This document shows positions 1-64,000 of a DNA stretch of 64,000 nucleotides, in pieces. The DNA comes from Sporocytophaga sp. (GTDB lineage: Bacteria; Bacteroidota; Bacteroidia; Cytophagales; Cytophagaceae), in contig NZ_JAGHZZ010000007.1 in NCBI RefSeq assembly GCF_017745095.1, forward strand, positions 62,001 to 126,000, written 5' to 3'. The position numbers and the translations under genes are program-made. How positions within the stretch are numbered: the stretch's first letter is position 1; each line of letters begins with the position of its first letter. The notes under the pieces were generated by a model. It saw only the letters and a program-made list of their open reading frames with translations, was not told the origin of the DNA and searched no databases.

Positions 1-241
1 CTTTTTTAATAGTAGTACCTAGACAGCAATAGATATGGTCTCCAGTCATTTCTGTTTCCAACAAGGACTTGTTACTTAACTCAGTGATTATCTCCTTTAC
101 TTTTCCCCCAGCAAAGCCAGAAGAATGTCTTCCGAAAATTTTTATTTCATCATAGCGATCATCCTTGTTTAAGACTTTAACTAGCTCAGTGCCCACTAAT
201 CCTGTAGCGCCAAATACCAATGCTGTTTTACCTTTCTGCAT
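1..241 (-). CDS. NAD(P)-binding short-chain oxidoreductase, TIP30/HTATIP2-like (partial)
   Basis: Only the N-terminal 80 residues are in the window; the gene runs off the left edge. The start is the ATG whose complement is at 239-241. The protein begins with a short lead-in, then a Rossmann glycine motif, GATGLVG (about residues 11-17), and a CCLGTT segment near residue 72, which is typical of the atypical SDR / NAD(P)H-binding family that includes HTATIP2/TIP30. It probably binds NAD(P)H in the cytoplasm; its substrate cannot be read from the sequence. The upstream minus-strand gene is separated from it by a clear terminator, so it needs its own promoter. Confidence 0.7.
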   Translation of the reverse strand, partial: MQKGKTALVFGATGLVGTELVKVLNKDDRYDEIKIFGRHSSGFAGGKVKEIITELSNKSLLETEMTGDHIYCCLGTTIKK

Positions 242-310
242 ATCTTTAAATCCTTTTCAAGTATTCTACTGAATCCTTATTGATAACAATTTTGCATAAA
301 AATAAAAAAT

Positions 311-347
311 AAAAGGTGTTAAACAGACAATTGTCTTTTTTAACACC
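311..347 (-). terminator. Rho-independent terminator of the thioredoxin-fold gene
   Basis: The arms GGTGTTAAA (315-323) and TTTAACACC (339-347) pair. The inner AGACAATTGTCT (325-336) is itself a perfect palindrome. On the minus strand the hairpin is followed by an almost pure T tract (complement of 298-314). It lies just past the stop of the minus-strand gene ending at 379. Confidence 0.8.
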
Positions 348-378
348 CTATAAATTCGAATTAAACTTTTATACCTTT

Positions 379-918
379 TTACTCAAGGATTTCTTCAATG
401 GACTCCATCTTCTCGTCAGTATATTTACCGCTCAAAGAAAGAACAATATTACCTTCCGGATCCAGAACAAAAAAATAAGGAACGTCTTTATCCTTCAATT
501 GCAGAGGATCTTTATAATTATCTATATCTCCTTTATAAAAAACAACATGTTGATGGAGTCTTTTATCCAATGATTCTTTTGTCTTTTTCATAGCTGTCGC
601 AGCAGCAGCTTTGTTTAACCCGGTGAACATTGGTACAAAATACATATTCACATCATATTCAGGAATCAAAACATTTGCTTTTTTGGTCCCAGGGCGAAAA
701 GTATTCATCATAGGATCCATCCAACTTGTAAGATCCTCTTCTGCTTTTTTTGAAAATGCAATACCAACCAATGTATACTTACCTTTGCTGCTTACAGGTA
801 AGGTCACAGTTTTTCCATCTACAGTTACACCAGAGAGTTCTGGAAATGCTTTATTTTTCTGAGCGAAAGAACAAACAGCGAAACATATCGCTAATAATGT
901 CAACAAAGGCCTATTCAT
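379..918 (-). CDS. Exported thioredoxin-fold protein without CxxC
   Basis: 179 residues with a signal peptide (about residues 1-19, ending SFAQ). The rest resembles a thioredoxin-like fold: an ELSGVTVDGKTVTLP segment as in AhpC/TlpA proteins, a central LVGIAFSKKA strand, then a VPYFFVLDPEGNI strand-turn-strand with the cis-proline region conserved (DVPYFF). The Cys-x-x-Cys normally found after the first core strand is missing; that position reads SKKAEED. It is therefore unlikely to be a dithiol oxidoreductase and may be a binding or assembly factor in the periplasm. A promoter-like box lies directly upstream and a terminator directly downstream, so it looks monocistronic. The exact family is not recognised. 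Confidence 0.65.
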   Translation of the reverse strand: MNRPLLTLLAICFAVCSFAQKNKAFPELSGVTVDGKTVTLPVSSKGKYTLVGIAFSKKAEEDLTSWMDPMMNTFRPGTKKANVLIPEYDVNMYFVPMFTGLNKAAAATAMKKTKESLDKRLHQHVVFYKGDIDNYKDPLQLKDKDVPYFFVLDPEGNIVLSLSGKYTDEKMESIEEILE

Positions 919-935
919 ATTTTTACTTTTTGTAT

Positions 936-967
936 CAAATTTAGAATTTTTTGGACAAGAATAACAA
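936..967 (-). promoter_or_regulatory. Bacteroidetes-type promoter for the thioredoxin-fold gene
   Basis: Read on the minus strand, TTTTG (ending at 965) is followed 21 nt later by TAAATTTG (943-936). This matches the TTG / TAnnTTTG pattern of the Bacteroidetes primary sigma factor. The -7 box lies 17 nt upstream of the start at 918. Confidence 0.5.
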
Positions 968-1032
968 AAGAACGATCATATGTTCTAAGATGTTGAACTT
1001 TAAAGGTGGTATTTATTAAAAGTTTTAAGATT

Positions 1033-1413
1033 ATGATTCGAGGAGGAGAAGGTTCAAGATTAGTTCCCGCCGGGGATTTAATAGGGACCAAAGTAAAAAA
1101 TTTTGAGAATGAAGACCTTGGCCGCATCAAAGATGTAATTATTGATATGGAATATGGAGCGGCTTCTTATGCAATACTGACACACGGAGGTTTCCTAGGA
1201 ATGGGCGAAAAACTGTATGCAGTCCCTTTTCAGGCTCTTGATTTGAACCCAGAAAGAGATTCTTTGACGCTTGATGTATCCATGCAAAGATTGCATGATG
1301 CTCCCGGATTCGTTACCGAAAATTGGCCAGAAACACCTAGTTATGAATACCTTACCGATGTCTATAACTATTTCGGTTATGAACTTTACTGGCTGGAACC
1401 CAGAGAAAAATAA
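1033..1413 (+). CDS. PRC-barrel domain protein
   Basis: About 126 residues from the ATG at 1033; an in-frame GTG at 1006 would add nine residues, but the ATG fits the conserved part better. The first 80 residues form a PRC-barrel: a GDLIGTKVKN strand, ENEDLGRIKDVIIDM, then SYAILTHGGFLGMGEKLYAVP and FQALDL. PRC-barrels are small beta-barrel domains seen in RimM, photosynthetic reaction centre H subunits and many stand-alone bacterial proteins. The tail is rich in aromatic residues (Tyr, Trp). No signal peptide is seen, so it is probably cytoplasmic. Its function is unknown. A strong terminator follows. Confidence 0.8.
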   Translation: MIRGGEGSRLVPAGDLIGTKVKNFENEDLGRIKDVIIDMEYGAASYAILTHGGFLGMGEKLYAVPFQALDLNPERDSLTLDVSMQRLHDAPGFVTENWPETPSYEYLTDVYNYFGYELYWLEPREK

Positions 1414-1425
1414 AAATTTGTGAAT

Positions 1426-1454
1426 AACCGGAGAACTAAGTTTTCCGGTTTTTT
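1426..1454 (+). terminator. Rho-independent terminator after the PRC-barrel gene
   Basis: The arms AACCGGAGAA (1426-1435) and TTTTCCGGTT (1441-1450) pair across a 5-nt loop and are followed by a T run. Confidence 0.8.
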
Positions 1455-1466
1455 CCATTATTAATG

Positions 1467-1474
1467 TATCTTTG
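1467..1474 (+). promoter_or_regulatory. TAnnTTTG -7 box upstream of the DUF3127 gene
   Basis: TATCTTTG fits the Bacteroidetes -7 consensus exactly and lies 14 nt before the ATG at 1489, right after the upstream terminator. No clear TTG box is present about 20 nt upstream, so the call rests on the -7 box and its position. Confidence 0.4.
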
Positions 1475-1488
1475 GCAAAATTTTAATT

Positions 1489-1848
1489 ATGGCGTTAGAA
1501 TTAACAGGAAAAGTTGTTAAAATCCTTCCAGAACAAACCGGTTCTGGGAAAAACGGAAATTGGGTAAAACAAGAATTTGTAATTGAAACTACCAACGAGC
1601 AATATCCAAAGAAGGTTTGCTGCTCCGCTTGGGGTGACAAAGCAGGGATTGTAAAAAACCTTAAATCCGGAGATGAAGTGAAAGTGGGCATCAACATTGA
1701 ATCCAGAGAATACAATGAGCGTTGGTATACAGATGTAAGGGCCTGGAAAATAGACACTGTAGGTGGTGGTCAATCTTCAGATGAGCCATCAGGAGGTTAT
1801 GCATTCGGTGCAGATTCAGGAGAATCCACAGATGACCTTCCTTTCTAA
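1489..1848 (+). CDS. DUF3127 protein, OB-fold-like, with SSB-type acidic tail
   Basis: 119 residues. It begins LTGKVVKILPEQTGSG and contains KQEFVIET, YPKKVCCSAWGDKA and GDEVKVGINIESREY, the pattern of the DUF3127 family, which is common in Bacteroidetes and looks like a compact OB fold. After about residue 88 it turns into a glycine/serine-rich linker and ends in an acidic-hydrophobic tip, DDLPF. That tip closely resembles the C-terminal DDIPF of single-stranded DNA-binding protein (SSB), which docks repair and replication partners. I infer a nucleic-acid-binding role in genome maintenance; this is not established. It leads a run with arfB (gap 9 nt) and an FKBP gene. Confidence 0.8.
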   Translation: MALELTGKVVKILPEQTGSGKNGNWVKQEFVIETTNEQYPKKVCCSAWGDKAGIVKNLKSGDEVKVGINIESREYNERWYTDVRAWKIDTVGGGQSSDEPSGGYAFGADSGESTDDLPF

Positions 1849-1857
1849 AATGATAAA

Positions 1858-2271
1858 ATGATTACGGAAAAAATCAGTAACCTGCTTCGTGAAGTTACCT
1901 TTCAGGCTAGCAGAAGCAGCGGACCAGGAGGTCAAAACGTCAATAAAGTCAACTCCAAAATCGAATTGATTTTTTCCGTAACCCATTCATCGAATTTTAC
2001 AGAGGAAGAAAAACAGCTACTTTTTAGAAAGCTTGGACACAAAATTAATTCCGAAGGAGAGCTTAGAGTGGTTGCACAGACAGAGAGAACTCAGACAGGA
2101 AACAAAAGACTGGCTGAAGCAAAATTTATTCAACTGATTGAAAATGCTTTAAAGAAGCCCAAGAAGCGGATAAACACCAAGCCTACTCTTTCCTCCGTTG
2201 CTGACCGAAAAAATCTGAAGAAAAAACTTTCCGAAAAGAAATCACTCCGGAGAACAAAATTCTTTGATTAA
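1858..2271 (+). CDS. arfB: Alternative ribosome-rescue factor ArfB (peptidyl-tRNA hydrolase)
   Basis: 137 residues. The RF-1-like domain carries the catalytic GGQ (residues 24-26, in SSGPGGQNVNK), which hydrolyses peptidyl-tRNA in the ribosomal peptidyl-transferase centre. The last 35 residues are strongly basic (KKPKKRINTKP, then KKLSEKKSLRRTK), as expected for the ArfB tail that enters the empty mRNA channel of a stalled ribosome. The length matches E. coli YaeJ/ArfB. The start at 1858 leaves 9 nt after the DUF3127 stop, so co-transcription is likely. Confidence 0.92.
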   Translation: MITEKISNLLREVTFQASRSSGPGGQNVNKVNSKIELIFSVTHSSNFTEEEKQLLFRKLGHKINSEGELRVVAQTERTQTGNKRLAEAKFIQLIENALKKPKKRINTKPTLSSVADRKNLKKKLSEKKSLRRTKFFD

Positions 2272-2302
2272 GCTTAAATATTAACTTTTTAAACCATTAA
2301 AA

Positions 2303-3013
2303 ATGAAACTAGTCAATGTATTTGCTGCGGCAGGATTGGGAATATTAGCCTTGTCAACTCCCTCTTTGGCGCAGAAAAAATCTAAAAAAGGAATGGAACA
2401 ACAAACTTTTGCATTAAAAACCAAAATCGACACTGTTAGCTATGCTCTTGGTGCCAATATTGCAGAAAACCTTAAACAACAAGGTTTTGAAAATCTAAAC
2501 GTAGATGCTTTTGCTCAGGCATTCAAAGATGTAGCTGCAAAAAAACAGCCTCTTGTAACTTCAGAGCAGGCAAGAACTATTTTGAATGAATATTTTGCTC
2601 AACTTCAGCAAGAAAAAGCAAATAAAAACTTAGTTGAAGGACAAAAATTCCTTGAAGAAAACAAGAAAAAACCAGGCGTGGTAACTTTACCAAGCGGTTT
2701 ACAATATCAGGTAATCAAAGAAGGTGATGGACCAACACCTAAAGCTACTGATAAAGTTACAACTCACTATCACGGTACTTTAATAGATGGAACAGTGTTT
2801 GATAGCTCAGTAGAAAGAGGTCAGCCTGCGACTTTCCCTGTAAATGGCGTAATTCAAGGTTGGGTAGAAGCTCTTCAACTTATGAAAGTAGGTTCAAAAT
2901 GGAGACTGTTTGTACCTTCTAATCTGGCTTATGGAGAAAGAGGTGCGGGAGAATCTATCGGACCAAACACCACGCTGATTTTTGAAGTAGAATTAATTTC
3001 TATAAGTCAATAA
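2303..3013 (+). CDS. Exported FKBP-type peptidyl-prolyl isomerase (Mip/FklB-like)
   Basis: 236 residues with a signal peptide (about 1-23, ending SLAQ). Residues about 35-115 form the helical dimerisation domain seen in Mip/FkpA/FklB (SYALGANIAENLKQQG onward). Residues about 130-235 are the FKBP domain, with VTTHYHGTLIDGTVFDSS, the FPVNGVIQGWVEAL active-site segment, and a GPNTTLIFEVELISI end. It should catalyse cis-trans isomerisation of X-Pro bonds and chaperone folding in the periplasm. It lies 31 nt after arfB and is followed by a terminator. Confidence 0.93.
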   Translation: MKLVNVFAAAGLGILALSTPSLAQKKSKKGMEQQTFALKTKIDTVSYALGANIAENLKQQGFENLNVDAFAQAFKDVAAKKQPLVTSEQARTILNEYFAQLQQEKANKNLVEGQKFLEENKKKPGVVTLPSGLQYQVIKEGDGPTPKATDKVTTHYHGTLIDGTVFDSSVERGQPATFPVNGVIQGWVEALQLMKVGSKWRLFVPSNLAYGERGAGESIGPNTTLIFEVELISISQ

Positions 3014-3019
3014 AAATTA

Positions 3020-3050
3020 AATCCCTGCATCCAGCAGGGATTTTTATTTT
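3020..3050 (+). terminator. Rho-independent terminator after the FKBP gene
   Basis: AATCCCTGC (3020-3028) pairs with GCAGGGATT (3034-3042) across a 5-nt loop and is followed by TTTATTTT. Confidence 0.85.
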
Positions 3051-3070
3051 AAACTTAACTCATCATTATC

Positions 3071-4303
3071 TTGACATTTGAAGAACTTAACCTGGATGAC
3101 GCAGTTCAACAGGCTCTTAAAGACATTGGATTTAAAACCCCCTCTCCGGTTCAGGAACTAGCCATCCCTGCCATCCTGGACAATAAAGACGTTATTGCCT
3201 GTGCCCAGACAGGAACCGGAAAAACAGCAGCTTACCTGCTTCCGATAATTCATAGAAACCATCTCAATCCTCACCCCGGAATAGATACGTTGATTCTGGC
3301 ACCAACAAGGGAACTTGCGGTACAGATAGACCAGCAGGTTGACGGATTTAGCTTCTACACATCAGTAAGTAGCATTGCCGTGTATGGAGGTAATGATGGA
3401 AGTGTTTGGGAACAACAAAAAAATGCCCTGAAACAAGGTTCACCCATAGTGATCGCTACTCCTGGAAGACTTATAGCCCACCTTACATCTGCTCAGATTT
3501 CATTTGGAGATCTGAAACATCTGATTCTTGATGAAGCGGACCGTATGCTGGAAATGGGTTTTTATGATGATATCGTTAAGATCATCAATTACCTTCCAAG
3601 GCAAAGACAGAACATACTTTTTTCAGCGACTATGCCTTCAAAGATCAGACAGCTGGCAGATAAAATATTATTCAGACCTGTTCAGATCAATATAGCAATT
3701 TCCAAACCGGCTGAGGGGATTGATCAAAGAGCTTATATGACTTATGATGGTCAAAAGCTTCCATTGATAAAAGAACTATTACAAGGAAAGGAAGAAGAAC
3801 TTCCATCTATTGTTATATTCTGCTCTACCAAACAAAATGTAAAAGTACTCGAGAAAGAACTTAAGAAACTTAATTTCTCTGTAAAAGGATTTCACTCCGA
3901 CCTTGAGCAATCTGAACGTGAGCAGATCATGAACCTTTTCAGAAACAGGGAGGTGCAGATTCTGGTAGCTACAGATATTCTTTCAAGAGGTATAGATATA
4001 GAAAATATCAACCTTGTTGTGAACTACGACGTGCCTCATGATGCAGAAGATTATGTACACCGGATAGGCAGAACAGCAAGAGCATCAAGCACAGGTATCG
4101 CTATGACTTTCATCAATGAAAAAGAGATGAGAAAATTCAACAGAATAGAACAACTCATTGAGAAAGAAATACCCAAATTACCCCTTCCGGATTTTTTGGG
4201 TGAAGGTCCGGCATATGATGTAAAAGCTAAGCCACAACCATCACCAGGGAAAAAGAAAAGGTTCTTTAAAAAGAAAAAAACCAATAATAATAACAAATCA
4301 TGA
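3071..4303 (+). CDS. DEAD-box ATP-dependent RNA helicase (RhlE-like)
   Basis: 410 residues, starting at a TTG that opens the conserved MTFEELNLDD segment; no ATG fits. Motifs appear in order: Q motif PSPVQELAIP, Walker A AQTGTGKT, PTRELAVQ, DEAD (LDEADRMLEMGF), SAT, and HRIGRTAR near the end of the second RecA-like domain. A lysine- and asparagine-rich tail of about 25 residues follows, typical of RhlE-type helicases and likely to contact RNA. It unwinds short RNA duplexes in ribosome assembly or RNA turnover. Its TGA overlaps the next ATG by 4 nt (ATGA), implying translational coupling to an exported thioredoxin, an odd functional pairing. Confidence 0.93.
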   Translation: MTFEELNLDDAVQQALKDIGFKTPSPVQELAIPAILDNKDVIACAQTGTGKTAAYLLPIIHRNHLNPHPGIDTLILAPTRELAVQIDQQVDGFSFYTSVSSIAVYGGNDGSVWEQQKNALKQGSPIVIATPGRLIAHLTSAQISFGDLKHLILDEADRMLEMGFYDDIVKIINYLPRQRQNILFSATMPSKIRQLADKILFRPVQINIAISKPAEGIDQRAYMTYDGQKLPLIKELLQGKEEELPSIVIFCSTKQNVKVLEKELKKLNFSVKGFHSDLEQSEREQIMNLFRNREVQILVATDILSRGIDIENINLVVNYDVPHDAEDYVHRIGRTARASSTGIAMTFINEKEMRKFNRIEQLIEKEIPKLPLPDFLGEGPAYDVKAKPQPSPGKKKRFFKKKKTNNNNKS

Positions 4304-4788
4304 GACAGCTCATTGTATTTACATTAGCAATCCTAGTTTCAACTACATTTAAAGTATACAGTCAAGAGATTCGGATTGTTAACTACGATCAATTGGATAA
4401 ATTGGTAAGCAGTACAAAAGACTCTGTAGTGGTAGTTAATTTTTGGGCTACAACATGTAAACCTTGTCTTGAAGAACTTCCTTATTTTGCAGAAGCCGGT
4501 AAAGTGAATAAAAACGAACCTGTTAAATTCCTTTTTGTATCAATGGATTTTACCTCTAAAAAAGAAAAGGCTGCAGAAGTATTTAGTAAATATAATCTAC
4601 CGGGAAAGTGTGTATTACTAAGTGAGAATCCCAATAATTGGATCAATAAGTTCAATCCACAATGGGGAGGTGATATTCCATATACCTTTCTGCAGGATAA
4701 AAAAGGAAATCGTACCCATTACCCAAAAACCTTTGCAACTTCTGAAGAACTTATTAATTTGATCAAAAAAGAATTAATCAAACAATAA
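4300..4788 (+). CDS. Exported TlpA-like thioredoxin, CKPC motif
   Basis: 162 residues with a signal peptide (about 1-21, ending VYSQ). The thioredoxin core starts at VVVVNFWATTC, and the redox motif is C53-K-P-C56. The cis-proline strand IPYTFLQDKKGN is present near residue 126. It probably reduces disulfides or serves a redox relay at the outer face of the inner membrane, as TlpA/ResA proteins do. It overlaps the DEAD-box stop by 4 nt and is followed 10 nt later by a second exported thioredoxin-fold gene, so the pair likely acts together. Confidence 0.88.
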   Translation: MRQLIVFTLAILVSTTFKVYSQEIRIVNYDQLDKLVSSTKDSVVVVNFWATTCKPCLEELPYFAEAGKVNKNEPVKFLFVSMDFTSKKEKAAEVFSKYNLPGKCVLLSENPNNWINKFNPQWGGDIPYTFLQDKKGNRTHYPKTFATSEELINLIKKELIKQ

Positions 4789-4798
4789 ACTTATAGTT

Positions 4799-5404
4799 AT
4801 GAAACACCTTTTAGCGATCTTGTTTTTGTTCATCGTTTCAATTTCCATAGCTCAGACCACAGGATACAAACCTGGTGATAAGGCAATCGATTTTTCATTA
4901 AAAAATATTGATGGAAAAAATGTATCACTTAAAAATTATAATGATGCCAAAGGCTATATTGTTGTATTCACTTGCAACCATTGTCCTTATGCAAAAGCAT
5001 ACGAAAGCAGAATAGAAGAGCTAAATCAAAAATATGCATCAAAAGGATATCCTGTAATAGCTATCAATCCTAATGATCCTGTTGCATATCCGGAAGACTC
5101 ATATGAAAACATGCAGAAGAATGCTGCAGAAAAACATTTTACATTTCCATATCTTCTTGATGAAACTCAGAATGTTGCTAAAACATATGGAGCCCTTAAA
5201 ACACCACACGTCTATATTTTAAAAAAAGTCAACAATGAGCTAATCGTTAAGTATGTAGGTGCTATTGATGATAATACGGAAAGCGCAAAAGATGTAAAGA
5301 AGAAATATGCTGAAAATGCCCTTAATGAATTACTTCAGGACAAAACAGTTAAAGAACCAGAAACAAAGGCTATAGGTTGTGGAATTAAATGGAAAAAAAA
5401 TTAA
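4799..5404 (+). CDS. Exported redoxin-family protein, CNHC motif
   Basis: 201 residues with a signal peptide (about 1-19, ending SIAQ). The AhpC/TSA-redoxin fold opens with KPGDKAIDFSLKNIDGK, and the active-site segment is FTCNHCPYAKAY, with C59 and C62. The cis-proline segment LKTPHVYIL lies near residue 143. This CNHCPYA variant is common in bacterial 'thioredoxin family' proteins of unknown substrate. An extra late cysteine (AIGCG) near the C-terminus could take part in redox chemistry. It is the last gene of the helicase/thioredoxin run and ends at a bidirectional terminator. Confidence 0.87.
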   Translation: MKHLLAILFLFIVSISIAQTTGYKPGDKAIDFSLKNIDGKNVSLKNYNDAKGYIVVFTCNHCPYAKAYESRIEELNQKYASKGYPVIAINPNDPVAYPEDSYENMQKNAAEKHFTFPYLLDETQNVAKTYGALKTPHVYILKKVNNELIVKYVGAIDDNTESAKDVKKKYAENALNELLQDKTVKEPETKAIGCGIKWKKN

Positions 5405-5412
5405 TTCATTAT

Positions 5413-5449
5413 AAAAAAAGAACCTCGTTAAATACGGGGTTCTTTTTTA
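5413..5449. terminator. Bidirectional terminator between convergent genes
   Basis: AAAAAAGAACCTCGT pairs with ACGGGGTTCTTTTTT around TAAAT. There is an A run on the left and a T run on the right, so it works on both strands. The stop codon of the minus-strand gene (5428) lies inside the hairpin. Confidence 0.85.
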
Positions 5450-5691
5450 TAAGCTGATCTATATCGTTTTTTGTTTCTTTCCGGAAGCCTAATTATCTGG
5501 CCTGTTTCAGTAACTGCATACTTATTGGGAGGTGTAAGCATAAAATCTTCCTGTATTTCTTCCGCCCTTATTTTTTCCAGTCTCTTTTCAGGTTGTTCTT
5601 CTGTTGTTCTGAAATTCACTTTCTCACGTTGACTAAAAAGTCCCAACAGCTTTGCAGACCAATCATGAAATATTTGTTTCCACCCTTTCAT
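5428..5691 (-). CDS. Small hypothetical protein
   Basis: 87 residues. No family is recognised. The N-terminus is amphipathic and aromatic (WKQIFHDW), followed by a charged Glu/Arg/Lys-rich middle. A short motif then reads YAVTETGQIIRLPER, which resembles a beta-hairpin, and the tail is basic. No signal peptide or membrane segment is seen. It is convergent with the redoxin gene and ends within the shared terminator hairpin, which supports it as a real transcription unit. Confidence 0.6.
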   Translation of the reverse strand: MKGWKQIFHDWSAKLLGLFSQREKVNFRTTEEQPEKRLEKIRAEEIQEDFMLTPPNKYAVTETGQIIRLPERNKKRYRSAYKKEPRI

Positions 5692-5961
5692 CCATACTCT
5701 CTTTAATATAAAACAAAGATTATTTCTATGGGGTTTCTTATTAAACTCAAATAATCATCAGTCGCTGTAAAACCGTTTAATCATATAATTACTACTTTAC
5801 TAAAAATTCTAATAAATTGATTAACAGTGATATTTTTTAAAACAATTAATCCCGATTAAACTTTTCTATAAAAGTACTTTTAGTGATAGTTTTTATTCAA
5901 TTAATCATAGTATCCTTTCTTATATTAGCGATATACTACATTAACCTTTACTAATATTATT

Positions 5962-7389
5962 GTGGCAGATTACTTACTGGATGACTTCTTTTACCTGTCG
6001 GATGAATGTATGTGCATCACAAGTGGCGATGGATACTTCAAAAAAGTAAATCCCGCATTTGCAAAAATGCTGGGTTATAACGAAGAAGAAATATGTACAA
6101 TGCATTTTTCCTGCTTCATTTATCCAGAAGACCTAAAAATTACTTCTAAAATCTATAAAAGTTTTGGACAAGAGGCTTTTCCGCAGGACCCTCTGGAGAT
6201 TAGATATCTGGCTAAGAATGGAGATGTTAAATGGATAAAATGGAACAAAGTAATAAAAGTTAATGACAATACAGTTTATGGAATAGGCAGGGATATTACA
6301 GAAACTAAAAGATTTGAATCTGAAATAGAGGATAACAGGAACAAACTTTACGAGATCATTGAGTTAGTTCCCCATCCTATTTTCTTAAAAGACAATCAAG
6401 GCAGGTACATACTCGTAAACAAAGCCCAAGCCGAACTCTTCTGCACAACCATCCACAACCTACTTGGCAAAGATGACAGCCATTTTATTAAGGATGACAA
6501 TGAATTGAGAGGTATTCAGGAAAGTGATATTAAAGTAACCTTACTTAAAGAAATAGTAACGCTCCCTGAACAGAATATTACCCACCTTGACGGTACCAAC
6601 AGAATTCTTCACACAACTAAGGTTCCCTTTATCAGTAATTTTGATAAGGAAGTAAACATACTCGGTGTCTCTATTGATTTAACAGAAGTAAAAAATGCGG
6701 AACAAGAGCTTAGAAAAATCAACTTCGAGCTGGATAGTTTTGTATACAGAGCTTCGCATGACCTAAGGGCTCCGCTATGCAGTATCACAGGATTATTAAA
6801 TTTAATCAAAAAAGAAAAAGATCCTATGATTATCAATGAATGTATTGAACAAGCCAAAAGCAGCGTCAAAAGGCTGGACTCCTTCATTGCAGACCTCACA
6901 AATTTTTCAAGAAACAACCGACTAAGAATCATCTCTTCAAAAATCAATTTTACAGATATAGTAAATGAATGTCTGGAAAGCCTGAAGTTTATGGATAATG
7001 CTGAAAGGATTAATATCGAATTGAGCACCGAAGAATACTACGAATTCTATAACGATGAAAACAGATTGAAAATCATCTTCATGAACCTGATATCCAATGC
7101 CATCAAATACCATACACTCGAGCAACCTAACCCTTTTCTAAAAATCCGAATATTTACCTCTGAAACAGGGGCAAATATTGAAATAGAAGATAATGGTTCG
7201 GGAATTGAGGCGTTCTATCATCAGAAAATTTTTGAGATGTTTTTCAGGGCTTCAGAAAAATCCTTTGGCAGTGGGCTTGGTTTGTATATAGTAAAACAAG
7301 TTGTAGATAGACTCAATGGCAAAATATCATTAAAATCGGAAGTAAACTACGGAACAACATTCAGCATTAGCTTACCTAATCAGGATTGA
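5962..7389 (+). CDS. PAS-domain sensor histidine kinase
   Basis: 475 residues from a GTG start. Two PAS domains occupy about residues 5-115 (FKKVNPAFAKMLGY, ending GIGRDITETKR) and 125-245 (ILVNKAQAELF, ending GVSIDLTEVK). The HisKA domain has the phospho-acceptor H266 in RASHDLRAPL. The ATPase domain shows the N box (LISNAIKYH), G1 (EDNGSGIE) and G2 (GSGLGLYIVKQV). No membrane segment is seen, so it senses a cytoplasmic signal. No response regulator is adjacent, making it an orphan kinase. The stop is 6 nt from the stop of the convergent ATPase gene. Confidence 0.93.
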   Translation: MADYLLDDFFYLSDECMCITSGDGYFKKVNPAFAKMLGYNEEEICTMHFSCFIYPEDLKITSKIYKSFGQEAFPQDPLEIRYLAKNGDVKWIKWNKVIKVNDNTVYGIGRDITETKRFESEIEDNRNKLYEIIELVPHPIFLKDNQGRYILVNKAQAELFCTTIHNLLGKDDSHFIKDDNELRGIQESDIKVTLLKEIVTLPEQNITHLDGTNRILHTTKVPFISNFDKEVNILGVSIDLTEVKNAEQELRKINFELDSFVYRASHDLRAPLCSITGLLNLIKKEKDPMIINECIEQAKSSVKRLDSFIADLTNFSRNNRLRIISSKINFTDIVNECLESLKFMDNAERINIELSTEEYYEFYNDENRLKIIFMNLISNAIKYHTLEQPNPFLKIRIFTSETGANIEIEDNGSGIEAFYHQKIFEMFFRASEKSFGSGLGLYIVKQVVDRLNGKISLKSEVNYGTTFSISLPNQD

Positions 7390-7395
7390 TAAATT

Positions 7396-10086
7396 TTAAT
7401 CGATTATCCTTAAAAGCCTTTTTAGGAGTTGAATTAAAACTACAGGCATTAAGCTAATCAGAATAATCCCTCCCCATATCTCAATTGAGAGCGGCTTCAC
7501 TTGCAATATTCTTTGAACTGCAGGAAGTATGCCGGTAATTGCCAGCATTGAACTACAAAAGGCAAGCGCCATCCATACAAATTTATTTCTGGTTATTTCA
7601 TTTATAAAGAATGAGCTCTTCGCAGATGACAGATTAAAAACATGCCAGAGTTGAGAAAAAGCCAGTGAATAAAACACCATATCCTGAATAATTGCAGGTT
7701 CATTCGCATAATGTTTTTCAAAAAACAATACTCCGCAGAGTATAGAACCTGAAATGCATATGCAATAAGCTACAAGGGATTTCCAGTCGTTACTGTTAAG
7801 CATTGGAGCTTCAGGATTTCTTGGAGGAAGTTTCATCACAAGTCTATCCCCCTGCCCAAGACCCAAAGCCAAAGCGGGAAATACATCTGTAATTATATTA
7901 AGGAACAAGATCTGAAGGGGCAACAATACAATCCTTGGATCTATAAATCCAGAAGCTACCACCAGAACTATTTCACTAAGATTACAGGATAAAAGGAAGA
8001 TTATAAACTCTCTTATATTCTGAAATATAACTCTTCCCTGAAAAATAGCTTCAACGATAGAAACAAATGAATCATCCTTTAAAACTACATCAGCCGTATC
8101 TTTGGCAACCTGTGTACCTCTTGTTCCCATTGCAATTCCAATATCAGCCTTTTTTAATGCAGGTGTATCATTGATACCATCGCCGGTCATGGCCACAATA
8201 TTTCCCTCACTCTGATAAAGGCTTACGAGATCAAATTTCTGAGCAGGAGTTACTCTGGCAAAAACCCTTGTATTCATTACACGCTCTTTGTCGCGGCCAT
8301 AAATATCAAGCTCTTGAAGTTGAGCACCTGTCATAAGTGAGTTTGCCTCTTCCTCATCCTCTACGATGCCAATCTTCTTAGCGATAGTAAAACCTGTTTT
8401 AGGATGATCACCTGTAACCATAATCACTTTTACTCCTGCAGTCTTACAACTTTCCATTGCAAAACCTATATCATGCCTCGGTGGATCCAGAAAACCAACC
8501 AAGCCGATAAAAGTAAGATCTTTAAGATACTCTTGCTCCTCCTCTGCCTGATGTTTTATTGCAAAAGCAAGTACCCTTAACCCCATCGACGAAATCCTTT
8601 CAGCCTCATTATGCAAATGCTTTATAAATGAAGAATCAATAGGCAATACTTCAGAATCTTTGCGATATTTCCTGCACTTAGAAAGAATTGCTTCAACAGA
8701 ACCTTTGGATGTTACAATAAAGCCATCCCGAGATTTCACCATTACAGCCATCATCTTTGTATCCGAGCTAAATGGTTTTTCATTAACTCTGAAATATTCT
8801 CCTTTAATTTCATTCGTATCAATTCCACCGGAATATGCCAATTTTAGTAAAGCAATTTCTAAAGGGTCTCCAATAGCTTTACCGGTAGACAAGTTAAGAC
8901 TGGCATTATTACACAGTGCTGCGGTTAAATACAACTCATGCAATGTATTTTCAACATCTGCGACTTCTCCATTGGAAAAAAGATTTTTACGTTTATCAAA
9001 ATCACTTTTCAATTCAAATGTCTTATGAGGGAAAGCAATTAGGTTTACCTCCATCACATTTTCAGTAAGCGTACCTGTCTTGTCGGTGAAGATGATGTTT
9101 GTTCCCCCTAGTGTTTCAACTGAATAAAGCTTTTTTATTATTGCATTTCTTTTTGCCAGTCTAAGCATCCCATAGGCAAGAGCAATTGTAGAAACAATTG
9201 GAAGTCCTTCAGGAATAGCCGCAACTGCAAGTGCAATAGCAGTTTCCACGATGGTATAAAATTCCTGCTTTCTCAAAAGACCTGCAACGATAAAAATACA
9301 AGCCATAGCTGCAGTAATCCAGATAAGAGTTTTAGTTAGTTTTTCAAGTTTCGCATCAAGTGGAGTAGATACATTTTCTGTACTCTGCGTCATTGTTGAA
9401 ATTTTGCCAAGCTCAGTATGTAAGCCAGTTGCAGTCACCAAAAAGTAACCATTCCCTTTTATAACAGACGTTCCTTTATAGACCATGTTAGTTCTGTCAG
9501 CCAGAGGAGTTGGTTCAGGAAGAGGTTCGCATATCTTATCAACAGGAAGGGATTCACCGGTAAGTGGAGATTCGTTTATCTCCAAATTGTTAAGATTTAC
9601 AAGCCTTCCATCAGCAGGAACCATGTCTCCTGCTTTAATATAAACAAGATCACCAATTGCAAGTAAAGCCGAATTGATTTCAGATAATTCCGAACCTCTG
9701 ACAACCTTAGCAAGAGAAATTTCAAGACTTCTCAATCCTTCCATTGATTTTCTAGCCTGCAATTCAATAAAAAAACCAATAAGGGCATTAATCAAAATTA
9801 CGCCTCCAATGGCTATTGAATTTGTGACATCATGAAAAAAAAGAGAAATGATTGCTGCCCCGGCAAGAAGATAAGTAATCGCATTCTGAAACTGTTCCAG
9901 TAAAATCTTTAAGATCGATTTTTCTTTTACATCTGCAAGCTTGTTCGGACCATATTGAACAATTCTGCTTTCAGCTTCATCAGCATTTAATCCTTTCTTA
10001 GGATCAGACAATAAAAAATCCATAACCTTTTCTCCAGAAAGGGCATGGAATAAAAGTTCGAATGAAAATCCTGATTTGTCAAGCAC
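7396..10086 (-). CDS. P-type cation-transporting ATPase (Ca2+/P2-type)
   Basis: 896 residues. The order is a cation-ATPase N-terminal domain (GLNADEAESRIVQYGPNKL), an actuator domain with the TGES loop (ESPLTGESLPVDK), the PEGLP ion-site motif in the fourth membrane segment, and the phosphorylated Asp335 in DKTGTLTEN. The nucleotide domain and MTGDGINDTPALKKADIGIAMG hinge follow, with a four-to-six-helix C-terminal membrane part. The PEGLP core and overall size fit SERCA/PMR1-like Ca2+ (or Mn2+) efflux pumps of the inner membrane. The neighbours are a coiled-coil protein and a universal stress protein on the same strand, suggesting a stress-related ion-homeostasis cluster. Confidence 0.9.
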   Translation of the reverse strand: MLDKSGFSFELLFHALSGEKVMDFLLSDPKKGLNADEAESRIVQYGPNKLADVKEKSILKILLEQFQNAITYLLAGAAIISLFFHDVTNSIAIGGVILINALIGFFIELQARKSMEGLRSLEISLAKVVRGSELSEINSALLAIGDLVYIKAGDMVPADGRLVNLNNLEINESPLTGESLPVDKICEPLPEPTPLADRTNMVYKGTSVIKGNGYFLVTATGLHTELGKISTMTQSTENVSTPLDAKLEKLTKTLIWITAAMACIFIVAGLLRKQEFYTIVETAIALAVAAIPEGLPIVSTIALAYGMLRLAKRNAIIKKLYSVETLGGTNIIFTDKTGTLTENVMEVNLIAFPHKTFELKSDFDKRKNLFSNGEVADVENTLHELYLTAALCNNASLNLSTGKAIGDPLEIALLKLAYSGGIDTNEIKGEYFRVNEKPFSSDTKMMAVMVKSRDGFIVTSKGSVEAILSKCRKYRKDSEVLPIDSSFIKHLHNEAERISSMGLRVLAFAIKHQAEEEQEYLKDLTFIGLVGFLDPPRHDIGFAMESCKTAGVKVIMVTGDHPKTGFTIAKKIGIVEDEEEANSLMTGAQLQELDIYGRDKERVMNTRVFARVTPAQKFDLVSLYQSEGNIVAMTGDGINDTPALKKADIGIAMGTRGTQVAKDTADVVLKDDSFVSIVEAIFQGRVIFQNIREFIIFLLSCNLSEIVLVVASGFIDPRIVLLPLQILFLNIITDVFPALALGLGQGDRLVMKLPPRNPEAPMLNSNDWKSLVAYCICISGSILCGVLFFEKHYANEPAIIQDMVFYSLAFSQLWHVFNLSSAKSSFFINEITRNKFVWMALAFCSSMLAITGILPAVQRILQVKPLSIEIWGGIILISLMPVVLIQLLKRLLRIID

Positions 10087-10099
10087 AAGAAAATATATA

Positions 10100-10107
10100 C
10101 AAACCTA
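10100..10107 (-). promoter_or_regulatory. TAnnTTTG -7 box before the P-type ATPase
   Basis: On the minus strand TAGGTTTG matches the -7 consensus and lies 13 nt before the ATG at 10086. There is no matching TTG box at the expected distance, so confidence is low. It would give the ATPase its own transcript apart from the genes upstream. Confidence 0.3.
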
Positions 10108-10158
10108 AGTTAAAATCAAAAACCTAAGTATTGTAAACCTTAAAAAAGCTCATATGTT

Positions 10159-10551
10159 TTACATATATTTTTCAAGGAAAGCTCTGAAATCTGCTTTAAG
10201 GTCATCAAATATTTCATTAAAGCTATCCATTCTCTCTTCAAGATTATAATGTTCATTTGCTGTTCTTTCATCAACTGCATTGCTGAAATCCTTTTCATAA
10301 TCAGCCATTACTCTTCCCATCCTATTGATATCATGTTTTAATTTTATAATTTCATCATGTTGTATAAAGAACTTGTTTTGAAATTGTTCTATCTGAATTT
10401 TAACATCGATATCACTATAGTCTGAAGCAATCTCTTCAAGGTGTTCTTGAAAAATTTTCAATTCATCATTGCAAAACTCCAGCTTATTCAACCATAACCT
10501 TTCGTCAAAATGAAGCCAGGAGATCAATCTTCTTTTTTCGTCCGCTATCAT
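10159..10551 (-). CDS. Small coiled-coil protein of unknown function
   Basis: 130 residues, mostly charged and helical. Heptad-like stretches run through about residues 15-110 (LEFCNDELKIFQEHLEEIA, then KHDINRMGRVMADYEKDF). No signal peptide or membrane segment is present. I do not recognise the family. It lies 5 nt downstream of the universal stress protein start-to-stop unit and 72 nt upstream of the P-type ATPase, all on the minus strand. It may act in the same stress response, but that is inference from position only. Confidence 0.75.
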   Translation of the reverse strand: MIADEKRRLISWLHFDERLWLNKLEFCNDELKIFQEHLEEIASDYSDIDVKIQIEQFQNKFFIQHDEIIKLKHDINRMGRVMADYEKDFSNAVDERTANEHYNLEERMDSFNEIFDDLKADFRAFLEKYM

Positions 10552-10556
10552 ATCAT

Positions 10557-11411
10557 TTAACTTTTATAATTTTTTTCATTCAATAAAAACATAGGAACCT
10601 CTATTCTATATAAGCTTTTATCAATCATACTTTTGTAAAAAAGCCTTCTAAAGAAAGAACTGCTGTGTTTCATTAATGCAATCATATCAACATCTTCATC
10701 AGAAAGAAAAGTCTCTATAGCCTCATATCGATCGTCCGATACAAGCATTTCAAATTTTATCTTTCCGAATTCGTCAGTAGCCTTTACCTTTTTTCTCAAC
10801 CTTTCAAACAGAACGGCATCAAGAGGCAGACTGATAGAGTCTGCGATATGCAGCACTGTTACTTTGGCATTAAAAATCTTTGCAAAATTCACAACCTCAT
10901 CAATTGCTAAGTGGTCATAATCTCGTAGTCCACATGCAAATACAATATGCTGAAATCCCTGAAACGTAGCTTCTGCAGGTACTGCCAAAACAGGGCATGA
11001 CACTTGATCGAGTGTGGAAATTGTTGTACTACCAACCCATTTTGAAGTAATAGAGTTATCATAGGCTCCCATTACCACCAATTCAACATTTTCTCTTTTG
11101 GCAACTTCTGCTATTTCATTCACAGCTATTCCTGAAGAAAATTTATAATCACATCCTACTCTACTTCCATCCAGATATTTTTCTGAACTTACAATATCAC
11201 AGGATTGACGTAATTTTTCCTTTGCTGAATACTCCTGATCTTCCAGTATCTCCTCCATCATAAATGTCGGAATGGTAGGCTCGAGAACAGGAAAGGGGGC
11301 AGAATTGAATATAAGAACCTCTGATACTGATTTCGCAGCTATGCCTTTAGCAAAATTTAATGCATTATTTGAACTGTCTGAAAAGTCCGAAGCTAGTAGT
11401 AACTTATCCAT
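10557..11411 (-). CDS. Tandem-domain universal stress protein
   Basis: 284 residues with two UspA-like Rossmann folds. The first runs about 1-145 (starts LLASDFSDSSNNALNFA, with LVVMGAYDNS and a VLAVPAE end). The second runs about 150-280 (IVFACGLRDYDHLAIDEVV, then MIALMKHSSSFFRRLFYKS, ending VPMFLLNEK). The ATP-binding G-x2-G-x9-G-S/T motif is only partly visible in the first domain (GAYDNSITSKWVGSTT), and the second looks degenerate. Such proteins are induced by stress or growth arrest. The start is fixed by an AGGAGAT directly before ATG, which is caught up in a leader hairpin (11412-11451). Confidence 0.9.
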   Translation of the reverse strand: MDKLLLASDFSDSSNNALNFAKGIAAKSVSEVLIFNSAPFPVLEPTIPTFMMEEILEDQEYSAKEKLRQSCDIVSSEKYLDGSRVGCDYKFSSGIAVNEIAEVAKRENVELVVMGAYDNSITSKWVGSTTISTLDQVSCPVLAVPAEATFQGFQHIVFACGLRDYDHLAIDEVVNFAKIFNAKVTVLHIADSISLPLDAVLFERLRKKVKATDEFGKIKFEMLVSDDRYEAIETFLSDEDVDMIALMKHSSSFFRRLFYKSMIDKSLYRIEVPMFLLNEKNYKS

Positions 11412-11451
11412 ATCTCCTACCTTTATTTGATAACATCAAAAGACAGGAGAT
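11412..11451 (-). promoter_or_regulatory. Leader hairpin covering the ribosome-binding site of the stress protein gene
   Basis: Read on the minus strand, ATCTCCT (11451-11445) is exactly complementary to AGGAGAT (11418-11412), which abuts the ATG. Between them TTTGAT-GTT-ATCAAA forms a second perfect 6-bp hairpin. Folding would hide the Shine-Dalgarno-like sequence, so translation could be switched by melting or by a bound factor. The pairing is seen in the sequence; a regulatory role is inference. Confidence 0.45.
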
Positions 11452-11483
11452 TAATTCGAATGATTGTAAATGAGAATTTAATA

Positions 11484-12431
11484 TCAATTTTTAAATTCGA
11501 TATTCTGAAAATAATCTGCAATTAAGTCGCAGACGATTTTAAAATTCAATGGTAATACCTTCTCAATATAAGGGTGCTTGCCACCAAAAGTATGATCCGC
11601 ATTCTCAATAACTTTTAATTCAGCAGAGGGATTGCTATTTTTTAAGGCAAAAGCATTATCTACGGACACAGTTGAATCTGCTGATCCGTGAACAATTAAA
11701 AGATGGTTTAATTTTGAAGCAGCAGCTACAACATCAAGTCTTGATTTATTTGCAACATAAGATTCCAGAAACTGAGGGTAAAGAGGCATTTTTTGACCAG
11801 TTCGTGCATTGTCTATAAATACAGTTTCTCCTTTTCTCCATAAAGCAATATCTTTATCATTCAGAAATTTCTTTAGATCAGCAACACCTGCCAGTGATAC
11901 CACAGCCAGTACTCTCTTATCTTCAGATCCCTTCAACATCGCTATTGATCCACCTCTGCTATGTCCTATCAGTAATAGCTTCCGCTTGTCCCACTCTCTT
12001 GAAGGAATTATTTCATCTTTAAATAGCCGATCTATCATAGCCTGAACATCTTCAAGCTCAATGATAAAATTATTTCTACCAAATCTATCTAGGTCATTAA
12101 ATTCCAATGGACTATCAAGGGTTGTTCCATTATGTGAAAAATTCATTTTGATAAACGCGTAATTCAATTGAGTAAAATATTCCATCATCAGATCAAAATT
12201 CCCCCAATCCTTAAACCCTTTAAATCCATGTAAAAATATAATCAGAGGTTTTTCCTTTCCATCTGCAGCATATGAAAGATCATATAAAAACTTTCTGTTT
12301 TCATTTTCCAATGCCAATTGTCTGTTTTTAAGTAAAATATGTTTTGCCATAAATGCCTGGTCTGAATCACATGATAAACTACTGAAAACCAATACAGATA
12401 AAATCAATAAAAACATCTGTATTATAAACAT
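11484..12431 (-). CDS. Alpha/beta hydrolase (serine esterase/peptidase-like)
   Basis: 315 residues from the longest start. A short hydrophobic N-terminus (about 1-20, then SLSCDSDQ) could be an export or lipoprotein signal, though the lipobox is not canonical. A second possible start at Met28 (12350) would give a cytoplasmic protein. The alpha/beta hydrolase features are the oxyanion segment FLHGFKGFKDWGNF, nucleophile Ser158 in GHSRGGS, and a late His in ENADHTFGG; an Asp near HGSADSTV fits the triad. The family resembles the dienelactone hydrolase/BAAT-like group. The substrate is unknown. It is divergent from ispB. Confidence 0.85.
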   Translation of the reverse strand: MFIIQMFLLILSVLVFSSLSCDSDQAFMAKHILLKNRQLALENENRKFLYDLSYAADGKEKPLIIFLHGFKGFKDWGNFDLMMEYFTQLNYAFIKMNFSHNGTTLDSPLEFNDLDRFGRNNFIIELEDVQAMIDRLFKDEIIPSREWDKRKLLLIGHSRGGSIAMLKGSEDKRVLAVVSLAGVADLKKFLNDKDIALWRKGETVFIDNARTGQKMPLYPQFLESYVANKSRLDVVAAASKLNHLLIVHGSADSTVSVDNAFALKNSNPSAELKVIENADHTFGGKHPYIEKVLPLNFKIVCDLIADYFQNIEFKN

Positions 12432-12507
12432 ATTTTTAAATTAATAAAATATGATTTTTAAAGGTCAGCCCTTTGGAAACAGTATAAATAGATTGTAATA
12501 TTGTATC

Positions 12508-13485
12508 ATGGCTGTCAGTATTAAAGAAATACAAGCTCCGATTGAAGACGAAATAAAGGATTTTGAAAAGAAATTCAGGGATTCTATGAAAAGCAATGTA
12601 GTGTTGCTCGACAGAATCATGACCTATATCGTTAAAAGAAAGGGGAAACAACTTAGGCCAATGTTTGTATTTCTAATGGCCAAAACATGTGGCGGAATAA
12701 GTGAATCTACCTATAGAGGCGCAGCATTAATTGAACTGCTTCATACAGCTACTCTGGTTCACGATGATGTAGTAGACGATGCTAATTACAGACGTGGATT
12801 CTTTTCCATTAATGCACTTTGGAAGAATAAAATAGCAGTGCTCGTTGGAGACTACCTGCTTTCCAAAGGATTACTACTATCCCTTCAGAATGATGATTTC
12901 AGCATACTTAAAATAGTTTCGAATGCAGTAAAGGAAATGAGTGAAGGAGAGTTGCTTCAAATAGAAAAAGCAAGGAATCTTGACATCACGGAAGAAGTAT
13001 ATTTTGAAATTATCCGTCAGAAAACCGCCTCACTAATAGCTTCATGTTGTGCAGTAGGCGCTGCTTCTTCGGGTGTAGATACAAATGCTATAGAAAATGC
13101 CAGACTTTTTGGAGAAAAAGTTGGAATGGCATTTCAAATAAAAGACGACCTCTTTGATTACAATACCGAAGCCGCTATAGGTAAACCCATAGGTATTGAT
13201 ATAAAAGAAAGAAAGATGACACTTCCACTGATCTTTGCACTTAACAAAGCCAACTGGTGGGAAAAAAGAAAGATCATTAATATCGTTAAGAATCAAAACG
13301 ATAATCCTAAAAAAGTTGCTGAAGTAATTCAATTTGTGAAAAATTCCGGAGGTATTGCATACGCAACGGAAATCATGAATACTTACATGAATCAGGCAAA
13401 TTCTATCCTGGAAACGTTTCCTTCCTCTCCTTACAAACAATCCCTTCAACAGTTGGTTAAATATACAATAGAGAGAGACAAATAA
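12508..13485 (+). CDS. ispB: Polyprenyl diphosphate synthase
   Basis: 325 residues. The first aspartate-rich motif is D86-D-x-x-D90 (HDDVVDDA) and the second is in MAFQIKDDLFDY. GKQLRPMFV holds the isopentenyl-diphosphate-binding residues. It condenses isopentenyl diphosphate with an allylic primer to make the long side chain of menaquinone, the usual quinone in this phylum; the small residues before the first motif suggest a long-chain product. A TTTG-N20-TAATATTG element (12472-12503) is a near-match promoter but lies so close to the ATG that the transcript would be almost leaderless. A small basic-protein gene follows 37 nt later. Confidence 0.92.
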   Translation: MAVSIKEIQAPIEDEIKDFEKKFRDSMKSNVVLLDRIMTYIVKRKGKQLRPMFVFLMAKTCGGISESTYRGAALIELLHTATLVHDDVVDDANYRRGFFSINALWKNKIAVLVGDYLLSKGLLLSLQNDDFSILKIVSNAVKEMSEGELLQIEKARNLDITEEVYFEIIRQKTASLIASCCAVGAASSGVDTNAIENARLFGEKVGMAFQIKDDLFDYNTEAAIGKPIGIDIKERKMTLPLIFALNKANWWEKRKIINIVKNQNDNPKKVAEVIQFVKNSGGIAYATEIMNTYMNQANSILETFPSSPYKQSLQQLVKYTIERDK

Positions 13486-13522
13486 TTTCTCTTATTGAAT
13501 TTAAACTAATTGGGAAGAAATC

Positions 13523-14017
13523 ATGAGAAGTAGTGCATTAACTTTAAAATCTGTCAGAAAGAATGCTTACAGGTATACAGAAAGCATAGGAGATTCAGCA
13601 AAAAAAATTGCTAAATCAGTGAAAAAATCTTTCTCCAAAATTGATTGGGAAGGAATGGGGAAGGAAACCAAAAAGCAAGTAAATTTCCTTTCTAAAAGAG
13701 GTCAAAGATTAATACTTCAGGCTAAAAAGTCAGTGAGATTAACCTCCAAAAAAATAAGAAGGAAAGCGTGGTACAGAGAAATGAAGAGAGGAACATTCTT
13801 TCCTAAAAGAGCTAGAATCATAAGAAGTTGGGCTATTTTAAACGCAAAATACCTTCAACTTGTGTTAAGCAAAAAAGCCAGAAGAGTAAATCGTATGTTA
13901 AATCCGGATTATCCTGCTTTAAGAAACTTTGCGGATGACACTTTAGCAATCACAAAGTTTTTCTTTGGAACTCAAATTCCAAGATATACAGGAATGGCCT
14001 TGGAGAAAGTGAGATAA
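13523..14017 (+). CDS. Highly basic hypothetical protein
   Basis: 164 residues with very many Lys and Arg, spread along the whole length. No signal peptide or membrane segment is evident. The N-terminal third (SIGDSAKKIAKSVKKSFSKID) looks like an amphipathic helix, and the C-terminal part (LRNFADDTLAITKFFFGTQIPRYTGM) is less charged. I do not recognise the family. The charge suggests binding to nucleic acid or to acidic membranes. It lies 37 nt downstream of the polyprenyl synthase and is followed by a strong terminator, so the two probably share a transcript. Confidence 0.75.
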   Translation: MRSSALTLKSVRKNAYRYTESIGDSAKKIAKSVKKSFSKIDWEGMGKETKKQVNFLSKRGQRLILQAKKSVRLTSKKIRRKAWYREMKRGTFFPKRARIIRSWAILNAKYLQLVLSKKARRVNRMLNPDYPALRNFADDTLAITKFFFGTQIPRYTGMALEKVR

Positions 14018-14039
14018 AATTAAAAAGCATTTATGTCTG

Positions 14040-14070
14040 AAAGAGGCTATTAAACATAGCCTCTTTTTTT
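14040..14070 (+). terminator. Rho-independent terminator
   Basis: AAAGAGGCTAT (14040-14050) pairs exactly with ATAGCCTCTTT (14056-14066) around TAAAC and is followed by a T run. Confidence 0.9.
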
Positions 14071-14165
14071 ATACTTTTTTAAATCTTATTAGAATTATCA
14101 TCTGATAGAGCTAATTTGCCTTATTGACTTTTTTATATATTTAAATTCCTAAAAATCAAACCAGA

Positions 14166-15572
14166 ATGTTGTCAATACGAAATACCATACTAGTATTATT
14201 CTTCTTATTAAGCATTACTCCTTTTCTAATGGCTCAGATTCGTCTTCCGGCAGTATTTTCTTCTAACATGGTAATTCAGCGCAACACTGAGATACCTATT
14301 TGGGGATGGGCAGGACCAACACAGACTATACAAATTCTGGTTAGCTGGGATTCAACAATTGTTCAAACTAAAGTCTCCAATACATCTTTGTGGAAAGCCA
14401 CTATAAAAACTCCTTCTGCAAATGGACCTCACACAATTACAATCAAGGCTGGGAGTGAGCAGAAGACAATTGAAAATGTAATGTCAGGAGAAGTATGGTT
14501 ATGCTCTGGTCAATCCAACATGGAATGGAGTATGAATCTTTCTGCAGATGGAAAACCTTATCTGGAAAAGATCAATGATCCTCAAATAAGATTATTTCAG
14601 GTACCAAGATCAGCTGCTTCTACTCCACAGATGAAAGGGGAAGGCAATTGGAATCATTGCAATGGAGAGTCTCTGAAATGGTTTAGCGCAGTTGCATATT
14701 ATTTTGGAAAGACTCTTAATACTGAACTAAAAGTACCTATAGGCCTTATACATTCAAGTTGGGGAGGTACCCCAGCTGAAGTATGGATCCCCAAAGAGAT
14801 CATAGACTCAGATTCACTTCTAAAAGCAAATGCCAATAAACAATGTACCATCGACCGCCCATGGTGCCCTTCTGTCTCTGGGATGGCTTATAACTCAATG
14901 ATTGCACCATTAATTCCATTTAAACTATCAGGTATTATTTGGTATCAAGGTGAATCAAATGTAGAGCATCCATATTCATATAAACAACTGATGGAAAAAT
15001 TAATATTAAATTGGAGAAAAGATTTTCAATCAGAACTTCCTTTTTATTATGTACAAATAGCCCCTTACAGTGGATATGGTGATAATCTGAATGGGGTATT
15101 ACTTCGGGAACAACAATCTAAACTTTTGAAGGTACCTAACACCGGTATGGTTATCATTTCGGATGTTGTTGGGAATATTAACGATATTCACCCTCCACAT
15201 AAGAAACCTGTAGGTGAAAGATTAGCTCTCTTAGCACTTGAAGATACATATAACATTAAGACAAAATCAGCCAAAAGTCCCTCTTTCAAAAGCATGAAAA
15301 TTGAAAATGGAAAAATAAAAATCACCTTTGATAATGCATCTAAAGGGCTTACAACCAAAGAAGGCCAAGAGCTCAATGGCTTTATTATTGCAGGCAGTGA
15401 CAAACTATTTTATCCTGCAAAAGCAGAAATCAAGGATAATACTGTAACAGTATATTCTCCCAAAGTAACCAAACCAGTAGCAGCTAGATTTGAGTGGACA
15501 AATGATGCCATACCAAACCTTTTTAACAAAGATGGATTACCTGTTTCTTCCTTCAGAACAGATGAATGGTAA
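14166..15572 (+). CDS. Exported sialate O-acetylesterase-family SGNH hydrolase
   Basis: 468 residues with a signal peptide (about 1-23, ending LMAQ). The N-terminal beta domain (IRLPAVFSSNMVIQRN) is the usual lead-in of this family. The SASA-type SGNH core carries nucleophile Ser117 in CSGQSNMEW, then SSWGGTPAEVW, the IIWYQGESN block, and a late INDIHPPHKKPVG with Asp-x-x-His. It removes acetyl esters from sialic acid or from acetylated plant polysaccharides such as xylan. In an organism with a GH5 cellulase, deacetylation of hemicellulose is a reasonable inference. It appears monocistronic. Confidence 0.9.
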   Translation: MLSIRNTILVLFFLLSITPFLMAQIRLPAVFSSNMVIQRNTEIPIWGWAGPTQTIQILVSWDSTIVQTKVSNTSLWKATIKTPSANGPHTITIKAGSEQKTIENVMSGEVWLCSGQSNMEWSMNLSADGKPYLEKINDPQIRLFQVPRSAASTPQMKGEGNWNHCNGESLKWFSAVAYYFGKTLNTELKVPIGLIHSSWGGTPAEVWIPKEIIDSDSLLKANANKQCTIDRPWCPSVSGMAYNSMIAPLIPFKLSGIIWYQGESNVEHPYSYKQLMEKLILNWRKDFQSELPFYYVQIAPYSGYGDNLNGVLLREQQSKLLKVPNTGMVIISDVVGNINDIHPPHKKPVGERLALLALEDTYNIKTKSAKSPSFKSMKIENGKIKITFDNASKGLTTKEGQELNGFIIAGSDKLFYPAKAEIKDNTVTVYSPKVTKPVAARFEWTNDAIPNLFNKDGLPVSSFRTDEW

Positions 15573-15629
15573 ATTGAAACAGATCAAAATAACAATCGAT
15601 GACTTCTTTCACCAGTCTGAAAAATATTC

Positions 15630-15669
15630 AATAAAATAGCTGCCTGATATAACAAGCAGCCATTTTATT
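15630..15669. terminator. Bidirectional terminator between convergent genes
   Basis: AATAAAATaGCTGC (15630-15643) pairs with GCAGCcATTTTATT (15656-15669), with one mismatch and a 12-nt loop. The A/T flanks are symmetric. It lies between the stops at 15572 (+) and 15679 (-). Confidence 0.7.
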
Positions 15670-15678
15670 GAATTATAT

Positions 15679-16161
15679 TTAATACCCTGCACCAATATTA
15701 GATCCTGGCCCCGAAGAACCAGGGCTTGCCCCTGGTGCACTGGAAGGTTGTGGAGTTGATGTACTAGGTAACATACCATTATTGGGAAGTCCTCCGTTAT
15801 TGGGTAAACCTCCGTTGTTCGGCAACATTCCACCATTAGGCAGCTGTCCGTTGCTTGGAAGTCCTCCATTATATTCAATACCCGGATTCACCTGAGTATT
15901 TGGATTTATATTTGGATTTGTAGCAGGGTTATTATTATATATACTTGTTTCATTCCTCAACTGAGTTCCATCCATTGAACCTGGAACTGTCGGGTTAATA
16001 GAATAGTATGACTCATCAGGAGAACTTTTTACTCCCGGATAAAGATCATTATTCCTCCCTATGATAGTCGTATTTGTATCAATTTGCGCAAAGGAACTGA
16101 AGCCCAACCCCATTGCAAACATTATCATCAGCACTATTTTCATATTCCTGTTTTTCATCAA
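15679..16161 (-). CDS. Exported Asn/Gly/Pro-rich repeat protein
   Basis: 160 residues with a signal peptide (about 1-26, ending SFAQ); a second Met directly follows the first. The middle holds NPNINPNTQVNP and a run of hexapeptide repeats of the type N-N-G-G-L-P (about residues 98-131). The tail is rich in Ser, Pro and Gly. There is no cysteine lipobox and no sorting domain. It is probably an unstructured surface or periplasmic protein, and its function is unknown. The repeats are also near-identical at DNA level (18-bp units, about 15769-15870) and could vary in number by slippage. Confidence 0.75.
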   Translation of the reverse strand: MMKNRNMKIVLMIMFAMGLGFSSFAQIDTNTTIIGRNNDLYPGVKSSPDESYYSINPTVPGSMDGTQLRNETSIYNNNPATNPNINPNTQVNPGIEYNGGLPSNGQLPNGGMLPNNGGLPNNGGLPNNGMLPSTSTPQPSSAPGASPGSSGPGSNIGAGY

Positions 16162-16280
16162 AACAATTCAGGTCCGGGCATAGTGCCAAATTTCCCTAAG
16201 ATCCCTGACCTCTTACCACTTTAACAAAGTTGTATATGTTTATGCCAAACAATTTTTTATGGCCACAAATTATTTAAATA

Positions 16281-16286
16281 AGGAGG
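16281..16286 (+). promoter_or_regulatory. Strong Shine-Dalgarno sequence before the DUF4136 gene
   Basis: AGGAGG lies 9 nt before the ATG at 16296 (6 nt before an in-frame GTG at 16293). Perfect Shine-Dalgarno sequences are unusual in this phylum, and this one supports a start in this position. Confidence 0.6.
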
Positions 16287-16295
16287 AAAGTAGTG

Positions 16296-17030
16296 ATGAA
16301 AAGATTAGTGTGGTTAGTTATCGGGGTGGTACTTACTCTGTTTTACGGATGTCAGCCAGGAAGTAATGCACATACAAGTTATAATCCAGACGCGGATTTT
16401 TCCAAGTTCAGGACATTTGCTTGGCTGCCTAAACAATTACCTGAGCAGCAAGGAGAACAGTTGAATGACGTAATGAGCTTATATAATAACGAGCTTATTG
16501 AGTTGAAAATAAAAAGGATGGTAAACAGCGATTTGCTAGATAAAGGTTTATACCTAGATTCTCTGAATCCAGACTTGTTATTTACATACTCTATAGTAAT
16601 GGAAAACAGGGAAAGGTATACCAATACCCCATTGGTTGTGAACCAGCCAAACCTTGCAGTTCCTAGGTTTTACAATTATTTCGAACAACCTTTTACAATG
16701 TATAATTATCTGACGAATGACTATAACATATACCCATATACAACCTATTTTGGGGGAGTAAACATATATAATACAACACCAGATGGTATTTACTATGGAG
16801 CGGGTATATACAGGCCTCAGATACTGGGAAACATAAGTGAAAAAGTTCAATATAAGGAAGGAACCCTAGTTATCGATGTAATAGATCGGAAAACAAACCA
16901 GTTAATCTGGAGAGGTTACAGTAGTGAATCTTTAAATAGTCCATCTATGTTTGAGAACTTGTTACCAAGTCAGATCAATGGCATTATGGAGCAATTTCCG
17001 TCTCCTTACCTTTCTAATGGTTTGTATTAA
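16296..17030 (+). CDS. DUF4136 family lipoprotein
   Basis: About 244 residues. A signal sequence ends in LTLFYGC, giving a probable lipidated Cys near residue 19. The mature part begins YNPDADFSKFRTFAWLP, the hallmark opening of DUF4136, and ends with VQYKEGTLVIDVIDRKTNQLIWRGYSSE, the conserved closing segment of the family. The middle is unusually rich in Tyr and Asn (about residues 115-170), longer than the usual domain. Function in the family is unknown; it is expected at the periplasmic face of the outer membrane. Confidence 0.85.
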   Translation: MKRLVWLVIGVVLTLFYGCQPGSNAHTSYNPDADFSKFRTFAWLPKQLPEQQGEQLNDVMSLYNNELIELKIKRMVNSDLLDKGLYLDSLNPDLLFTYSIVMENRERYTNTPLVVNQPNLAVPRFYNYFEQPFTMYNYLTNDYNIYPYTTYFGGVNIYNTTPDGIYYGAGIYRPQILGNISEKVQYKEGTLVIDVIDRKTNQLIWRGYSSESLNSPSMFENLLPSQINGIMEQFPSPYLSNGLY

Positions 17031-17050
17031 ATACACAGTTTGTATAATTT

Positions 17051-17091
17051 AAAAACCTGGTATTTAATATATTTAAATATCAGGTTTTAAC
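17051..17091 (+). terminator. Probable terminator after the DUF4136 gene
   Basis: AAAACCTG (17052-17059) pairs with CAGGTTTT (17081-17088). The stem continues inward with A/T pairs (TATTTAA / TTAAATA) past a mismatch. The following T run is short, so confidence is moderate. Confidence 0.55.
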
Positions 17092-17109
17092 TTTTCACTA
17101 AATAACATT

Positions 17110-18099
17110 GTGAGCCAAAAAATATATGTTAATAACCCCTCTTTGCAGACTGTCAAAGATGGTTATCCTGGTAATCTTTTAATTGATGGAGAATTCACAA
17201 ACTCCAATACCAAAGATGAAAACTCACTTTTCAAAGTGCTTAAGTGGAGGTTTACCAGAAATCCTCAAAGGGAAGAAAAGAAAAATGAAAAATATAAAGT
17301 TGACGTTGTTAAAAATAATGGCTTTTTAAATAGTGACCAGGATATAATAGTCTGGCTGGGACATTCAACTTTTTATATCCGGATTGGCAAGATAAAAATT
17401 ATTACAGACCCGGTATTCTTTGATTTGCCGTTAATTAAAAGAAAAACTGAACTTCCTCTTGCACCTGAAGAATTAAGAAATATTGACTATTTACTACTTT
17501 CTCATGGACATAGAGATCACTTAGATATACCATCATTAAAAATTTTATTGGCCAATAATCCTTCTATAAAAATATTAGGACCTCTGAAACTTTCAACTCT
17601 ATTCAATGAACTTGATTTTAAAGGAGAGATACAGGAAGCCGGGTGGTACCAGCAATTTAAATCAGATACCGTAGACTTTATATTCCTTCCGGCTAAACAT
17701 TGGCATCGTAGAGGATTTAACGATTTCAACAAAGTTCTATGGGGAAGCTTTTATATCAAAGGAAAAGATAAATCAATATATTTTGCAGGAGATACAGCTT
17801 ATGGAGTACACTTTAAAGAAATTCAGAAAACAGTACCTCCAATAGATTATTGCTTAATGCCAATAGGCGCTTATAAACCCTCCTTTCTTATGAACCTCTT
17901 CCATGTCAATCCGGAAGAAGCTTTTAAAGCTTATCAAGAGCTTCGCGCCAGATATTTCATTCCCATGCACTATGGAACTTTTGATTTATCTGACGAACCA
18001 ATGGGCGAGCCAGAGAGAGAAATCAGAAGATTGTTCAGAGAACAAGGAAACTCAGAAAATTTGTTAATGGAGCCAATTGGCAATCCAATACGATTATAA
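17110..18099 (+). CDS. MBL-fold metallo-hydrolase (NAPE-PLD-like)
   Basis: 329 residues from a GTG start. The metallo-beta-lactamase signature is H132-G-H134-R-D136-H137 in LLSHGHRDHLD. Further metal ligands are visible in AKHWHRRG, FAGDTAYG and FIPMHYGTFDLS. The early VWLGHSTFYIRIGKIKIITDPVF block and overall layout match the group that includes N-acyl-phosphatidylethanolamine phospholipase D and bacterial RomA/UlaG relatives. It is probably a zinc phosphodiesterase acting on a lipid or nucleotide; the substrate is unknown. No signal peptide is seen. Confidence 0.88.
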   Translation: MSQKIYVNNPSLQTVKDGYPGNLLIDGEFTNSNTKDENSLFKVLKWRFTRNPQREEKKNEKYKVDVVKNNGFLNSDQDIIVWLGHSTFYIRIGKIKIITDPVFFDLPLIKRKTELPLAPEELRNIDYLLLSHGHRDHLDIPSLKILLANNPSIKILGPLKLSTLFNELDFKGEIQEAGWYQQFKSDTVDFIFLPAKHWHRRGFNDFNKVLWGSFYIKGKDKSIYFAGDTAYGVHFKEIQKTVPPIDYCLMPIGAYKPSFLMNLFHVNPEEAFKAYQELRARYFIPMHYGTFDLSDEPMGEPEREIRRLFREQGNSENLLMEPIGNPIRL

Positions 18100-18164
18100 T
18101 AAAAACACAAAGCCAAGGAAGCTTTAACCTCCAAGGCTTACTTAAAACTTATTACTTATTACTC

Positions 18165-19211
18165 TTAAAAGTTCCAGTCAAACTTATCAAGACCTTCAAT
18201 AGCTCTCGATAATAAATTAATAGAATGCTTCACATCGTCCTTATTTACCATTTCAATTACCTGATGTATATGTCTGGTAGGAATTGAAATAGCCCCGGCT
18301 ATGGCACCCATTTTACCGCTTTTCTGAAGTGGCGCTGTATCAGTGCCTCCAGCAGTAAGAATCTCAGGCTGCCATTGTATAGAATGATTTGAAGCTGTCT
18401 GTTTTAAATAATTTACCATTCTATAATCAGCTATGGCAGAAGAGTCCATGATTTTTATTGCAGAGCCTTTGCCCAATTCTGTGATTTTCTCCTGAGGTTT
18501 TGCCCCCGGAACATCATAAGCAATAGTTGTATCGATAGCAATTCCAAAATCAGGATTTATTTGGTGAGCAGCAGTGGTAGCTCCTCTTAATCCAACTTCT
18601 TCCTGTACTGTAAATACTGCATAGAAATCATATGGATGATTTTGAATTTGCTTCAATGCTTCAATAAGAATAAATACACTGATCCTATTATCAAGAGATT
18701 TACAGTTGATGTTATTCCCCATCTCGATAAGACTTCTTTCTCTTGTAATCGGATTCCCGATGGAAACATATTTTTCAACCTCCTCTTTTGTCATACCTGT
18801 ATCAATGAAAAAATCTTCGATTTTAGCAGGTTTTATTTTTTCTTCAGGAGACATCACGTGTACAGGCTTACTACCCATCACTCCGATAATATCTTTACTA
18901 CCATGAACAATTACCCTCTGAGCAGTAAGCGTTTTAGGATCAAATCCACCGAGAGGGTGAAAAAAGATAAACCCCTGGTCGTTGATATAGGTTACAATAA
19001 AACCAATTTCATCCATGTGTGCAGCAGCCATTACTTTTTTAGCCCCGGTCAGTCCTTTCTTCAAAGCGATAACATTTCCCAGATTATCCACTCTGAATTC
19101 ATCTACAAGTGATTTGATCTGTTCAATAACAAAGGCCCGAATCTTTTGCTCGTAGCCGGGAGCTCCGGGAAGCTCACAAATTTTAGTTAATAATTCTAAG
19201 TTCAATTCCAT
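18165..19211 (-). CDS. M42-family metallo-aminopeptidase
   Basis: 348 residues. Zinc ligands are visible as H65 and D67 in AAHMDEIGF, the EE pair in FTVQEEVGLRGA, the Asp in FGIAIDTTIAYD, and the late His in IPTRHIHQVIEM. TAGGTDTAPL is the family's conserved active-site segment. M42 enzymes form large tetrahedral cytoplasmic complexes that trim N-terminal residues from peptides; some members were first misnamed endoglucanases. It is the gene downstream of pyk on the same strand but is separated from it by a terminator. Confidence 0.93.
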   Translation of the reverse strand: MELNLELLTKICELPGAPGYEQKIRAFVIEQIKSLVDEFRVDNLGNVIALKKGLTGAKKVMAAAHMDEIGFIVTYINDQGFIFFHPLGGFDPKTLTAQRVIVHGSKDIIGVMGSKPVHVMSPEEKIKPAKIEDFFIDTGMTKEEVEKYVSIGNPITRERSLIEMGNNINCKSLDNRISVFILIEALKQIQNHPYDFYAVFTVQEEVGLRGATTAAHQINPDFGIAIDTTIAYDVPGAKPQEKITELGKGSAIKIMDSSAIADYRMVNYLKQTASNHSIQWQPEILTAGGTDTAPLQKSGKMGAIAGAISIPTRHIHQVIEMVNKDDVKHSINLLSRAIEGLDKFDWNF

Positions 19212-19221
19212 ATATGCTTAA

Positions 19222-19256
19222 AAATAAAAAGGGACTGTAAAAATTTCGACAGTCCC
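19222..19256 (-). terminator. Rho-independent terminator of pyk
   Basis: GGGACTGT (19231-19238) pairs with ACAGTCCC (19249-19256). On the minus strand the stem is followed by a T-rich run (complement of 19219-19230). Confidence 0.85.
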
Positions 19257-19283
19257 TTTATAATAAATATTTATAGGTAAATG

Positions 19284-20711
19284 TTATTCAACTACACCTA
19301 ATTTTAGAGTATTTGCTCTTTGTGTATATGTGAATGGCATGCTAGCCGTAGTTACATAAGTATCACCTTTTTTCAATAGACCTTCTTTAACCAGAAGATC
19401 TCTAACCCCTTGAATAGTCTCATCGGTTGTAGTGAACTTATCATAATAAACAGCTTTTACTCCCCAAACAAGGCTTAGTTTTGTAAGCATAGCTTTGTCA
19501 GAAGTTACGATTATGATATTTGCTTTGGGTCTATGGCTCGCTATTCTGAATGCAGAATAACCAGACTGAGACAAACCAATGATAGCTTTTGCATTTACAT
19601 GATCAGCAAGTGTACAAGCAGTAGCAATTACACTGTCGCTATATGATGAATCTTCTTTATTGGTATGTTTATTATAAATATTTTCAGCTTGTCTTTCTAC
19701 TGAAGCGCAAATTCTTGCCATACTTTGAACAGTAAGGACAGGATATTCACCACTTGCTGTTTCGGCACTTAGCATAACTGTATCAGCTCCATCTATAATA
19801 GCATTAGCAACGTCATTAGTTTCAGCTCTTGTAGGTCTGGGACTTGTGATCATGCTTTCCATCATCTGAGTAGCGATAATAACAGGTTTACCTGCTACTC
19901 CGCATTTCTTAACGATCATTTTTTGCATCATTGGAACATCTTCCATTAACACCTCAACTCCCAGGTCACCTCTTGCAACCATGATAGCATCAGTTTCAGC
20001 GATGATTTCATCTATGTTTGCAATAGCTTCAGGCTTCTCGATCTTAGCAACTACCTTAATATCTTTACCAGATTTTTTGATAATTTCTTTAAGGTCTCTC
20101 ATATCTTCAGCCCTTCTTACGAAAGAAAGAGCAATCCAGTCAAGTCCTTGCTCTATTCCGAAAATAAGATCTTTTCTATCTTTTTCAGTTAAAGAAGGTT
20201 CAGAAACATTGGTATTAGGAAGATTGATACCTTTTTTAGATTTCAGGATACCACCATAAACGATCTCTGCAGTAACTTCACCATTTTTAGCGGCAAGAAC
20301 TTTCAATTCAATTTTACCATCATCGATAAGGATAGCATCACCTGGCTTCACATCAGAAGTAAGAGATTGATAAGAAGTACTTATCTTCTCTTTAGTACCC
20401 ATGCAATACTCTTTAGTAATGATAATTTGTGCTCCTTCTCTTAATTCAACACCGTTATTTTCAACTTCGTTGGTTCTGATTTTTGGTCCTTGTAAGTCTT
20501 GAAGAATTGCAATATTAGCATTATGCTCTTTATTTAATTCTCTGATGTATTGGATCACCTGAAGATGTCCCTCATGACTTCCATGTGAAAAGTTTAATCT
20601 GAAAATATTTGCACCGGCCTTCACCAGCTCCCATAATTTCTCTTTCGTGTTACAAGCGGGTCCGACAGTTGCAATAATTTTTGTCTTTTTGTTAATCTGC
20701 TCCATTTTCAA
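19284..20711 (-). CDS. pyk: Pyruvate kinase
   Basis: 475 residues; an alternative Met three residues in (20705) is the better match to the family start. It has KIIATVGPAC, the RLNFSHGSHEGH substrate segment, the LQDLQGPKIR loop, VVAKIEKPEAI with the catalytic Lys, and MVARGDLGVEV. The C-terminal domain follows (IIGLSQSGYSAFRIASHRP). It converts phosphoenolpyruvate and ADP to pyruvate and ATP, the last step of glycolysis. Its start overlaps the stop of the IPExxxVDY gene by 4 nt, a neighbourhood commonly seen in Bacteroidetes. Confidence 0.96.
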   Translation of the reverse strand: MKMEQINKKTKIIATVGPACNTKEKLWELVKAGANIFRLNFSHGSHEGHLQVIQYIRELNKEHNANIAILQDLQGPKIRTNEVENNGVELREGAQIIITKEYCMGTKEKISTSYQSLTSDVKPGDAILIDDGKIELKVLAAKNGEVTAEIVYGGILKSKKGINLPNTNVSEPSLTEKDRKDLIFGIEQGLDWIALSFVRRAEDMRDLKEIIKKSGKDIKVVAKIEKPEAIANIDEIIAETDAIMVARGDLGVEVLMEDVPMMQKMIVKKCGVAGKPVIIATQMMESMITSPRPTRAETNDVANAIIDGADTVMLSAETASGEYPVLTVQSMARICASVERQAENIYNKHTNKEDSSYSDSVIATACTLADHVNAKAIIGLSQSGYSAFRIASHRPKANIIIVTSDKAMLTKLSLVWGVKAVYYDKFTTTDETIQGVRDLLVKEGLLKKGDTYVTTASMPFTYTQRANTLKLGVVE

Positions 20712-21139
20712 AAAATTAAGTTTTCTTTAGACTTTAATTTATTTACTTCAATTTTTTTTACGTATTGTACTATTTGCAATTCTTTAAGTTTCTCAAACAG
20801 TTCGGCTGTTTCAAACAGCATAACTTCTCCGGACATGTGAATAAAATAGTCATATTCTTTAAGCTCGGGGACCAGAAAGGGCTTGGGAAGATTCTCCGAT
20901 TCGCAGGATCTATTTTTCAATAATCTGAAAACACTGTATTCTTTCTCGTAAATATAATTAGTGATTACCAGTTTCCAATCTTTAACAAAGTCAAGTTTTA
21001 AATCCTCCTGCTTACAAAGGTTAATACTTAACACCTTATTAATAGACCATGCTAATTTATGAGCCTTTACTGCAGAAATTATGGCAAAAAACTCAAAATC
21101 ATACTCATAATCGACTACTAGCTTTGTAGTTTTCATCAT
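20708..21139 (-). CDS. IPExxxVDY family protein
   Basis: 143 residues. It matches the Bacteroidetes family named for the motif I-P-E-x3-V-D-Y; here the start reads TKLVVDYEYDFEFFAI and the middle EYSVFRLLKNRS. The later segment PFLVPELKEYDYFIHMSGE carries the P-E-L-x-x-Y-D-Y equivalent. It is a small cytoplasmic protein of unknown function. The 4-nt overlap with pyk argues for coupled expression and a possible link to central carbon metabolism. Confidence 0.88.
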   Translation of the reverse strand: MMKTTKLVVDYEYDFEFFAIISAVKAHKLAWSINKVLSINLCKQEDLKLDFVKDWKLVITNYIYEKEYSVFRLLKNRSCESENLPKPFLVPELKEYDYFIHMSGEVMLFETAELFEKLKELQIVQYVKKIEVNKLKSKENLIF

Positions 21140-21238
21140 TATTTGCCCTATAGGCCTATTTTAAGGGACGTAAATATATAATTAAAAAGTTGCATGTGGA
21201 AAATTTATTATGTTTTTGATGAAGAATAAAAAATTTTG

Positions 21239-21270
21239 TTTGACAATATAGTTTTTAATGTATTTCTTTG
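21239..21270 (+). promoter_or_regulatory. Promoter of acpP
   Basis: TTTG (21239-21242) is followed 20 nt later by TTTCTTTG (21263-21270), a one-mismatch match to TAnnTTTG. It lies 30 nt before the acpP ATG. Confidence 0.5.
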
Positions 21271-21300
21271 CACCGTGTTTTACTAAACTCATTTAAAACA

Positions 21301-21540
21301 ATGTCAGAAATAGCACAAAAAGTTAAGAGTATCATTATTGACAAATTAGGTGTTGAAGAATCTGAAGTTACTTCAGAAGCTAGCTTCACAAACGACTTAG
21401 GAGCTGACTCCTTAGATACAGTAGAATTAATCATGGAATTCGAAAAAGAATTTAACATATCAATTCCTGATGAGCAAGCTGAAAACATTTCAACTGTTGG
21501 TCAAGCTGTTGCTTATTTGGAGCAAAACGTTAAACAATAA
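21301..21540 (+). CDS. acpP: Acyl carrier protein
   Basis: 79 residues from ATG 21301; an upstream in-frame TTG is rejected because ACPs start at this Met. The phosphopantetheine attachment Ser lies in [12 protein letters not shown], and helix II-III residues [17 protein letters not shown] are typical. It carries growing acyl chains for fatty-acid and lipid A synthesis; the lpx genes that use acyl-ACP occur at 41-44 kb. It is followed 30 nt later by fabF and then rnc, a conserved order. Confidence 0.96.
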
Positions 21541-21570
21541 TTTCTTTAGATTCCCTCTCAAAATTCTTTT

Positions 21571-22818
21571 ATGAATTTAAAAAGAGTTGTTGTAACAGGA
21601 TTAGGCGCACTTACCCCAATAGGAAACAATGTTGAAGATTACTGGAAATCATTGTCCACTGGAGTAAGTGGTGCTGCTCCTACTACCCGCTACAACGCTG
21701 AAAAATCAAAAACCAGATTTGCCTGCGAAGTTAAAAACTTCAACGTAGAAAATTTTATTGATAAAAAAGAGGTCAAAAGAATGGACCCTTTTACTCAATA
21801 TGCTATAGTGGCATCTGATGAAGCTATCAAAGATTCAAATCTTGATCTTAATACAATAAACAAAGATAGAGCTGGAGTTATCTGGGGTTCAGGAATAGGC
21901 GGTCTTCGCACTTTCCAGGATGAAGTTTCCGGATTTGCACTTGGAGATGGTACTCCAAGATTCAACCCTTTCTTTATACCTAAAATGATCGCCGATATTA
22001 GTGCCGGTCATATTTCCATGAAGTTTGGTTTCAGAGGCCCCAATTTCGTTACCGTCTCTGCCTGTGCTTCTTCTACCAACGCTATTGTTGACGCCTTTAA
22101 CTATATAAGATTAGGAATGGCTGATATAATGGTGACCGGAGGATCAGAAGCAGCTGTTACAGAAGCCGGAATAGGTGGTTTCAATGCCATGAAAGCACTT
22201 TCTGAAAGAAATGACGATCCTTCCACAGCTTCAAGACCTTTCGACAAAGACAGAGATGGCTTTGTTCTTGGAGAAGGTGCCGGTGCACTTATTCTAGAGG
22301 AATACGAACATGCTAAAGCAAGGGGTGCTAAAATTTATGCTGAAATAATCGGTGGCGGTATGTCTGCTGATGCATATCACTTAACTGCTCCTCATCCTGA
22401 AGGGCTGGGACAAATAAGTGTTATGAATAATGCACTTGCTGATGCCAAATTGAAACCTGAAGATATTGACTATATCAATGTTCACGGTACTTCAACACCA
22501 CTAGGGGACATCAGCGAACTTACAGCAATACAGAAAGTATTTGGTGAACATGCATATAAACTTAGCATCAGTTCTACCAAATCCATGACAGGCCACTTAC
22601 TTGGTGCTGCAGGAGCTATTGAAGCTATTGCTTGTATACTTGCTATTAAACATCAGACAGTTCCTCCTACTATCAATCATTTTACTGACGACGAAAGAGT
22701 TGATCCTAGACTAAATCTAACTTTCAACAAAGCTCAGTCTAAAACGATAAATGTAGCGTTGAGCAATACTTTCGGATTTGGAGGGCATAACTGCTCTATT
22801 ATTCTCCGTAAAATTTAA
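21571..22818 (+). CDS. fabF: 3-oxoacyl-ACP synthase II
   Basis: 415 residues. The nucleophile Cys lies in VSACASSTNAI, and the two His residues are in NVHGTSTPLGD and KSMTGHLLGAAGAIE; the Lys of the latter is conserved. The N-terminal VVVTGLGALTPIGNN and C-terminal NTFGFGGHN are standard. It condenses acyl-ACP with malonyl-ACP during chain elongation. It is in an operon with acpP upstream and ends with a strong terminator. Confidence 0.97.
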   Translation: MNLKRVVVTGLGALTPIGNNVEDYWKSLSTGVSGAAPTTRYNAEKSKTRFACEVKNFNVENFIDKKEVKRMDPFTQYAIVASDEAIKDSNLDLNTINKDRAGVIWGSGIGGLRTFQDEVSGFALGDGTPRFNPFFIPKMIADISAGHISMKFGFRGPNFVTVSACASSTNAIVDAFNYIRLGMADIMVTGGSEAAVTEAGIGGFNAMKALSERNDDPSTASRPFDKDRDGFVLGEGAGALILEEYEHAKARGAKIYAEIIGGGMSADAYHLTAPHPEGLGQISVMNNALADAKLKPEDIDYINVHGTSTPLGDISELTAIQKVFGEHAYKLSISSTKSMTGHLLGAAGAIEAIACILAIKHQTVPPTINHFTDDERVDPRLNLTFNKAQSKTINVALSNTFGFGGHNCSIILRKI

Positions 22819-22842
22819 AAAATTAATAACTTTAAACATTAT

Positions 22843-22887
22843 AAGGTGTTAACTCTTTGGAAGATTTAACACCTTTTTTTTATTTTT
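22843..22887 (+). terminator. Rho-independent terminator of acpP-fabF
   Basis: AAGGTGTTAA (22843-22852) pairs with TTAACACCTT (22865-22874) and is followed by a T-rich run. The arm GGTGTTAA is shared with the terminator at 311-347. Confidence 0.9.
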
Positions 22888-22957
22888 AGCATTCAAAGCT
22901 GAACTTAATAGTTCAATTTTGATTCTGTAGTATTATTATATTAAAACTTATTAAAAT

Positions 22958-23698
22958 TTGATTTCCTACTTAAGGAGAATTTCGAACCTGTTTAATAAAC
23001 AGCTGGTAAAGGAAAAGACTTTTGCTAAATCAATTGCAAATATAACAGGACAAACTCCCATCAATCTTAACCTTTATAAACTTGCCGTGTGCCACACCTC
23101 TGCCGCAAAAGAGGATAAGCTTGGTGTCCGTAGCTCAAATGAAAGACTGGAATACCTTGGCGACGCAATACTAGGCGCTGTGATAGCTGAATTTCTTTTC
23201 AAAAAATTCCCATATAAAGATGAGGGTTTCTTAACAGAAATCAGATCAAGAATCGTGAATCGTGAATCACTCAATAAGCTTGGCAAAAAAATAGGACTGA
23301 ATAAAATCGTTGAGTTTAATCCAGGCAGAGGGGGTAATACACATAAGTCGCTTTATGGAGATGCCCTTGAAGCCTTGGTTGGAGCAGTTTACCTTGACAA
23401 AGGCTTTAAATCTTGTAGAAAATTTATTCTTACCAGACTATTACAACCTCATTTTGATCTTAATGAAATCATAGAAAACAACCTTAATTTTAAAAGTGTC
23501 TTAATTGAATGGGCTCAAAAGGAATCTAAAGATATTAAGTTTGTAATTATCAAAGAAGTCGGAAGCATTCATCATAAAGAATTTACTGCCCAAGTCCTCA
23601 TCGAAGATGAACCTGTAAGTACCGGAACTGGATTTAGCAAGAAAAAAGCAGAACAGGCCGCTGCAGAAAAAGCCTGTCAAATCAGGGAAATCAAATAA
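22958..23698 (+). CDS. rnc: Ribonuclease III
   Basis: 246 residues from a TTG start (no ATG upstream fits the family). The RNase III signature NERLEYLGDAILGAV is present, with the second acidic cluster in YGDALEALVGAVYLDKG. The C-terminal double-stranded-RNA-binding domain (about 170-243) ends FSKKKAEQAAAEKA. It cuts double-stranded RNA in rRNA maturation and antisense regulation. The fabF terminator lies between it and fabF, so rnc may rely on readthrough or on its own promoter. Confidence 0.95.
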   Translation: MISYLRRISNLFNKQLVKEKTFAKSIANITGQTPINLNLYKLAVCHTSAAKEDKLGVRSSNERLEYLGDAILGAVIAEFLFKKFPYKDEGFLTEIRSRIVNRESLNKLGKKIGLNKIVEFNPGRGGNTHKSLYGDALEALVGAVYLDKGFKSCRKFILTRLLQPHFDLNEIIENNLNFKSVLIEWAQKESKDIKFVIIKEVGSIHHKEFTAQVLIEDEPVSTGTGFSKKKAEQAAAEKACQIREIK

Positions 23699-23882
23699 CT
23701 TCTAACTCATCGCTTAATTCATTTTCGCCATTATACATACACATTAAAAATCAATACATTACTTTCTGTTTTACTTTTTAAAGTTGAGATTATTGAAACT
23801 TTTAGTCTTCAATGATTCAATTCTTCTCCTTCAATTTTATCTGAAAAGTCATATTTTCTTAAATTTATTAAATCATAAATTT

Positions 23883-23890
23883 TACATTTG
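23883..23890 (+). promoter_or_regulatory. TAnnTTTG -7 box upstream of nadE
   Basis: TACATTTG is an exact -7 match 50 nt before the nadE ATG. No good TTG box is present about 20 nt upstream, so the call is tentative. Confidence 0.3.
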
Positions 23891-23940
23891 ACCTTATCGA
23901 ATCTTTTCCGGTTTGATAATCAGTACAAAACTTTCTATAT

Positions 23941-25803
23941 ATGAGAATTGCCGGTGCCGCACTTAACCAAACACCTTTGGATTGGGATAATAATATTTCT
24001 AACATTATAGATGCAATCAACGAAGCCAGGAATAATCACGTCGACATCCTTTGTCTGCCTGAGCTTTGCATTACCGGTTATGGTTGCGAAGATTGGTTCT
24101 TAAGCGAATGGGTGCCAGAAACAGCTTTGAAACATTTGATTGATCTTATACCTCAAACCTCAAATATCACAGTGAGCTTTGGACTTCCGATAAGAATCAA
24201 CAATCAGGTCTTTAATTGCGCCTGTCTTGTCAGAAACAAAGAAATCCTTGGTATTTCAGCCAAACAGTTCTTAGCAAACGATGGTGTACACTATGAGCCG
24301 AGATGGTTTACTCCATGGCTGCATTCTCAAATTGAAAGCTTTATTGTAGAAGGAAAAAACTATCCATTCGGAGACATTTTGTATGAGATCGATGGTGTTA
24401 AAATTGGTTATGAAATTTGCGAAGACGCATGGAGACCAGACAATGTAAGACCAGCTTCAAGACTTTGCAAAATGAATGTAGATCTTATTCTGAATCCTAG
24501 TGCGAGTCACTTTGCTTTTGCCAAATCGGATTTCAGATACAATCTGATTATCGGAAGTTCAGAAAAATTTAACTGTACTTATCTCTATGCAAACTTGCTT
24601 GGCAACGAGGCTGGCAGAATGATTTTTGATGGAGAAGTTTTGATTGCCAGAAACGGAAACCTCATCCAACGCAATGACAGATTATCTTTTAAAAACTTAA
24701 ATCTGGTTTATGCGGATATTGATTTTTCCACGGGAAAAGTCTCTAATGAACCACTGCAGCCAGATGATAGAGAAAAAAACTTCGAATTTTGGGAGGCTGT
24801 AACACTCGGACTTTTTGATTATATGCGAAAAAGCAATAGCAAAGGATTTGTACTATCCCTCAGCGGCGGTGCAGATAGCTCTGCTTGTGCAATCATGGTT
24901 TCTGAAATGATTAAAAAAGGGATAAAAGAACTAGGGGTAAAAGAATTCTTAAATAAAGGTGGTCTCCCTCCTATTGTCGGAATTGAATCAGAACCATATG
25001 AAAATCAAATCAAAATAGTTACAGAAAAAGTACTAATCTGCGCTTATCAGGCAACCAAAAACTCCGGAAAAGAAACATTTGAATCTGCGCAAAAGCTTGC
25101 TGATTCTATTGGAGCTAGATTCTATCACTGGGATGTACAAGATCAGGTTTCGGGATATATTAAAACCATCGAACATGTACTGGCCCATCCTCTTACTTGG
25201 GAAAAGCATGATATTACCCTGCAGAACATTCAGGCCCGCAGTCGATCTCCAATAATATGGATGCTTGCAAATATCAATAATGCTTTGTTAATCACTACTT
25301 CCAACCGAAGTGAAGGAGATGTAGGATATGCCACCATGGATGGTGATACTTCTGGTAGTATTGCGCCAATTGCTGGTGTTGACAAGCATTTTATTCAACA
25401 ATGGTTATCATGGGCTGAAAAAAATCTGAATCAACCGGGGTTGCGTTTTGTAAACTCACTGATCCCTACAGCTGAATTGAGACCAATTGAAAAAACTCAG
25501 ACCGACGAGAAAGACCTGATGCCATACTGGCTATTGGTGGAAATTGAAAAACTAGCTATCAAAGACAAGAAATCTCCTTTGGAAGTATTTAATATTTTGG
25601 CCAAAGAAAATAAAACTGAGCCAACAATGCTTAAATCATATGTAGACAAGTTTTTTAAAATGTGGTCAAGAAATCAATGGAAAAGGGAAAGGTTAGCACC
25701 TGGTTTCCACCTTGATGAGTTTAATGTTGATCCGAAAACGTGGTGTAGGTTTCCTATTTTAAACAGTGGATTTAAAAATGAGTTAAAAAAACTTGAGGAT
25801 TAA
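23941..25803 (+). CDS. nadE: Glutamine-dependent NAD+ synthetase
   Basis: 620 residues. The N-terminal nitrilase-type glutaminase domain (about 1-285) has its catalytic Glu in CLPELCITGYGCED, Lys in ISAKQFLANDG, and Cys in GYEICEDAW. The C-terminal synthetase domain starts near residue 295, with the ATP-pyrophosphatase loop LSLSGGADSSAC and ITTSNRSEGDVGYATMDGD. It amidates nicotinic acid adenine dinucleotide to NAD+ using glutamine. The two-domain length matches the eukaryote/actinobacteria-like long form. It is monocistronic. Confidence 0.95.
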   Translation: MRIAGAALNQTPLDWDNNISNIIDAINEARNNHVDILCLPELCITGYGCEDWFLSEWVPETALKHLIDLIPQTSNITVSFGLPIRINNQVFNCACLVRNKEILGISAKQFLANDGVHYEPRWFTPWLHSQIESFIVEGKNYPFGDILYEIDGVKIGYEICEDAWRPDNVRPASRLCKMNVDLILNPSASHFAFAKSDFRYNLIIGSSEKFNCTYLYANLLGNEAGRMIFDGEVLIARNGNLIQRNDRLSFKNLNLVYADIDFSTGKVSNEPLQPDDREKNFEFWEAVTLGLFDYMRKSNSKGFVLSLSGGADSSACAIMVSEMIKKGIKELGVKEFLNKGGLPPIVGIESEPYENQIKIVTEKVLICAYQATKNSGKETFESAQKLADSIGARFYHWDVQDQVSGYIKTIEHVLAHPLTWEKHDITLQNIQARSRSPIIWMLANINNALLITTSNRSEGDVGYATMDGDTSGSIAPIAGVDKHFIQQWLSWAEKNLNQPGLRFVNSLIPTAELRPIEKTQTDEKDLMPYWLLVEIEKLAIKDKKSPLEVFNILAKENKTEPTMLKSYVDKFFKMWSRNQWKRERLAPGFHLDEFNVDPKTWCRFPILNSGFKNELKKLED

Positions 25804-26326
25804 TTTGAATTCTTTATCTGTAATATTTCCAGTTAAACTCAGGAAAATGATATGAATCAAGACTTGATGACAGCATTTTAAAAAATGATTCGTCAGTAAA
25901 AAATTTTAAAAACAAAAAATAGAATAAGAATAAGAGGCAAACATTCAATAAGGGAATCCTTATACTTGTTTTTTCCTTCGGCCTAAAAGATCTCGTTGTT
26001 TTCATAATTGAAAAATTTGATCACTTGGGTATTGATACGATAATGTTTCACCTAGGGTTAATCATCTAAAATAAAAATATTACAATAAGCTACTTATTAA
26101 ATATAAAAACCAAGTTCAATCTATTCAAAATCTACGTTGATCGAAATACATAGTGTTAATAAGGGCAATTTAAGGCTTTCGAGAGCGAATTTTGTGGATA
26201 ACTTTATCATCTAATTAAAAAACTCACATGATTCAGATTAGAATAATACAATTATTTCCATTTATAAATCTTTTCTTTCTTTTTAATTCTGATTTGATTT
26301 TATTGCAGGCCAAAAATTAATACAGC
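25804..26326. other. AT-rich gap between nadE and lgt
   Basis: 523 nt. It holds one weak 63-codon minus-strand frame (25814-26005) and a single perfect DnaA-box-like 9-mer, TGTGGATAA, at 26193-26201. No second box, tRNA, hairpin terminator or clear promoter was seen. Confidence 0.5.
25814..26005 (-). CDS. Possible small membrane protein
   Basis: 63 residues. A basic N-terminus (TTRSFRPKEKTSIR) is followed by a single hydrophobic stretch rich in Leu and Phe (about residues 18-36) and a polar tail. That is a plausible one-pass inner-membrane protein, but no family, promoter or conserved neighbour supports it. In this AT-rich DNA such hydrophobic frames also arise by chance. Confidence 0.3.
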   Translation of the reverse strand: MKTTRSFRPKEKTSIRIPLLNVCLLFLFYFLFLKFFTDESFFKMLSSSLDSYHFPEFNWKYYR

Positions 26327-27418
26327 ATGACTTTTAACTTTGTTCTCTGGGAAGCTTCTCCCGAGTTATTTTCCATAGGAAGCTTAACAGTAAGGTGGTA
26401 TGGACTACTTTTCGCACTCGGATTTCTAATTGGCCAGCAAATTTTAATCTGGATTTACAAGACTGAAGGAAAATCAGAAAAGTATGTTGAAACGCTTACC
26501 ATATATATGGTCGTGGCTACTATTCTTGGAGCAAGGCTTGGGCACTGTCTTTTTTATGAGCCCGAATATTACTTAACCCATCCCCTTGATATCCTGAAAA
26601 TATGGGAAGGAGGACTTGCCAGTCATGGAGCTGCAGCAGGAATTCTAATAGCTATATACCTATACTCAAAAAAACAAACGGACCAAAGTTACCTATATGT
26701 TTTGGATCGTATGGTTATCACCATTGCCCTTGCAGGATGCCTTATCCGTTTGGGAAACCTTATGAATTCTGAAATTATAGGAAAACCTACAAGCTTTAGA
26801 GGAGGATTTATCTTTGCAAGAAGTATGGAAGATCTGCTTGAAAAAACTTACAAAACCTATATATACGATACTGAAATGAGCCTTAATGGAAAAGATAGTC
26901 TTGATGAGGCAGGAAGGACAATAGCAGGAATCGATCTAAGCTTTGAAGTACCTGGTGAAGAAAATAATGAAAGGGATATCAAGGCATTTGTAGAAGGTGC
27001 AATAAGAAAGACGATTGAAAAGGAATACAATGAACATATTGTATATGCGGAAAATCCACCTATCAAAATAGAAAAAATTGAAGGGGAAAAAGCTCAGAAG
27101 GTAACAGTGGGCGTATGGGGCGTACCAAGACATCCTTCTCAATTATATGAGGCAATTTCTTCTTTTCTACTATTCCTATTTTTGCTTTTTGGAGTATACA
27201 ATAGAAAAAGGGAGAAAACTCCGGAAGGAAGAATATTTGGCTATTTCGTTGTGATTTTATTCTCTTTGAGATTTATATATGAATACTTTAAAGAACCACA
27301 AGTAGATTTTGAGCAAAATATGAGCTATAATATGGGGCAACTTTTAAGTATACCGTTAATTATTGCTGGTCTGTTTGTCCTGATAAACAGCTATCGCAAA
27401 AAAAATGAATTAAGCTAA
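26327..27418 (+). CDS. lgt: Prolipoprotein diacylglyceryl transferase with insertion
   Basis: 363 residues against about 290 in E. coli. It is a polytopic inner-membrane enzyme that moves diacylglycerol from phosphatidylglycerol to the lipobox Cys of prelipoproteins. Key features are [23 protein letters not shown] with the essential His, and the Lgt signature [12 protein letters not shown] (141-152). Between about residues 165 and 260 sits a charged, non-membrane insertion, after which RHPSQLYEA resumes the core. Its place in the fold points to a periplasmic loop. The 3' end overlaps the convergent yidD by 3-4 nt. Confidence 0.93.
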
Positions 27419-27648
27419 GGCACTGGATCATAACCGTTGCCACCCCATGGGTGGCAACGGCCTATGCGTTTAATCCCCAGCCAGCTTCCTTTTATAGGAC
27501 CATATTTTTTTACAGCTTCAATAAAATAAGCCGAACAGGTCGGATGAAACCTACAGGCAGCAGGGAAATAAGGGCTTATTGCTATCTGATAAATCTTTAC
27601 CAGCAACAATATCAGCCATTTTAAAGGAGCTAATAATATTTTTAACAT
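27415..27648 (-). CDS. yidD: Membrane protein insertion efficiency factor YidD
   Basis: 77 residues. It has the invariant YidD core [31 protein letters not shown] and the ending [14 protein letters not shown]. An amphipathic N-terminal helix anchors it to the inner membrane, where it assists YidC-dependent insertion. Elsewhere it is usually linked to rnpA-rpmH; here it stands alone, convergent with lgt and overlapping its stop codon. Confidence 0.95.
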
Positions 27649-27737
27649 AATTTTCTTTTAAACCTCTTAATTCATACTACAGTTCCTGCTTCTTCGTAAA
27701 TTTGAATATAAAACCACAAGGATATTATTAATAATGA

Positions 27738-27749
27738 GCAAATATTTGC
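27738..27749. repeat. Perfect 12-bp palindrome upstream of the BamA-like gene
   Basis: GCAAATATTTGC is a perfect palindrome 45 nt before the ATG at 27795. Its size and position would suit an operator for a dimeric regulator, but no second copy was seen. Confidence 0.3.
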
Positions 27750-27794
27750 ATTTTTATTATAATAAAACAACTTCAATATTACTCGGAATCAGTT

Positions 27795-29210
27795 TTGATG
27801 TCTTTTAAGTTTTTCATTTTCTTTATTTCCTTTCTGATTCCAACTCTCATTTTTGCTCAGACAAATTCCCAATCTGAAGCTTGTGATACCTCCTTTATCA
27901 TTATTAACAATATAAAACTGGACGGGAATAAACGAACTAAAGACAAAATTATACTGAGAGAATTAAGCGTATTTCCAGGAGATACAATTTGCAAAAAAGA
28001 ACTTGAACCCTTGCTCATTAAAACACGAAACAGGATTTTTAATACAGGTTTATTTTTGAAAGCAGATGTTATCTTAATCGGTGATTCGATTTTACGTGAA
28101 TTAAAAATAGTCGTAAAAGAAAGACTTTTCACTTATCCCCTTCCAATATTAAGTCTTGCCGACCGTAATTTCAATGAATGGTGGTACACCAGAAACCATG
28201 ACCTTTCCAGAATTGATTATGGAGTAAACTTTATTAAGAAAAATGTAAGGGGAATGAATGAAACATTAAGGTTAAAAGTGAATGCCGGATTTTCCACAAA
28301 AGCAGAACTTACCTACACAATTCCCTATCTTGACCGCAAACAAAGGATTGGTCTAACCCTATTCTCCGGCATTATTGAAAACAAAAAAATCCCATACAGA
28401 ACACTGGAAAATGAGTTGGCATATTATGAAGGGAAGAGTTTTGTCAGGCGAAGAATTACGGGCAGTGTCACATTCTCTTATAGACGGAGGTTTTACGAAT
28501 TTCATAGCTTAAGCCTGGGATTTTTTACCAATAGAATATCAGATACAATAGCAGAATTAAACCCTGATTATTTCCTCAAACAAAGAGTTCAGCAGAATTA
28601 TTTTGATCTGAAATACACCTTTACCTTTGACAGACGAGATATTACATTTTATCCTTTGAAGGGTTTTTATATAAAAGCAGAAGTAGATAAACAGGGACTT
28701 TTAAACTCAGATGATGTAAATATTTTCTCTTTTAAAACTGATGGTTCCGTTTACCAACCACTAGGTAAAGGATTCTTTGTCGCAGCTGGAACAGCTCTTA
28801 AATATTCAACTCCATCCAAACAACCCTATTTTAATATTCGTGGACTAGGATATATGAAGGATTATATTAGCGGATATGAACTTTTTGTAATAGATGGATC
28901 TTCATATAGCCTTTTTAAGACTAACATTAAATACAGACTTTTTAAAACAGAAAAGAAACTTAGTTTTCTACCAACCGAAAAAATCAGAAGTATTCCACTA
29001 ACCCTTTATTTGAAAACTTATTTTGATACAGGATATGTGGTTGATCAGACATACACTCCTGGCAATGCCATACTTTCCAATCAGTGGCTATGGGGAGGAG
29101 GTTTTGGTTTCGATCTAGTAACTTATTATGATCTTGTGTTCAGATTTGAATATTCTGTGAACAAACAACTTCAGACAGGTCTGTTTTTGAGCCTTAAAGC
29201 AGCTATCTAA
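27795..29210 (+). CDS. Outer-membrane BamA/TamA-like barrel protein
   Basis: 471 residues with a signal peptide (about 1-21, ending IFAQ). One POTRA-like module follows (about 30-115: IKLDGNKRTKDKIILRELSVFPGD). The remainder, about 140-471, is a beta-barrel of the bacterial surface antigen (Omp85) type, with GYELFVIDGSSYSLFKTNIKYR near the end. One POTRA instead of the five in BamA suggests a reduced Omp85 protein that inserts or secretes a specific cargo. No partner gene is adjacent. It is probably monocistronic. Confidence 0.85.
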   Translation: MMSFKFFIFFISFLIPTLIFAQTNSQSEACDTSFIIINNIKLDGNKRTKDKIILRELSVFPGDTICKKELEPLLIKTRNRIFNTGLFLKADVILIGDSILRELKIVVKERLFTYPLPILSLADRNFNEWWYTRNHDLSRIDYGVNFIKKNVRGMNETLRLKVNAGFSTKAELTYTIPYLDRKQRIGLTLFSGIIENKKIPYRTLENELAYYEGKSFVRRRITGSVTFSYRRRFYEFHSLSLGFFTNRISDTIAELNPDYFLKQRVQQNYFDLKYTFTFDRRDITFYPLKGFYIKAEVDKQGLLNSDDVNIFSFKTDGSVYQPLGKGFFVAAGTALKYSTPSKQPYFNIRGLGYMKDYISGYELFVIDGSSYSLFKTNIKYRLFKTEKKLSFLPTEKIRSIPLTLYLKTYFDTGYVVDQTYTPGNAILSNQWLWGGGFGFDLVTYYDLVFRFEYSVNKQLQTGLFLSLKAAI

Positions 29211-29237
29211 GCGAAAAGCATAAAGCGGAATGTGATA

Positions 29238-29296
29238 TGTTTCGACTTTATACTTTTAGCGTTAAGCTTTTTGCTTTCACCTTTCAGCTTTTTCCA
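29238..29296 (+). repeat. Degenerate CTTT-based short repeats
   Basis: The spacer after the BamA-like gene holds irregular copies of a motif like GCTTT/ACTTTTAGC, also partly complementary to 29213-29230 (AGCGAAAAGCATAAAG). A similar run lies at 36358-36392 beside ald. It looks like low-complexity spacer DNA. Confidence 0.35.
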
Positions 29297-29411
29297 ATAT
29301 ATTGCTCTGAATTGACCATAAAATATGGTATTTGTACCATTTGTTAAACAATTTAATCCCTAAATCATTTTAAGCTTTTATATTTTTTACCAAAAATCTA
29401 TTGAGACTATC

Positions 29412-31658
29412 ATGTTGAAAAAACTTATTGTATTTACTGTCTGTTTGCTCTTTTTAAATCCTTTCTGTCAGGCTGACGAGGGAATGTGGCTTCCTTTACT
29501 CATAAAGAGGCTTAATTATGAAGATATGCAAAAGAAAGGTCTCAAGCTAACTGCAGATGAGATCTACAGTGTAAATCACTCGAGCCTGAAAGATGCGGTT
29601 GTGAACTTTGGAGGTTATTGTACCGGAGAAATCATATCCGATAAAGGACTAATCCTTACAAATCATCACTGTGGTTATGAATCTGTTCAATCGCACAGTA
29701 CAGTCGATCAAGACTATCTTACTGAGGGTTTTTGGGCAAAGAAAATGTCTGAGGAACTACCTACTCCAGGTCTTACTGTAACTTTTTTGGTGAGAATGGA
29801 AGATGTTACAGACAAAATTCTAGGAGAATGTGCTGGATTGAATCCTGAAGAAAAAGAAGCTAAAATCGAGCAGGTATCTGCAGATCTTGAAAAAACAGCT
29901 ATAGCAGGAACACATTATACTTCGGAAATCAAAAGTTTTTTCGAAGGGAATGAATATTACCTGTTTGTTTATGAAGTATTCAAAGATATCAGACTTGTAG
30001 GAGCCCCTCCTTCAAGTATCGGAAAATTCGGTGGGGATACAGATAACTGGATGTGGCCAAGACATACTGGTGATTTTTCCATGTTCAGAGTCTATACTGC
30101 GCCAGATGGAAAACCTGCTGAATATTCAGCAAACAACGTCCCTTTAAAACCTAAATTTCACCTTACTATTTCACTAGACGGATATGAAAAAGGCTCTTTC
30201 TCAATGGTGATGGGATATCCTGGAAGCACTGAAAGATATCTTACTTCCGGAGGGGTTAAACTTGCTTATGAAATTACCAACCCTGACAAAATCAAAATCA
30301 GAGAAAAAAGATTGGCACTCATGAAAGAAGATATGGATGCCAACCCAGAGATCAGAATCAAATATGCTGCAAATTATGCTCAAGTAAGCAACTATTACAA
30401 ATACTTCATAGGTCAGAATCAAGGATTAAGAAGGTTGGATGTTGCAGATCAAAAGAAAGCCAGAGAGCAAAAATTTCAGGAATGGGCAGATGCTGATCCT
30501 GAGAGAAAAAAGACTTATGGTGACTTGCTTCCTCAATTTGAGAAAACTTATGAGGAGTACAAAGTTGTTGCTCCTGCCTATACTTACCTAGAAGAAGCTG
30601 CCTTTGGTACTGAAATCCTCCTTTTTGCATACAAGCTGAATGGATTTTACCAAGCACTTCAAAATGCTAAAACACCTCAGGAAACTCAAGCTGCCGCGGA
30701 CGCTGCCAAAGTCCAAGCTGACGAATTCTTTAAAAATTATAATCCACCAACGGACCAAAAGATCTTTGCAGCACTGTTACAAATGTACCATGATGATGTG
30801 AACCCCAAATTAGTCCCGACAGTACTCAAAGAAGCAGATAAGAAATACAAAGGAGACTTCTCCAAATTTGCTGCATATGTTTTTGCCAATTCGATCCTTG
30901 CGTCGAAAGAAAAGATGGACAATTTCCTTAAAAAACCTTCTGCAAAGGTATTGGAAAAAGATCCTGCTTTCAAAACAAGTCAAGCAATCATCAGTGATTT
31001 CAGAGCGCTGGCAGGCCCTTTCCTGGGAATGATTTTCGCTAAATTGGATGCTGCCAACAATTTATACCTCAGAGGAATTAGGGAAATGAATAAAGACGCT
31101 AAACTATACCCTGATGCTAACTTTTCTATGAGACTAAGTTATGGATCAGTTGAAGATTATTATCCGAAAGATGCCGCACACTTTTCATACTACACAACCA
31201 TTGAAGGGATCATGGAAAAAGAAGACCCTAACAACGAAGAATTCATTGTCCCTAAAAGACTTGTAGAGCTATATAATCAAAAAGATTATGGTAGATATGG
31301 TTTTAAAGGAACCCTTCCTGTAAATTTTATATCTACCAATGATATTACCGGAGGAAATTCGGGCAGTCCTGTTATGAATGGCTACGGTCATCTGATCGGT
31401 TGTGCATTCGATGGCAATTGGGAAGCAATGAGTGGAGACATCATTTATGAACCCAAATTACAAAGAACTATATCGGTTGATATCAGATATATTTTATTCA
31501 TTATTGATAAATATGCAGGCGCCGAAAATCTTATTAAAGAGATGACCATTGTACAAAATTACAAGTCGGCGTCAGCAAGTCAGGAAGAGCCGTTAGACCA
31601 AAACAAACCCGTCGAAACAATTAAAACAGGCAATAAAAAAATGGAAAAGGTGAATTAA
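29412..31658 (+). CDS. S46-family dipeptidyl-peptidase, DPP7 type
   Basis: 748 residues with a signal peptide (about 1-21). It opens with ADEGMWLP, the mature start of the family. The catalytic His is in LTNHHCGYE (85/86), the Asp lies in the central helical part, and the nucleophile is Ser650 in GGNSGSP. Eighteen residues later the S1 pocket has Gly668 (AFDGNWE); DPP7 has Gly here and prefers hydrophobic P1 residues, whereas DPP11 has Arg and prefers acidic ones. It removes dipeptides from imported peptides in the periplasm. It is followed by a convergent receiver gene. Confidence 0.94.
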   Translation: MLKKLIVFTVCLLFLNPFCQADEGMWLPLLIKRLNYEDMQKKGLKLTADEIYSVNHSSLKDAVVNFGGYCTGEIISDKGLILTNHHCGYESVQSHSTVDQDYLTEGFWAKKMSEELPTPGLTVTFLVRMEDVTDKILGECAGLNPEEKEAKIEQVSADLEKTAIAGTHYTSEIKSFFEGNEYYLFVYEVFKDIRLVGAPPSSIGKFGGDTDNWMWPRHTGDFSMFRVYTAPDGKPAEYSANNVPLKPKFHLTISLDGYEKGSFSMVMGYPGSTERYLTSGGVKLAYEITNPDKIKIREKRLALMKEDMDANPEIRIKYAANYAQVSNYYKYFIGQNQGLRRLDVADQKKAREQKFQEWADADPERKKTYGDLLPQFEKTYEEYKVVAPAYTYLEEAAFGTEILLFAYKLNGFYQALQNAKTPQETQAAADAAKVQADEFFKNYNPPTDQKIFAALLQMYHDDVNPKLVPTVLKEADKKYKGDFSKFAAYVFANSILASKEKMDNFLKKPSAKVLEKDPAFKTSQAIISDFRALAGPFLGMIFAKLDAANNLYLRGIREMNKDAKLYPDANFSMRLSYGSVEDYYPKDAAHFSYYTTIEGIMEKEDPNNEEFIVPKRLVELYNQKDYGRYGFKGTLPVNFISTNDITGGNSGSPVMNGYGHLIGCAFDGNWEAMSGDIIYEPKLQRTISVDIRYILFIIDKYAGAENLIKEMTIVQNYKSASASQEEPLDQNKPVETIKTGNKKMEKVN

Positions 31659-31666
31659 CTAAAGCC

Positions 31667-32077
31667 TTAAACAATTGAAGCATTTCTTCTAATAAACCCC
31701 AGCAGATTCTCTTCTGTTAGGGGTTTATTTATATAACCTGCAGCTATAGGAGAACTTTCTACCTTCTTAATATCATTTGTATTGGTACTTGTGGTTAAAA
31801 CCACAATCATAGGTCTTTCAACAGTATTTAAATCCTGTTTTTCAAATTCTTCCAGAAACTCAAATCCATCCATTACCGGCATATTGATATCTAGCAGGAT
31901 TAGAGTTGGCAGATCTTTCTTCCCACATTTTTTGAGATAATTAATCGCTTCCTGTCCATTGTTTGTCACAATAATTTCTTCTGACAAACCTATTCTCCTT
32001 ATTAACCTGAGATTTATGTAATTATTGATTTTATCGTCATCAACAAGGAGAACTTTATTAAACTTTTTCTCTGGCAT
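31667..32077 (-). CDS. Stand-alone response regulator receiver protein
   Basis: 136 residues; a single CheY-like receiver domain with no output domain. Acidic pocket residues are in LLVDDDKINNY, the phospho-acceptor is D63 in LLDINMPVMDG, and the switch Thr and Lys are in VLTTSTN and YINKPL. The closest style is the receiver-only proteins that partner hybrid kinases in Bacteroidetes. No kinase is adjacent; the orphan PAS kinase at 5.96 kb is one candidate partner, but nothing in the sequence links them. Confidence 0.9.
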   Translation of the reverse strand: MPEKKFNKVLLVDDDKINNYINLRLIRRIGLSEEIIVTNNGQEAINYLKKCGKKDLPTLILLDINMPVMDGFEFLEEFEKQDLNTVERPMIVVLTTSTNTNDIKKVESSPIAAGYINKPLTEENLLGFIRRNASIV

Positions 32078-32544
32078 AACTATCCTTTCTAAATTATCCC
32101 TTTTATTTACTTTGGTAAAAAGATACTGAGGAAATCTTTACACAAATTGTGCCTGAATTCATCCATTCAACTCTCCTTCAATCCTATTCCTTTTTACAAC
32201 GATTTATTTATCCCAAATATCTTTTTCTGACAAACAAAATTTGAATTCAATAGACACCTCCATTCACTTTTGACGGCGATTTTAAAGTGGATAAAGATAA
32301 GTTCATTTACTATACTGTAAATTAAGATCTTACATTTTTATACTTGAAGAAATTAATTATTCTTGAAGTAATATTGAGAAGAGGGAGAGTTGCTATGGCT
32401 AACATTAATTTAAGCTTTTTTTTGCAAAAAAATGAAACTACAAGAGCCAAACTTCTTATTTTTTGTTTTAGATAAAATGCAGATTTTATTAAGCAATAAA
32501 TATTTTTAATTTTGCCGGTTCGCAAAGCATACCAAATATAAAAG
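32078..32544. other. 467-nt AT-rich gap upstream of valS
   Basis: It contains a 26-codon frame at 32395-32475 that follows an AGGGAGAG sequence, and a TAnnTTTG box at 32507-32514. No tRNA, T-box-like structure or terminator was recognised. It is otherwise featureless. Confidence 0.4.
32507..32514 (+). promoter_or_regulatory. TAnnTTTG -7 box upstream of valS
   Basis: TAATTTTG matches the -7 consensus and lies 30 nt before the valS ATG. There is no TTG at the expected upstream distance. Confidence 0.35.
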
Positions 32545-35178
32545 ATGGAAATTAAGAAGACATACAGTCCCAAAGAAGTTGAAAACAAATGGTATTCCTA
32601 TTGGATGAATAATGGTTTTTTCGCAGCAAAGCCCAATCCTGATAGGGAACCATATACAGTTGTTATTCCTCCGCCAAACGTCACCGGGGTTTTGCATATG
32701 GGACACATGCTTAACAATACCATCCAGGATGTGCTGGTCAGAAAAGCTAGAATGGAAGGAAAAGAGGCTTGCTGGGTACCAGGGACTGACCATGCATCCA
32801 TTGCTACTGAGGCAAAAGTTGTTGCAATGCTTAGAGAAAAAGGCATTAAGAAAAGCGATCTTTCAAGAGATGAGTTTTTGAAATACGCATGGGAATGGAA
32901 AGAGAAATATGGTGGTATTATACTTGAACAGTTAAAAAAACTAGGTGCTTCATGTGACTGGGACAGAACCAGGTTCACCATGGAACCAGCACTATCTGAT
33001 GCTGTTATTGAAGTATTTATAAAATTATACAGAGATGGCCTTATATACAGAGGATACCGAATGGTTAACTGGGATCCTCAAGGGAAAACAGCTCTTTCTG
33101 ATGAAGAAGTTATTCACAAGGAAGTAAATTCAAAACTTTATTTTCTCAAGTACCCAATAGATGGATCTGAAGATTATATAACGGTAGCCACTACAAGACC
33201 AGAAACCATCCTCGGAGATACTGCCGTTTGTGTAAATCCAAACGATCAGAGATATCAGCATCTGAAAGGCAAGAAAGCTATTGTTCCTCTTATCGGAAGG
33301 AAAATTCCTGTGATTATGGATGAATATGTTGACATGGAATTTGGAACAGGTTGCTTGAAAGTTACCCCTGCTCATGACGTAAATGACTATGCACTAGGTC
33401 AAAAGCATGGTCTTGAAGTCATTGATATCATGAATGATGATGGTACGTTCAGTGCCAAGGCCCAATTGTATGTAGGCGAAGACCGATTTAAAGTAAGAAA
33501 GCTCATTTCTAAAGAACTTGAGGAAAAATCATTTTTACTTAAGACAGAAGATATAAAAAACAGTGTTGGATATTCTGAAAGAACGGACGCTGTGATTGAA
33601 CCAAGATTATCTCTTCAGTGGTTTGTTGACATGAAAAAATTTCTGGAGAAAAAACCAGAAGTTCTTTCCTCGGTGATGAATGATGAGATTCAACTTATTC
33701 CATCCAAGTTCAAAAATACATACAGACATTGGATGGAAAACATCAAAGACTGGTGTATTTCCAGGCAACTTTGGTGGGGACAGAGAATTCCAGCCTATTA
33801 TCTGATTAATAATCCATCAGCTGAGCCTGTTGTAGCGCTCTCAGAACAAGAAGCGTTAGAGCAGTTTCAGAAAAATTATCCCGGCACAAAAGCTTCTGAT
33901 TTAAAACAGGATGAAGATGTACTTGACACGTGGTTCTCTTCATGGTTGTGGCCGATTTCTGTATTTGATGGTTTTAAAGATCCGCAAAACAAGGACATCA
34001 ACTACTTCTACCCTACCAATGACCTTGTAACAGCACCTGAAATTTTATTCTTCTGGGTAGCAAGAATGATCATGGCGGGCTACATGTTCCGTGGGGAGAT
34101 ACCATTCAAAAAAGTATATCTGACAGGTATTGTAAGAGATAAACAAGGCCGAAAAATGTCCAAATCTCTTGGTAATTCGCCTGATCCTTTAGATCTGATT
34201 GAAGAATATGGAGCTGATGGAGTAAGGGTTGGAATGCTTTTAAGTTCTCCTGCAGGTAACGATTTGTTATTTGATGAGAAGCTCTGCCTTCAAGGAAGAA
34301 ATTTTAGCAACAAAATATGGAATGCTTTCCGTCTTATTAAAGGGTGGGATATTAAAGAAGGCTCAAATCCTGAAAATGCTCCTGCTATTGAATGGATGGA
34401 AACTAAATTGACAGCATCGTTAACAGAACTGGAAGATAACTTCTCAAAATACAGATTGTCAGATGCATTAATGACAGTTTATAAGCTGGTTTGGGATGAC
34501 TTTTGTTCCTGGTACCTAGAGATGATAAAGCCTGGCTTTGAACAACCGATAGATCGCGATACATACAACAAAACTATTAGCATTTTTGAAAGACTACTCA
34601 AAGTTCTTCACCCATTTATGCCATTTATCTCAGAAGAATTATGGCATGAAATAAAAGAACGTTCTGCAAATGATTGTTTGATTGTTGCTGCTTGGCCACA
34701 AAGTAATGTTCTCAATAAAAAAATCATTGAGAACGGAGATTTAGCAATTGAAGTAATTTCCAACATAAGAAACATTAGAAACACTAAACAGATTACCAAA
34801 AATGATCCTCTAAAACTTCTGGTGAAAACAACTTCGGAAGAATTGGTAAAACATTTTGGTTATCTTATCAAAAAGTTAGCTTTCATAGAATCTATAGAAA
34901 GTACAGAAACTGCTATTGACGGAGCTGCTACATTTATTATCCGTAGTTCAGAATTTTATGTGCCACTAGGAGACTCTATTGATCCTGAAAAAGAAAAAGA
35001 AAATCTATTAAAGCAATTGGAGCATAAAAGAGGATTTCTTGCTAGTGTAGAGAAAAAGCTAAGCAATGAAAAATTCGTTGCCGGAGCGCCTGCTCCTGTT
35101 ATTGAGCTTGAAAAAAAGAAAAAAGCAGATGCTGAAGCTGAAATTCAAGCATTAGAAAAAAGCCTGGCTAACCTCTAA
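32545..35178 (+). CDS. valS: Valyl-tRNA synthetase
   Basis: 877 residues, a class I synthetase. The HIGH-type motif reads HMGHM in [14 protein letters not shown], the editing domain has [14 protein letters not shown], and the KMSKS motif is in [11 protein letters not shown]. The last 60 residues form the coiled-coil arm typical of ValRS ([15 protein letters not shown] onward). It charges tRNA-Val in the cytoplasm. The length is normal for the family. Confidence 0.97.
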
Positions 35179-35233
35179 AAAATGTATTAAACGTCGCAAT
35201 ACTTCTAAAGTTTCGGATTTAAACTTTTTCCAT

Positions 35234-35273
35234 AAAAAGGCTGAAAATTGACAAAAATTTTCAGCCTTTTTTC
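35234..35273 (+). terminator. Rho-independent terminator of valS
   Basis: AAAAGGCTGAAAATT pairs with AATTTTCAGCCTTTT across a short loop and runs into T residues. Confidence 0.9.
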
Positions 35274-35326
35274 CATTTTTTCAGTACACTACTTTCATGT
35301 TTAGATCAACTATCAAGTATTACGGG

Positions 35327-36289
35327 ATGAAAAAATTAATACTCCTTAGTTCCATATTGTGCATACTTTCTTTTATAGGCGAAAATGCTTTTGCTCAAAA
35401 TCCAGCTCAGACTAAAAAGAAAGCCAAAGCTGCCAAAAAAGGCAAGAACAAAAAGAAAGAACCATATCAAATAGTCTGGAAAGAAAGAGATTCTGATGGT
35501 GATGGTGTTCCAGACGGTAGGGATAAATGTATCCATACACCTAAAGGTGAACCTGTAACAACGTTTGGTTGTCCCTACGATGTTGATTTTGATGGAGTCT
35601 ACGATTACGAAGACCAATGTAAAAACGAATCCGGACCCAAAGAAAACAAAGGTTGTCCGTGGGGAGACAGAGATAAGGACGGTATCATGGACAATAAAGA
35701 CGAATGTCCTGACGTTCCTGGATTACCTCAATATAGGGGCTGTCCTGATACAGATGGAGACGGAATCCAGGACAAAGATGATCAGTGCCCTAAAGAAAGA
35801 GGTACAGTTGCATTAAAAGGTTGTCCTCCCGCTTTTGTTGATACAGACGGAGACGGAGTTGGAGATTATGATGACCTATGCATGAGAACTCCTGGTATTA
35901 AATCTAACAAAGGTTGTCCTGAAATTAAACCAGAAGAAAAGAAAGCATTGGAAGAAGCATTTAAAAATTTATTATTTGAAACAAACAGTGATGTTATTAT
36001 CAGTTCTTCATACAACTCACTGAACAAGCTTGCTTCAGTAATGGTAAACAATCCTAAATCAAAGCTGCATTTAGAAGGACATACAGATAATGTTGGCGAT
36101 GACAACTCTAACATGGATCTTTCAAAAAGAAGATCAGAATCTGTTAAACGTTATCTTGGAACCAAAGGTGTAAGCGCAAACAGAATCACAACTGATGGTT
36201 TTGGAGAAACCAAACCGGTAGACACGAACGATACCGATGCTGGCAGACAGGCCAACAGACGTGTAGAGATGAACATTATGTATGAATAG
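35327..36289 (+). CDS. OmpA-family protein with TSP3 calcium-binding repeats
   Basis: About 320 residues from the ATG at 35327, where a signal peptide begins (ending NAFAQ); an upstream in-frame ATG (35297) would add ten residues. A Lys-rich spacer is followed by about five thrombospondin type 3 repeats with D-x-D-x-D-G loops and paired Cys (for example DSDGDGVPDGRDKC). The OmpA C-terminal domain (about 210-320) has LEGHTDNVGDDNSNMDLSKRRSESVKRYL, which binds peptidoglycan. It anchors the outer membrane to the wall. The TSP3 repeats suggest calcium-stiffened spacing. Confidence 0.93.
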   Translation: MKKLILLSSILCILSFIGENAFAQNPAQTKKKAKAAKKGKNKKKEPYQIVWKERDSDGDGVPDGRDKCIHTPKGEPVTTFGCPYDVDFDGVYDYEDQCKNESGPKENKGCPWGDRDKDGIMDNKDECPDVPGLPQYRGCPDTDGDGIQDKDDQCPKERGTVALKGCPPAFVDTDGDGVGDYDDLCMRTPGIKSNKGCPEIKPEEKKALEEAFKNLLFETNSDVIISSSYNSLNKLASVMVNNPKSKLHLEGHTDNVGDDNSNMDLSKRRSESVKRYLGTKGVSANRITTDGFGETKPVDTNDTDAGRQANRRVEMNIMYE

Positions 36290-36312
36290 TATTATTCCCA
36301 AATAATATCTAA

Positions 36313-36347
36313 ATAAAAAATCCGGTCAAATTGGCCGGATTTTTTAT
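36313..36347 (+). terminator. Rho-independent terminator of the OmpA gene
   Basis: AAAAAATCCGGTC pairs with GGCCGGATTTTTT around AAATT. The A flank may let it also serve the convergent ald gene. Confidence 0.85.
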
Positions 36348-36386
36348 TTAGATCATTAGTACTTTTAGCTTTGTGCTTTCAACTTT

Positions 36387-37607
36387 TCAAAACCGAGCAG
36401 CTAGAATCAATTTCATATCCTTATGCTTCATATTAAATTTCTTAGCTATATAAGGATTGGTAAGACTTCCTTTATAAGAATATACTCCTTTCATGAACCA
36501 TTCTTTGGAATAAATTAATTCCTCTGTCCCTCCTTTTTTGGCTATCTGTAAAATAATTGGAGTGAATATGTTACTTAGTGCAGTTGTAGCTGTTCTTGCA
36601 ACCCTTGATGCAATATTGGGAACACAATAGTGAATCACATCATATTTTCTGAAGATCGGGTTTTTGTGACTTGTAACCCTACTTGTTTCAAAACAACCAC
36701 CCTGATCAATACTCACATCGATAATCACTGAATTAGGCATCATTTCAGCGACCATATCTTCAGTTACTACGCATGGACTTCCCTCGTCAGATCTTAAAGA
36801 ACCTATAACTACGTCTGCTTCTCTTAATTCTTTTCTTAAAGTAATAGTATCAATTGTAGAAGTATAAATCTGAAGTCCCAGATCATGCTTTAATCTTCTG
36901 AGCTTATAAACCTGGTTGTCAAATATCTTGACTTCACATCCCAATCCGGCAGCAGCGCGGACAGCATATTCCGCTACTGTTCCAGCTCCAAGAATCACAA
37001 CTTTTGTAGGTGGTACCCCTGTAATTCCTCCTAATATAACACCCTTTCCATTTTTGCTATTGAGATATTCAGCTGCAATTAGCATAACAGTACTGCCTGC
37101 TATTTCACTCATTGCTCTTACCACTGGCATTCCTCCTACCTTATCTTCAATAAATTCAAAGCCAAGCGCAATCAACTTTTGCTTATTGATAGCCTGAACT
37201 AGTTCTGGTGTAAGTGTTGAAATCTGAAGTGCTGAAAACAATGTACTTCCTGGCTTCATCATGCTTATTTCCTGAATGGTTGGCGGTTCAATCTTTAGAA
37301 CAATATTAGACTGAAATACTTCCTGGGAGGAATAAGCTATTTTAGCGCCAGCATCACTGTATTCTTTATCTGAATACTTTGCAGATACGCCGGCACCGGT
37401 TTCTACAACCACATCGTGGCCATTATTAACCAACAATGCTACTGCTTCCGGAGTTAGACAGACCCTATTTTCAAGGTCCTGTATCTCCTTAGGAATACCA
37501 ATATTAAGACGGGTTGTACCTTCAGGAATTTTCAATAGTGCTTCCTGAGGATATAAGGCATGTTCTTTTGCCAGAGCTTCAATACCCGATTTTAAGCTGC
37601 TTTTCAT
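36387..37607 (-). CDS. ald: Alanine dehydrogenase
   Basis: 406 residues, with an N-terminal extension of about 30 residues before the core opens at LNIGIPKEIQDLENRVCLTP. The NAD-binding domain has the glycine motif VVILGAGTVAEYA, then IFDNQVYKLRRL. VIIDVSIDQGGCFETS is the conserved C-lobe segment. It interconverts alanine and pyruvate with NAD+ and ammonia; a transhydrogenase-like role is excluded by the ald-type segments. It overlaps tsaE by 4 nt and lies in the order porX-tsaE-ald on the minus strand. Confidence 0.9.
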   Translation of the reverse strand: MKSSLKSGIEALAKEHALYPQEALLKIPEGTTRLNIGIPKEIQDLENRVCLTPEAVALLVNNGHDVVVETGAGVSAKYSDKEYSDAGAKIAYSSQEVFQSNIVLKIEPPTIQEISMMKPGSTLFSALQISTLTPELVQAINKQKLIALGFEFIEDKVGGMPVVRAMSEIAGSTVMLIAAEYLNSKNGKGVILGGITGVPPTKVVILGAGTVAEYAVRAAAGLGCEVKIFDNQVYKLRRLKHDLGLQIYTSTIDTITLRKELREADVVIGSLRSDEGSPCVVTEDMVAEMMPNSVIIDVSIDQGGCFETSRVTSHKNPIFRKYDVIHYCVPNIASRVARTATTALSNIFTPIILQIAKKGGTEELIYSKEWFMKGVYSYKGSLTNPYIAKKFNMKHKDMKLILAARF

Positions 37608-38047
37608 GTTTTAGAAAGATGAAAAATTCTTTGTTGATTATTATCTACTTTTAGAGAAATTCTTAAATGATGAGGAGGAATTAGAGATTCTATTTTTGAA
37701 GGCCACTCAATAAGACATATATTTCCTGAAGAAAAATACTCTTCACTCCCTATATCAAGAGCCTCAGTCTCGCTTTTTAGTCTGTAAAAATCAAAATGGT
37801 AAATGCTATTGCTGTTATTTCCAAGATATTCATTTACCAAAGCAAACGTAGGACTGCTGACATTTTCAGAAACACCCAGTCCTTTGCATATTTCCTTGAT
37901 CAAAGTTGTCTTTCCTGCTCCAATCTCACCCTCAAACAGCCATACCTTTTCCGATCCGGCAAATTTTATTATTTCCCCTGCTACCTGTTTGAGTTCGGAC
38001 AGGTCCTTGCTCAGTAAAATTTTAAAAGGTTGTGTACTTTCTCCCAT
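37604..38047 (-). CDS. tsaE: tRNA threonylcarbamoyladenosine biosynthesis ATPase TsaE
   Basis: 147 residues. The Walker A loop is GEIGAGKTT (40-48), followed by SSPTFALVNEY and a HFDFYRL motif; the ending CLIEWPSKIESLIP is characteristic. With TsaB, TsaC and TsaD it makes the t6A base next to the anticodon of ANN-decoding tRNAs. Its stop overlaps the ald start by 4 nt. The porX gene is upstream on the same strand, about 84 nt away. Confidence 0.93.
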   Translation of the reverse strand: MGESTQPFKILLSKDLSELKQVAGEIIKFAGSEKVWLFEGEIGAGKTTLIKEICKGLGVSENVSSPTFALVNEYLGNNSNSIYHFDFYRLKSETEALDIGSEEYFSSGNICLIEWPSKIESLIPPHHLRISLKVDNNQQRIFHLSKT

Positions 38048-38130
38048 GAATTGATTGAAAGAAGAATGGTCTGGTTGTAAATTTACAAAAATTTATCAAC
38101 CAGTCAATCCATTTAATCTCCCAATAAACC

Positions 38131-39684
38131 TTACTTTGGAGACAAGGTTATAAAAGGTATAATCATTTCTTCCAAAGAAACGCCACCATGCTGGAAAGTA
38201 TCTTTGTAAAAATTGACGTAGTAGTTATAGTTATTTGGATAAGCAAAGAAGTAATCTTCAATAGTAAAAACGTAAGCTGTAGAAACATTTCTTTTGGGCA
38301 GAAACATACGCTCAGGCTTTCTACAGACATATACATCCTTTTCATCAAAGCCAAGGTTTTTACCTTGCTTATATCTCAGGTTAGTATTTGTGCTTTTATC
38401 TCCGATTATTTTAAATGGCTTTTTCACTCTTATAGTGCCATGATCTGTTGTAATGATCACTCTGCCTTTTTTCTCTGCAATTTTTTTTAATGCTTCAAGT
38501 AACGGAGAATGCTGAAACCAGGAATTAGTTAAAGATCTATATGCTGATTCATCAGGTGCGAGCTCTCTCACCATTGCCATATCCGTTCGGGCATGGGATA
38601 GCATATCGACAAAATTGTAGACGATCACATTTAACTTATTATTCATAAGGTTAGTGATATTATCCAGCAAAGATTTGCCGTGAGAAATATTGATAATTTT
38701 ATTGTAAGAACTCTTAATATCTAGTTTATTCCTGACTAACTGAGCCTTTAGAAGTTCTTCTTCGAAATTATTCTTCCCTTCCTCCTCTTCATCACTTACC
38801 CAATACTGAGGAAATTTTTTCTCAATTTCGGAAGGGAGTAATCCTGAAAAAATTGCATTTCTTGCATAAGCAGTAGTAGTAGGCAATATAGAATAATAGT
38901 TAATCTCCTCATCTACATTAAAATATGCATTAATGGTTGATTCCAGAACTTTCCACTGATCATATCTAAGATTATCAATAAGAATAAAAAATAAAGGCTG
39001 ATCTTTTTCTAAAAGTGGAAATACTTTCTTTTTCATAATCTGATGAGAAAGAACAGGTTTTGAAGAATCAGCATCATTTAACCAAGACTCATAATTATCA
39101 ATAATGAAATCAGCAAAGTTCTTATTGGCTTCACTTTTCTGCATATCGATAATATCCTTCATACTTTTGTTTTCGGTATTATCAATTTCCAATTCCCAAT
39201 AAACCAGTTTTTTGTATATCTCAGCCCACTCCTCATGTCCGATGCGGTCATTATAAGCCATGCTGAGATTTCTGAAATCCTGCTGATAACTGATATTTGT
39301 TTTTTCAGTAACAAGTCTTTTATTATCTAATATCTTTTTGATACTCAATAATATCTGATTCGGATTTAATGGTTTAATGAGATAGTCAGCGATTTTGCTC
39401 CCGATGGCTTCTTCCATGATATGCTCTTCTTCACTCTTGGTGATCATGATTACCGGAAGATTCGGTTTTATAGCTTTGATTTGACTTAGTGTTTCCAAGC
39501 CGGTCATTCCAGGCATATTTTCATCAAGAAATACGATGTCATATTTCTCTTCATTACATTTCTCTAACGCATCTGCCCCGCTAGGTACAGGAGTTACATC
39601 ATAGCCTTTATTATTAAGAAAAATTATGTGGGGTTTAAGTAGATCTATTTCATCATCCGCCCATAAAATATTATATCTTTGCAT
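38131..39684 (-). CDS. porX: PorX, receiver-PglZ regulator of type IX secretion
   Basis: About 517 residues from Met at 39684, where the receiver domain begins (YNILWADDE); a Met seven residues earlier (39705) is possible. The receiver has the acceptor D54 in IVFLDENMPG and Lys in YLIKPLNPN. The C-terminal PglZ domain (alkaline-phosphatase superfamily) has LIDNLRYDQW, MDMLSHAR-like metal ligands and ITTDHGTIRVKKP. In Porphyromonas PorX is phosphorylated by PorY and controls T9SS genes with SigP. Its presence fits the two T9SS cargo genes at 45.8 and 59.0 kb. Confidence 0.92.
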   Translation of the reverse strand: MQRYNILWADDEIDLLKPHIIFLNNKGYDVTPVPSGADALEKCNEEKYDIVFLDENMPGMTGLETLSQIKAIKPNLPVIMITKSEEEHIMEEAIGSKIADYLIKPLNPNQILLSIKKILDNKRLVTEKTNISYQQDFRNLSMAYNDRIGHEEWAEIYKKLVYWELEIDNTENKSMKDIIDMQKSEANKNFADFIIDNYESWLNDADSSKPVLSHQIMKKKVFPLLEKDQPLFFILIDNLRYDQWKVLESTINAYFNVDEEINYYSILPTTTAYARNAIFSGLLPSEIEKKFPQYWVSDEEEEGKNNFEEELLKAQLVRNKLDIKSSYNKIINISHGKSLLDNITNLMNNKLNVIVYNFVDMLSHARTDMAMVRELAPDESAYRSLTNSWFQHSPLLEALKKIAEKKGRVIITTDHGTIRVKKPFKIIGDKSTNTNLRYKQGKNLGFDEKDVYVCRKPERMFLPKRNVSTAYVFTIEDYFFAYPNNYNYYVNFYKDTFQHGGVSLEEMIIPFITLSPK

Positions 39685-39754
39685 AGAATTAAAATTCGTA
39701 AACACTAAAAGTACATTAAATCCTTATTAATAAGTTTCGTTAACTTAAAAAGTT

Positions 39755-40984
39755 TTGAATAAGAAGAAAATATTCAACGATCCGGTTTACGGATTTATTA
39801 CAATTCCCGGAAGTTTCATTTTTGATATTATTGAGCATCCCTATTTTCAGCGACTGCGAAGAATAAAACAATTAGGACTTACAGATCTTGTTTATCCCGG
39901 CGCTCTCCATACAAGGTTCCATCATGCTCTTGGAGCTATGCATTTAATGGGTATGGCCTTAAACAGGCTAAGGAGTCGTGGGCATCAGATCTCTGAAGAA
40001 GAAAAAGAAGCCGCTTTGGCTGCCATATTATTGCATGATATTGGCCACGGTCCTTTCTCACATGCCCTGGAGAAAACACTCCTTTCCCATATAGCTCACG
40101 AAAAGCTTTCCTACCTTATCATGGAAAAGTTGAATAAAGAGTTTAATGGGAAACTAGATCTTACCATAAAAATGTTTCTCAATTTATACGAAAGAAAATT
40201 CTTCCATCAACTTATTTCGAGCCAGCTCGATATGGATAGAATGGACTATCTTAAGAGAGACAGCTTTTTTACTGGAGTAATGGAGGGAACCATTGGTGCC
40301 GACAGAATTATTAAAATGTTAGATATCGTTGATGATGAGCTGGTTGTAGAAGAGAAAGGAATTTACAGCATTGAAAATTTCTTATCATCCAGAAGGTTGA
40401 TGTACTGGCAGGTTTATTTGCACAAAACTACCGTGTGTGCGGAAAAAATGCTGATTCAGATAATAAGGAGAGCTCAGCATTTATCTCTGACAGGTGAAAA
40501 TCTATTTGCATCGGAAGCATTAAACGTGTTTCTACAGCAAAAAATAACACTTGAAGATTTCACTCAAAATCATCACTACCTTCAGGCTTTTACCAGTCTC
40601 GATGATTATGACTTGTGGGGAGCGATTAAAATATGGAAAAATCATAAAGACCCAGTATTATCGTTACTATGCAATCAGCTACTGGAAAGGAAGTTATTTC
40701 GAATCGAAATTTCCAGAACTCAATTTGAAGAGGAAAAGATAGAGCAGCTAAGAAAAGAAGTAGTTAAAAATCTAGGATTACCCGAAGAACACTCGGAATA
40801 TTTTGTCGTAAACGGGGTTTTAAGAAACAGGGCATATCTACCAGTAAGTAATAAAATAAATGTTCTTACAAAAAGGGGACAAGTATTGGACGTAGCCCAG
40901 GCATATGATCTTCCCAACATAAAGGCCATAAGTAAAATAGTAAAAAAACATTATTTATGCTGGCCTAAAAATGTATCTTTGTAG
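39755..40984 (+). CDS. HD-domain phosphohydrolase (dNTPase-like)
   Basis: 409 residues from a TTG start. The N-terminal KKKIFNDPVYGFITIP and HPYFQRLRRIKQLGL segments are followed by the HD motif: FHHALGAMH, then LLHDIGHGPFSHALE with the metal-binding His-Asp pair. SSQLDMDRMDYLKRDSFFTGV is the conserved later segment. The family includes YwfO-like dNTP triphosphohydrolases; the exact substrate cannot be read. It is divergent from porX, and the lpxD promoter box overlaps its last codons. Confidence 0.9.
   Translation: MNKKKIFNDPVYGFITIPGSFIFDIIEHPYFQRLRRIKQLGLTDLVYPGALHTRFHHALGAMHLMGMALNRLRSRGHQISEEEKEAALAAILLHDIGHGPFSHALEKTLLSHIAHEKLSYLIMEKLNKEFNGKLDLTIKMFLNLYERKFFHQLISSQLDMDRMDYLKRDSFFTGVMEGTIGADRIIKMLDIVDDELVVEEKGIYSIENFLSSRRLMYWQVYLHKTTVCAEKMLIQIIRRAQHLSLTGENLFASEALNVFLQQKITLEDFTQNHHYLQAFTSLDDYDLWGAIKIWKNHKDPVLSLLCNQLLERKLFRIEISRTQFEEEKIEQLRKEVVKNLGLPEEHSEYFVVNGVLRNRAYLPVSNKINVLTKRGQVLDVAQAYDLPNIKAISKIVKKHYLCWPKNVSL
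40974..40981 (+). promoter_or_regulatory. TAnnTTTG -7 box for the lpx operon
   Basis: TATCTTTG lies within the last codons of the HD gene and 40 nt before the lpxD ATG. No TTG box was seen at the expected distance. Confidence 0.4.
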
Positions 40985-41021
40985 GATGGTTCATAGTTAA
41001 TAATTTGTTTAAATTAGTTTA

Positions 41022-42062
41022 ATGGAATTTACCACAGGACAGATTGCCCATTTAATTGGGGGTGAAGTCAAAGGAAGTGATAGCCTGAAAATCAATAAAC
41101 TGGCAAAAATTCAAGAGGGTCAGGAAGGTTGTATCTCCTTTTTATCCAATTTAAAATATGAACCTTATTTATATACCACCCAAGCTTCGGCTGTTATAGT
41201 TGACAAGAAATTCGTTCCCAAAAGCGAGGTAAAAACCACTTTAATTCTTGTTGACGATCCATATACCAGTTTTACTACGCTTCTTGAAGAATATCATAAA
41301 TTCATAAGTTTCATGAAAACTGGTGTAGAGAATCCGTCTTTTATCGGGCAAAATTCTAACACAGGAGAAAATATTTATCGCGGAGCGTTTTCATATATAG
41401 GTAATAACTGCCAAATCGGAAAAAATGTAAAAATTTATCCACAGGCCTATATTGGAGATAATGTTACAATAGGAGACAACACCATTATTTTCTCTGGAGT
41501 AAAAATTTACTCAGATTCAAAAATCGGAAGCTATTGTACATTTCACTCAGGGGCTGTTATAGGCAGTGACGGTTTTGGATTTGCACCCCAACCGGATGGT
41601 ACTTATAAAACCATCCCTCAAGTAGGAAATGTAATTATTGGAAATCATGTAGATATCGGTGCAAATACTGTAATCGATTGCGCTACAATGGGATCAACAG
41701 TAATACATGATGGTGTAAAACTTGACAATCTGATTCAGATTGCTCACAATGTAGAAATTGGAAAAAACACTGTGATCGCCGCACAATCCGGGATTTCCGG
41801 ATCTACCAAAATTGGAGAAAATTGCGTTATCGCGGGTCAAGTTGGAATCGTAGGACATATCACACTGGCAAATAAAACTAGCATCGGTGCTCAATCCGGT
41901 GTTGGCAAATCGGTAGTAACAGAAGGAACTGCAATACACGGTTCCCCTGCTTTTGAATATAAAAAATTCCTGAAATCCAGCAGTGTTTTCAGAAAACTTC
42001 CGGAATTGCAAAAAAGAATTGAAGAACTTGAGGAAAAAATTATAAATTTGCCGACTTTATAA
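41022..42062 (+). CDS. lpxD: UDP-3-O-acyl-glucosamine N-acyltransferase
   Basis: 346 residues. The N-terminal UDP-binding domain (about 1-105) is followed by a left-handed beta-helix of hexapeptide repeats ([IV]-G-x-x-[TV]-x type). The catalytic His lies in [14 protein letters not shown]. It adds the second hydroxyacyl chain in lipid A synthesis in the cytoplasm, using acyl-ACP. It leads an operon with lpxC-fabZ (7-nt gap) and lpxA. Confidence 0.96.
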
Positions 42063-42069
42063 GGGTTAA

Positions 42070-43476
42070 ATGAACGTAAAACAGCATACCATCAAGAGTC
42101 CCGTATCTATTTCAGGAGTAGGATTACATACAGGAGTAAAAGTTAACATGACTTTTGTACCTGCACCACCTAATCACGGGATTGTTTTTCAAAGGGTTGA
42201 CCTTGAAAACCAACCTATTGTTGAAGCAGACGTCGACTATGTAGTTGACCTTTCAAGGGGAACCACAATTGAAAAAAATGGAGCAAGAGTAAGTACAGTA
42301 GAGCACACGCTTGCTGCACTTATGGGATTGCAGATCGACAATGTCCTCATCCAGATAGATGGTCCTGAAACTCCCATAATGGACGGAAGCTCTCAGCCAT
42401 TTGTTGAGGCACTAGAGACTGTCGGATTTCAGGAACAAAATGCATTAAGAAACTTCTTTGAAGTTCCGCATAGCATCTTCTATAAAGACAACGAGAAGAA
42501 TATAGAAATCGCAGCACTTCCACTTGACGATTATAGAGTTACTGTAATGGTAGACTATAATTCTCCGGTTTTAGGTAGTCAGCATGCTTCTCTTACAAAT
42601 ATCAACCAGTTTTCCAAAGAGATCGCCTCATGTAGAACTTTCTGTTTCCTACATGAGCTGGAAATGCTTCAGAAACAAAACCTTATTAAAGGTGGAGATC
42701 TTAACAATGCTATTGTAATTGTAGACAGAGTTGTACAGGATCATGAACTGGAACACCTTGCAAAATTATTCAATAAGCAAAAAGTAGAGGTTAAGAAAGA
42801 AGGAATTCTAAATAACCTAGAATTACGTTATAAAAATGAGCCGGCAAGACACAAACTTCTTGATGTAATTGGAGATCTTGCTTTAGTCGGAAGACCGTTA
42901 AAAGCTCAGATCCTTGCAGCTCGTCCTGGGCACGCTGCAAACGTAGCATTTGCGAAAAAAATTAAAAAAATCATGAAAGAGGCGTCTAAGAATCAGATTC
43001 CTCATTATGATCCAAATATGCCTCCGGTACTTGATGTAAATCAGATATACAAGGCACTACCTCACAGGTATCCGTTTAAACTTGTTGATAAAATATTTTA
43101 TCTTGACGAAACAACGGTAGCAGGTATCAAAAATGTAACCATCAATGAGCCTTTTTTCCAAGGGCACTTCCCGGGAAATCCTGTAATGCCAGGAGTAATG
43201 CAAATTGAAGCAATGGTTCAAACAGGAGGAATTTTAGTATTAAATACAGTACCGGATCCTGACAACTATTGGACCTACTTCCTAAGTATAGAAAGCTGCA
43301 GATTTAAAAGATTTGTAGTTCCCGGAGATCAGATAATATTCAAATGTGAGTTATTGGCTCCTATAAAAAGAGGAATTGCTAAAATGCAGGGACAGGCATT
43401 TGTTGGTAATAATCTGGTTTGTGAAGCAGTAATGTCTGCAAGTATTGTAAGGAAAGACACAGGAAAATCCCTATGA
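42070..43476 (+). CDS. lpxC/fabZ: Bifunctional LpxC deacetylase / FabZ dehydratase
   Basis: 468 residues. The LpxC half (about 1-305) has the zinc ligand H79 in [10 protein letters not shown] and the others in [13 protein letters not shown], with the late GHAANVAF His. The FabZ half starts near residue 315: [14 protein letters not shown] with the active His and [20 protein letters not shown] with the active Glu. LpxC commits sugar precursors to lipid A, and FabZ supplies 3-hydroxyacyl-ACP dehydration. The fusion is characteristic of Bacteroidetes and is a phylum marker. It overlaps lpxA by 4 nt. Confidence 0.97.
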
Positions 43477-44252
43477 ATCAACCTTTAGCTTATATACATC
43501 CTCAGGCAAAAATTGCCAGAAATGTTGTAATTGAGCCTTTTTCGACAATTCATAAAAATGTTGAAATAGATGAAGGTACCTGGATCGGTCCAAATGTGAC
43601 CATCATGGAAGGTGCCCGAATCGGAAAAAACGTAAAAATTTATCCAGGAGCTGTTATCTCTGCTCCCCCTCAGGATCTTAAGTTCTCAGGTGAAGAAACA
43701 ACTGCAATCATTGGCGACAATTGTGTCATCAGAGAATGCGTAACTATCAATAGAGGTACTGTAGAAAAATACAAAACCGAAGTTGGTAAAAACTGCCTTC
43801 TTATGGCCTATGTGCACGTTGCCCATGACTGTATAATTGGAAACAATTGTATCCTCGCTAATTCGGTTCAGCTCGCAGGTCACGTAACAGTAGATGATTA
43901 TGCTATAGTTGGTGGTTCAAGCGCTGTACACCAGTTTGTCAGAATAGGTGCGCACGCTATGATCTCTGGAGGCTCGCTTGTAAGAAAGGACATTCCTCCT
44001 TATACCAAAGCAGCAAGAGAACCACTAAGCTACTGTGGTATCAACTCTATTGGTCTTAGAAGAAGAGGTTTCAGCAACGAAAAGATCAACGAAATACAAG
44101 AAATCTACAGAACAGTATATCTTAGAGGATATAACAATTCAAAAGCATTAGATCATATTGAAGTGAACTTTACTTCTTCAAAAGAGAAAGATGAGATTGT
44201 AAATTTCATTCGCAGCTCTGACAGAGGTATCATGAAAGGGTTCAGTCAGTAA
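43473..44252 (+). CDS. lpxA: UDP-N-acetylglucosamine acyltransferase
   Basis: 259 residues of hexapeptide-repeat beta-helix with a C-terminal helical domain. The catalytic His is in MAYVHVAHDCIIGNN, and INRGTVEKYKTEVG and GINSIGLRRRGFS are conserved family segments. It transfers a 3-hydroxyacyl chain from ACP to UDP-GlcNAc, the first step of lipid A synthesis. It follows lpxC-fabZ with a 4-nt overlap and precedes an ABC ATPase by 3 nt. Confidence 0.96.
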   Translation: MNQPLAYIHPQAKIARNVVIEPFSTIHKNVEIDEGTWIGPNVTIMEGARIGKNVKIYPGAVISAPPQDLKFSGEETTAIIGDNCVIRECVTINRGTVEKYKTEVGKNCLLMAYVHVAHDCIIGNNCILANSVQLAGHVTVDDYAIVGGSSAVHQFVRIGAHAMISGGSLVRKDIPPYTKAAREPLSYCGINSIGLRRRGFSNEKINEIQEIYRTVYLRGYNNSKALDHIEVNFTSSKEKDEIVNFIRSSDRGIMKGFSQ

Positions 44253-44255
44253 GAA

Positions 44256-44879
44256 ATGAATATTATCGCTGAAAATTTAGGCAAGAGATTTGACCGCAAT
44301 TGGCTTTTCAGAAATCTTAACCTGAATTTTCAGCGAAATCAATCCTATGCCATTACCGGTAGAAATGGATCTGGGAAATCTACTTTAATCCAGATACTTG
44401 CCGGACTTTCCTCTCCCAACGAAGGAAAAGTAAAATACTTTTCAAATAATACAGAAATCTCTGCTGATCACCTATATCAAAAACTCACTTTTACTGCCCC
44501 CTATCAGGATCTCATTGAAGAATTAACCTTAGAAGAAATTATTGATTTTCATCTCACATTCAAGAAATTCAAAAACAATCTTTCCAAAAAGGATTTCATT
44601 AAGATACTGGGGCTTGAAAAGGCTTCTGACAAAAAGTTGATATATTTTTCATCTGGAATGAAGCAAAGAGTAAAACTTGGCTTTGCAATGTATACCGAAT
44701 CCGAAATACTTTTCCTAGATGAGCCTACCGTAAATCTTGACGCAGCAGGAATAAACTGGTACAAAACTGAAATTCTCCAAAACATAAAGGATAGAATTGT
44801 GATTATCTGTTCTAATCAACCTTATGAATATGATTTTTGTCATGACATCATAAAGGTTGAGGATTTTCATAAATCCTGA
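44256..44879 (+). CDS. ABC transporter ATP-binding protein
   Basis: 207 residues. Walker A is GRNGSGKST, the signature is FSSGMKQRVKLG, Walker B is EILFLDEPTVNLD, and an H-loop-like region follows (CSNQPYEYD). The short length and SSGMKQR signature fit heme-exporter- or ABC-2-type ATPases. No permease with a standard ABC-2 fold is adjacent, and the next gene encodes a membrane protein of unknown family. The location after lpxA hints at an envelope role, which is an inference. Confidence 0.88.
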   Translation: MNIIAENLGKRFDRNWLFRNLNLNFQRNQSYAITGRNGSGKSTLIQILAGLSSPNEGKVKYFSNNTEISADHLYQKLTFTAPYQDLIEELTLEEIIDFHLTFKKFKNNLSKKDFIKILGLEKASDKKLIYFSSGMKQRVKLGFAMYTESEILFLDEPTVNLDAAGINWYKTEILQNIKDRIVIICSNQPYEYDFCHDIIKVEDFHKS

Positions 44880-45705
44880 AAATTTGGAACAAGACAGATA
44901 CTCAAAATTTGTAAAGAGAAATGAAGAAACCTTTTGGATGATTGCATTACTGCAATTAGCCATATTCTTCCTTGTATTATTCCTTCCGTCTTTAAACAGG
45001 GAGAATCTTAACGATTTACTTACATGGATTTGCCCTTCCTTTCTGTTCAGTTTTCTGATTGTATCCAGATTATATTACTATTCCAGAGTAAAAAATTTAC
45101 TTAATGAAAGTACGAGATTTAAAGTAAGATCCTTTTTAAGACTTAGCTTTAGGAAATGGATTATTATCCTTTGCGGAAATTTTCTTTGTCTCTTTTCTTA
45201 CCTTTTAAATCACGACCCGACATTCTTATTTCTCTTTGGAGTCGGACTTTCATCATATCTCTTTGCCAAGCCTTCAGTACTGAGAATGACGAGGGATTTC
45301 AGAATTCCTGCAACTGAAGTTCAGCCTCGTGAAAGCAGACTCGCATTTTTCATTCCATCACAAATCATTGCCTTTGCCATCTCTGCTTATTTCTTTAAGG
45401 AAATAGCATTCGCTTATCAGGCAGGAGAAGATCAGGATTTGGCATTGCTAATAGAAAACTGTGTAACAGAAAGCGGACTGGAAAGCTATTATCCTTCAGA
45501 AACAAAAAACTATTGTGAGTGCACAAGCTCTAAGATTATGGAGAGATATTCCAACGAAGAAGTACAAGAACATAATAAACTTCCTGCTGCTCAACGAAAT
45601 TATATTTACAAAGAAATTACAGACAGATGCTTTGTAGAAAACTTCAGACATGTTTTGGCTGACACATTAACTAAAAGATCTTATCGTAAATCTAAGGCTA
45701 AATAG
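44857..45705 (+). CDS. Hypothetical membrane protein
   Basis: 282 residues from a TTG that overlaps the ABC ATPase by 23 nt; a second TTG at 44884, just 4 nt after the ATPase stop, is an equally likely start. The N-terminal 140 residues hold about four hydrophobic segments (residues about 30-50, 57-77, 100-120, 123-140). Two more candidates lie near 165-185. The rest is polar and has a pair of Cys in YCECTSSK. It is not recognised as an ABC permease. It may be a partner of the ATPase by position only. Confidence 0.7.
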   Translation: MRIFINPENLEQDRYSKFVKRNEETFWMIALLQLAIFFLVLFLPSLNRENLNDLLTWICPSFLFSFLIVSRLYYYSRVKNLLNESTRFKVRSFLRLSFRKWIIILCGNFLCLFSYLLNHDPTFLFLFGVGLSSYLFAKPSVLRMTRDFRIPATEVQPRESRLAFFIPSQIIAFAISAYFFKEIAFAYQAGEDQDLALLIENCVTESGLESYYPSETKNYCECTSSKIMERYSNEEVQEHNKLPAAQRNYIYKEITDRCFVENFRHVLADTLTKRSYRKSKAK

Positions 45706-45728
45706 ATTTCATTTTATTTTTGACATAA

Positions 45729-45763
45729 AAAAGTTGGACAACCTAAGCTGCCCAACTTTATTG
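45729..45763. terminator. Probable terminator between convergent genes
   Basis: AAAGTTGG (45730-45737) pairs with CCAACTTT (45752-45759). The T run is better on the minus strand (complement of 45725-45732), so it mainly serves the gene ending at 45787. Confidence 0.6.
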
Positions 45764-45786
45764 TTCTTTGATAACAATATGTATTA

Positions 45787-47589
45787 CTATTTCACAATCG
45801 CTTTCAATGTTTGCACCTTGCCATTCTGAATCAATCTGATCATATGCATACCTTTACCTTCTAGATCTAAAGGAGTCTCAGGAGTATAAGCATTATCTTC
45901 GTGAATCAACTGTCCAAGTGCATTATAAATTTTAAGATCATATTGCCCCTTTCCTGAAATTACAATTTTCCCCTCGGATGGATTGGGGTATACTGATGAT
46001 AAATTCTCTACAATATTCGTGTTACCTGTGATAATTTCGGCTTGTATTTCTTCTTTTTCACCTGCTTCATTGGAAGTCAGATACAGTCCTGATGCCAATA
46101 CTGAATTTCCGGAAACACGTGCAGTAGGAAGCGTAATAGTGCAACTTACAGTGACTCCCTTAGAGGCTTTCTCAGAGTAATAAACAGTTATCTGATTGGT
46201 ATTGATTCCTGACACTATTTCTCCTCCCCAGGCAAACCATGAATATGTTGCACCTGGATAATCACTTGGCGCTGTGAATGTGTAATAACCTTTGCCCATA
46301 TTTAACGCATTTTGCCACGTAATTTCAAAATCACGATTCAATACGCGAATTTTGAATGAAGTACTATCTTCATTGCATTCAGGATTTGTAGCTAACACAT
46401 AATAATCTCCGGGAGAAAGATCATTTCCTGTAACTAAGTTTTCATACTTATCATCCGTGAAGAAACTGAATTCTGTACCATTATGATTAGTATTATGATC
46501 AAGATAAATTTCTTTCAGTACATTTTTATGAAAGACATTATTAAAGCCATAATAATCTCCGTCAATCATATAAACTAAAGAACCTCCATAACTATCTTTA
46601 GACATAATCACATCAGTTGTCATCAATTTAGTGGGTACTTTAGGCACAAAATTATAGTAATAATTATTACATATTCCAAGAGTAATATTAGGCTGATAGC
46701 TTATTTCAATCCGAGGGAATTTCGTTGACATGTACTTCCACATTGTAGCTAAATCAATTGCAGCAGGATTTATAGGTAATACATCACTAGGTTTTGCATT
46801 ATCGCTTTTATCAAGGAAAGTCATATCTGCCAATTCTTCTGCGGTTGCAACATGACCATCTAAATAAACATAAGGCCTTATATCTAAAATATCATCCAGA
46901 CAAATAGATGGCATGTTTCGAAGCTCCAGATTATGACATGGGCTCTCCTCTACCTTTACATACATTTCCTCTGAATGAATATCATCAGCAGAACAAATAG
47001 CATAACTCAATCTTATTCTATAGGTCCCTTTTCCAAATAAAGTCCAGTCAGTAAGATTTTTAACAGCAGTTTCCGGATTTACACCGTCATATAAAAACAA
47101 TCTATCATGAAATTCTTCAGTATCTTTTCCTGTACCCCAGTATGCTATGTTACTAAAAAAGTCCTTTGAAAAATTTACTTTAGCCCCCTTTTCAACCGTG
47201 TACTTTAATGTGTCTTTTATAAAGTATTTAGTTGGTGGTTGAATGATATTAATAAAGATTGCAATTCCATTATGTCCATTAGCTGGAGTGTTCTGCTTTT
47301 CTATATAGACCATTTCATAGTCACTATATTTAAATCCTCCGGTTATTTCTGTTGTAGTTATAACAGAACCATTTAATTGAAGGAGCCTATAATTACTCAC
47401 ATTATCTTCAGGATCATTAAGATCTTTAATTCCACATTGAGTATAAATATTTTCAAGAGTAATCAAAGTGTCTGCACATGAAGACATTCGATTTCCATTG
47501 TCAGCTGCAATAAAAGTACCTGAAGTTTGTGCTAATGCCATACCTCCAAAAAGCACTTTAACAATGGATAATAGTAGTTGTTTTCTCAT
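45787..47589 (-). CDS. T9SS-exported protein of unknown function with C-terminal sorting domain
   Basis: 600 residues. The signal peptide (about 1-20) ends MALAQ. The last 75 residues form a type A T9SS sorting domain: VYPNPSEGKIVISGKGQYDLKIYN, ALGQLIHE and KGMHMIRLIQNGK with a lysine end. The middle has no recognised domain but shows beta-rich, Cys-poor segments with repeated Asp and Tyr, and a PKD-like stretch near residues 440-515 (SWFAWGGEIVSG). It is expected to be secreted or attached to the cell surface. Its gene stands alone on the minus strand, next to a 368-nt gap. Confidence 0.85.
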   Translation of the reverse strand: MRKQLLLSIVKVLFGGMALAQTSGTFIAADNGNRMSSCADTLITLENIYTQCGIKDLNDPEDNVSNYRLLQLNGSVITTTEITGGFKYSDYEMVYIEKQNTPANGHNGIAIFINIIQPPTKYFIKDTLKYTVEKGAKVNFSKDFFSNIAYWGTGKDTEEFHDRLFLYDGVNPETAVKNLTDWTLFGKGTYRIRLSYAICSADDIHSEEMYVKVEESPCHNLELRNMPSICLDDILDIRPYVYLDGHVATAEELADMTFLDKSDNAKPSDVLPINPAAIDLATMWKYMSTKFPRIEISYQPNITLGICNNYYYNFVPKVPTKLMTTDVIMSKDSYGGSLVYMIDGDYYGFNNVFHKNVLKEIYLDHNTNHNGTEFSFFTDDKYENLVTGNDLSPGDYYVLATNPECNEDSTSFKIRVLNRDFEITWQNALNMGKGYYTFTAPSDYPGATYSWFAWGGEIVSGINTNQITVYYSEKASKGVTVSCTITLPTARVSGNSVLASGLYLTSNEAGEKEEIQAEIITGNTNIVENLSSVYPNPSEGKIVISGKGQYDLKIYNALGQLIHEDNAYTPETPLDLEGKGMHMIRLIQNGKVQTLKAIVK

Positions 47590-47957
47590 AGTTTAATTGG
47601 TTTGATAATTAAAAATTTTCCTCTATAAAAGGGCGAAGTGGTCTTCTTTGTACGATTATCAGGATCGAGAGTTCAAGTTATAAAAATACAATATAATTCT
47701 CAGTCATACAGAGGACTTGAAAATTCAATCCTGACAATAAGAATCTATCTATCTCGTTAAGAACATTTTACAATTATAGTTTGACAAATAAAATTGAATG
47801 AAAGTAAAAAAGTTTCATAGCTTAAAGTACAAAAAAATAATCAACTAGGTATTCTAAAATTAAGTTAACATTAGACTTCAAATCTTTTTTCCATTATTGA
47901 ATCAATAAAATTCATAAAGTCAATGGGAATGTTATAAAAAATTAATCAAATAATTCT
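47590..47957. other. 368-nt AT-rich gap
   Basis: No open frame of note, no tRNA and no clear promoter box were seen. It separates the T9SS gene from the sulfatase locus. Confidence 0.4.
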
Positions 47958-48434
47958 TTATTCTGCATAACTCGAACGGAATTTTACTCCCCATTTGCCA
48001 TTCTCTTTTGTTACAATATAAAGCGATTCATAAACACCTATCAAACTCCCATCAGCGCGATAACGTGAGAAGCGAGTATCTACATGAACTTTATCTGCTG
48101 ATGCCTGCACTATATTTCTATGATCCCATTTGCTATGATGCCAGCCTGATTTTTCAAGTCTGATAAATACTGTAGAATCCAATGTAGCACTTTCCAGAAC
48201 AGACATTTTACCACTCGCTAAGCGGTAATGAGGAAAATGATATGTCAACTGCCATGCCTTTGCATCTTTGGAATTAAAGGCATTCATGTATTGATCAAGA
48301 ACCTTAAGAACATCTTTTTTAACCTGAGTATTGATATCATGCGTGCCCCTTTCATTATCATTAGAAACAAATGAAGCACTTACAAATAGTGCCGTTATAA
48401 ATAAGAATGCGCAGAACATTGTATAATATTTCAT
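47958..48434 (-). CDS. Exported NTF2-like (SnoaL/DUF4440-type) protein
   Basis: 158 residues with a signal peptide (about 1-23, ending SASF). The remainder has the cone-shaped NTF2/SnoaL pattern: DQYMNAFNSKDAKAWQ near the start, then VIRLEKSGWHHSKWDH-like helices, a DKVHVDTRFSRYRADGS beta segment and a YIVTKENGKWGVKFRSSY end. Such folds bind or isomerise small hydrophobic molecules, including steroids, or act only as binding domains. It is the last gene of the sulfatase locus, 64 nt after the second sulfatase. Confidence 0.75.
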   Translation of the reverse strand: MKYYTMFCAFLFITALFVSASFVSNDNERGTHDINTQVKKDVLKVLDQYMNAFNSKDAKAWQLTYHFPHYRLASGKMSVLESATLDSTVFIRLEKSGWHHSKWDHRNIVQASADKVHVDTRFSRYRADGSLIGVYESLYIVTKENGKWGVKFRSSYAE

Positions 48435-48498
48435 ATTTACATTGCTTTTATTTTATATTAAAAATGGTGGAGGCATTTCATCCTCCACCTTTGAATTG

Positions 48499-50364
48499 TT
48501 ACTCTTTTGCTTCTGAAATATTGGGCTTTATTACTGCTTTAAAAGAACCTCTGTTCAGACAATCAGTCCAGTCGATAAGCGGATAAACATTATACTTTCT
48601 GGCTTCCGCATCAAACAAGGCTTTCAGCTCTTGTAACTTCTCAGGATATTTGGACGCAAGATTTATACGTTCATTAAAATCTTCATTCAAATTATATAAC
48701 TCCCAAACATCCTTTTCAAAATTCCTTTCCACTTTGTTTTCTCCAGGATATGAAACAAGATCGTAGAATGCAGGTGTATGAGCAGCTTCAGCCTTCCAGC
48801 CATCCTTATATATAGATCTTGATCCGAAAATATTATAATATTGAACTGTATGCTTTGAAACAGCGCTTGCATCATTCAAGGAATATGCCAGACTTGTTCC
48901 TTCAATTGGCTTTTGTTGTATTCCTTTAATGACAGGCTGAGGTTTAATTCCAGTCAATTCAACTGTAGTAGGAAAAAGGTCAATCAAATGTCCATATTGA
49001 GTCCTTATTGATCCTTTATCTTTAATACCTTTTGGATAAAAGACAATCAAAGGGTTCCTGGTCCCTCCTTCTGAGTTAGCATCTTGTTTCCAATGTTTAA
49101 AAGGAGTGTTAGCAGCCTGTGCCCAACCAATAGGGTAATTTGTATAGGCCTCAGCTGAGCCGATTTTATCATAGTTCTTTAATAGATCTCTTAAGATTTC
49201 ATCTTCAGGGACAGTATTCTTGGGTGAAAATTCACTTTGAATAACTCCATTTTTTGCACCTTCCTGACTGGCTCCATTATCTCCTATAACAATAAATATA
49301 GCCGTATTTTCAAGCTGTCCAGAATTCTTAAGGTGACTTACAATTCTTCCAATTTCATGATCTGTGTACTCAAGAAATCCTGCATATACCTCCATGAAGC
49401 GAGCATAGATTTTTTGTTCTTCAGGTTTAAGATCTTTCCATGCTTTCACCCTTGAATTGCGTGCAGGCAATTGAGCTGTTGCTGGTACTACTCCAAGCTT
49501 CTTTTGATTTGCAAGTACCTGTTCACGGAACTTATCCCATCCCTGATCAAATTTACCTCTGTATTTATCACTCCATTCCCTCGCCACCTGATGAGGAGAG
49601 TGAGTAGCACCAGGAGAGAAATATAGGAAGAATGGCTTATCAGGAGCTATTTTCTTTTGATTGGATATATAGTTGATTGCTTTGTCGGCAATCAATTCAT
49701 TAAGATGTCTTCCATCGGATTTAACATGTTTATTATCCTCAACAAGATCAGGCTTGTACTGATCAGTAGCACCACTAAGAAAGCCATAAAAGTGGTCAAA
49801 TCCCTTACCTGAAGGCCACCTTTCGAATGGACCAAGATCAGTAGATTCATCATCTGGGGTTAAATGCCATTTACCAAGAGCATAAGTATTATAACCATTT
49901 TCTCTGAATGTTTCTGCTACTGTGCCTGCCTCTGAAGGAATATGGCCATCATATCCAGGAAAATCAGCTGAAAGAAAATCATGTGGGAATCCTCCCATAT
50001 GAACAGAATGATGATTCCTACCTGTAAGTAAGGCTGCTCTTGTAGGCGAACATATTCCTGTTGTATGAAAATTGGTATATCTTAAACCATTGTTAGCAAG
50101 ACTATCAAAAGTTGGAGTATTGATCAATCCGCCGAAAGTAGATGTGGCACCGAATCCAACATCATCAAGCAATATCCATATCACGTTAGGAGCACCGGCT
50201 GGGGCTTTCTTCAGATACGTAACCTTATCGGGTTTTGATTCTGAAAGTGTTTTACCAATCGTTCCTTCGAATTTCTTGTTCTGCGAAAATGCAGGCAAAG
50301 CAAGCCCTGCACCCAATACAAGTACTGATGCAAGCTTTGTTGTTTCTCTTAAAATCTCTTTCAT
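48499..50364 (-). CDS. Arylsulfatase (formylglycine type, AtsA-like)
   Basis: 621 residues with a signal peptide (about 1-28, ending AFSQ). The catalytic Cys105 that becomes formylglycine is in GICSPTRAALLTGRNHH; the GRNHH ending is typical of Pseudomonas AtsA-like sulfatases. Metal ligands are in LLDDVGFGA and IGDNGASQEG. A long C-terminal domain follows. It hydrolyses sulfate esters in the periplasm. Its partner, the sulfatase-maturing enzyme, is not in this window. It lies 17 nt after the desaturase-family gene. Confidence 0.93.
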   Translation of the reverse strand: MKEILRETTKLASVLVLGAGLALPAFSQNKKFEGTIGKTLSESKPDKVTYLKKAPAGAPNVIWILLDDVGFGATSTFGGLINTPTFDSLANNGLRYTNFHTTGICSPTRAALLTGRNHHSVHMGGFPHDFLSADFPGYDGHIPSEAGTVAETFRENGYNTYALGKWHLTPDDESTDLGPFERWPSGKGFDHFYGFLSGATDQYKPDLVEDNKHVKSDGRHLNELIADKAINYISNQKKIAPDKPFFLYFSPGATHSPHQVAREWSDKYRGKFDQGWDKFREQVLANQKKLGVVPATAQLPARNSRVKAWKDLKPEEQKIYARFMEVYAGFLEYTDHEIGRIVSHLKNSGQLENTAIFIVIGDNGASQEGAKNGVIQSEFSPKNTVPEDEILRDLLKNYDKIGSAEAYTNYPIGWAQAANTPFKHWKQDANSEGGTRNPLIVFYPKGIKDKGSIRTQYGHLIDLFPTTVELTGIKPQPVIKGIQQKPIEGTSLAYSLNDASAVSKHTVQYYNIFGSRSIYKDGWKAEAAHTPAFYDLVSYPGENKVERNFEKDVWELYNLNEDFNERINLASKYPEKLQELKALFDAEARKYNVYPLIDWTDCLNRGSFKAVIKPNISEAKE

Positions 50365-50381
50365 TATTTCCTTATTTAATG

Positions 50382-51287
50382 TTAGGCATTTTTTAATTCC
50401 TTTATAACCTCTAAATCATCCCCTTCCTCTTTTACTTCTGGTCCATCTTTAGCCAGCTCACTACTTATGATTGGGGATTTGAATATTGGCCAAAGCCATT
50501 GTGCATACCATGGATCATCTTCATAGTTGGATATGCCGTACTGCTTTGGAAATTTTCTGCTAATGTGAGCGGTTCCAAATATTAAATCCCAGATAAACAG
50601 AATACCTCCGAAATTCCCCTTATAATATCCAATGCCATCACCGTGAGAAGCCGCGTGATGCGCATGATGTGTAGCTGGCGTTACTAAGAGTCTTTCCAAA
50701 AACCAGGCAACAGGATGTAAAATCTTATATCGATACAAAACCTTATCCCATTTTACACTTGTATGGCAAGCATAGGACCAGACTGTCTGAAACCCGTTAA
50801 ACAAAAGAGCAGGACCACCAAGACCCAGATAGACCAAAGCCGCAGTAATATAGAACTGAGATAGAAAGGCTACATAAAAAATATTTTGTCTGGAATTCAC
50901 CACAACACTCATATATCTCGCTGAATGATGTGTCCTATGGAATCGCCACAATACAGGTATCTGATGATGCAGACGATGATACCAGTATTGAGAAAGATCA
51001 ATGGTGACCAGAATAATAAAAAATCCAAAAATAAATGGTATCCAGACAAAAGCATCTTTAAGACCAGGAAGAATAAATGGTAATATTTTCAATGAAAAGA
51101 AGCCTATAAGGGCCGAAAAAATAAATCTTGGAGCGATAAGACATACGATATCAAGTATCTTATCATTCTTCGACCATTTGCCTTCGAGCAAACCAAAGAA
51201 TAATTCAACAGAACCGAGAATAAGGATAAATACCATAATCCCCCATCCGTTGAGATTTTGTATTGCAGATTCAAAAAACTTGATCAT
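50382..51287 (-). CDS. Sterol desaturase / fatty acid hydroxylase family membrane protein
   Basis: 301 residues with about four membrane segments. The histidine clusters that bind the di-iron centre are HRLHHQ and HRTHHSARYM (near 115-145) and HHAHHAASH (near 220). The family hydroxylates or desaturates sterols, sphingolipids or carotenoids at the membrane. It is placed directly between two sulfatases: 7 nt after a 39-codon frame and 17 nt before the second sulfatase. That makes a lipid-like substrate for the locus plausible. The substrate itself is unknown. Confidence 0.9.
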   Translation of the reverse strand: MIKFFESAIQNLNGWGIMVFILILGSVELFFGLLEGKWSKNDKILDIVCLIAPRFIFSALIGFFSLKILPFILPGLKDAFVWIPFIFGFFIILVTIDLSQYWYHRLHHQIPVLWRFHRTHHSARYMSVVVNSRQNIFYVAFLSQFYITAALVYLGLGGPALLFNGFQTVWSYACHTSVKWDKVLYRYKILHPVAWFLERLLVTPATHHAHHAASHGDGIGYYKGNFGGILFIWDLIFGTAHISRKFPKQYGISNYEDDPWYAQWLWPIFKSPIISSELAKDGPEVKEEGDDLEVIKELKNA

Positions 51288-51294
51288 ATGTATA

Positions 51295-51414
51295 TTAGTT
51301 AATGGCCCATATAAGTAATAGAATTGCTACTGTGACTAATGTCACAGGAAGAATAAAAACCAGTATAGAAGCTAGTATTTTCTTGCCAATGAGTATGAGA
51401 TCCTTTAAAATCAT
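51295..51414 (-). CDS. 39-residue membrane peptide in the sulfatase operon
   Basis: A 39-codon frame read as MILKDLILIGKKILASILVF and then ILPVTLVTVAILLLIWAIN. It starts 17 nt after the first sulfatase stop and ends 7 nt before the desaturase-family start, so spacing fits translational coupling. A short charged head (Lys, Asp) leads into one long hydrophobic helix, a typical one-pass inner-membrane microprotein. Upstream, on the minus strand, an AAAGGAT sequence lies about 7-10 nt before the ATG. No family is recognised. I infer it may assist or regulate the hydroxylase, but only by position. Confidence 0.55.
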   Translation of the reverse strand: MILKDLILIGKKILASILVFILPVTLVTVAILLLIWAIN

Positions 51415-51431
51415 ATATATATCCTTTATAA

Positions 51432-53000
51432 TCAAATAGGGAAATAATTGAACTCACCATTGTTATTATATTTCATATACATTACACTTGGCCAACGAGG
51501 AGCCTGAACACTATTTTCCCATTTTAACAGTTCTTGTTTTAACTCATCTACTTTTCCTTTATTCGTAGAAGCGAGGTTATGACTCTCCGAAACATCATTC
51601 TTTAAATCAAAAAGCAATGTTTGATTTTCTTTTTCATTGATATATAATTTATAATCACCTTTTCTTACAGCCTTTGCAAATCCGACTCTCCAGAAAAGGC
51701 TTTCATGCGGTCTCTCTTTCTTTTCACCATTCAGGTATGGAATAAGGTTTACCCCATCATAACTTACATCTCCTGGAAGAGATGCTCCTGTTGCTGCTGC
51801 TATGGTCGTAAAAAAGTCAAGAGATGAGACCGGCTGATCAAAATCTTTCCCTCCCTTTATGACAGCAGGGTACTTGATAAAGAATGGAACTCTGATACCT
51901 CCTTCGAAATTAGTAGCTTTACCGGCTCTTAAAGGTTTATTATCCAGAACATGCGTGTAAGTTGCGCCCCCATTATCACTTAGAAATATTACTATTGTAT
52001 TATTATCAAGGTTCAATTCTTTTAACTTGCGGGTAATAACTCCAACGGCATCATCAAGAGATTTCACCTGAGCCTGATAGGCCCTTTGAGTGCTGTCCTT
52101 AATTGAAGTAAGTAAATCGAAATCTGATTTCTTTGCCTGCACAGGATCGTGAGGAGCGTTGAATGCCAGATACAGAAAGAATGGATTATCCTTATTCCTT
52201 TCAATAAAGTCAGCAGCTTCATTACCAAATCTTGTTGTCAGGTATTCCTTAACTTCTGTTTCTTTTCCATTTTGTTGCACAGCTCCCCAACCACTTCTCT
52301 TTTCTTTGAATACACTTTTATCCCAAAAAAGATGAGATAAATGACGTGATATCAATTGAGGATCGCTAACCGCTCCATAAGTGGTGCCACCTCCAAGTAT
52401 TCCATATGAATAATCAAAACCTTGCTTTGAAGGAATTAAATCTCCGCCTTCTCCTAAGTGCCATTTTCCTACCCATCCTGTTTTATAGCCTTGTTCCCTC
52501 AACAATTCCGCGATAGTTATTTCCTGTAAAGGAAGCCCTTGTTTAATCTCTGAAAACTTCTTTACATCAAGGTCTTTATCGAAGACGACATCAAACTTAT
52601 TTAACCAGGCACTCACCTGGGAGATTTTGGTTTTATCTGCATTTTCAATTCCCCACGTGGCAGCCGATCCTACTATAAACTCAGAACCGAATCGTTGCTG
52701 GTATCTTCCTGTGAGAAGACCAGCTCTGGAAGGACTACAATATGCTGCACTTACATATCCTTGGTTGAACTTCACTCCTTCTTTCCCCAAAGCATCAATA
52801 TTGGGTGTATTAATAAGTGTATTTCCATAAGAAGATAAATCATGATAGCCAAGATCATCAGCCAAAATGATTACAACATTGGGCTTCTTTCTTGCATTCT
52901 GAGGACCTTCAAATTTAGCTTCAGTAATAAAGGACCATAAAACTGCACCGGAGGCAATTGCCAGGAATGCGATACTTGCTTTTATAATTTTATTTTTCAT
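51432..53000 (-). CDS. Sulfatase (formylglycine type)
   Basis: 522 residues with a hydrophobic signal (about 1-24). The catalytic Cys88 is in AAYCSPSRAGLLTGRYQQRFG, the standard C-x-P-S-R sulfatase motif. Metal ligands are in ILADDLGYHD and LSDNGGATYT. It is shorter than the AtsA-like enzyme at 48.5 kb and closer to exported sulfatases acting on sugar or small-molecule sulfates. It follows the SusD gene by about 120 nt and is followed by the 39-residue frame. Both sulfatases need a maturation enzyme encoded elsewhere. Confidence 0.93.
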   Translation of the reverse strand: MKNKIIKASIAFLAIASGAVLWSFITEAKFEGPQNARKKPNVVIILADDLGYHDLSSYGNTLINTPNIDALGKEGVKFNQGYVSAAYCSPSRAGLLTGRYQQRFGSEFIVGSAATWGIENADKTKISQVSAWLNKFDVVFDKDLDVKKFSEIKQGLPLQEITIAELLREQGYKTGWVGKWHLGEGGDLIPSKQGFDYSYGILGGGTTYGAVSDPQLISRHLSHLFWDKSVFKEKRSGWGAVQQNGKETEVKEYLTTRFGNEAADFIERNKDNPFFLYLAFNAPHDPVQAKKSDFDLLTSIKDSTQRAYQAQVKSLDDAVGVITRKLKELNLDNNTIVIFLSDNGGATYTHVLDNKPLRAGKATNFEGGIRVPFFIKYPAVIKGGKDFDQPVSSLDFFTTIAAATGASLPGDVSYDGVNLIPYLNGEKKERPHESLFWRVGFAKAVRKGDYKLYINEKENQTLLFDLKNDVSESHNLASTNKGKVDELKQELLKWENSVQAPRWPSVMYMKYNNNGEFNYFPI

Positions 53001-53033
53001 AACCTTTCAGTCTTGGGCTTTAGACAATATGCG

Positions 53034-53076
53034 TCACTCCTGCCTGTCTGTATAAAGAGACAGGCACTCGGAATGA
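53034..53076. repeat. Imperfect palindrome between susD and the sulfatase gene
   Basis: TGCCTGTCT (53041-53049) pairs exactly with AGACAGGCA (53058-53066) over an 8-nt loop, flanked by TCACTCC / GGAATGA. The outer part resembles the GTCATTCC-type repeats scattered in Bacteroidetes genomes. There is no T run, so it is not a standard terminator; it could set the SusCD-to-sulfatase mRNA ratio. Confidence 0.55.
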
Positions 53077-53120
53077 GCATAGCAAAACATACTTGAAAAT
53101 TTATACCTCTACAACAATTA

Positions 53121-54614
53121 TTATTTATCCCACCATAAGCGAGGCACCTGATGATTAGAAGTTTTTGTTGGGATATTAGAATTTAATACTTCTTCATTCT
53201 GAGGATATGGTAGCCTTCTTGGAATCCCGCCACCTGGATTGGATGCATGATCTCCATCAGAAAGCAAATTCAATTGAGGATAACCTGTTCTTCTATAATC
53301 CACCCAAGGCTCAGGCTGAGAAAATAATGAAATATATTTTTGAGTAATGATCGTTTTAAGGTCTTTATCATAGTCTCCTGTCAGGACTGCCTTAGTATTG
53401 ATATAAGCGGTTCTTTTAACCTCAGTTGCATTCGTATCTGCAGGATCTGAAACAATTTTATTAAATGAAGCACGCACAGCATCCTGCAAAGCAAGCTGCG
53501 CCCCTCCATCAGCAAGTATAAGTCTTGCTTCTGCCTCTATAAGTTTATTTTCAACAAATGATGTAAAAATAACCTGAGAAGTTCTTGAGGCTACAAAAGA
53601 TCCAGGAGTTGAAAAAGCGATAACACCTTGTGTAGGCAAACCTACATATTTTCCACCTGCAGGATTTATTAAATAGGCTCTTCTTGGATCAATCAGCGAT
53701 ACCGTTTTATTTCCGGGATCTGTTGCTTCATTTCCATTCAGAAGGTTTACGATTGCCTTTCCTGCAACTATCCAGTTTGGTCTGTATGAGCCATATTGAA
53801 ATATTGGATTTGAAGTTGTAGGAGCTGTAGTATAACTTACTGCCAAATCCCCTGCATTTGAACTGATTCCTTTTGATGCATATGATAATGCTTTAGTTGC
53901 AGCATCTGTTTTATCAACTTTGGATAAATGAAGTGCGTATCTAGCTTTTAAAGTCCATGCCGCTGCTATCCATTTGCTCACATCTCCTTTAAAAATAACA
54001 TCATCGGAAGACGGGACAATTCCACCCAGGTTTGCTGTCTTGGGCTTACTAAGTTCCTGAATAGCGGAGTCAAGCTGAATCTGAATATTGGTATAAATAT
54101 CCTGTTGCCTGTCATATTTTGGTAATGGGGAAGTATTAATCTGTAAGGCATCTGAATAAGGTATATCGCCGAACACATCGGTAGCAGTGCCTATTCCTAC
54201 CACAAATAATATCCTTGAAATACCGGAATAATAAGGTAATCCTGAAGCTTTAGACTTATTAATAATAATCTTCAGGTTATATAAAGTACCAGGATATAAA
54301 GCAGACCAATAATCATTGAAATAAGAATTGGCTACTGTATAGTTTTGTACTGTTGAAGCAAAGTCTATATTTCCAGCAAAATGTTGATTATAAATACTCA
54401 CATATGGTCCCAGCTGAGAGCCTTGTGCAAAGGATAACGACAACTGAGCTCCTGGCAACAATGTATTAACAGACGCATCAGAAGGCACATTAGGATTGAT
54501 ATTTGTTTCTTTAAGGTTGCATGAAAAAACCAGTAAAGATGCAGCTATTCCTATGGCGACAGACTTGACAGGCTTAATAATCCTTAAAATATTTTTAGTG
54601 TTTATTGTTTCCAT
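53121..54614 (-). CDS. SusD/RagB-family outer-membrane lipoprotein
   Basis: 497 residues. The lipoprotein signal ends in LLVFSC (Cys near residue 32). It opens with ETNINPNVPSDASVNTLLPGAQ, the pattern of the SusD-like group that lacks the usual starch-binding architecture. It has TPR-like helices near residues 60-130, GIGTATDVFGDIPYSDAL, and the ending RRLPYPQNEEVLNSN with a final aromatic LWWDK. It is the surface partner that caps the SusC channel, capturing substrate. It lies 83 nt after susC and is followed by the sulfatase. Confidence 0.92.
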   Translation of the reverse strand: METINTKNILRIIKPVKSVAIGIAASLLVFSCNLKETNINPNVPSDASVNTLLPGAQLSLSFAQGSQLGPYVSIYNQHFAGNIDFASTVQNYTVANSYFNDYWSALYPGTLYNLKIIINKSKASGLPYYSGISRILFVVGIGTATDVFGDIPYSDALQINTSPLPKYDRQQDIYTNIQIQLDSAIQELSKPKTANLGGIVPSSDDVIFKGDVSKWIAAAWTLKARYALHLSKVDKTDAATKALSYASKGISSNAGDLAVSYTTAPTTSNPIFQYGSYRPNWIVAGKAIVNLLNGNEATDPGNKTVSLIDPRRAYLINPAGGKYVGLPTQGVIAFSTPGSFVASRTSQVIFTSFVENKLIEAEARLILADGGAQLALQDAVRASFNKIVSDPADTNATEVKRTAYINTKAVLTGDYDKDLKTIITQKYISLFSQPEPWVDYRRTGYPQLNLLSDGDHASNPGGGIPRRLPYPQNEEVLNSNIPTKTSNHQVPRLWWDK

Positions 54615-54697
54615 TAACTTATTCTTTTTTGATTGTCTCTACTATCGGACTTCCCGGTATTACTCTTTACTGATCACCAGTAATCTGAACTAAATGA

Positions 54698-57600
54698 TTA
54701 GAATACAATATTGACTGCGGCTCCATAGCTATGTGTATTTGGAGGCGTCCAGAAATCCACACCTGGGTTTGAACCAACCTGACCTGCTCTAACCATCATA
54801 TCAGGATCAGAACCGGAATAATTTGTTTTTAACAAGAAGTTTCTAGCAGATAGTGACAAAGTAGCCGCGCTTACTCCAAATCTTTTCAATGCTGTTGCAG
54901 GTAATCTGTAGCTAAGGCTGACATCCCTCAGTTTTATAAAATAAAGATCTTTCTCAACGAATAGGCTATTTGTCTGCAGCGTCGTAGAATATAAGGCTTG
55001 AGTTTTTACTACCTCTATGTCATTAGCTGATCCATTACTTGCCTTTACACCTTCGAATACCATCTTTTCTCCTCTTGATTCTGTTGAAGCATCGGTTCCG
55101 TTAAGCACCATTTGTGATCTTGCAAAGTTTAAAATATCAAAACCTACACGAGTATCAAGAAGGAATGAAAGAGAGAAAGCTTTATAGGATAGGCTGTTTC
55201 TTAAGCTTGCATTAAATTTTGGATTAGGATTACCAATAGGACTTTGAGAACCACTTACGAATGGTTTTCCATAATTAGTGCTTTCAGGATTATCATCAAT
55301 GATTATCTTGCCATCTGAATTTCTGATAAAGTCGGTCCCATAAATAATTCCGAAAGGCTGGCCAGCTACTGATGAGTTATTCAGACCGTTTGATATCTGT
55401 TCTACACCAGGTGCAAGCTTAACAACCTTGCTCACATTTTTATAGTAAATGAAATTTACATCCCATGCAAAATCCTTAGTCTCTACTGGAGTTCCATCAA
55501 GAGACAATTCAATCCCTTTGTTTGTTACTACTCCGATATTTCTCACGACTGCAGTTGCTCCGCTCGAGTATGGCACTGTAGCCGGAATGATCTGGTCTTT
55601 GCTTTTGTTAGAATAATAAGTTGCATCAATACCTGCTCTGCCTTTGAAAAATCTCAATTCACCTCCAATTTCAAAAGATTGAATTTTCTCAGGTCTAAGA
55701 TTCTGATTACCCTGAATTAAGGCACTTGACAAGGTTGTAGTTCCGTTAAAAGGTCCCTGATAAGTGGATTGCAAGAAGTTATTAGATAGGGTTGTATTGT
55801 TATAATAAGTTTGAAGTGAATATGGATCTGTGTCATTACCTACTACCGCATAAGTAGTTCTTAACTTTCCAAAGGTGAAATAATCATTCTTGAGCTTAAG
55901 TGCATCTGAAAAAACAAAAGATGAACCTATTGAAGGATAGAAAAATGAGTTTTTACCAGCTGGCAGAGCAGAAGACCACTCATTTCTTCCTGTAAAATTT
56001 AGGAACAGCCAACGTTTATATCCTACAACAGCATTACCATAAAGAGCAACAAGCTTCTTTCTCAGTGTCACTTCATTTGAAGATATAATGGAAGCATTAG
56101 ACAACATGTATTGGTCAGGTACAATCAACCCATCGCCTCTTGAAGTCAACTGATACCTCTCTGAATTGTAATAGTTCTGACCGAGGTTTAGAGTAAGCTT
56201 TAGGTCTTCATTCAGATTTCTGTCCGCAGAAAGAAGTAAATCATGATTGTAGTTTTTTTGAGCAAAATTGATAACGTTTACCAATCCTTGCCCCACTCCT
56301 GCGCTTCCATTAGCAAAACCAGAGTTTCTATAATCTCTATAATAATCGATACCAGGTCTGAAAGTAGCTTTTAACCAAGGTAAAAAATTATAATCTAGCT
56401 GGGTATAGGCTATAAATCTGTTAACTTCGTCTTTTTGAGGGTTTCTTTTAAGTGTCCAGTAGGGATTATCCCAGCCATTGCCCTGTGCAAAAGATCTGGA
56501 TGCCCCCCACGGTTTGGTTGCAGTTGGTGCAAGCTGATACGCATCCTGATGTTCCCATGGTTTGTCATATCCATTAGTTATATCAAAGGTAACTGGAGTA
56601 TTTGCAAGAGCTCGCAGATAAGATGTAGGATATCCCCCGCCGAGAGCTCTGTTATTAGATCCATCATTAGCATAAGTAAGTCCCAATGCTACTTTGAATT
56701 TTTCAGTAAAATCATAGTCCCCATTGAATTTGGCTGAAGTTCTTTCAAAATCAGTAGTAGGGATAATACCAGTTTGATAAAGTCTTCCAAGGGAAGCATA
56801 GTAAGAACCATTGTCTGATCTGCCCGCTATGTTAATATTGTAATCTTGAGTAATTCCTTTAACAAAAAAATTCTTCTCATTATCATATCTGTTCACAGCT
56901 ACTCCGTTTGAATATGGAGAGCTTTTCCCTACAATAATTCCATTCTTATCATAGTCATAGGTTTGACCCGGTGCAGAAGCTACAGCGTAGGTAAGAGTAT
57001 CCAACAATGCTCCCCAGCTGTTTTGATTGGCCAGACTATACTGTCCTGCAGATCCTTGAGAATATTTTGTTTGGCGAGGTTGAATACGTCTATTTATTTC
57101 ATCTATGGTTATGGAGGAACTTACACTCACCTGAAGTTTTTTATCCGTAAGATTTCTACCTTTTTTTGTATTAATAATAATTGCTCCGTTTGCAGCCCTG
57201 ATACCATAGAGTGCAGCAGCTGCAGGGCCCTTCAGGACGGTGATATTTTCAATATCATTAGGATTTACATCAATTGCCCTGTTTGAAGGCTGAGATAGAG
57301 AATAGCTATTCGTTATATTTCCAGCAAGATCTCCAACGCTATTATCAATGGGAACACCGTCGAGTATATACAAGGGGTTGTTATTGCCAAGAAGGGAGGC
57401 ACTTCCCCTTATACGAATCTGTGATGCTCCACCGGGAGATCCGCCGCTATTAGTTACCTGCACACCTGCAATCTTCCCACTCAAAGCTGTGGTAACATTA
57501 GGTTCACCGGACTTTAAAATCTTATCACCTTTAATCTCGGTAATAGTATTGGTTATTGACTTACGTTCACTCTCAATTCCTACCGCTGTCACAACTACTT

Positions 57601-57937
57601 CAGACAACTGCTGTCTTGATTTTAAAGTAAAATTCAATTCAGCTTCTTCTTCATAAACTTCAACTTCTTTGGGTGCGTATCCTGCATATTGAACCAACAC
57701 AGTAAAGGGAAGCGGAACATTAGTCTTTAATTCATACTCTCCATTTTCATTTGTTGCTGTTCCCTCTTTTGTTCCTTTTATCTGAATGATAACTCCAATT
57801 AATGCCTCTTTAGTAGTTTCATCATTAATCCGTCCCTTCAGGACAGACTGAGCGAGAACAACAGAATGTATAGTTAACAGAGTAATCGTAGCTACCAATA
57901 CTCTTATAGTTTTTTGATCTGTATATAATCTTCTCAT
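54698..57937 (-). CDS. SusC/RagA-family TonB-linked outer-membrane transporter
   Basis: 1079 residues with a signal peptide (about 1-29). A carboxypeptidase-regulatory-like domain (about 30-110) is followed by the SusC hallmark SEVVVTAVGIESERKSI, the plug domain (TALSGKIAGVQV, then YILDGVPID) and a 22-strand-type barrel that ends in a C-terminal Phe (VNIVF). It uses TonB energy to pull large ligands held by SusD through the outer membrane. Its locus lacks glycoside hydrolases and carries sulfatases, which sets it apart from ordinary polysaccharide loci. Confidence 0.95.
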   Translation of the reverse strand: MRRLYTDQKTIRVLVATITLLTIHSVVLAQSVLKGRINDETTKEALIGVIIQIKGTKEGTATNENGEYELKTNVPLPFTVLVQYAGYAPKEVEVYEEEAELNFTLKSRQQLSEVVVTAVGIESERKSITNTITEIKGDKILKSGEPNVTTALSGKIAGVQVTNSGGSPGGASQIRIRGSASLLGNNNPLYILDGVPIDNSVGDLAGNITNSYSLSQPSNRAIDVNPNDIENITVLKGPAAAALYGIRAANGAIIINTKKGRNLTDKKLQVSVSSSITIDEINRRIQPRQTKYSQGSAGQYSLANQNSWGALLDTLTYAVASAPGQTYDYDKNGIIVGKSSPYSNGVAVNRYDNEKNFFVKGITQDYNINIAGRSDNGSYYASLGRLYQTGIIPTTDFERTSAKFNGDYDFTEKFKVALGLTYANDGSNNRALGGGYPTSYLRALANTPVTFDITNGYDKPWEHQDAYQLAPTATKPWGASRSFAQGNGWDNPYWTLKRNPQKDEVNRFIAYTQLDYNFLPWLKATFRPGIDYYRDYRNSGFANGSAGVGQGLVNVINFAQKNYNHDLLLSADRNLNEDLKLTLNLGQNYYNSERYQLTSRGDGLIVPDQYMLSNASIISSNEVTLRKKLVALYGNAVVGYKRWLFLNFTGRNEWSSALPAGKNSFFYPSIGSSFVFSDALKLKNDYFTFGKLRTTYAVVGNDTDPYSLQTYYNNTTLSNNFLQSTYQGPFNGTTTLSSALIQGNQNLRPEKIQSFEIGGELRFFKGRAGIDATYYSNKSKDQIIPATVPYSSGATAVVRNIGVVTNKGIELSLDGTPVETKDFAWDVNFIYYKNVSKVVKLAPGVEQISNGLNNSSVAGQPFGIIYGTDFIRNSDGKIIIDDNPESTNYGKPFVSGSQSPIGNPNPKFNASLRNSLSYKAFSLSFLLDTRVGFDILNFARSQMVLNGTDASTESRGEKMVFEGVKASNGSANDIEVVKTQALYSTTLQTNSLFVEKDLYFIKLRDVSLSYRLPATALKRFGVSAATLSLSARNFLLKTNYSGSDPDMMVRAGQVGSNPGVDFWTPPNTHSYGAAVNIVF

Positions 57938-58544
57938 ATCGTTTTATAAAATTCTATTAATAATTAAGCATGAGTCAGACGCATGGACAAAGCTGCGCCA
58001 TTACACAATATTCCTGTGTTTAAAGAGACACAATAAAGTCTACTAATTTGATAGGCAAATCTAAATCAACTTTACAGTGATTTACAATTCAGTCTGTTGC
58101 AATAAATGACACGTTACCTATAGAAGAACAAATTGAAAGGGATGAAAAAATATGAATTCAATAAAAGTGATACTTGATAATCTTCAACAATATCAAGGAC
58201 AACAAAGGTTAATTGAATTTACTATTCAACATTTATAGATATAGTAAAAGACTTTAATCCGGTCGGTTAAGCTACCACCAAAATAAACTCATTATTAAAA
58301 ACTTACCTATTAGAAAATGTGATTATCAAAGATAAACTTTACTATTATTCATTTAAAAACCTAATCAATGTTATCACATCAATCTAATATGAGTAGACAA
58401 TTATATTTGATTTTATATTTTGCATAAAGCAAGATGTCCGATATTTTGGAAGAAGGATTTATCATTAGAATGGAAAAAAGTATTCGCGATATTTAAACAA
58501 TCATTAAGTGTAAAATAACTTTTTGAAAATATATCTCTGATTTA

Positions 58545-58574
58545 TTGCAGGTTTAAAAAACTTATATAACTTTG
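58545..58574 (+). promoter_or_regulatory. Consensus-type promoter in an intergenic region
   Basis: TTG (58545-58547), a 19-nt spacer and TAACTTTG (58567-58574) match the Bacteroidetes promoter exactly. No plus-strand gene follows; a terminator does, about 50 nt on. Confidence 0.5.
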
Positions 58575-58579
58575 CCATT

Positions 58580-58652
58580 CACCATAGCTGGTTGAACATA
58601 AAAACACCCCCAACGTTTTTTGACCTTCTCAGACGGAGAAGGTTTTTTTTTT
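58580..58652 (+). ncRNA. Candidate small RNA of about 73 nt
   Basis: The predicted start is about 6 nt after the TAACTTTG box, and the end is a terminator hairpin at 58623-58643. The middle includes a C-rich stretch (ACCCCCAACG) and a possible GTTG/CAAC pairing (58591-58594 with 58611-58614). No open frame is evident. It is antisense to the 3' part of a minus-strand 49-codon frame. The family is not recognised. Confidence 0.35.
58623..58652 (+). terminator. Rho-independent terminator of the candidate small RNA
   Basis: ACCTTCTC (58623-58630) pairs with GAGAAGGT (58636-58643) around AGACG and is followed by a run of 11 T residues that includes the last T of the stem. Confidence 0.8.
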
Positions 58653-58903
58653 TGAATATGCAAATCAATACCCAAGCTAAGCTTAGTTAATATCTTTATC
58701 ACTTCTACCATCTTGTCTTTATCTAATTTATCATTTCGCTACATTTCAACTTATAATTGCTTTGCTTAAGCTATTAACTCTACCAACATCAATACATTTA
58801 TCCTCGACCTATATTCCATTCAATATTCTTCTCCAACTGTCCTGATCAAAATAACATTACAGTACTTCATTTAAAGTTTTGAGTAATTTTTATTTCATAT
58901 AAA

Positions 58904-58934
58904 CAAAAAAAAAGACCCGCCTTTCGGCAGGTCT
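58904..58934 (-). terminator. Rho-independent terminator of the GH5 gene
   Basis: AGACC-C-GCC (58913-58921) pairs with GGC-A-GGTCT (58926-58934) with one C/A mismatch. On the minus strand it is followed by a T run (complement of 58904-58912), 25 nt past the stop at 58959. Confidence 0.8.
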
Positions 58935-58958
58935 ATTTTGTATTAAGTTTAATACTTA

Positions 58959-61900
58959 TTACTGTTTTACAACAGACTTAATAAGGTTTCCAGACTCTGA
59001 CTGGATATGTACAAAATACATTCCTTTGTTCAGATTAGACATTCCCACATTCAACGTATTCTCATTAGCAGCTTCGAATACAACTCTTCCAAGCATATCA
59101 ACAAGCTTCACTGATTTGTTACCGTCAACTTTAGTCATATCGATTACCAGGTTGTCAGTTGCAGGGTTTGGATAGATCTCAACCATACCGTTCAATGCTT
59201 TGCTAATAGAAGTGATAGCAACTACTTTAACATTAACATCAGAAGTTACAGCAGTACAAGGAGTATTTCCGGCAACTGTATATCTGAATGTATAATCTCC
59301 TTTTATAGTAAGACCACTTGCAGTTACAGAAGCAGAGTTTGCAGAAGGGCTATAAGAAACATTTACTCCTGATGGACCATTCAGAAGACTCCATGTTCCG
59401 GTAGCGGAACCTGTAGCTGAAAGATCAACTGTAGGTCCTTCAACAGCGGTCAGAGCTGATCCAGCATTTGCAGTTGATGGAGCAACGATAGTAACATTTA
59501 CAAGAGTACGTGCACTTTCGCAACCCGGGTTAGTAGTAGAAACCTGGCTTACATAGTATGGTTTCACACCTACTGTTGCAGTTGAAGGAACTGGAGCCAC
59601 GTCAGATGCTGTTCCACCTGTAGCATCTGTATACCACTGTAATTTATTTCCTGAAGCAGCAGCGCTAGCTGTAAGTGCAACAGCCTGAGCTCCCTGGCAA
59701 TAAGAAACATTCTGAGCAGTTACAGCACCAGGAGTTGTACAAGTATTTTCAACTGTTACTACTACGTCAGATACAGCAGCAGCACAACCACCTGTACCAG
59801 CTACAGTATATCTGAAAGTATATTCACCAACAGAAGTCAATGTTGAGGTTGTTACAGTTGCACTAGCAGCAGAAGGGCTGAAAGTTACAGTAGCACCAGT
59901 TGGGCCAGTTACAAGACTCCAAGTACCAACAGCAGAACCATCTCCTGTTAAAGTTGTAGCTGTTCCTAAGGCAACGGTTTTATTCGCACCTGCGTTAGAT
60001 TCAGCAGCTGGATTTACTGTAACAGTAATGGCTTTACGAGGACCTTCACACACGTCAGTGCTTGGAGAAGCCTGGCTTACATAAAATTTGTAAACACCTG
60101 CAGAAGCAGTAGAAGGAATTGGAGCGTCGTCAGATGCAGTTCCACCTGTTTCAGAGGTATACCATTTCAATTTCAGGCCTGCATTTCCAGTAGCAGATAA
60201 AGCAGTTGGAGCAGCATTTTGGCAATAAGTCTTATCAGAAGCTGTTGGAGCTATAGGAGTAGTACAGATGTCTTTTCCAAGAGTTGGATCCCCTAGTTTC
60301 AAACCAGAGAAAATTATAGTCTGATCCGTGAAAGCTTTAGGAGCATACGTAGGAGCACCAACATCGGCACTATTCACCGGAATAATAACAACCTCTACAA
60401 CTTTGGTAAAGTCAAAATCAGTATTATTCAAGTTTATATCTTTTGGAAATGATGGAGAATTTGGATTATTGATAGTGTAAGCATTTTTAAAATCAAAAGT
60501 AAATAATTTTGAATCTTTAGGTGCTAATGCTACATAATCCGGAGTTATATGATTTTTACTGAAACCGATTTCATACTTGTACCAGTTTTCAGGTTTTGTT
60601 GCAGCTTCATTCGAAAAGTTTTTATTGATAGCTAATACAGTACCGTCAGCATCTTTCATTTGGAACTTCAGATCAAATGAATTTGTATTAGTCGCAGGAG
60701 ATGTAACTGTAACTGATAAAACAGCATTTTTAGATAAGTCCAAAGTATATTTTTTCTTTACCCCACCTTCACAGTACTCTCCGAAGTTGAAACCTATTAC
60801 GTTATATGCATTTGCTTCCTGAGAAAGAAGGTAGCTTAAGGTACCATCTCCTGCTCTTGTAGCTTCAGCTTTGAATGGAGTTGTCGTACTTCTGTCTTCA
60901 AACCAGTATATACCTGCAGCTGCTGCAGGAGAAGAGACAGAAACAGAACCGCAATTAGTCGCATTTATACCTCCTGTCATTTCTGAAAATTGAGTTTTCG
61001 CCTCAAACTGGTCTGTAATACCGGTAGTAGCTACGTTAGAACTTCCAACAATACTGATTACATAAACTGGAGAAACTCCAATCTCATTTCCTGAAGCATC
61101 AAAAGATTTTGCAGTGATGTTATGACCACCAGCTGATAGTTTGTCAGTGGTATAGGTATATGGACTAGTAGTAGAAGTACCTAGCACAGTTGTTCCATCA
61201 TAGAATACAACTTTGGCAATTGAAAAACCGGTACTTACTGTAGTAGTAGCACTAATTGTTATCGATTCACCCTGATCATACTGAGTCTTTCCTCCGGAAA
61301 ATGAAAGTGTAACTGAACCTGTTGCTACATTTACATTACATTTTCCTTTAAGATATGCCTTTACAAGTTTTCCAGACTCAGTCAATTGATTATCTGTCCA
61401 GCTAGTTGCACTTTGAGTTCCAGGAGTTAAAGCTGCTGATGTTTCTGATTTATTTCCGATAGACCAATTACATGAGCTAAGTTTATTTGTTTCCAGGAAA
61501 TTCCACCATACTTGTGATTCAGCAGCATCAAAATTACCGTTTCCTGATGCGTGACAGGTTCCATACTCGGTTACAAACAAAGCCACTCCTTTACTTAAAG
61601 CCTGAGTAGCTTTTTGCCTCAACCAATCTCTATGTGTATATGCATAATAGTGAAGAGTATAAGCAATGTTGGTTCCGGTTACCTGATCATTTGCGGCGAT
61701 ATCAACATCCTGAGAATAGTTTCCTGTTCCGCAGATAATGATGTTGTCATCAATAGCTCTGATCGCACTGATCACTGCATTATGATATGGTTTGATTGTT
61801 CCAGACCAGGATTGAGCAATTGGCTCATTGTATGGCTCATATAAGACGTTGGGAACATCCTTATATTTGGTTGCAACTTCTTTAAAAAAAGTTATTGCCT

Positions 61901-62327
61901 GACTTTGATAATTTTCAGCTTTATGAGTATGAAAATCTACAACAACATAAAGACCATATTTAATACAAGCATCAATTACAGCATATACCTTTGCCTTTTC
62001 TCCGTTTGGATTACTGATATAGTTATCATTTCCAGTTTCAACGGACATTGCAGCTCTAACTACATCAACACACCAATTATCTCTTAAGTTTTTAATTGTA
62101 GTTTCGTTATAGAACCCTGAACCTTCCGGATAACCGCTCCAGAATAGTGACATACCACGAAGTACTACCGGGTTACCATTACTATCGGAAACCTTTCCGT
62201 TAAAGATTTTAAGTTGTTTATACTTATCTACCGGAGACCCCGCCGGGGCTTGGGCATTTGCAACAAGGATGCTGCAAAAAAACATAGCAAAGGCTATGAG
62301 CTTTGTTTTGTACATGTTTATATTCAT
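58959..62327 (-). CDS. Modular GH5 endoglucanase exported by the type IX system
   Basis: 1122 residues with a signal peptide (ending NAQ, about residue 26). The GH5 catalytic domain (about 36-330) has the acid/base Glu168 in YEPYNEPIA and nucleophile Glu254 in LFVTEYGTC. An Ig-like domain (about 338-427) and a carbohydrate-binding-like domain (about 435-680) follow. Residues about 685-1040 hold two copies of a two-part module: a Cys-containing Ig-like part (TYCQNAAPTALSATG / SYCQGAQAVALTASA) and a PKD-like part (AVGTWSLVTGPTG / ATGTWSLLNGPSG). The last 85 residues are a T9SS sorting domain (IYPNPATDNLVI onward). It cuts beta-1,4-glucan outside the cell. Confidence 0.95.
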   Translation of the reverse strand: MNINMYKTKLIAFAMFFCSILVANAQAPAGSPVDKYKQLKIFNGKVSDSNGNPVVLRGMSLFWSGYPEGSGFYNETTIKNLRDNWCVDVVRAAMSVETGNDNYISNPNGEKAKVYAVIDACIKYGLYVVVDFHTHKAENYQSQAITFFKEVATKYKDVPNVLYEPYNEPIAQSWSGTIKPYHNAVISAIRAIDDNIIICGTGNYSQDVDIAANDQVTGTNIAYTLHYYAYTHRDWLRQKATQALSKGVALFVTEYGTCHASGNGNFDAAESQVWWNFLETNKLSSCNWSIGNKSETSAALTPGTQSATSWTDNQLTESGKLVKAYLKGKCNVNVATGSVTLSFSGGKTQYDQGESITISATTTVSTGFSIAKVVFYDGTTVLGTSTTSPYTYTTDKLSAGGHNITAKSFDASGNEIGVSPVYVISIVGSSNVATTGITDQFEAKTQFSEMTGGINATNCGSVSVSSPAAAAGIYWFEDRSTTTPFKAEATRAGDGTLSYLLSQEANAYNVIGFNFGEYCEGGVKKKYTLDLSKNAVLSVTVTSPATNTNSFDLKFQMKDADGTVLAINKNFSNEAATKPENWYKYEIGFSKNHITPDYVALAPKDSKLFTFDFKNAYTINNPNSPSFPKDINLNNTDFDFTKVVEVVIIPVNSADVGAPTYAPKAFTDQTIIFSGLKLGDPTLGKDICTTPIAPTASDKTYCQNAAPTALSATGNAGLKLKWYTSETGGTASDDAPIPSTASAGVYKFYVSQASPSTDVCEGPRKAITVTVNPAAESNAGANKTVALGTATTLTGDGSAVGTWSLVTGPTGATVTFSPSAASATVTTSTLTSVGEYTFRYTVAGTGGCAAAVSDVVVTVENTCTTPGAVTAQNVSYCQGAQAVALTASAAASGNKLQWYTDATGGTASDVAPVPSTATVGVKPYYVSQVSTTNPGCESARTLVNVTIVAPSTANAGSALTAVEGPTVDLSATGSATGTWSLLNGPSGVNVSYSPSANSASVTASGLTIKGDYTFRYTVAGNTPCTAVTSDVNVKVVAITSISKALNGMVEIYPNPATDNLVIDMTKVDGNKSVKLVDMLGRVVFEAANENTLNVGMSNLNKGMYFVHIQSESGNLIKSVVKQ

Positions 62328-62876
62328 AAGATCTAATTTTCGAATTTACGAATGTAAGGATTTGATGAATTAATTCAAAAAATAATCATTAAAGTGCAAT
62401 CCTTAACTATAAACAGAAGAAATTGTTCGAGAACTTAAATTTTAAACTTTTAGCATCCAAAAATTCATATAGTCATATAAAACAGGTAATTACAAAATAG
62501 ATCTGTAGCCAAACCCTTATACTCCATCACTTTAAATAAAAAGTAAATTCTTTAAAAAATTCAATTAAAAATCCAGATTAAAATATCCTCTTTAAAATTT
62601 AGTTCAATTATAATTTCACGAACAAATGAGTTATCGGTATAATTTCTTCCAAATTAATCCTTCACATTTTTTTCAGAAATAACGTCTCCATTTATCAAAC
62701 TAATAAGGCACCAATAGATTCCACTTTAAAATCGTCAAATTGTATAAAGCAATCCACTTTTTTGGTACTTACACTTTTCTCCATTTGCCCTGAGAAACTA
62801 TATAAATCTTTTATCATTGCTTCATTAATTAAATCCCGGGGATAATTAATATAATATAGATCCTAAAGGATTAAGA
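62328..62876. other. 549-nt AT-rich gap upstream of the GH5 gene
   Basis: It holds the GH5 promoter candidate (62349-62378) and a 29-codon minus-strand frame (62695-62784). No tRNA, repeat or terminator was recognised. The rest shows nothing. Confidence 0.4.
62349..62378 (-). promoter_or_regulatory. Promoter candidate of the GH5 cellulase gene
   Basis: On the minus strand TTTTTTG is followed after 19 nt by TACATTCG, a one-mismatch match to TAnnTTTG. It lies 22 nt before the start at 62327. Confidence 0.4.
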
Positions 62877-63326
62877 TTATTTAGTCTGAACAAGCTTTCC
62901 TAGTTTTGTATAATAAAGCTTCACTTTTCTTTTTCTTTTTTCCACTTCAATAATATAGAGCTTTTCACCTTCTTTTTTATGAAACTCTTCTGTGTCTTCT
63001 ATCTTCCACTTTGCAAATTCAGATTGAGAAAAAGCTTTTTTCACATCAGATGGTATGTCATCCATCTCTATATCTATTTCCGTTCCTATATAAGTGCCAT
63101 CAGGACGAAATATTGCTTCCATCTCTTTTCCCTTATTCATAAATTCTGCTTCATAAACATTTTCCTTTTTCTCCAACTCCCATTCATAGACGAACATATT
63201 AGGATACAATTCATAGAAACTATTTCTAACAGCATCAGGCACATCATTCTCAGAAAGCTCTTGACAAGTTGCTGAAAGGCTTATAATAGACATAAGACAT
63301 GCTGAAAATAATATTCGAAACCTCAT
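62877..63326 (-). CDS. Exported PepSY-like domain protein
   Basis: 149 residues with a signal peptide (about 1-21, ending SATCQ). Two related units follow: ENDVPDAVRNSFYELYPNMFVYEWELEKKENVYEAEF with GKEMEAIFRPDGTYIGTE, then DIPSDVKKAFSQSEFAKWKIED with KLYIIEVEKRKRKVKLYYTKLGKLV. This is the alternating pattern of the PepSY-like periplasmic family (formerly DUF2874) common in Bacteroidetes. Function is unknown; related domains inhibit proteases or bind small ligands. It seems to be monocistronic. Confidence 0.85.
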   Translation of the reverse strand: MRFRILFSACLMSIISLSATCQELSENDVPDAVRNSFYELYPNMFVYEWELEKKENVYEAEFMNKGKEMEAIFRPDGTYIGTEIDIEMDDIPSDVKKAFSQSEFAKWKIEDTEEFHKKEGEKLYIIEVEKRKRKVKLYYTKLGKLVQTK

Positions 63327-63426
63327 ATATCAGTTTTATATTCTTAATGTAGACATTTAACAAAATAAGTTATCAATTCTCCTTGTAATTAACTTACTAA
63401 GTAAAACTTAAGACGTTTAACATTAC

Positions 63427-64000
63427 TTATTCCTTTTCCAGGTATGTTGCAAGTTTTGTCAGGTCTTGCTTCATAAGAGTAATATTGGCTTGCAGCTGAT
63501 CTAGCATTCTGGCTCTGGCTTTCAAACTTTCAGAAGTATACTGACCGCCTTTACCAAAAAACAATGCTACCATATTCTGTTTATGTTTGCTTTCTTTTTC
63601 TTCCCATTCATAAATGGCCTTCCAACCTTTCAGAATTTGAACCCGGAGTGAAGGCTCTTCTGGTTTCTTAGGATTGTAATAATTGAAATAATACCAGACA
63701 TGTGCTGGAAAAAGCAATGAGGTTTCTTTTCCATTCCATATTTCCTCCAGATGGTTTCGAGGGTGATAAAATTCTACTTTAGGTTTGGATGTAAAAATCA
63801 TAAAGCCCAATATAGCTTCTGCAATGCTACCTCCCACTTCTACTACATATTCCATGTCATTATTTTCATTAGTGGCAAATAATATCCCAGAAGCTATTGT
63901 TGCAATTGCCCCTACACTGATAGCCGCCACCGTTAGCTTTGTTTCTCTGTCATCTTCTCGTTTTTTAAGATAATAAGAGATTTGATCTGCTCTTTCTTCT
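63427..64000 (-). CDS. Hypothetical membrane-associated protein (5' end outside the window)
   Basis: The reading frame stays open to the right edge, so the true start lies beyond 64000; 191 codons are visible. The visible part opens with charged helix (ADQISYYLKKREDDRETK), then a hydrophobic Ala/Ile/Gly-rich stretch (VAAISVGAIATIASGILFAT) and a second (GGSIAEAILGFMIFT), suggesting two membrane segments. The rest is a soluble, aromatic-rich region (WYYFNYYNPKKPEEP) and a coiled-coil-like end (MLDQLQANITLMKQDLTKLA). No family is recognised. A GTG at 63930 is a poor start, because it cuts into the first hydrophobic segment. Confidence 0.75.
   Translation of the reverse strand, partial: EERADQISYYLKKREDDRETKLTVAAISVGAIATIASGILFATNENNDMEYVVEVGGSIAEAILGFMIFTSKPKVEFYHPRNHLEEIWNGKETSLLFPAHVWYYFNYYNPKKPEEPSLRVQILKGWKAIYEWEEKESKHKQNMVALFFGKGGQYTSESLKARARMLDQLQANITLMKQDLTKLATYLEKE

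Follow-up and report, generated by a model that had tools for sequence, protein, structure and literature searches.

The usual cargo of SusCD systems is glycan or peptide. In the PULs of Bacteroidota, the genes for SusC and SusD are followed, on one strand and at short gaps, by exported degradative enzymes that include S1 sulfatases. Sulfate esters are scavenged in Pseudomonas by the AtsA, AtsK and SdsA systems, in which uptake is dedicated and of the ABC type and AtsK is an Fe/alpha-ketoglutarate enzyme. The FA_hydroxylase superfamily (PF04116), with Scs7p, the sterol desaturases and OlsE, is marked by histidine clusters, and membrane di-iron enzymes in general act on hydrophobic chains. Small helical subunits of membrane enzymes are exemplified by ssSPT and by CydX, a subunit of cytochrome bd. 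Rv3406 is described as a type II alkyl sulfatase in the available part of its source (PMC3675115).

The window analysed here is a stretch of 64,000 nt from a Sporocytophaga genome. Seven frames follow one another on its minus strand (47958-57937). From upstream to downstream, they encode a SusC/RagA TonB-dependent outer-membrane receptor with plug and TonB barrel (1079 aa, 54698-57937; TIGR04056, 575 bits), a SusD-like lipoprotein of the SusD-like_2 type (497 aa, 53121-54614; PF12771, E 1e-61), a 522-aa sulfatase (51432-53000; PF00884, E 9e-60), a single-helix microprotein of a family termed B (39 aa from its ATG, 51295-51414), a membrane enzyme of the FA_hydroxylase or 'sterol desaturase' type with histidine clusters, termed DES (301 aa, 50382-51287; PF04116, E 6e-22), an AtsA-like sulfatase (621 aa, 48499-50364; PF00884, E 5e-65) and an NTF2-fold protein (158 aa, 47958-48434). 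As in other SusCD-type loci, the TIGR04056 and PF12771 genes are neighbours, here spaced by 83 nt; the gaps within the last five genes measure 17, 7, 17 and 64 nt. Both sulfatases combine PF00884 with the FGly motif C-x-P-S/T-R of the S1 family (CSPSR in the 522-aa and CSPTR in the 621-aa enzyme). The frames, their strand and their spacing, as given in an earlier note on this DNA, agree with the ORF listing and the sequence, and its naming of SusC, SusD, the two sulfatases and the FA_hydroxylase is matched by Pfam and NCBIfam models. In the gap that separates the NTF2 gene from that of the AtsA-like sulfatase, the pattern scan alone indicates an 8-bp hairpin (48466-48489, minus strand) that is perhaps a processing site or a partial terminator.

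The arrangement resembles a PUL, but a Pfam scan detected no glycoside hydrolase or polysaccharide lyase within 47958-57937, so that the GH or PL expected in a PUL operon is absent, as the earlier note had said. The next same-strand gene upstream of SusC encodes a GH5 cellulase (58959-62327) at a distance of 1021 nt. It is set apart from SusC by a terminator-like hairpin with a T-run 3' of the GH5 gene (58934-58913, minus strand, pattern scan). An Rfam scan of the window at the gathering score found no known RNA element.

To describe the surroundings of DES, 80 named loci were compared, which are the best 80 of 367 and not a random sample; each neighbourhood covers up to 10 kb on either side of DES, with 12 of the 80 spanning less than 20 kb. 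Sulfatase genes are found in 70 of these loci, SusC in 66 and SusD in 59. A formylglycine-generating enzyme (FGE) is present in 26, a rhodanese in 19 and a YeiH transporter in 10, where the identity of FGE, rhodanese-thioredoxin and YeiH was established on one representative each. In contrast, 40 other FA_hydroxylase loci, picked by hand from 52 non-DES places (none from genomes G013 or G018; two stretches below 20 kb and one with two FA_hydroxylase genes), contain no sulfatase, FGE or YeiH gene; SusC is present in two of them and a rhodanese in one. Within nine genomes, a sulfatase lies near DES in 8 of 12 loci, compared with 0 of the 40 controls, drawn from seven of the same genomes (Fisher p 7e-7, which is too small because close relatives are counted separately).

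The full seven-gene order is retained in two congeneric genomes (L035, L036) and its core recurs widely, which argues for more than a chance grouping. The combination of DES, sulfatase and SusCD described in the earlier note is conserved. Glycoside hydrolases are rare among the scanned neighbours of the related loci, in line with that note, with a GH89/NAGLU gene in three of the 80 (L067, L080, L111). GH89 is the sole GH family among the 25 most frequent of 110 families in a Pfam scan of 83 of the 147 same-strand neighbours, a scope from which single GHs may escape. The same 25 families include none for fatty-acid or steroid degradation and no recurring lipid-synthesis family. Ten of the 80 loci have no nearby sulfatase, and a second, sulfatase-free DES of the window's own genome lies beside HlyD/RND genes; DES therefore need not act in desulfation.

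DES scores 78.9 bits against PF04116 (cutoff 31) and belongs to the FA_hydroxylase superfamily. Ten histidines are invariant in an alignment of 76 DES sequences, which omits L090, L095, L099, L107 and L126. The structure model of a DES relative aligns weakly with Scs7p (4zr0, Z 5.1); Foldseek gave nothing significant for the DES model, and a DES profile matched no PDB entry up to E 1. With 42 bits, DES stays far below the cutoff (475) of the ornithine lipid hydroxylase model for OlsE (NCBIfam NF052566). The name 'sterol desaturase' comes solely from the annotation of distant relatives.

The closest solved structures to the 522-aa sulfatase are kappa/iota-carrageenan sulfatases (6prm, E 1e-100), and entries named S1-19 are among those that rank next in this PDB search; the enzyme is a candidate member of the carrageenan sulfatase subfamily S1_19. 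The 621-aa enzyme is closest to the arylsulfatase 4cxk/1hdh (4cxk, E 1e-72), which we take to be that of P. aeruginosa and to belong to subfamily S1_4. According to the available part of PMC10154612, the subfamily of the P. aeruginosa-type arylsulfatase also holds the 3-O-galactose sulfatase BT4683. The AtsA-like sulfatase is the recurring type: 57 of the 80 loci encode a relative that is 45% or more identical to it. The earlier note had named polysaccharide-type sulfatases as evidence against its own proposal, a substrate of the lipid, sterol or aryl type that carries a sulfate ester; in part this now applies, through the nearest structures of the 522-aa enzyme.

The NTF2-like protein matches DUF6841 below the cutoff only. 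It was aligned in a set of 9 sequences, and its predicted model (pTM 0.70) is closest in Foldseek to CaMKII hub domains (best E 4e-7), and the same list holds SnoaL/ketosteroid-isomerase-like and NTF2-like entries. The predicted structure thus backs the NTF2-like fold assigned in the earlier note. A signal sequence was judged present by eye. The gene is found in only 8 of the 80 DES loci, and the NTF2 fold is generic. Neither this fold nor the label 'sterol desaturase' supports a sulfated ester of the lipid, sterol or aryl kind as substrate.

The microprotein, listed in the earlier note as one item among others, is the most informative part of the locus. A B gene closely precedes DES in 77 of the 80 named loci (the ORF scan gave 76, to which L106 adds one with an overlong frame) and in 87 of the 90 distinct loci of the wider set that includes the window (91 entries, of which L036 and L055 are one place). 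Family B proteins have about 40 aa and one helix, with K12 and P23 invariant in 59 rows; the window copy shares these features, and Pfam and NCBIfam hold no model for the family. Against an HMM of 57 relatives, with Sporocytophaga left out, the window microprotein scores 26.1 bits, a value reached by none of 10000 shuffles (maximum 14.2). At the 40 control loci, 6980 small ORFs gave no B match at E up to 0.1. In an unbiased draw of 198 genomes of the phylum, seven B matches were found (E 1.6e-7 or better), each at most 262 nt upstream of one of seven DES matches (E 6e-151 or better). B is kept in all ten named loci without a sulfatase and at the sulfatase-free DES of the window's genome, where no third B was detected at E 0.01 despite 27 sulfatase-family matches. 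B therefore follows DES and not the sulfatases. Synonymous codon differences, summed over pairs, exceed nonsynonymous ones in three groups (36:14, 35:12 and 49:13), with 159:127 in Flavobacterium; B is under purifying selection, with a synonymous excess in three of four groups.

A further helix, A, is fused to DES in 48 of the 80 loci and encoded by a separate gene in 28. The fused state changed five times on the tree, which omits L107 (gene broken), at least two of these changes being placed by well-supported branches. Among the control small ORFs, the A model has one weak match (16.2 bits, L151). The sole Acidobacteriota locus sampled (L115) carries B (64 bits), fused A, a sulfatase and FGE; it stems from a MAG, where contamination is possible. 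Neither B nor A was found near plasmid-borne DES relatives in Pseudomonas and Methylocystis (37-39% identity), around which no sulfatase is annotated up to 10 kb away. In Sporocytophaga, A is missing from the window-type DES. The window microprotein was also considered as a detached N-terminal helix of DES, i.e. family A (11.0 bits with an HMM of the fused extensions, 0 of 3000 shuffles), and this was rejected: relatives with fused A also carry a separate B, which identifies the window copy as B. A and B might share a distant origin (one hhalign comparison gave a probability of 48% and E 1.8e-4).

In its gene content, the locus is comparable to the Pseudomonas systems by an arylsulfatase of the same family, dedicated uptake and an enzyme expected to use oxygen; two relatives also encode an alkyl sulfatase. 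It differs by the use of SusCD in place of ABC uptake, and DES is an integral membrane protein of the FA_hydroxylase family, unlike AtsK. PF04116, the histidine clusters and the weak Scs7p match are common to DES and the FA_hydroxylase superfamily, from which DES is distinguished by B, which was not found at the control loci, and by the lack of B and A near the two plasmid-borne proteobacterial relatives. B is similar to CydX and ssSPT as a single-helix protein of about 40 residues that is encoded beside an enzyme and conserved with it. The alternation of a second helix between separate gene and fusion has no counterpart there, and the likeness is one of size, helix and gene position.

The locus is best explained, with about an even chance in our judgement, as one for sulfate-ester acquisition, formed by SusCD, sulfatases and a membrane di-iron oxygenase, DES, with small helical subunits. 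The cell locations, topologies and reactions that we infer are as follows. SusC and SusD would carry a sulfated compound across the outer membrane. In the periplasm, the exported sulfatases would then free its sulfate, after maturation by an FGE whose gene lies elsewhere in the same genome. DES would sit in the inner membrane and use di-iron chemistry and O2 to oxidise either a lipid or the hydrophobic portion of the substrate or product. B would bind DES as a dedicated single-helix subunit, like CydX in cytochrome bd, and in most relatives a comparable role would fall to helix A, whether encoded on its own or as part of DES. The near-constant co-encoding of DES and B across relatives suggests that B is a novel type of small subunit. 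The purpose is most likely sulfur supply in the main, rather than carbon. The low frequency of FGE (26 of 80 DES loci), the lack of an Rfam element at gathering score in the window and the faint structural signal for DES (Foldseek and 4zr0) count against this explanation, as do the ten loci whose DES has no sulfatase nearby, the three of 80 DES loci with neither B nor A, and a weaker DES-like match (E 1e-78) without B in the 198-genome draw.

Since one sulfatase is nearest to polysaccharide enzymes, a sulfated glycan could serve as carbon source. The locus might then be an unusual PUL in which a sulfated oligosaccharide, cut beforehand by other enzymes, enters through SusCD and loses its sulfate to the two sulfatases, with DES acting on envelope lipids as a sideline. 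This reading is possible but doubtful: the carrageenan-type sulfatase, the galactose-3-O-sulfatase in the arylsulfatase subfamily, the GH89 genes and the many sulfatase frames in some related loci (8 model matches in L085) fit it, but the window run lacks any glycoside hydrolase or lyase, GH89 is the only GH among the 25 most frequent families of the scanned neighbours, and what recurs almost throughout is a membrane oxygenase with B instead of CAZymes. With similar doubt, amphiphilic alkyl, aryl or steroid sulfates may be acquired, the sulfatases releasing a hydrophobic alcohol whose breakdown DES-B would begin by hydroxylating it at the membrane. Two Flavobacterium loci (L120, L121) have an SdsA-type alkyl sulfatase gene immediately 3' of DES, which fits an amphiphilic ester, as do HlyD and AcrB-type efflux genes close to DES (L038, L043, L040) and the hydrophobic substrates of membrane di-iron enzymes. 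That alkyl sulfatase is limited to two of the 80 loci, however, the 25 most frequent families of the scanned neighbours include none for degradation of fatty acids or steroids, and SusCD cargo is usually glycan or peptide. The lipid, sterol or aryl substrate of the earlier note is possible but unproven.

That DES-B is a lipid-modifying enzyme (e.g. an ornithine-lipid, sphingolipid or sulfonolipid hydroxylase), placed near sulfatases by shared sulfur-supply regulation, is rather unlikely. The faint OlsE match and the DES loci without sulfatases agree with it, as does the production of sulfonolipids by Bacteroidota described in the available part of PMC9304779. The OlsE score is far under its cutoff, however, DES recurs within SusCD-sulfatase runs, and no lipid-synthesis family recurs among the scanned neighbours. 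It is improbable that DES, A and B form a new multi-subunit oxygenase that works at the inner membrane and removes sulfur by oxidation from hydrophobic esters of sulfate or sulfonate. Such an enzyme would be a membrane counterpart of the AtsK-like sulfatases of type II, and the microprotein would be an obligate subunit of it, while the hydrolytic sulfatases and the YeiH transporter would take the remaining substrate pool. Very improbable is a microORF that acts as translated leader or coupling element with no role at the protein level. Its shortness and its end 7 nt before DES would suit such a function, but the invariant residues and the synonymous excess argue for a protein, one copy in L077 is located away from DES, and wherever A is separate, its gene lies between B and DES, which are then 131-382 nt apart.

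If B is a subunit of DES, an entire group of di-iron-type membrane enzymes annotated as 'sterol desaturase' would be complexes of several parts, the small ones lacking a family model, and expression of the enzyme alone may fail. Helix A, which has its own gene in some species but is joined to DES in others, offers a natural test of the subunit idea. Sulfated organic matter holds much of soil sulfur, and the host of the locus is a soil bacterium; the locus points to a way, little studied so far, in which Bacteroidota of soil and freshwater may draw on such matter. No description of such a locus, or of a sterol desaturase-microprotein pair, was found in the available parts of the literature searched, which excludes most subscription papers. 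The terms 'sterol desaturase' and 'arylsulfatase' each occur once in the available part of PMC5114307.

The coordinates and gaps that the earlier note gave for seven minus-strand frames at window positions 47958-57937 are borne out by the ORF listing and the sequence. Profile matches confirm SusC, SusD, two S1 sulfatases and an FA_hydroxylase-family protein of 301 aa, here termed DES, and the last gene of the run is predicted by structure modelling to have an NTF2-type fold. The gene immediately upstream of SusC (58959-62327, minus strand) encodes a secreted GH5 cellulase that carries Ig-like repeats plus a T9SS sorting tail; two genomes of the same genus have a GH5 match at this position, one with 95% and one with 47% identity. 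Because a gap of 1021 nt and a terminator-like hairpin lie between it and SusC, the cellulase gene looks like a unit apart from the locus. The source genome contains 27 sulfatase-family and six FGE-family matches, one of the latter within a large sulfatase cluster (contig C63, 173-200 kb).

A DES profile search of named genomes yielded 367 relatives, of which the best 80 were retained. HMMs built from the neighbors were applied to the stretch around each DES (up to 21 kb), and neighbor families were identified with Pfam and NCBIfam using one representative each. Among these best 80 of 367, a sulfatase is encoded in 70 loci, SusC in 66, SusD in 59, FGE in 26, a rhodanese in 19 and a YeiH-family transporter in 10; 57 loci encode a sulfatase that shares 45% identity or more with the AtsA-like one of the window. 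In 40 other FA_hydroxylase loci, taken as controls from seven of nine DES-bearing genomes, sulfatase, SusC and rhodanese are found in 0, 2 and 1 cases, compared with 8/12, 6/12 and 2/12 DES loci. The grouping of DES with its neighbors is firm. Beyond the genus, close synteny is seen in genome G022 (identity of SusC 51%, SusD 50%, sulfatase 51%), and SusC identity reaches 52% in Chitinophaga-type loci.

Most short DES genes are preceded by small open frames, located in gaps of ~140 to 480 nt behind the last large gene, from which two single-helix families, A and B, were recovered. Members of family A have a frame of their own in 28/80 loci and are fused to the N-terminus of DES in 48/80. Family B (~40 aa) is encoded upstream of DES, and also upstream of A wherever A is separate. 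The ORF scan detects B in 76/80 loci, and a longer frame in L106 raises this to 77/80; the three loci lacking B (L075, L079, L088) form one group in the tree and also lack A. Synonymous codon differences predominate in three of four B groups and are nearly even in Flavobacterium. No Pfam or NCBIfam model scored above cutoff for three B peptides and one A peptide, and no published account of this locus, or of B, turned up in the part of the literature covered. Judged by its sequence, the 39-aa frame of the window is a member of family B, since it scores 26.1 bits against an HMM of 57 members that leaves out Sporocytophaga. By comparison, 10,000 shuffles reach 14.2 bits at most, 380 scored helical segments taken from other proteins 7.6 bits, and 5,946 scored small frames at control loci 9.1 bits.

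The pairing of B with DES is firm. An even draw of 198 genomes across the phylum gave seven B matches at E ≤1.6e-7, each of them within 262 nt upstream of one of the seven strongest DES matches; one weaker DES-like match (E 1e-78) has no B. Seven further B matches at E 0.001-0.01 are located elsewhere and look like chance. B tracks DES rather than sulfatases, as it is present in all ten named DES loci without a sulfatase and at the second DES of the source genome, which has HlyD and AcrB-type neighbors and lacks a sulfatase beside it.

L077 encodes a second B-family microprotein ~3 kb downstream of DES, after an FGE gene, with no DES beyond it up to the end of the contig stretch. In a MAG (L107:9683-10861), an in-frame stop breaks the DES gene, and a fused A and a separate B are both present. 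B, a fused A-DES, a sulfatase and FGE occur together outside Bacteroidota in a Candidatus Sulfotelmatobacter MAG (L115, Acidobacteriota).

Ten histidines are invariant across 76 DES sequences. For a DES relative with fused A, the predicted structure reaches pTM 0.81 and its N-terminal helix is modelled with confidence; the best structural alignment of this model, a weak one, is to the Scs7p hydroxylase domain. What we infer concerns the subunit role of B, the chemistry, the substrate and the regulation of the locus: DES would be an O2-using di-iron enzyme in the inner membrane whose small subunits are B and A; its substrate may be the desulfated product, the intact ester or a lipid.

SusCD, sulfatases, FGE, rhodanese-thioredoxin and YeiH as neighbors make sulfate-ester acquisition the likeliest setting of the locus. 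The earlier note had proposed a sulfated lipid, sterol or aryl ester as substrate instead of a polysaccharide; such a hydrophobic ester stands as one of several live options, on the following evidence. An SdsA-type alkyl sulfatase encoded directly after DES in two Flavobacterium genomes (L120:10881-12878 and L121:10881-12878) and DUF1254/DUF1214 genes in 4 members of the scanned neighbor set argue for it, whereas the carrageenan sulfatases nearest to the 522-aa sulfatase, a mucin galactose sulfatase within the AtsA-like subfamily and GH89 in three DES loci are against it or neutral. In both Flavobacterium loci, split DUF1254 and DUF1214 genes precede the SdsA-type gene.

Further genes recur near DES as unexplained partners, namely a PstS-like binding protein (L037, L038, L043, L058, L100 and others; identified, weakly, in L100 only) and HlyD and AcrB-type genes (L038, L043, L040). 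A 428-aa protein that has no Pfam match is encoded near the end of a sulfatase run (L085:17770-19053).
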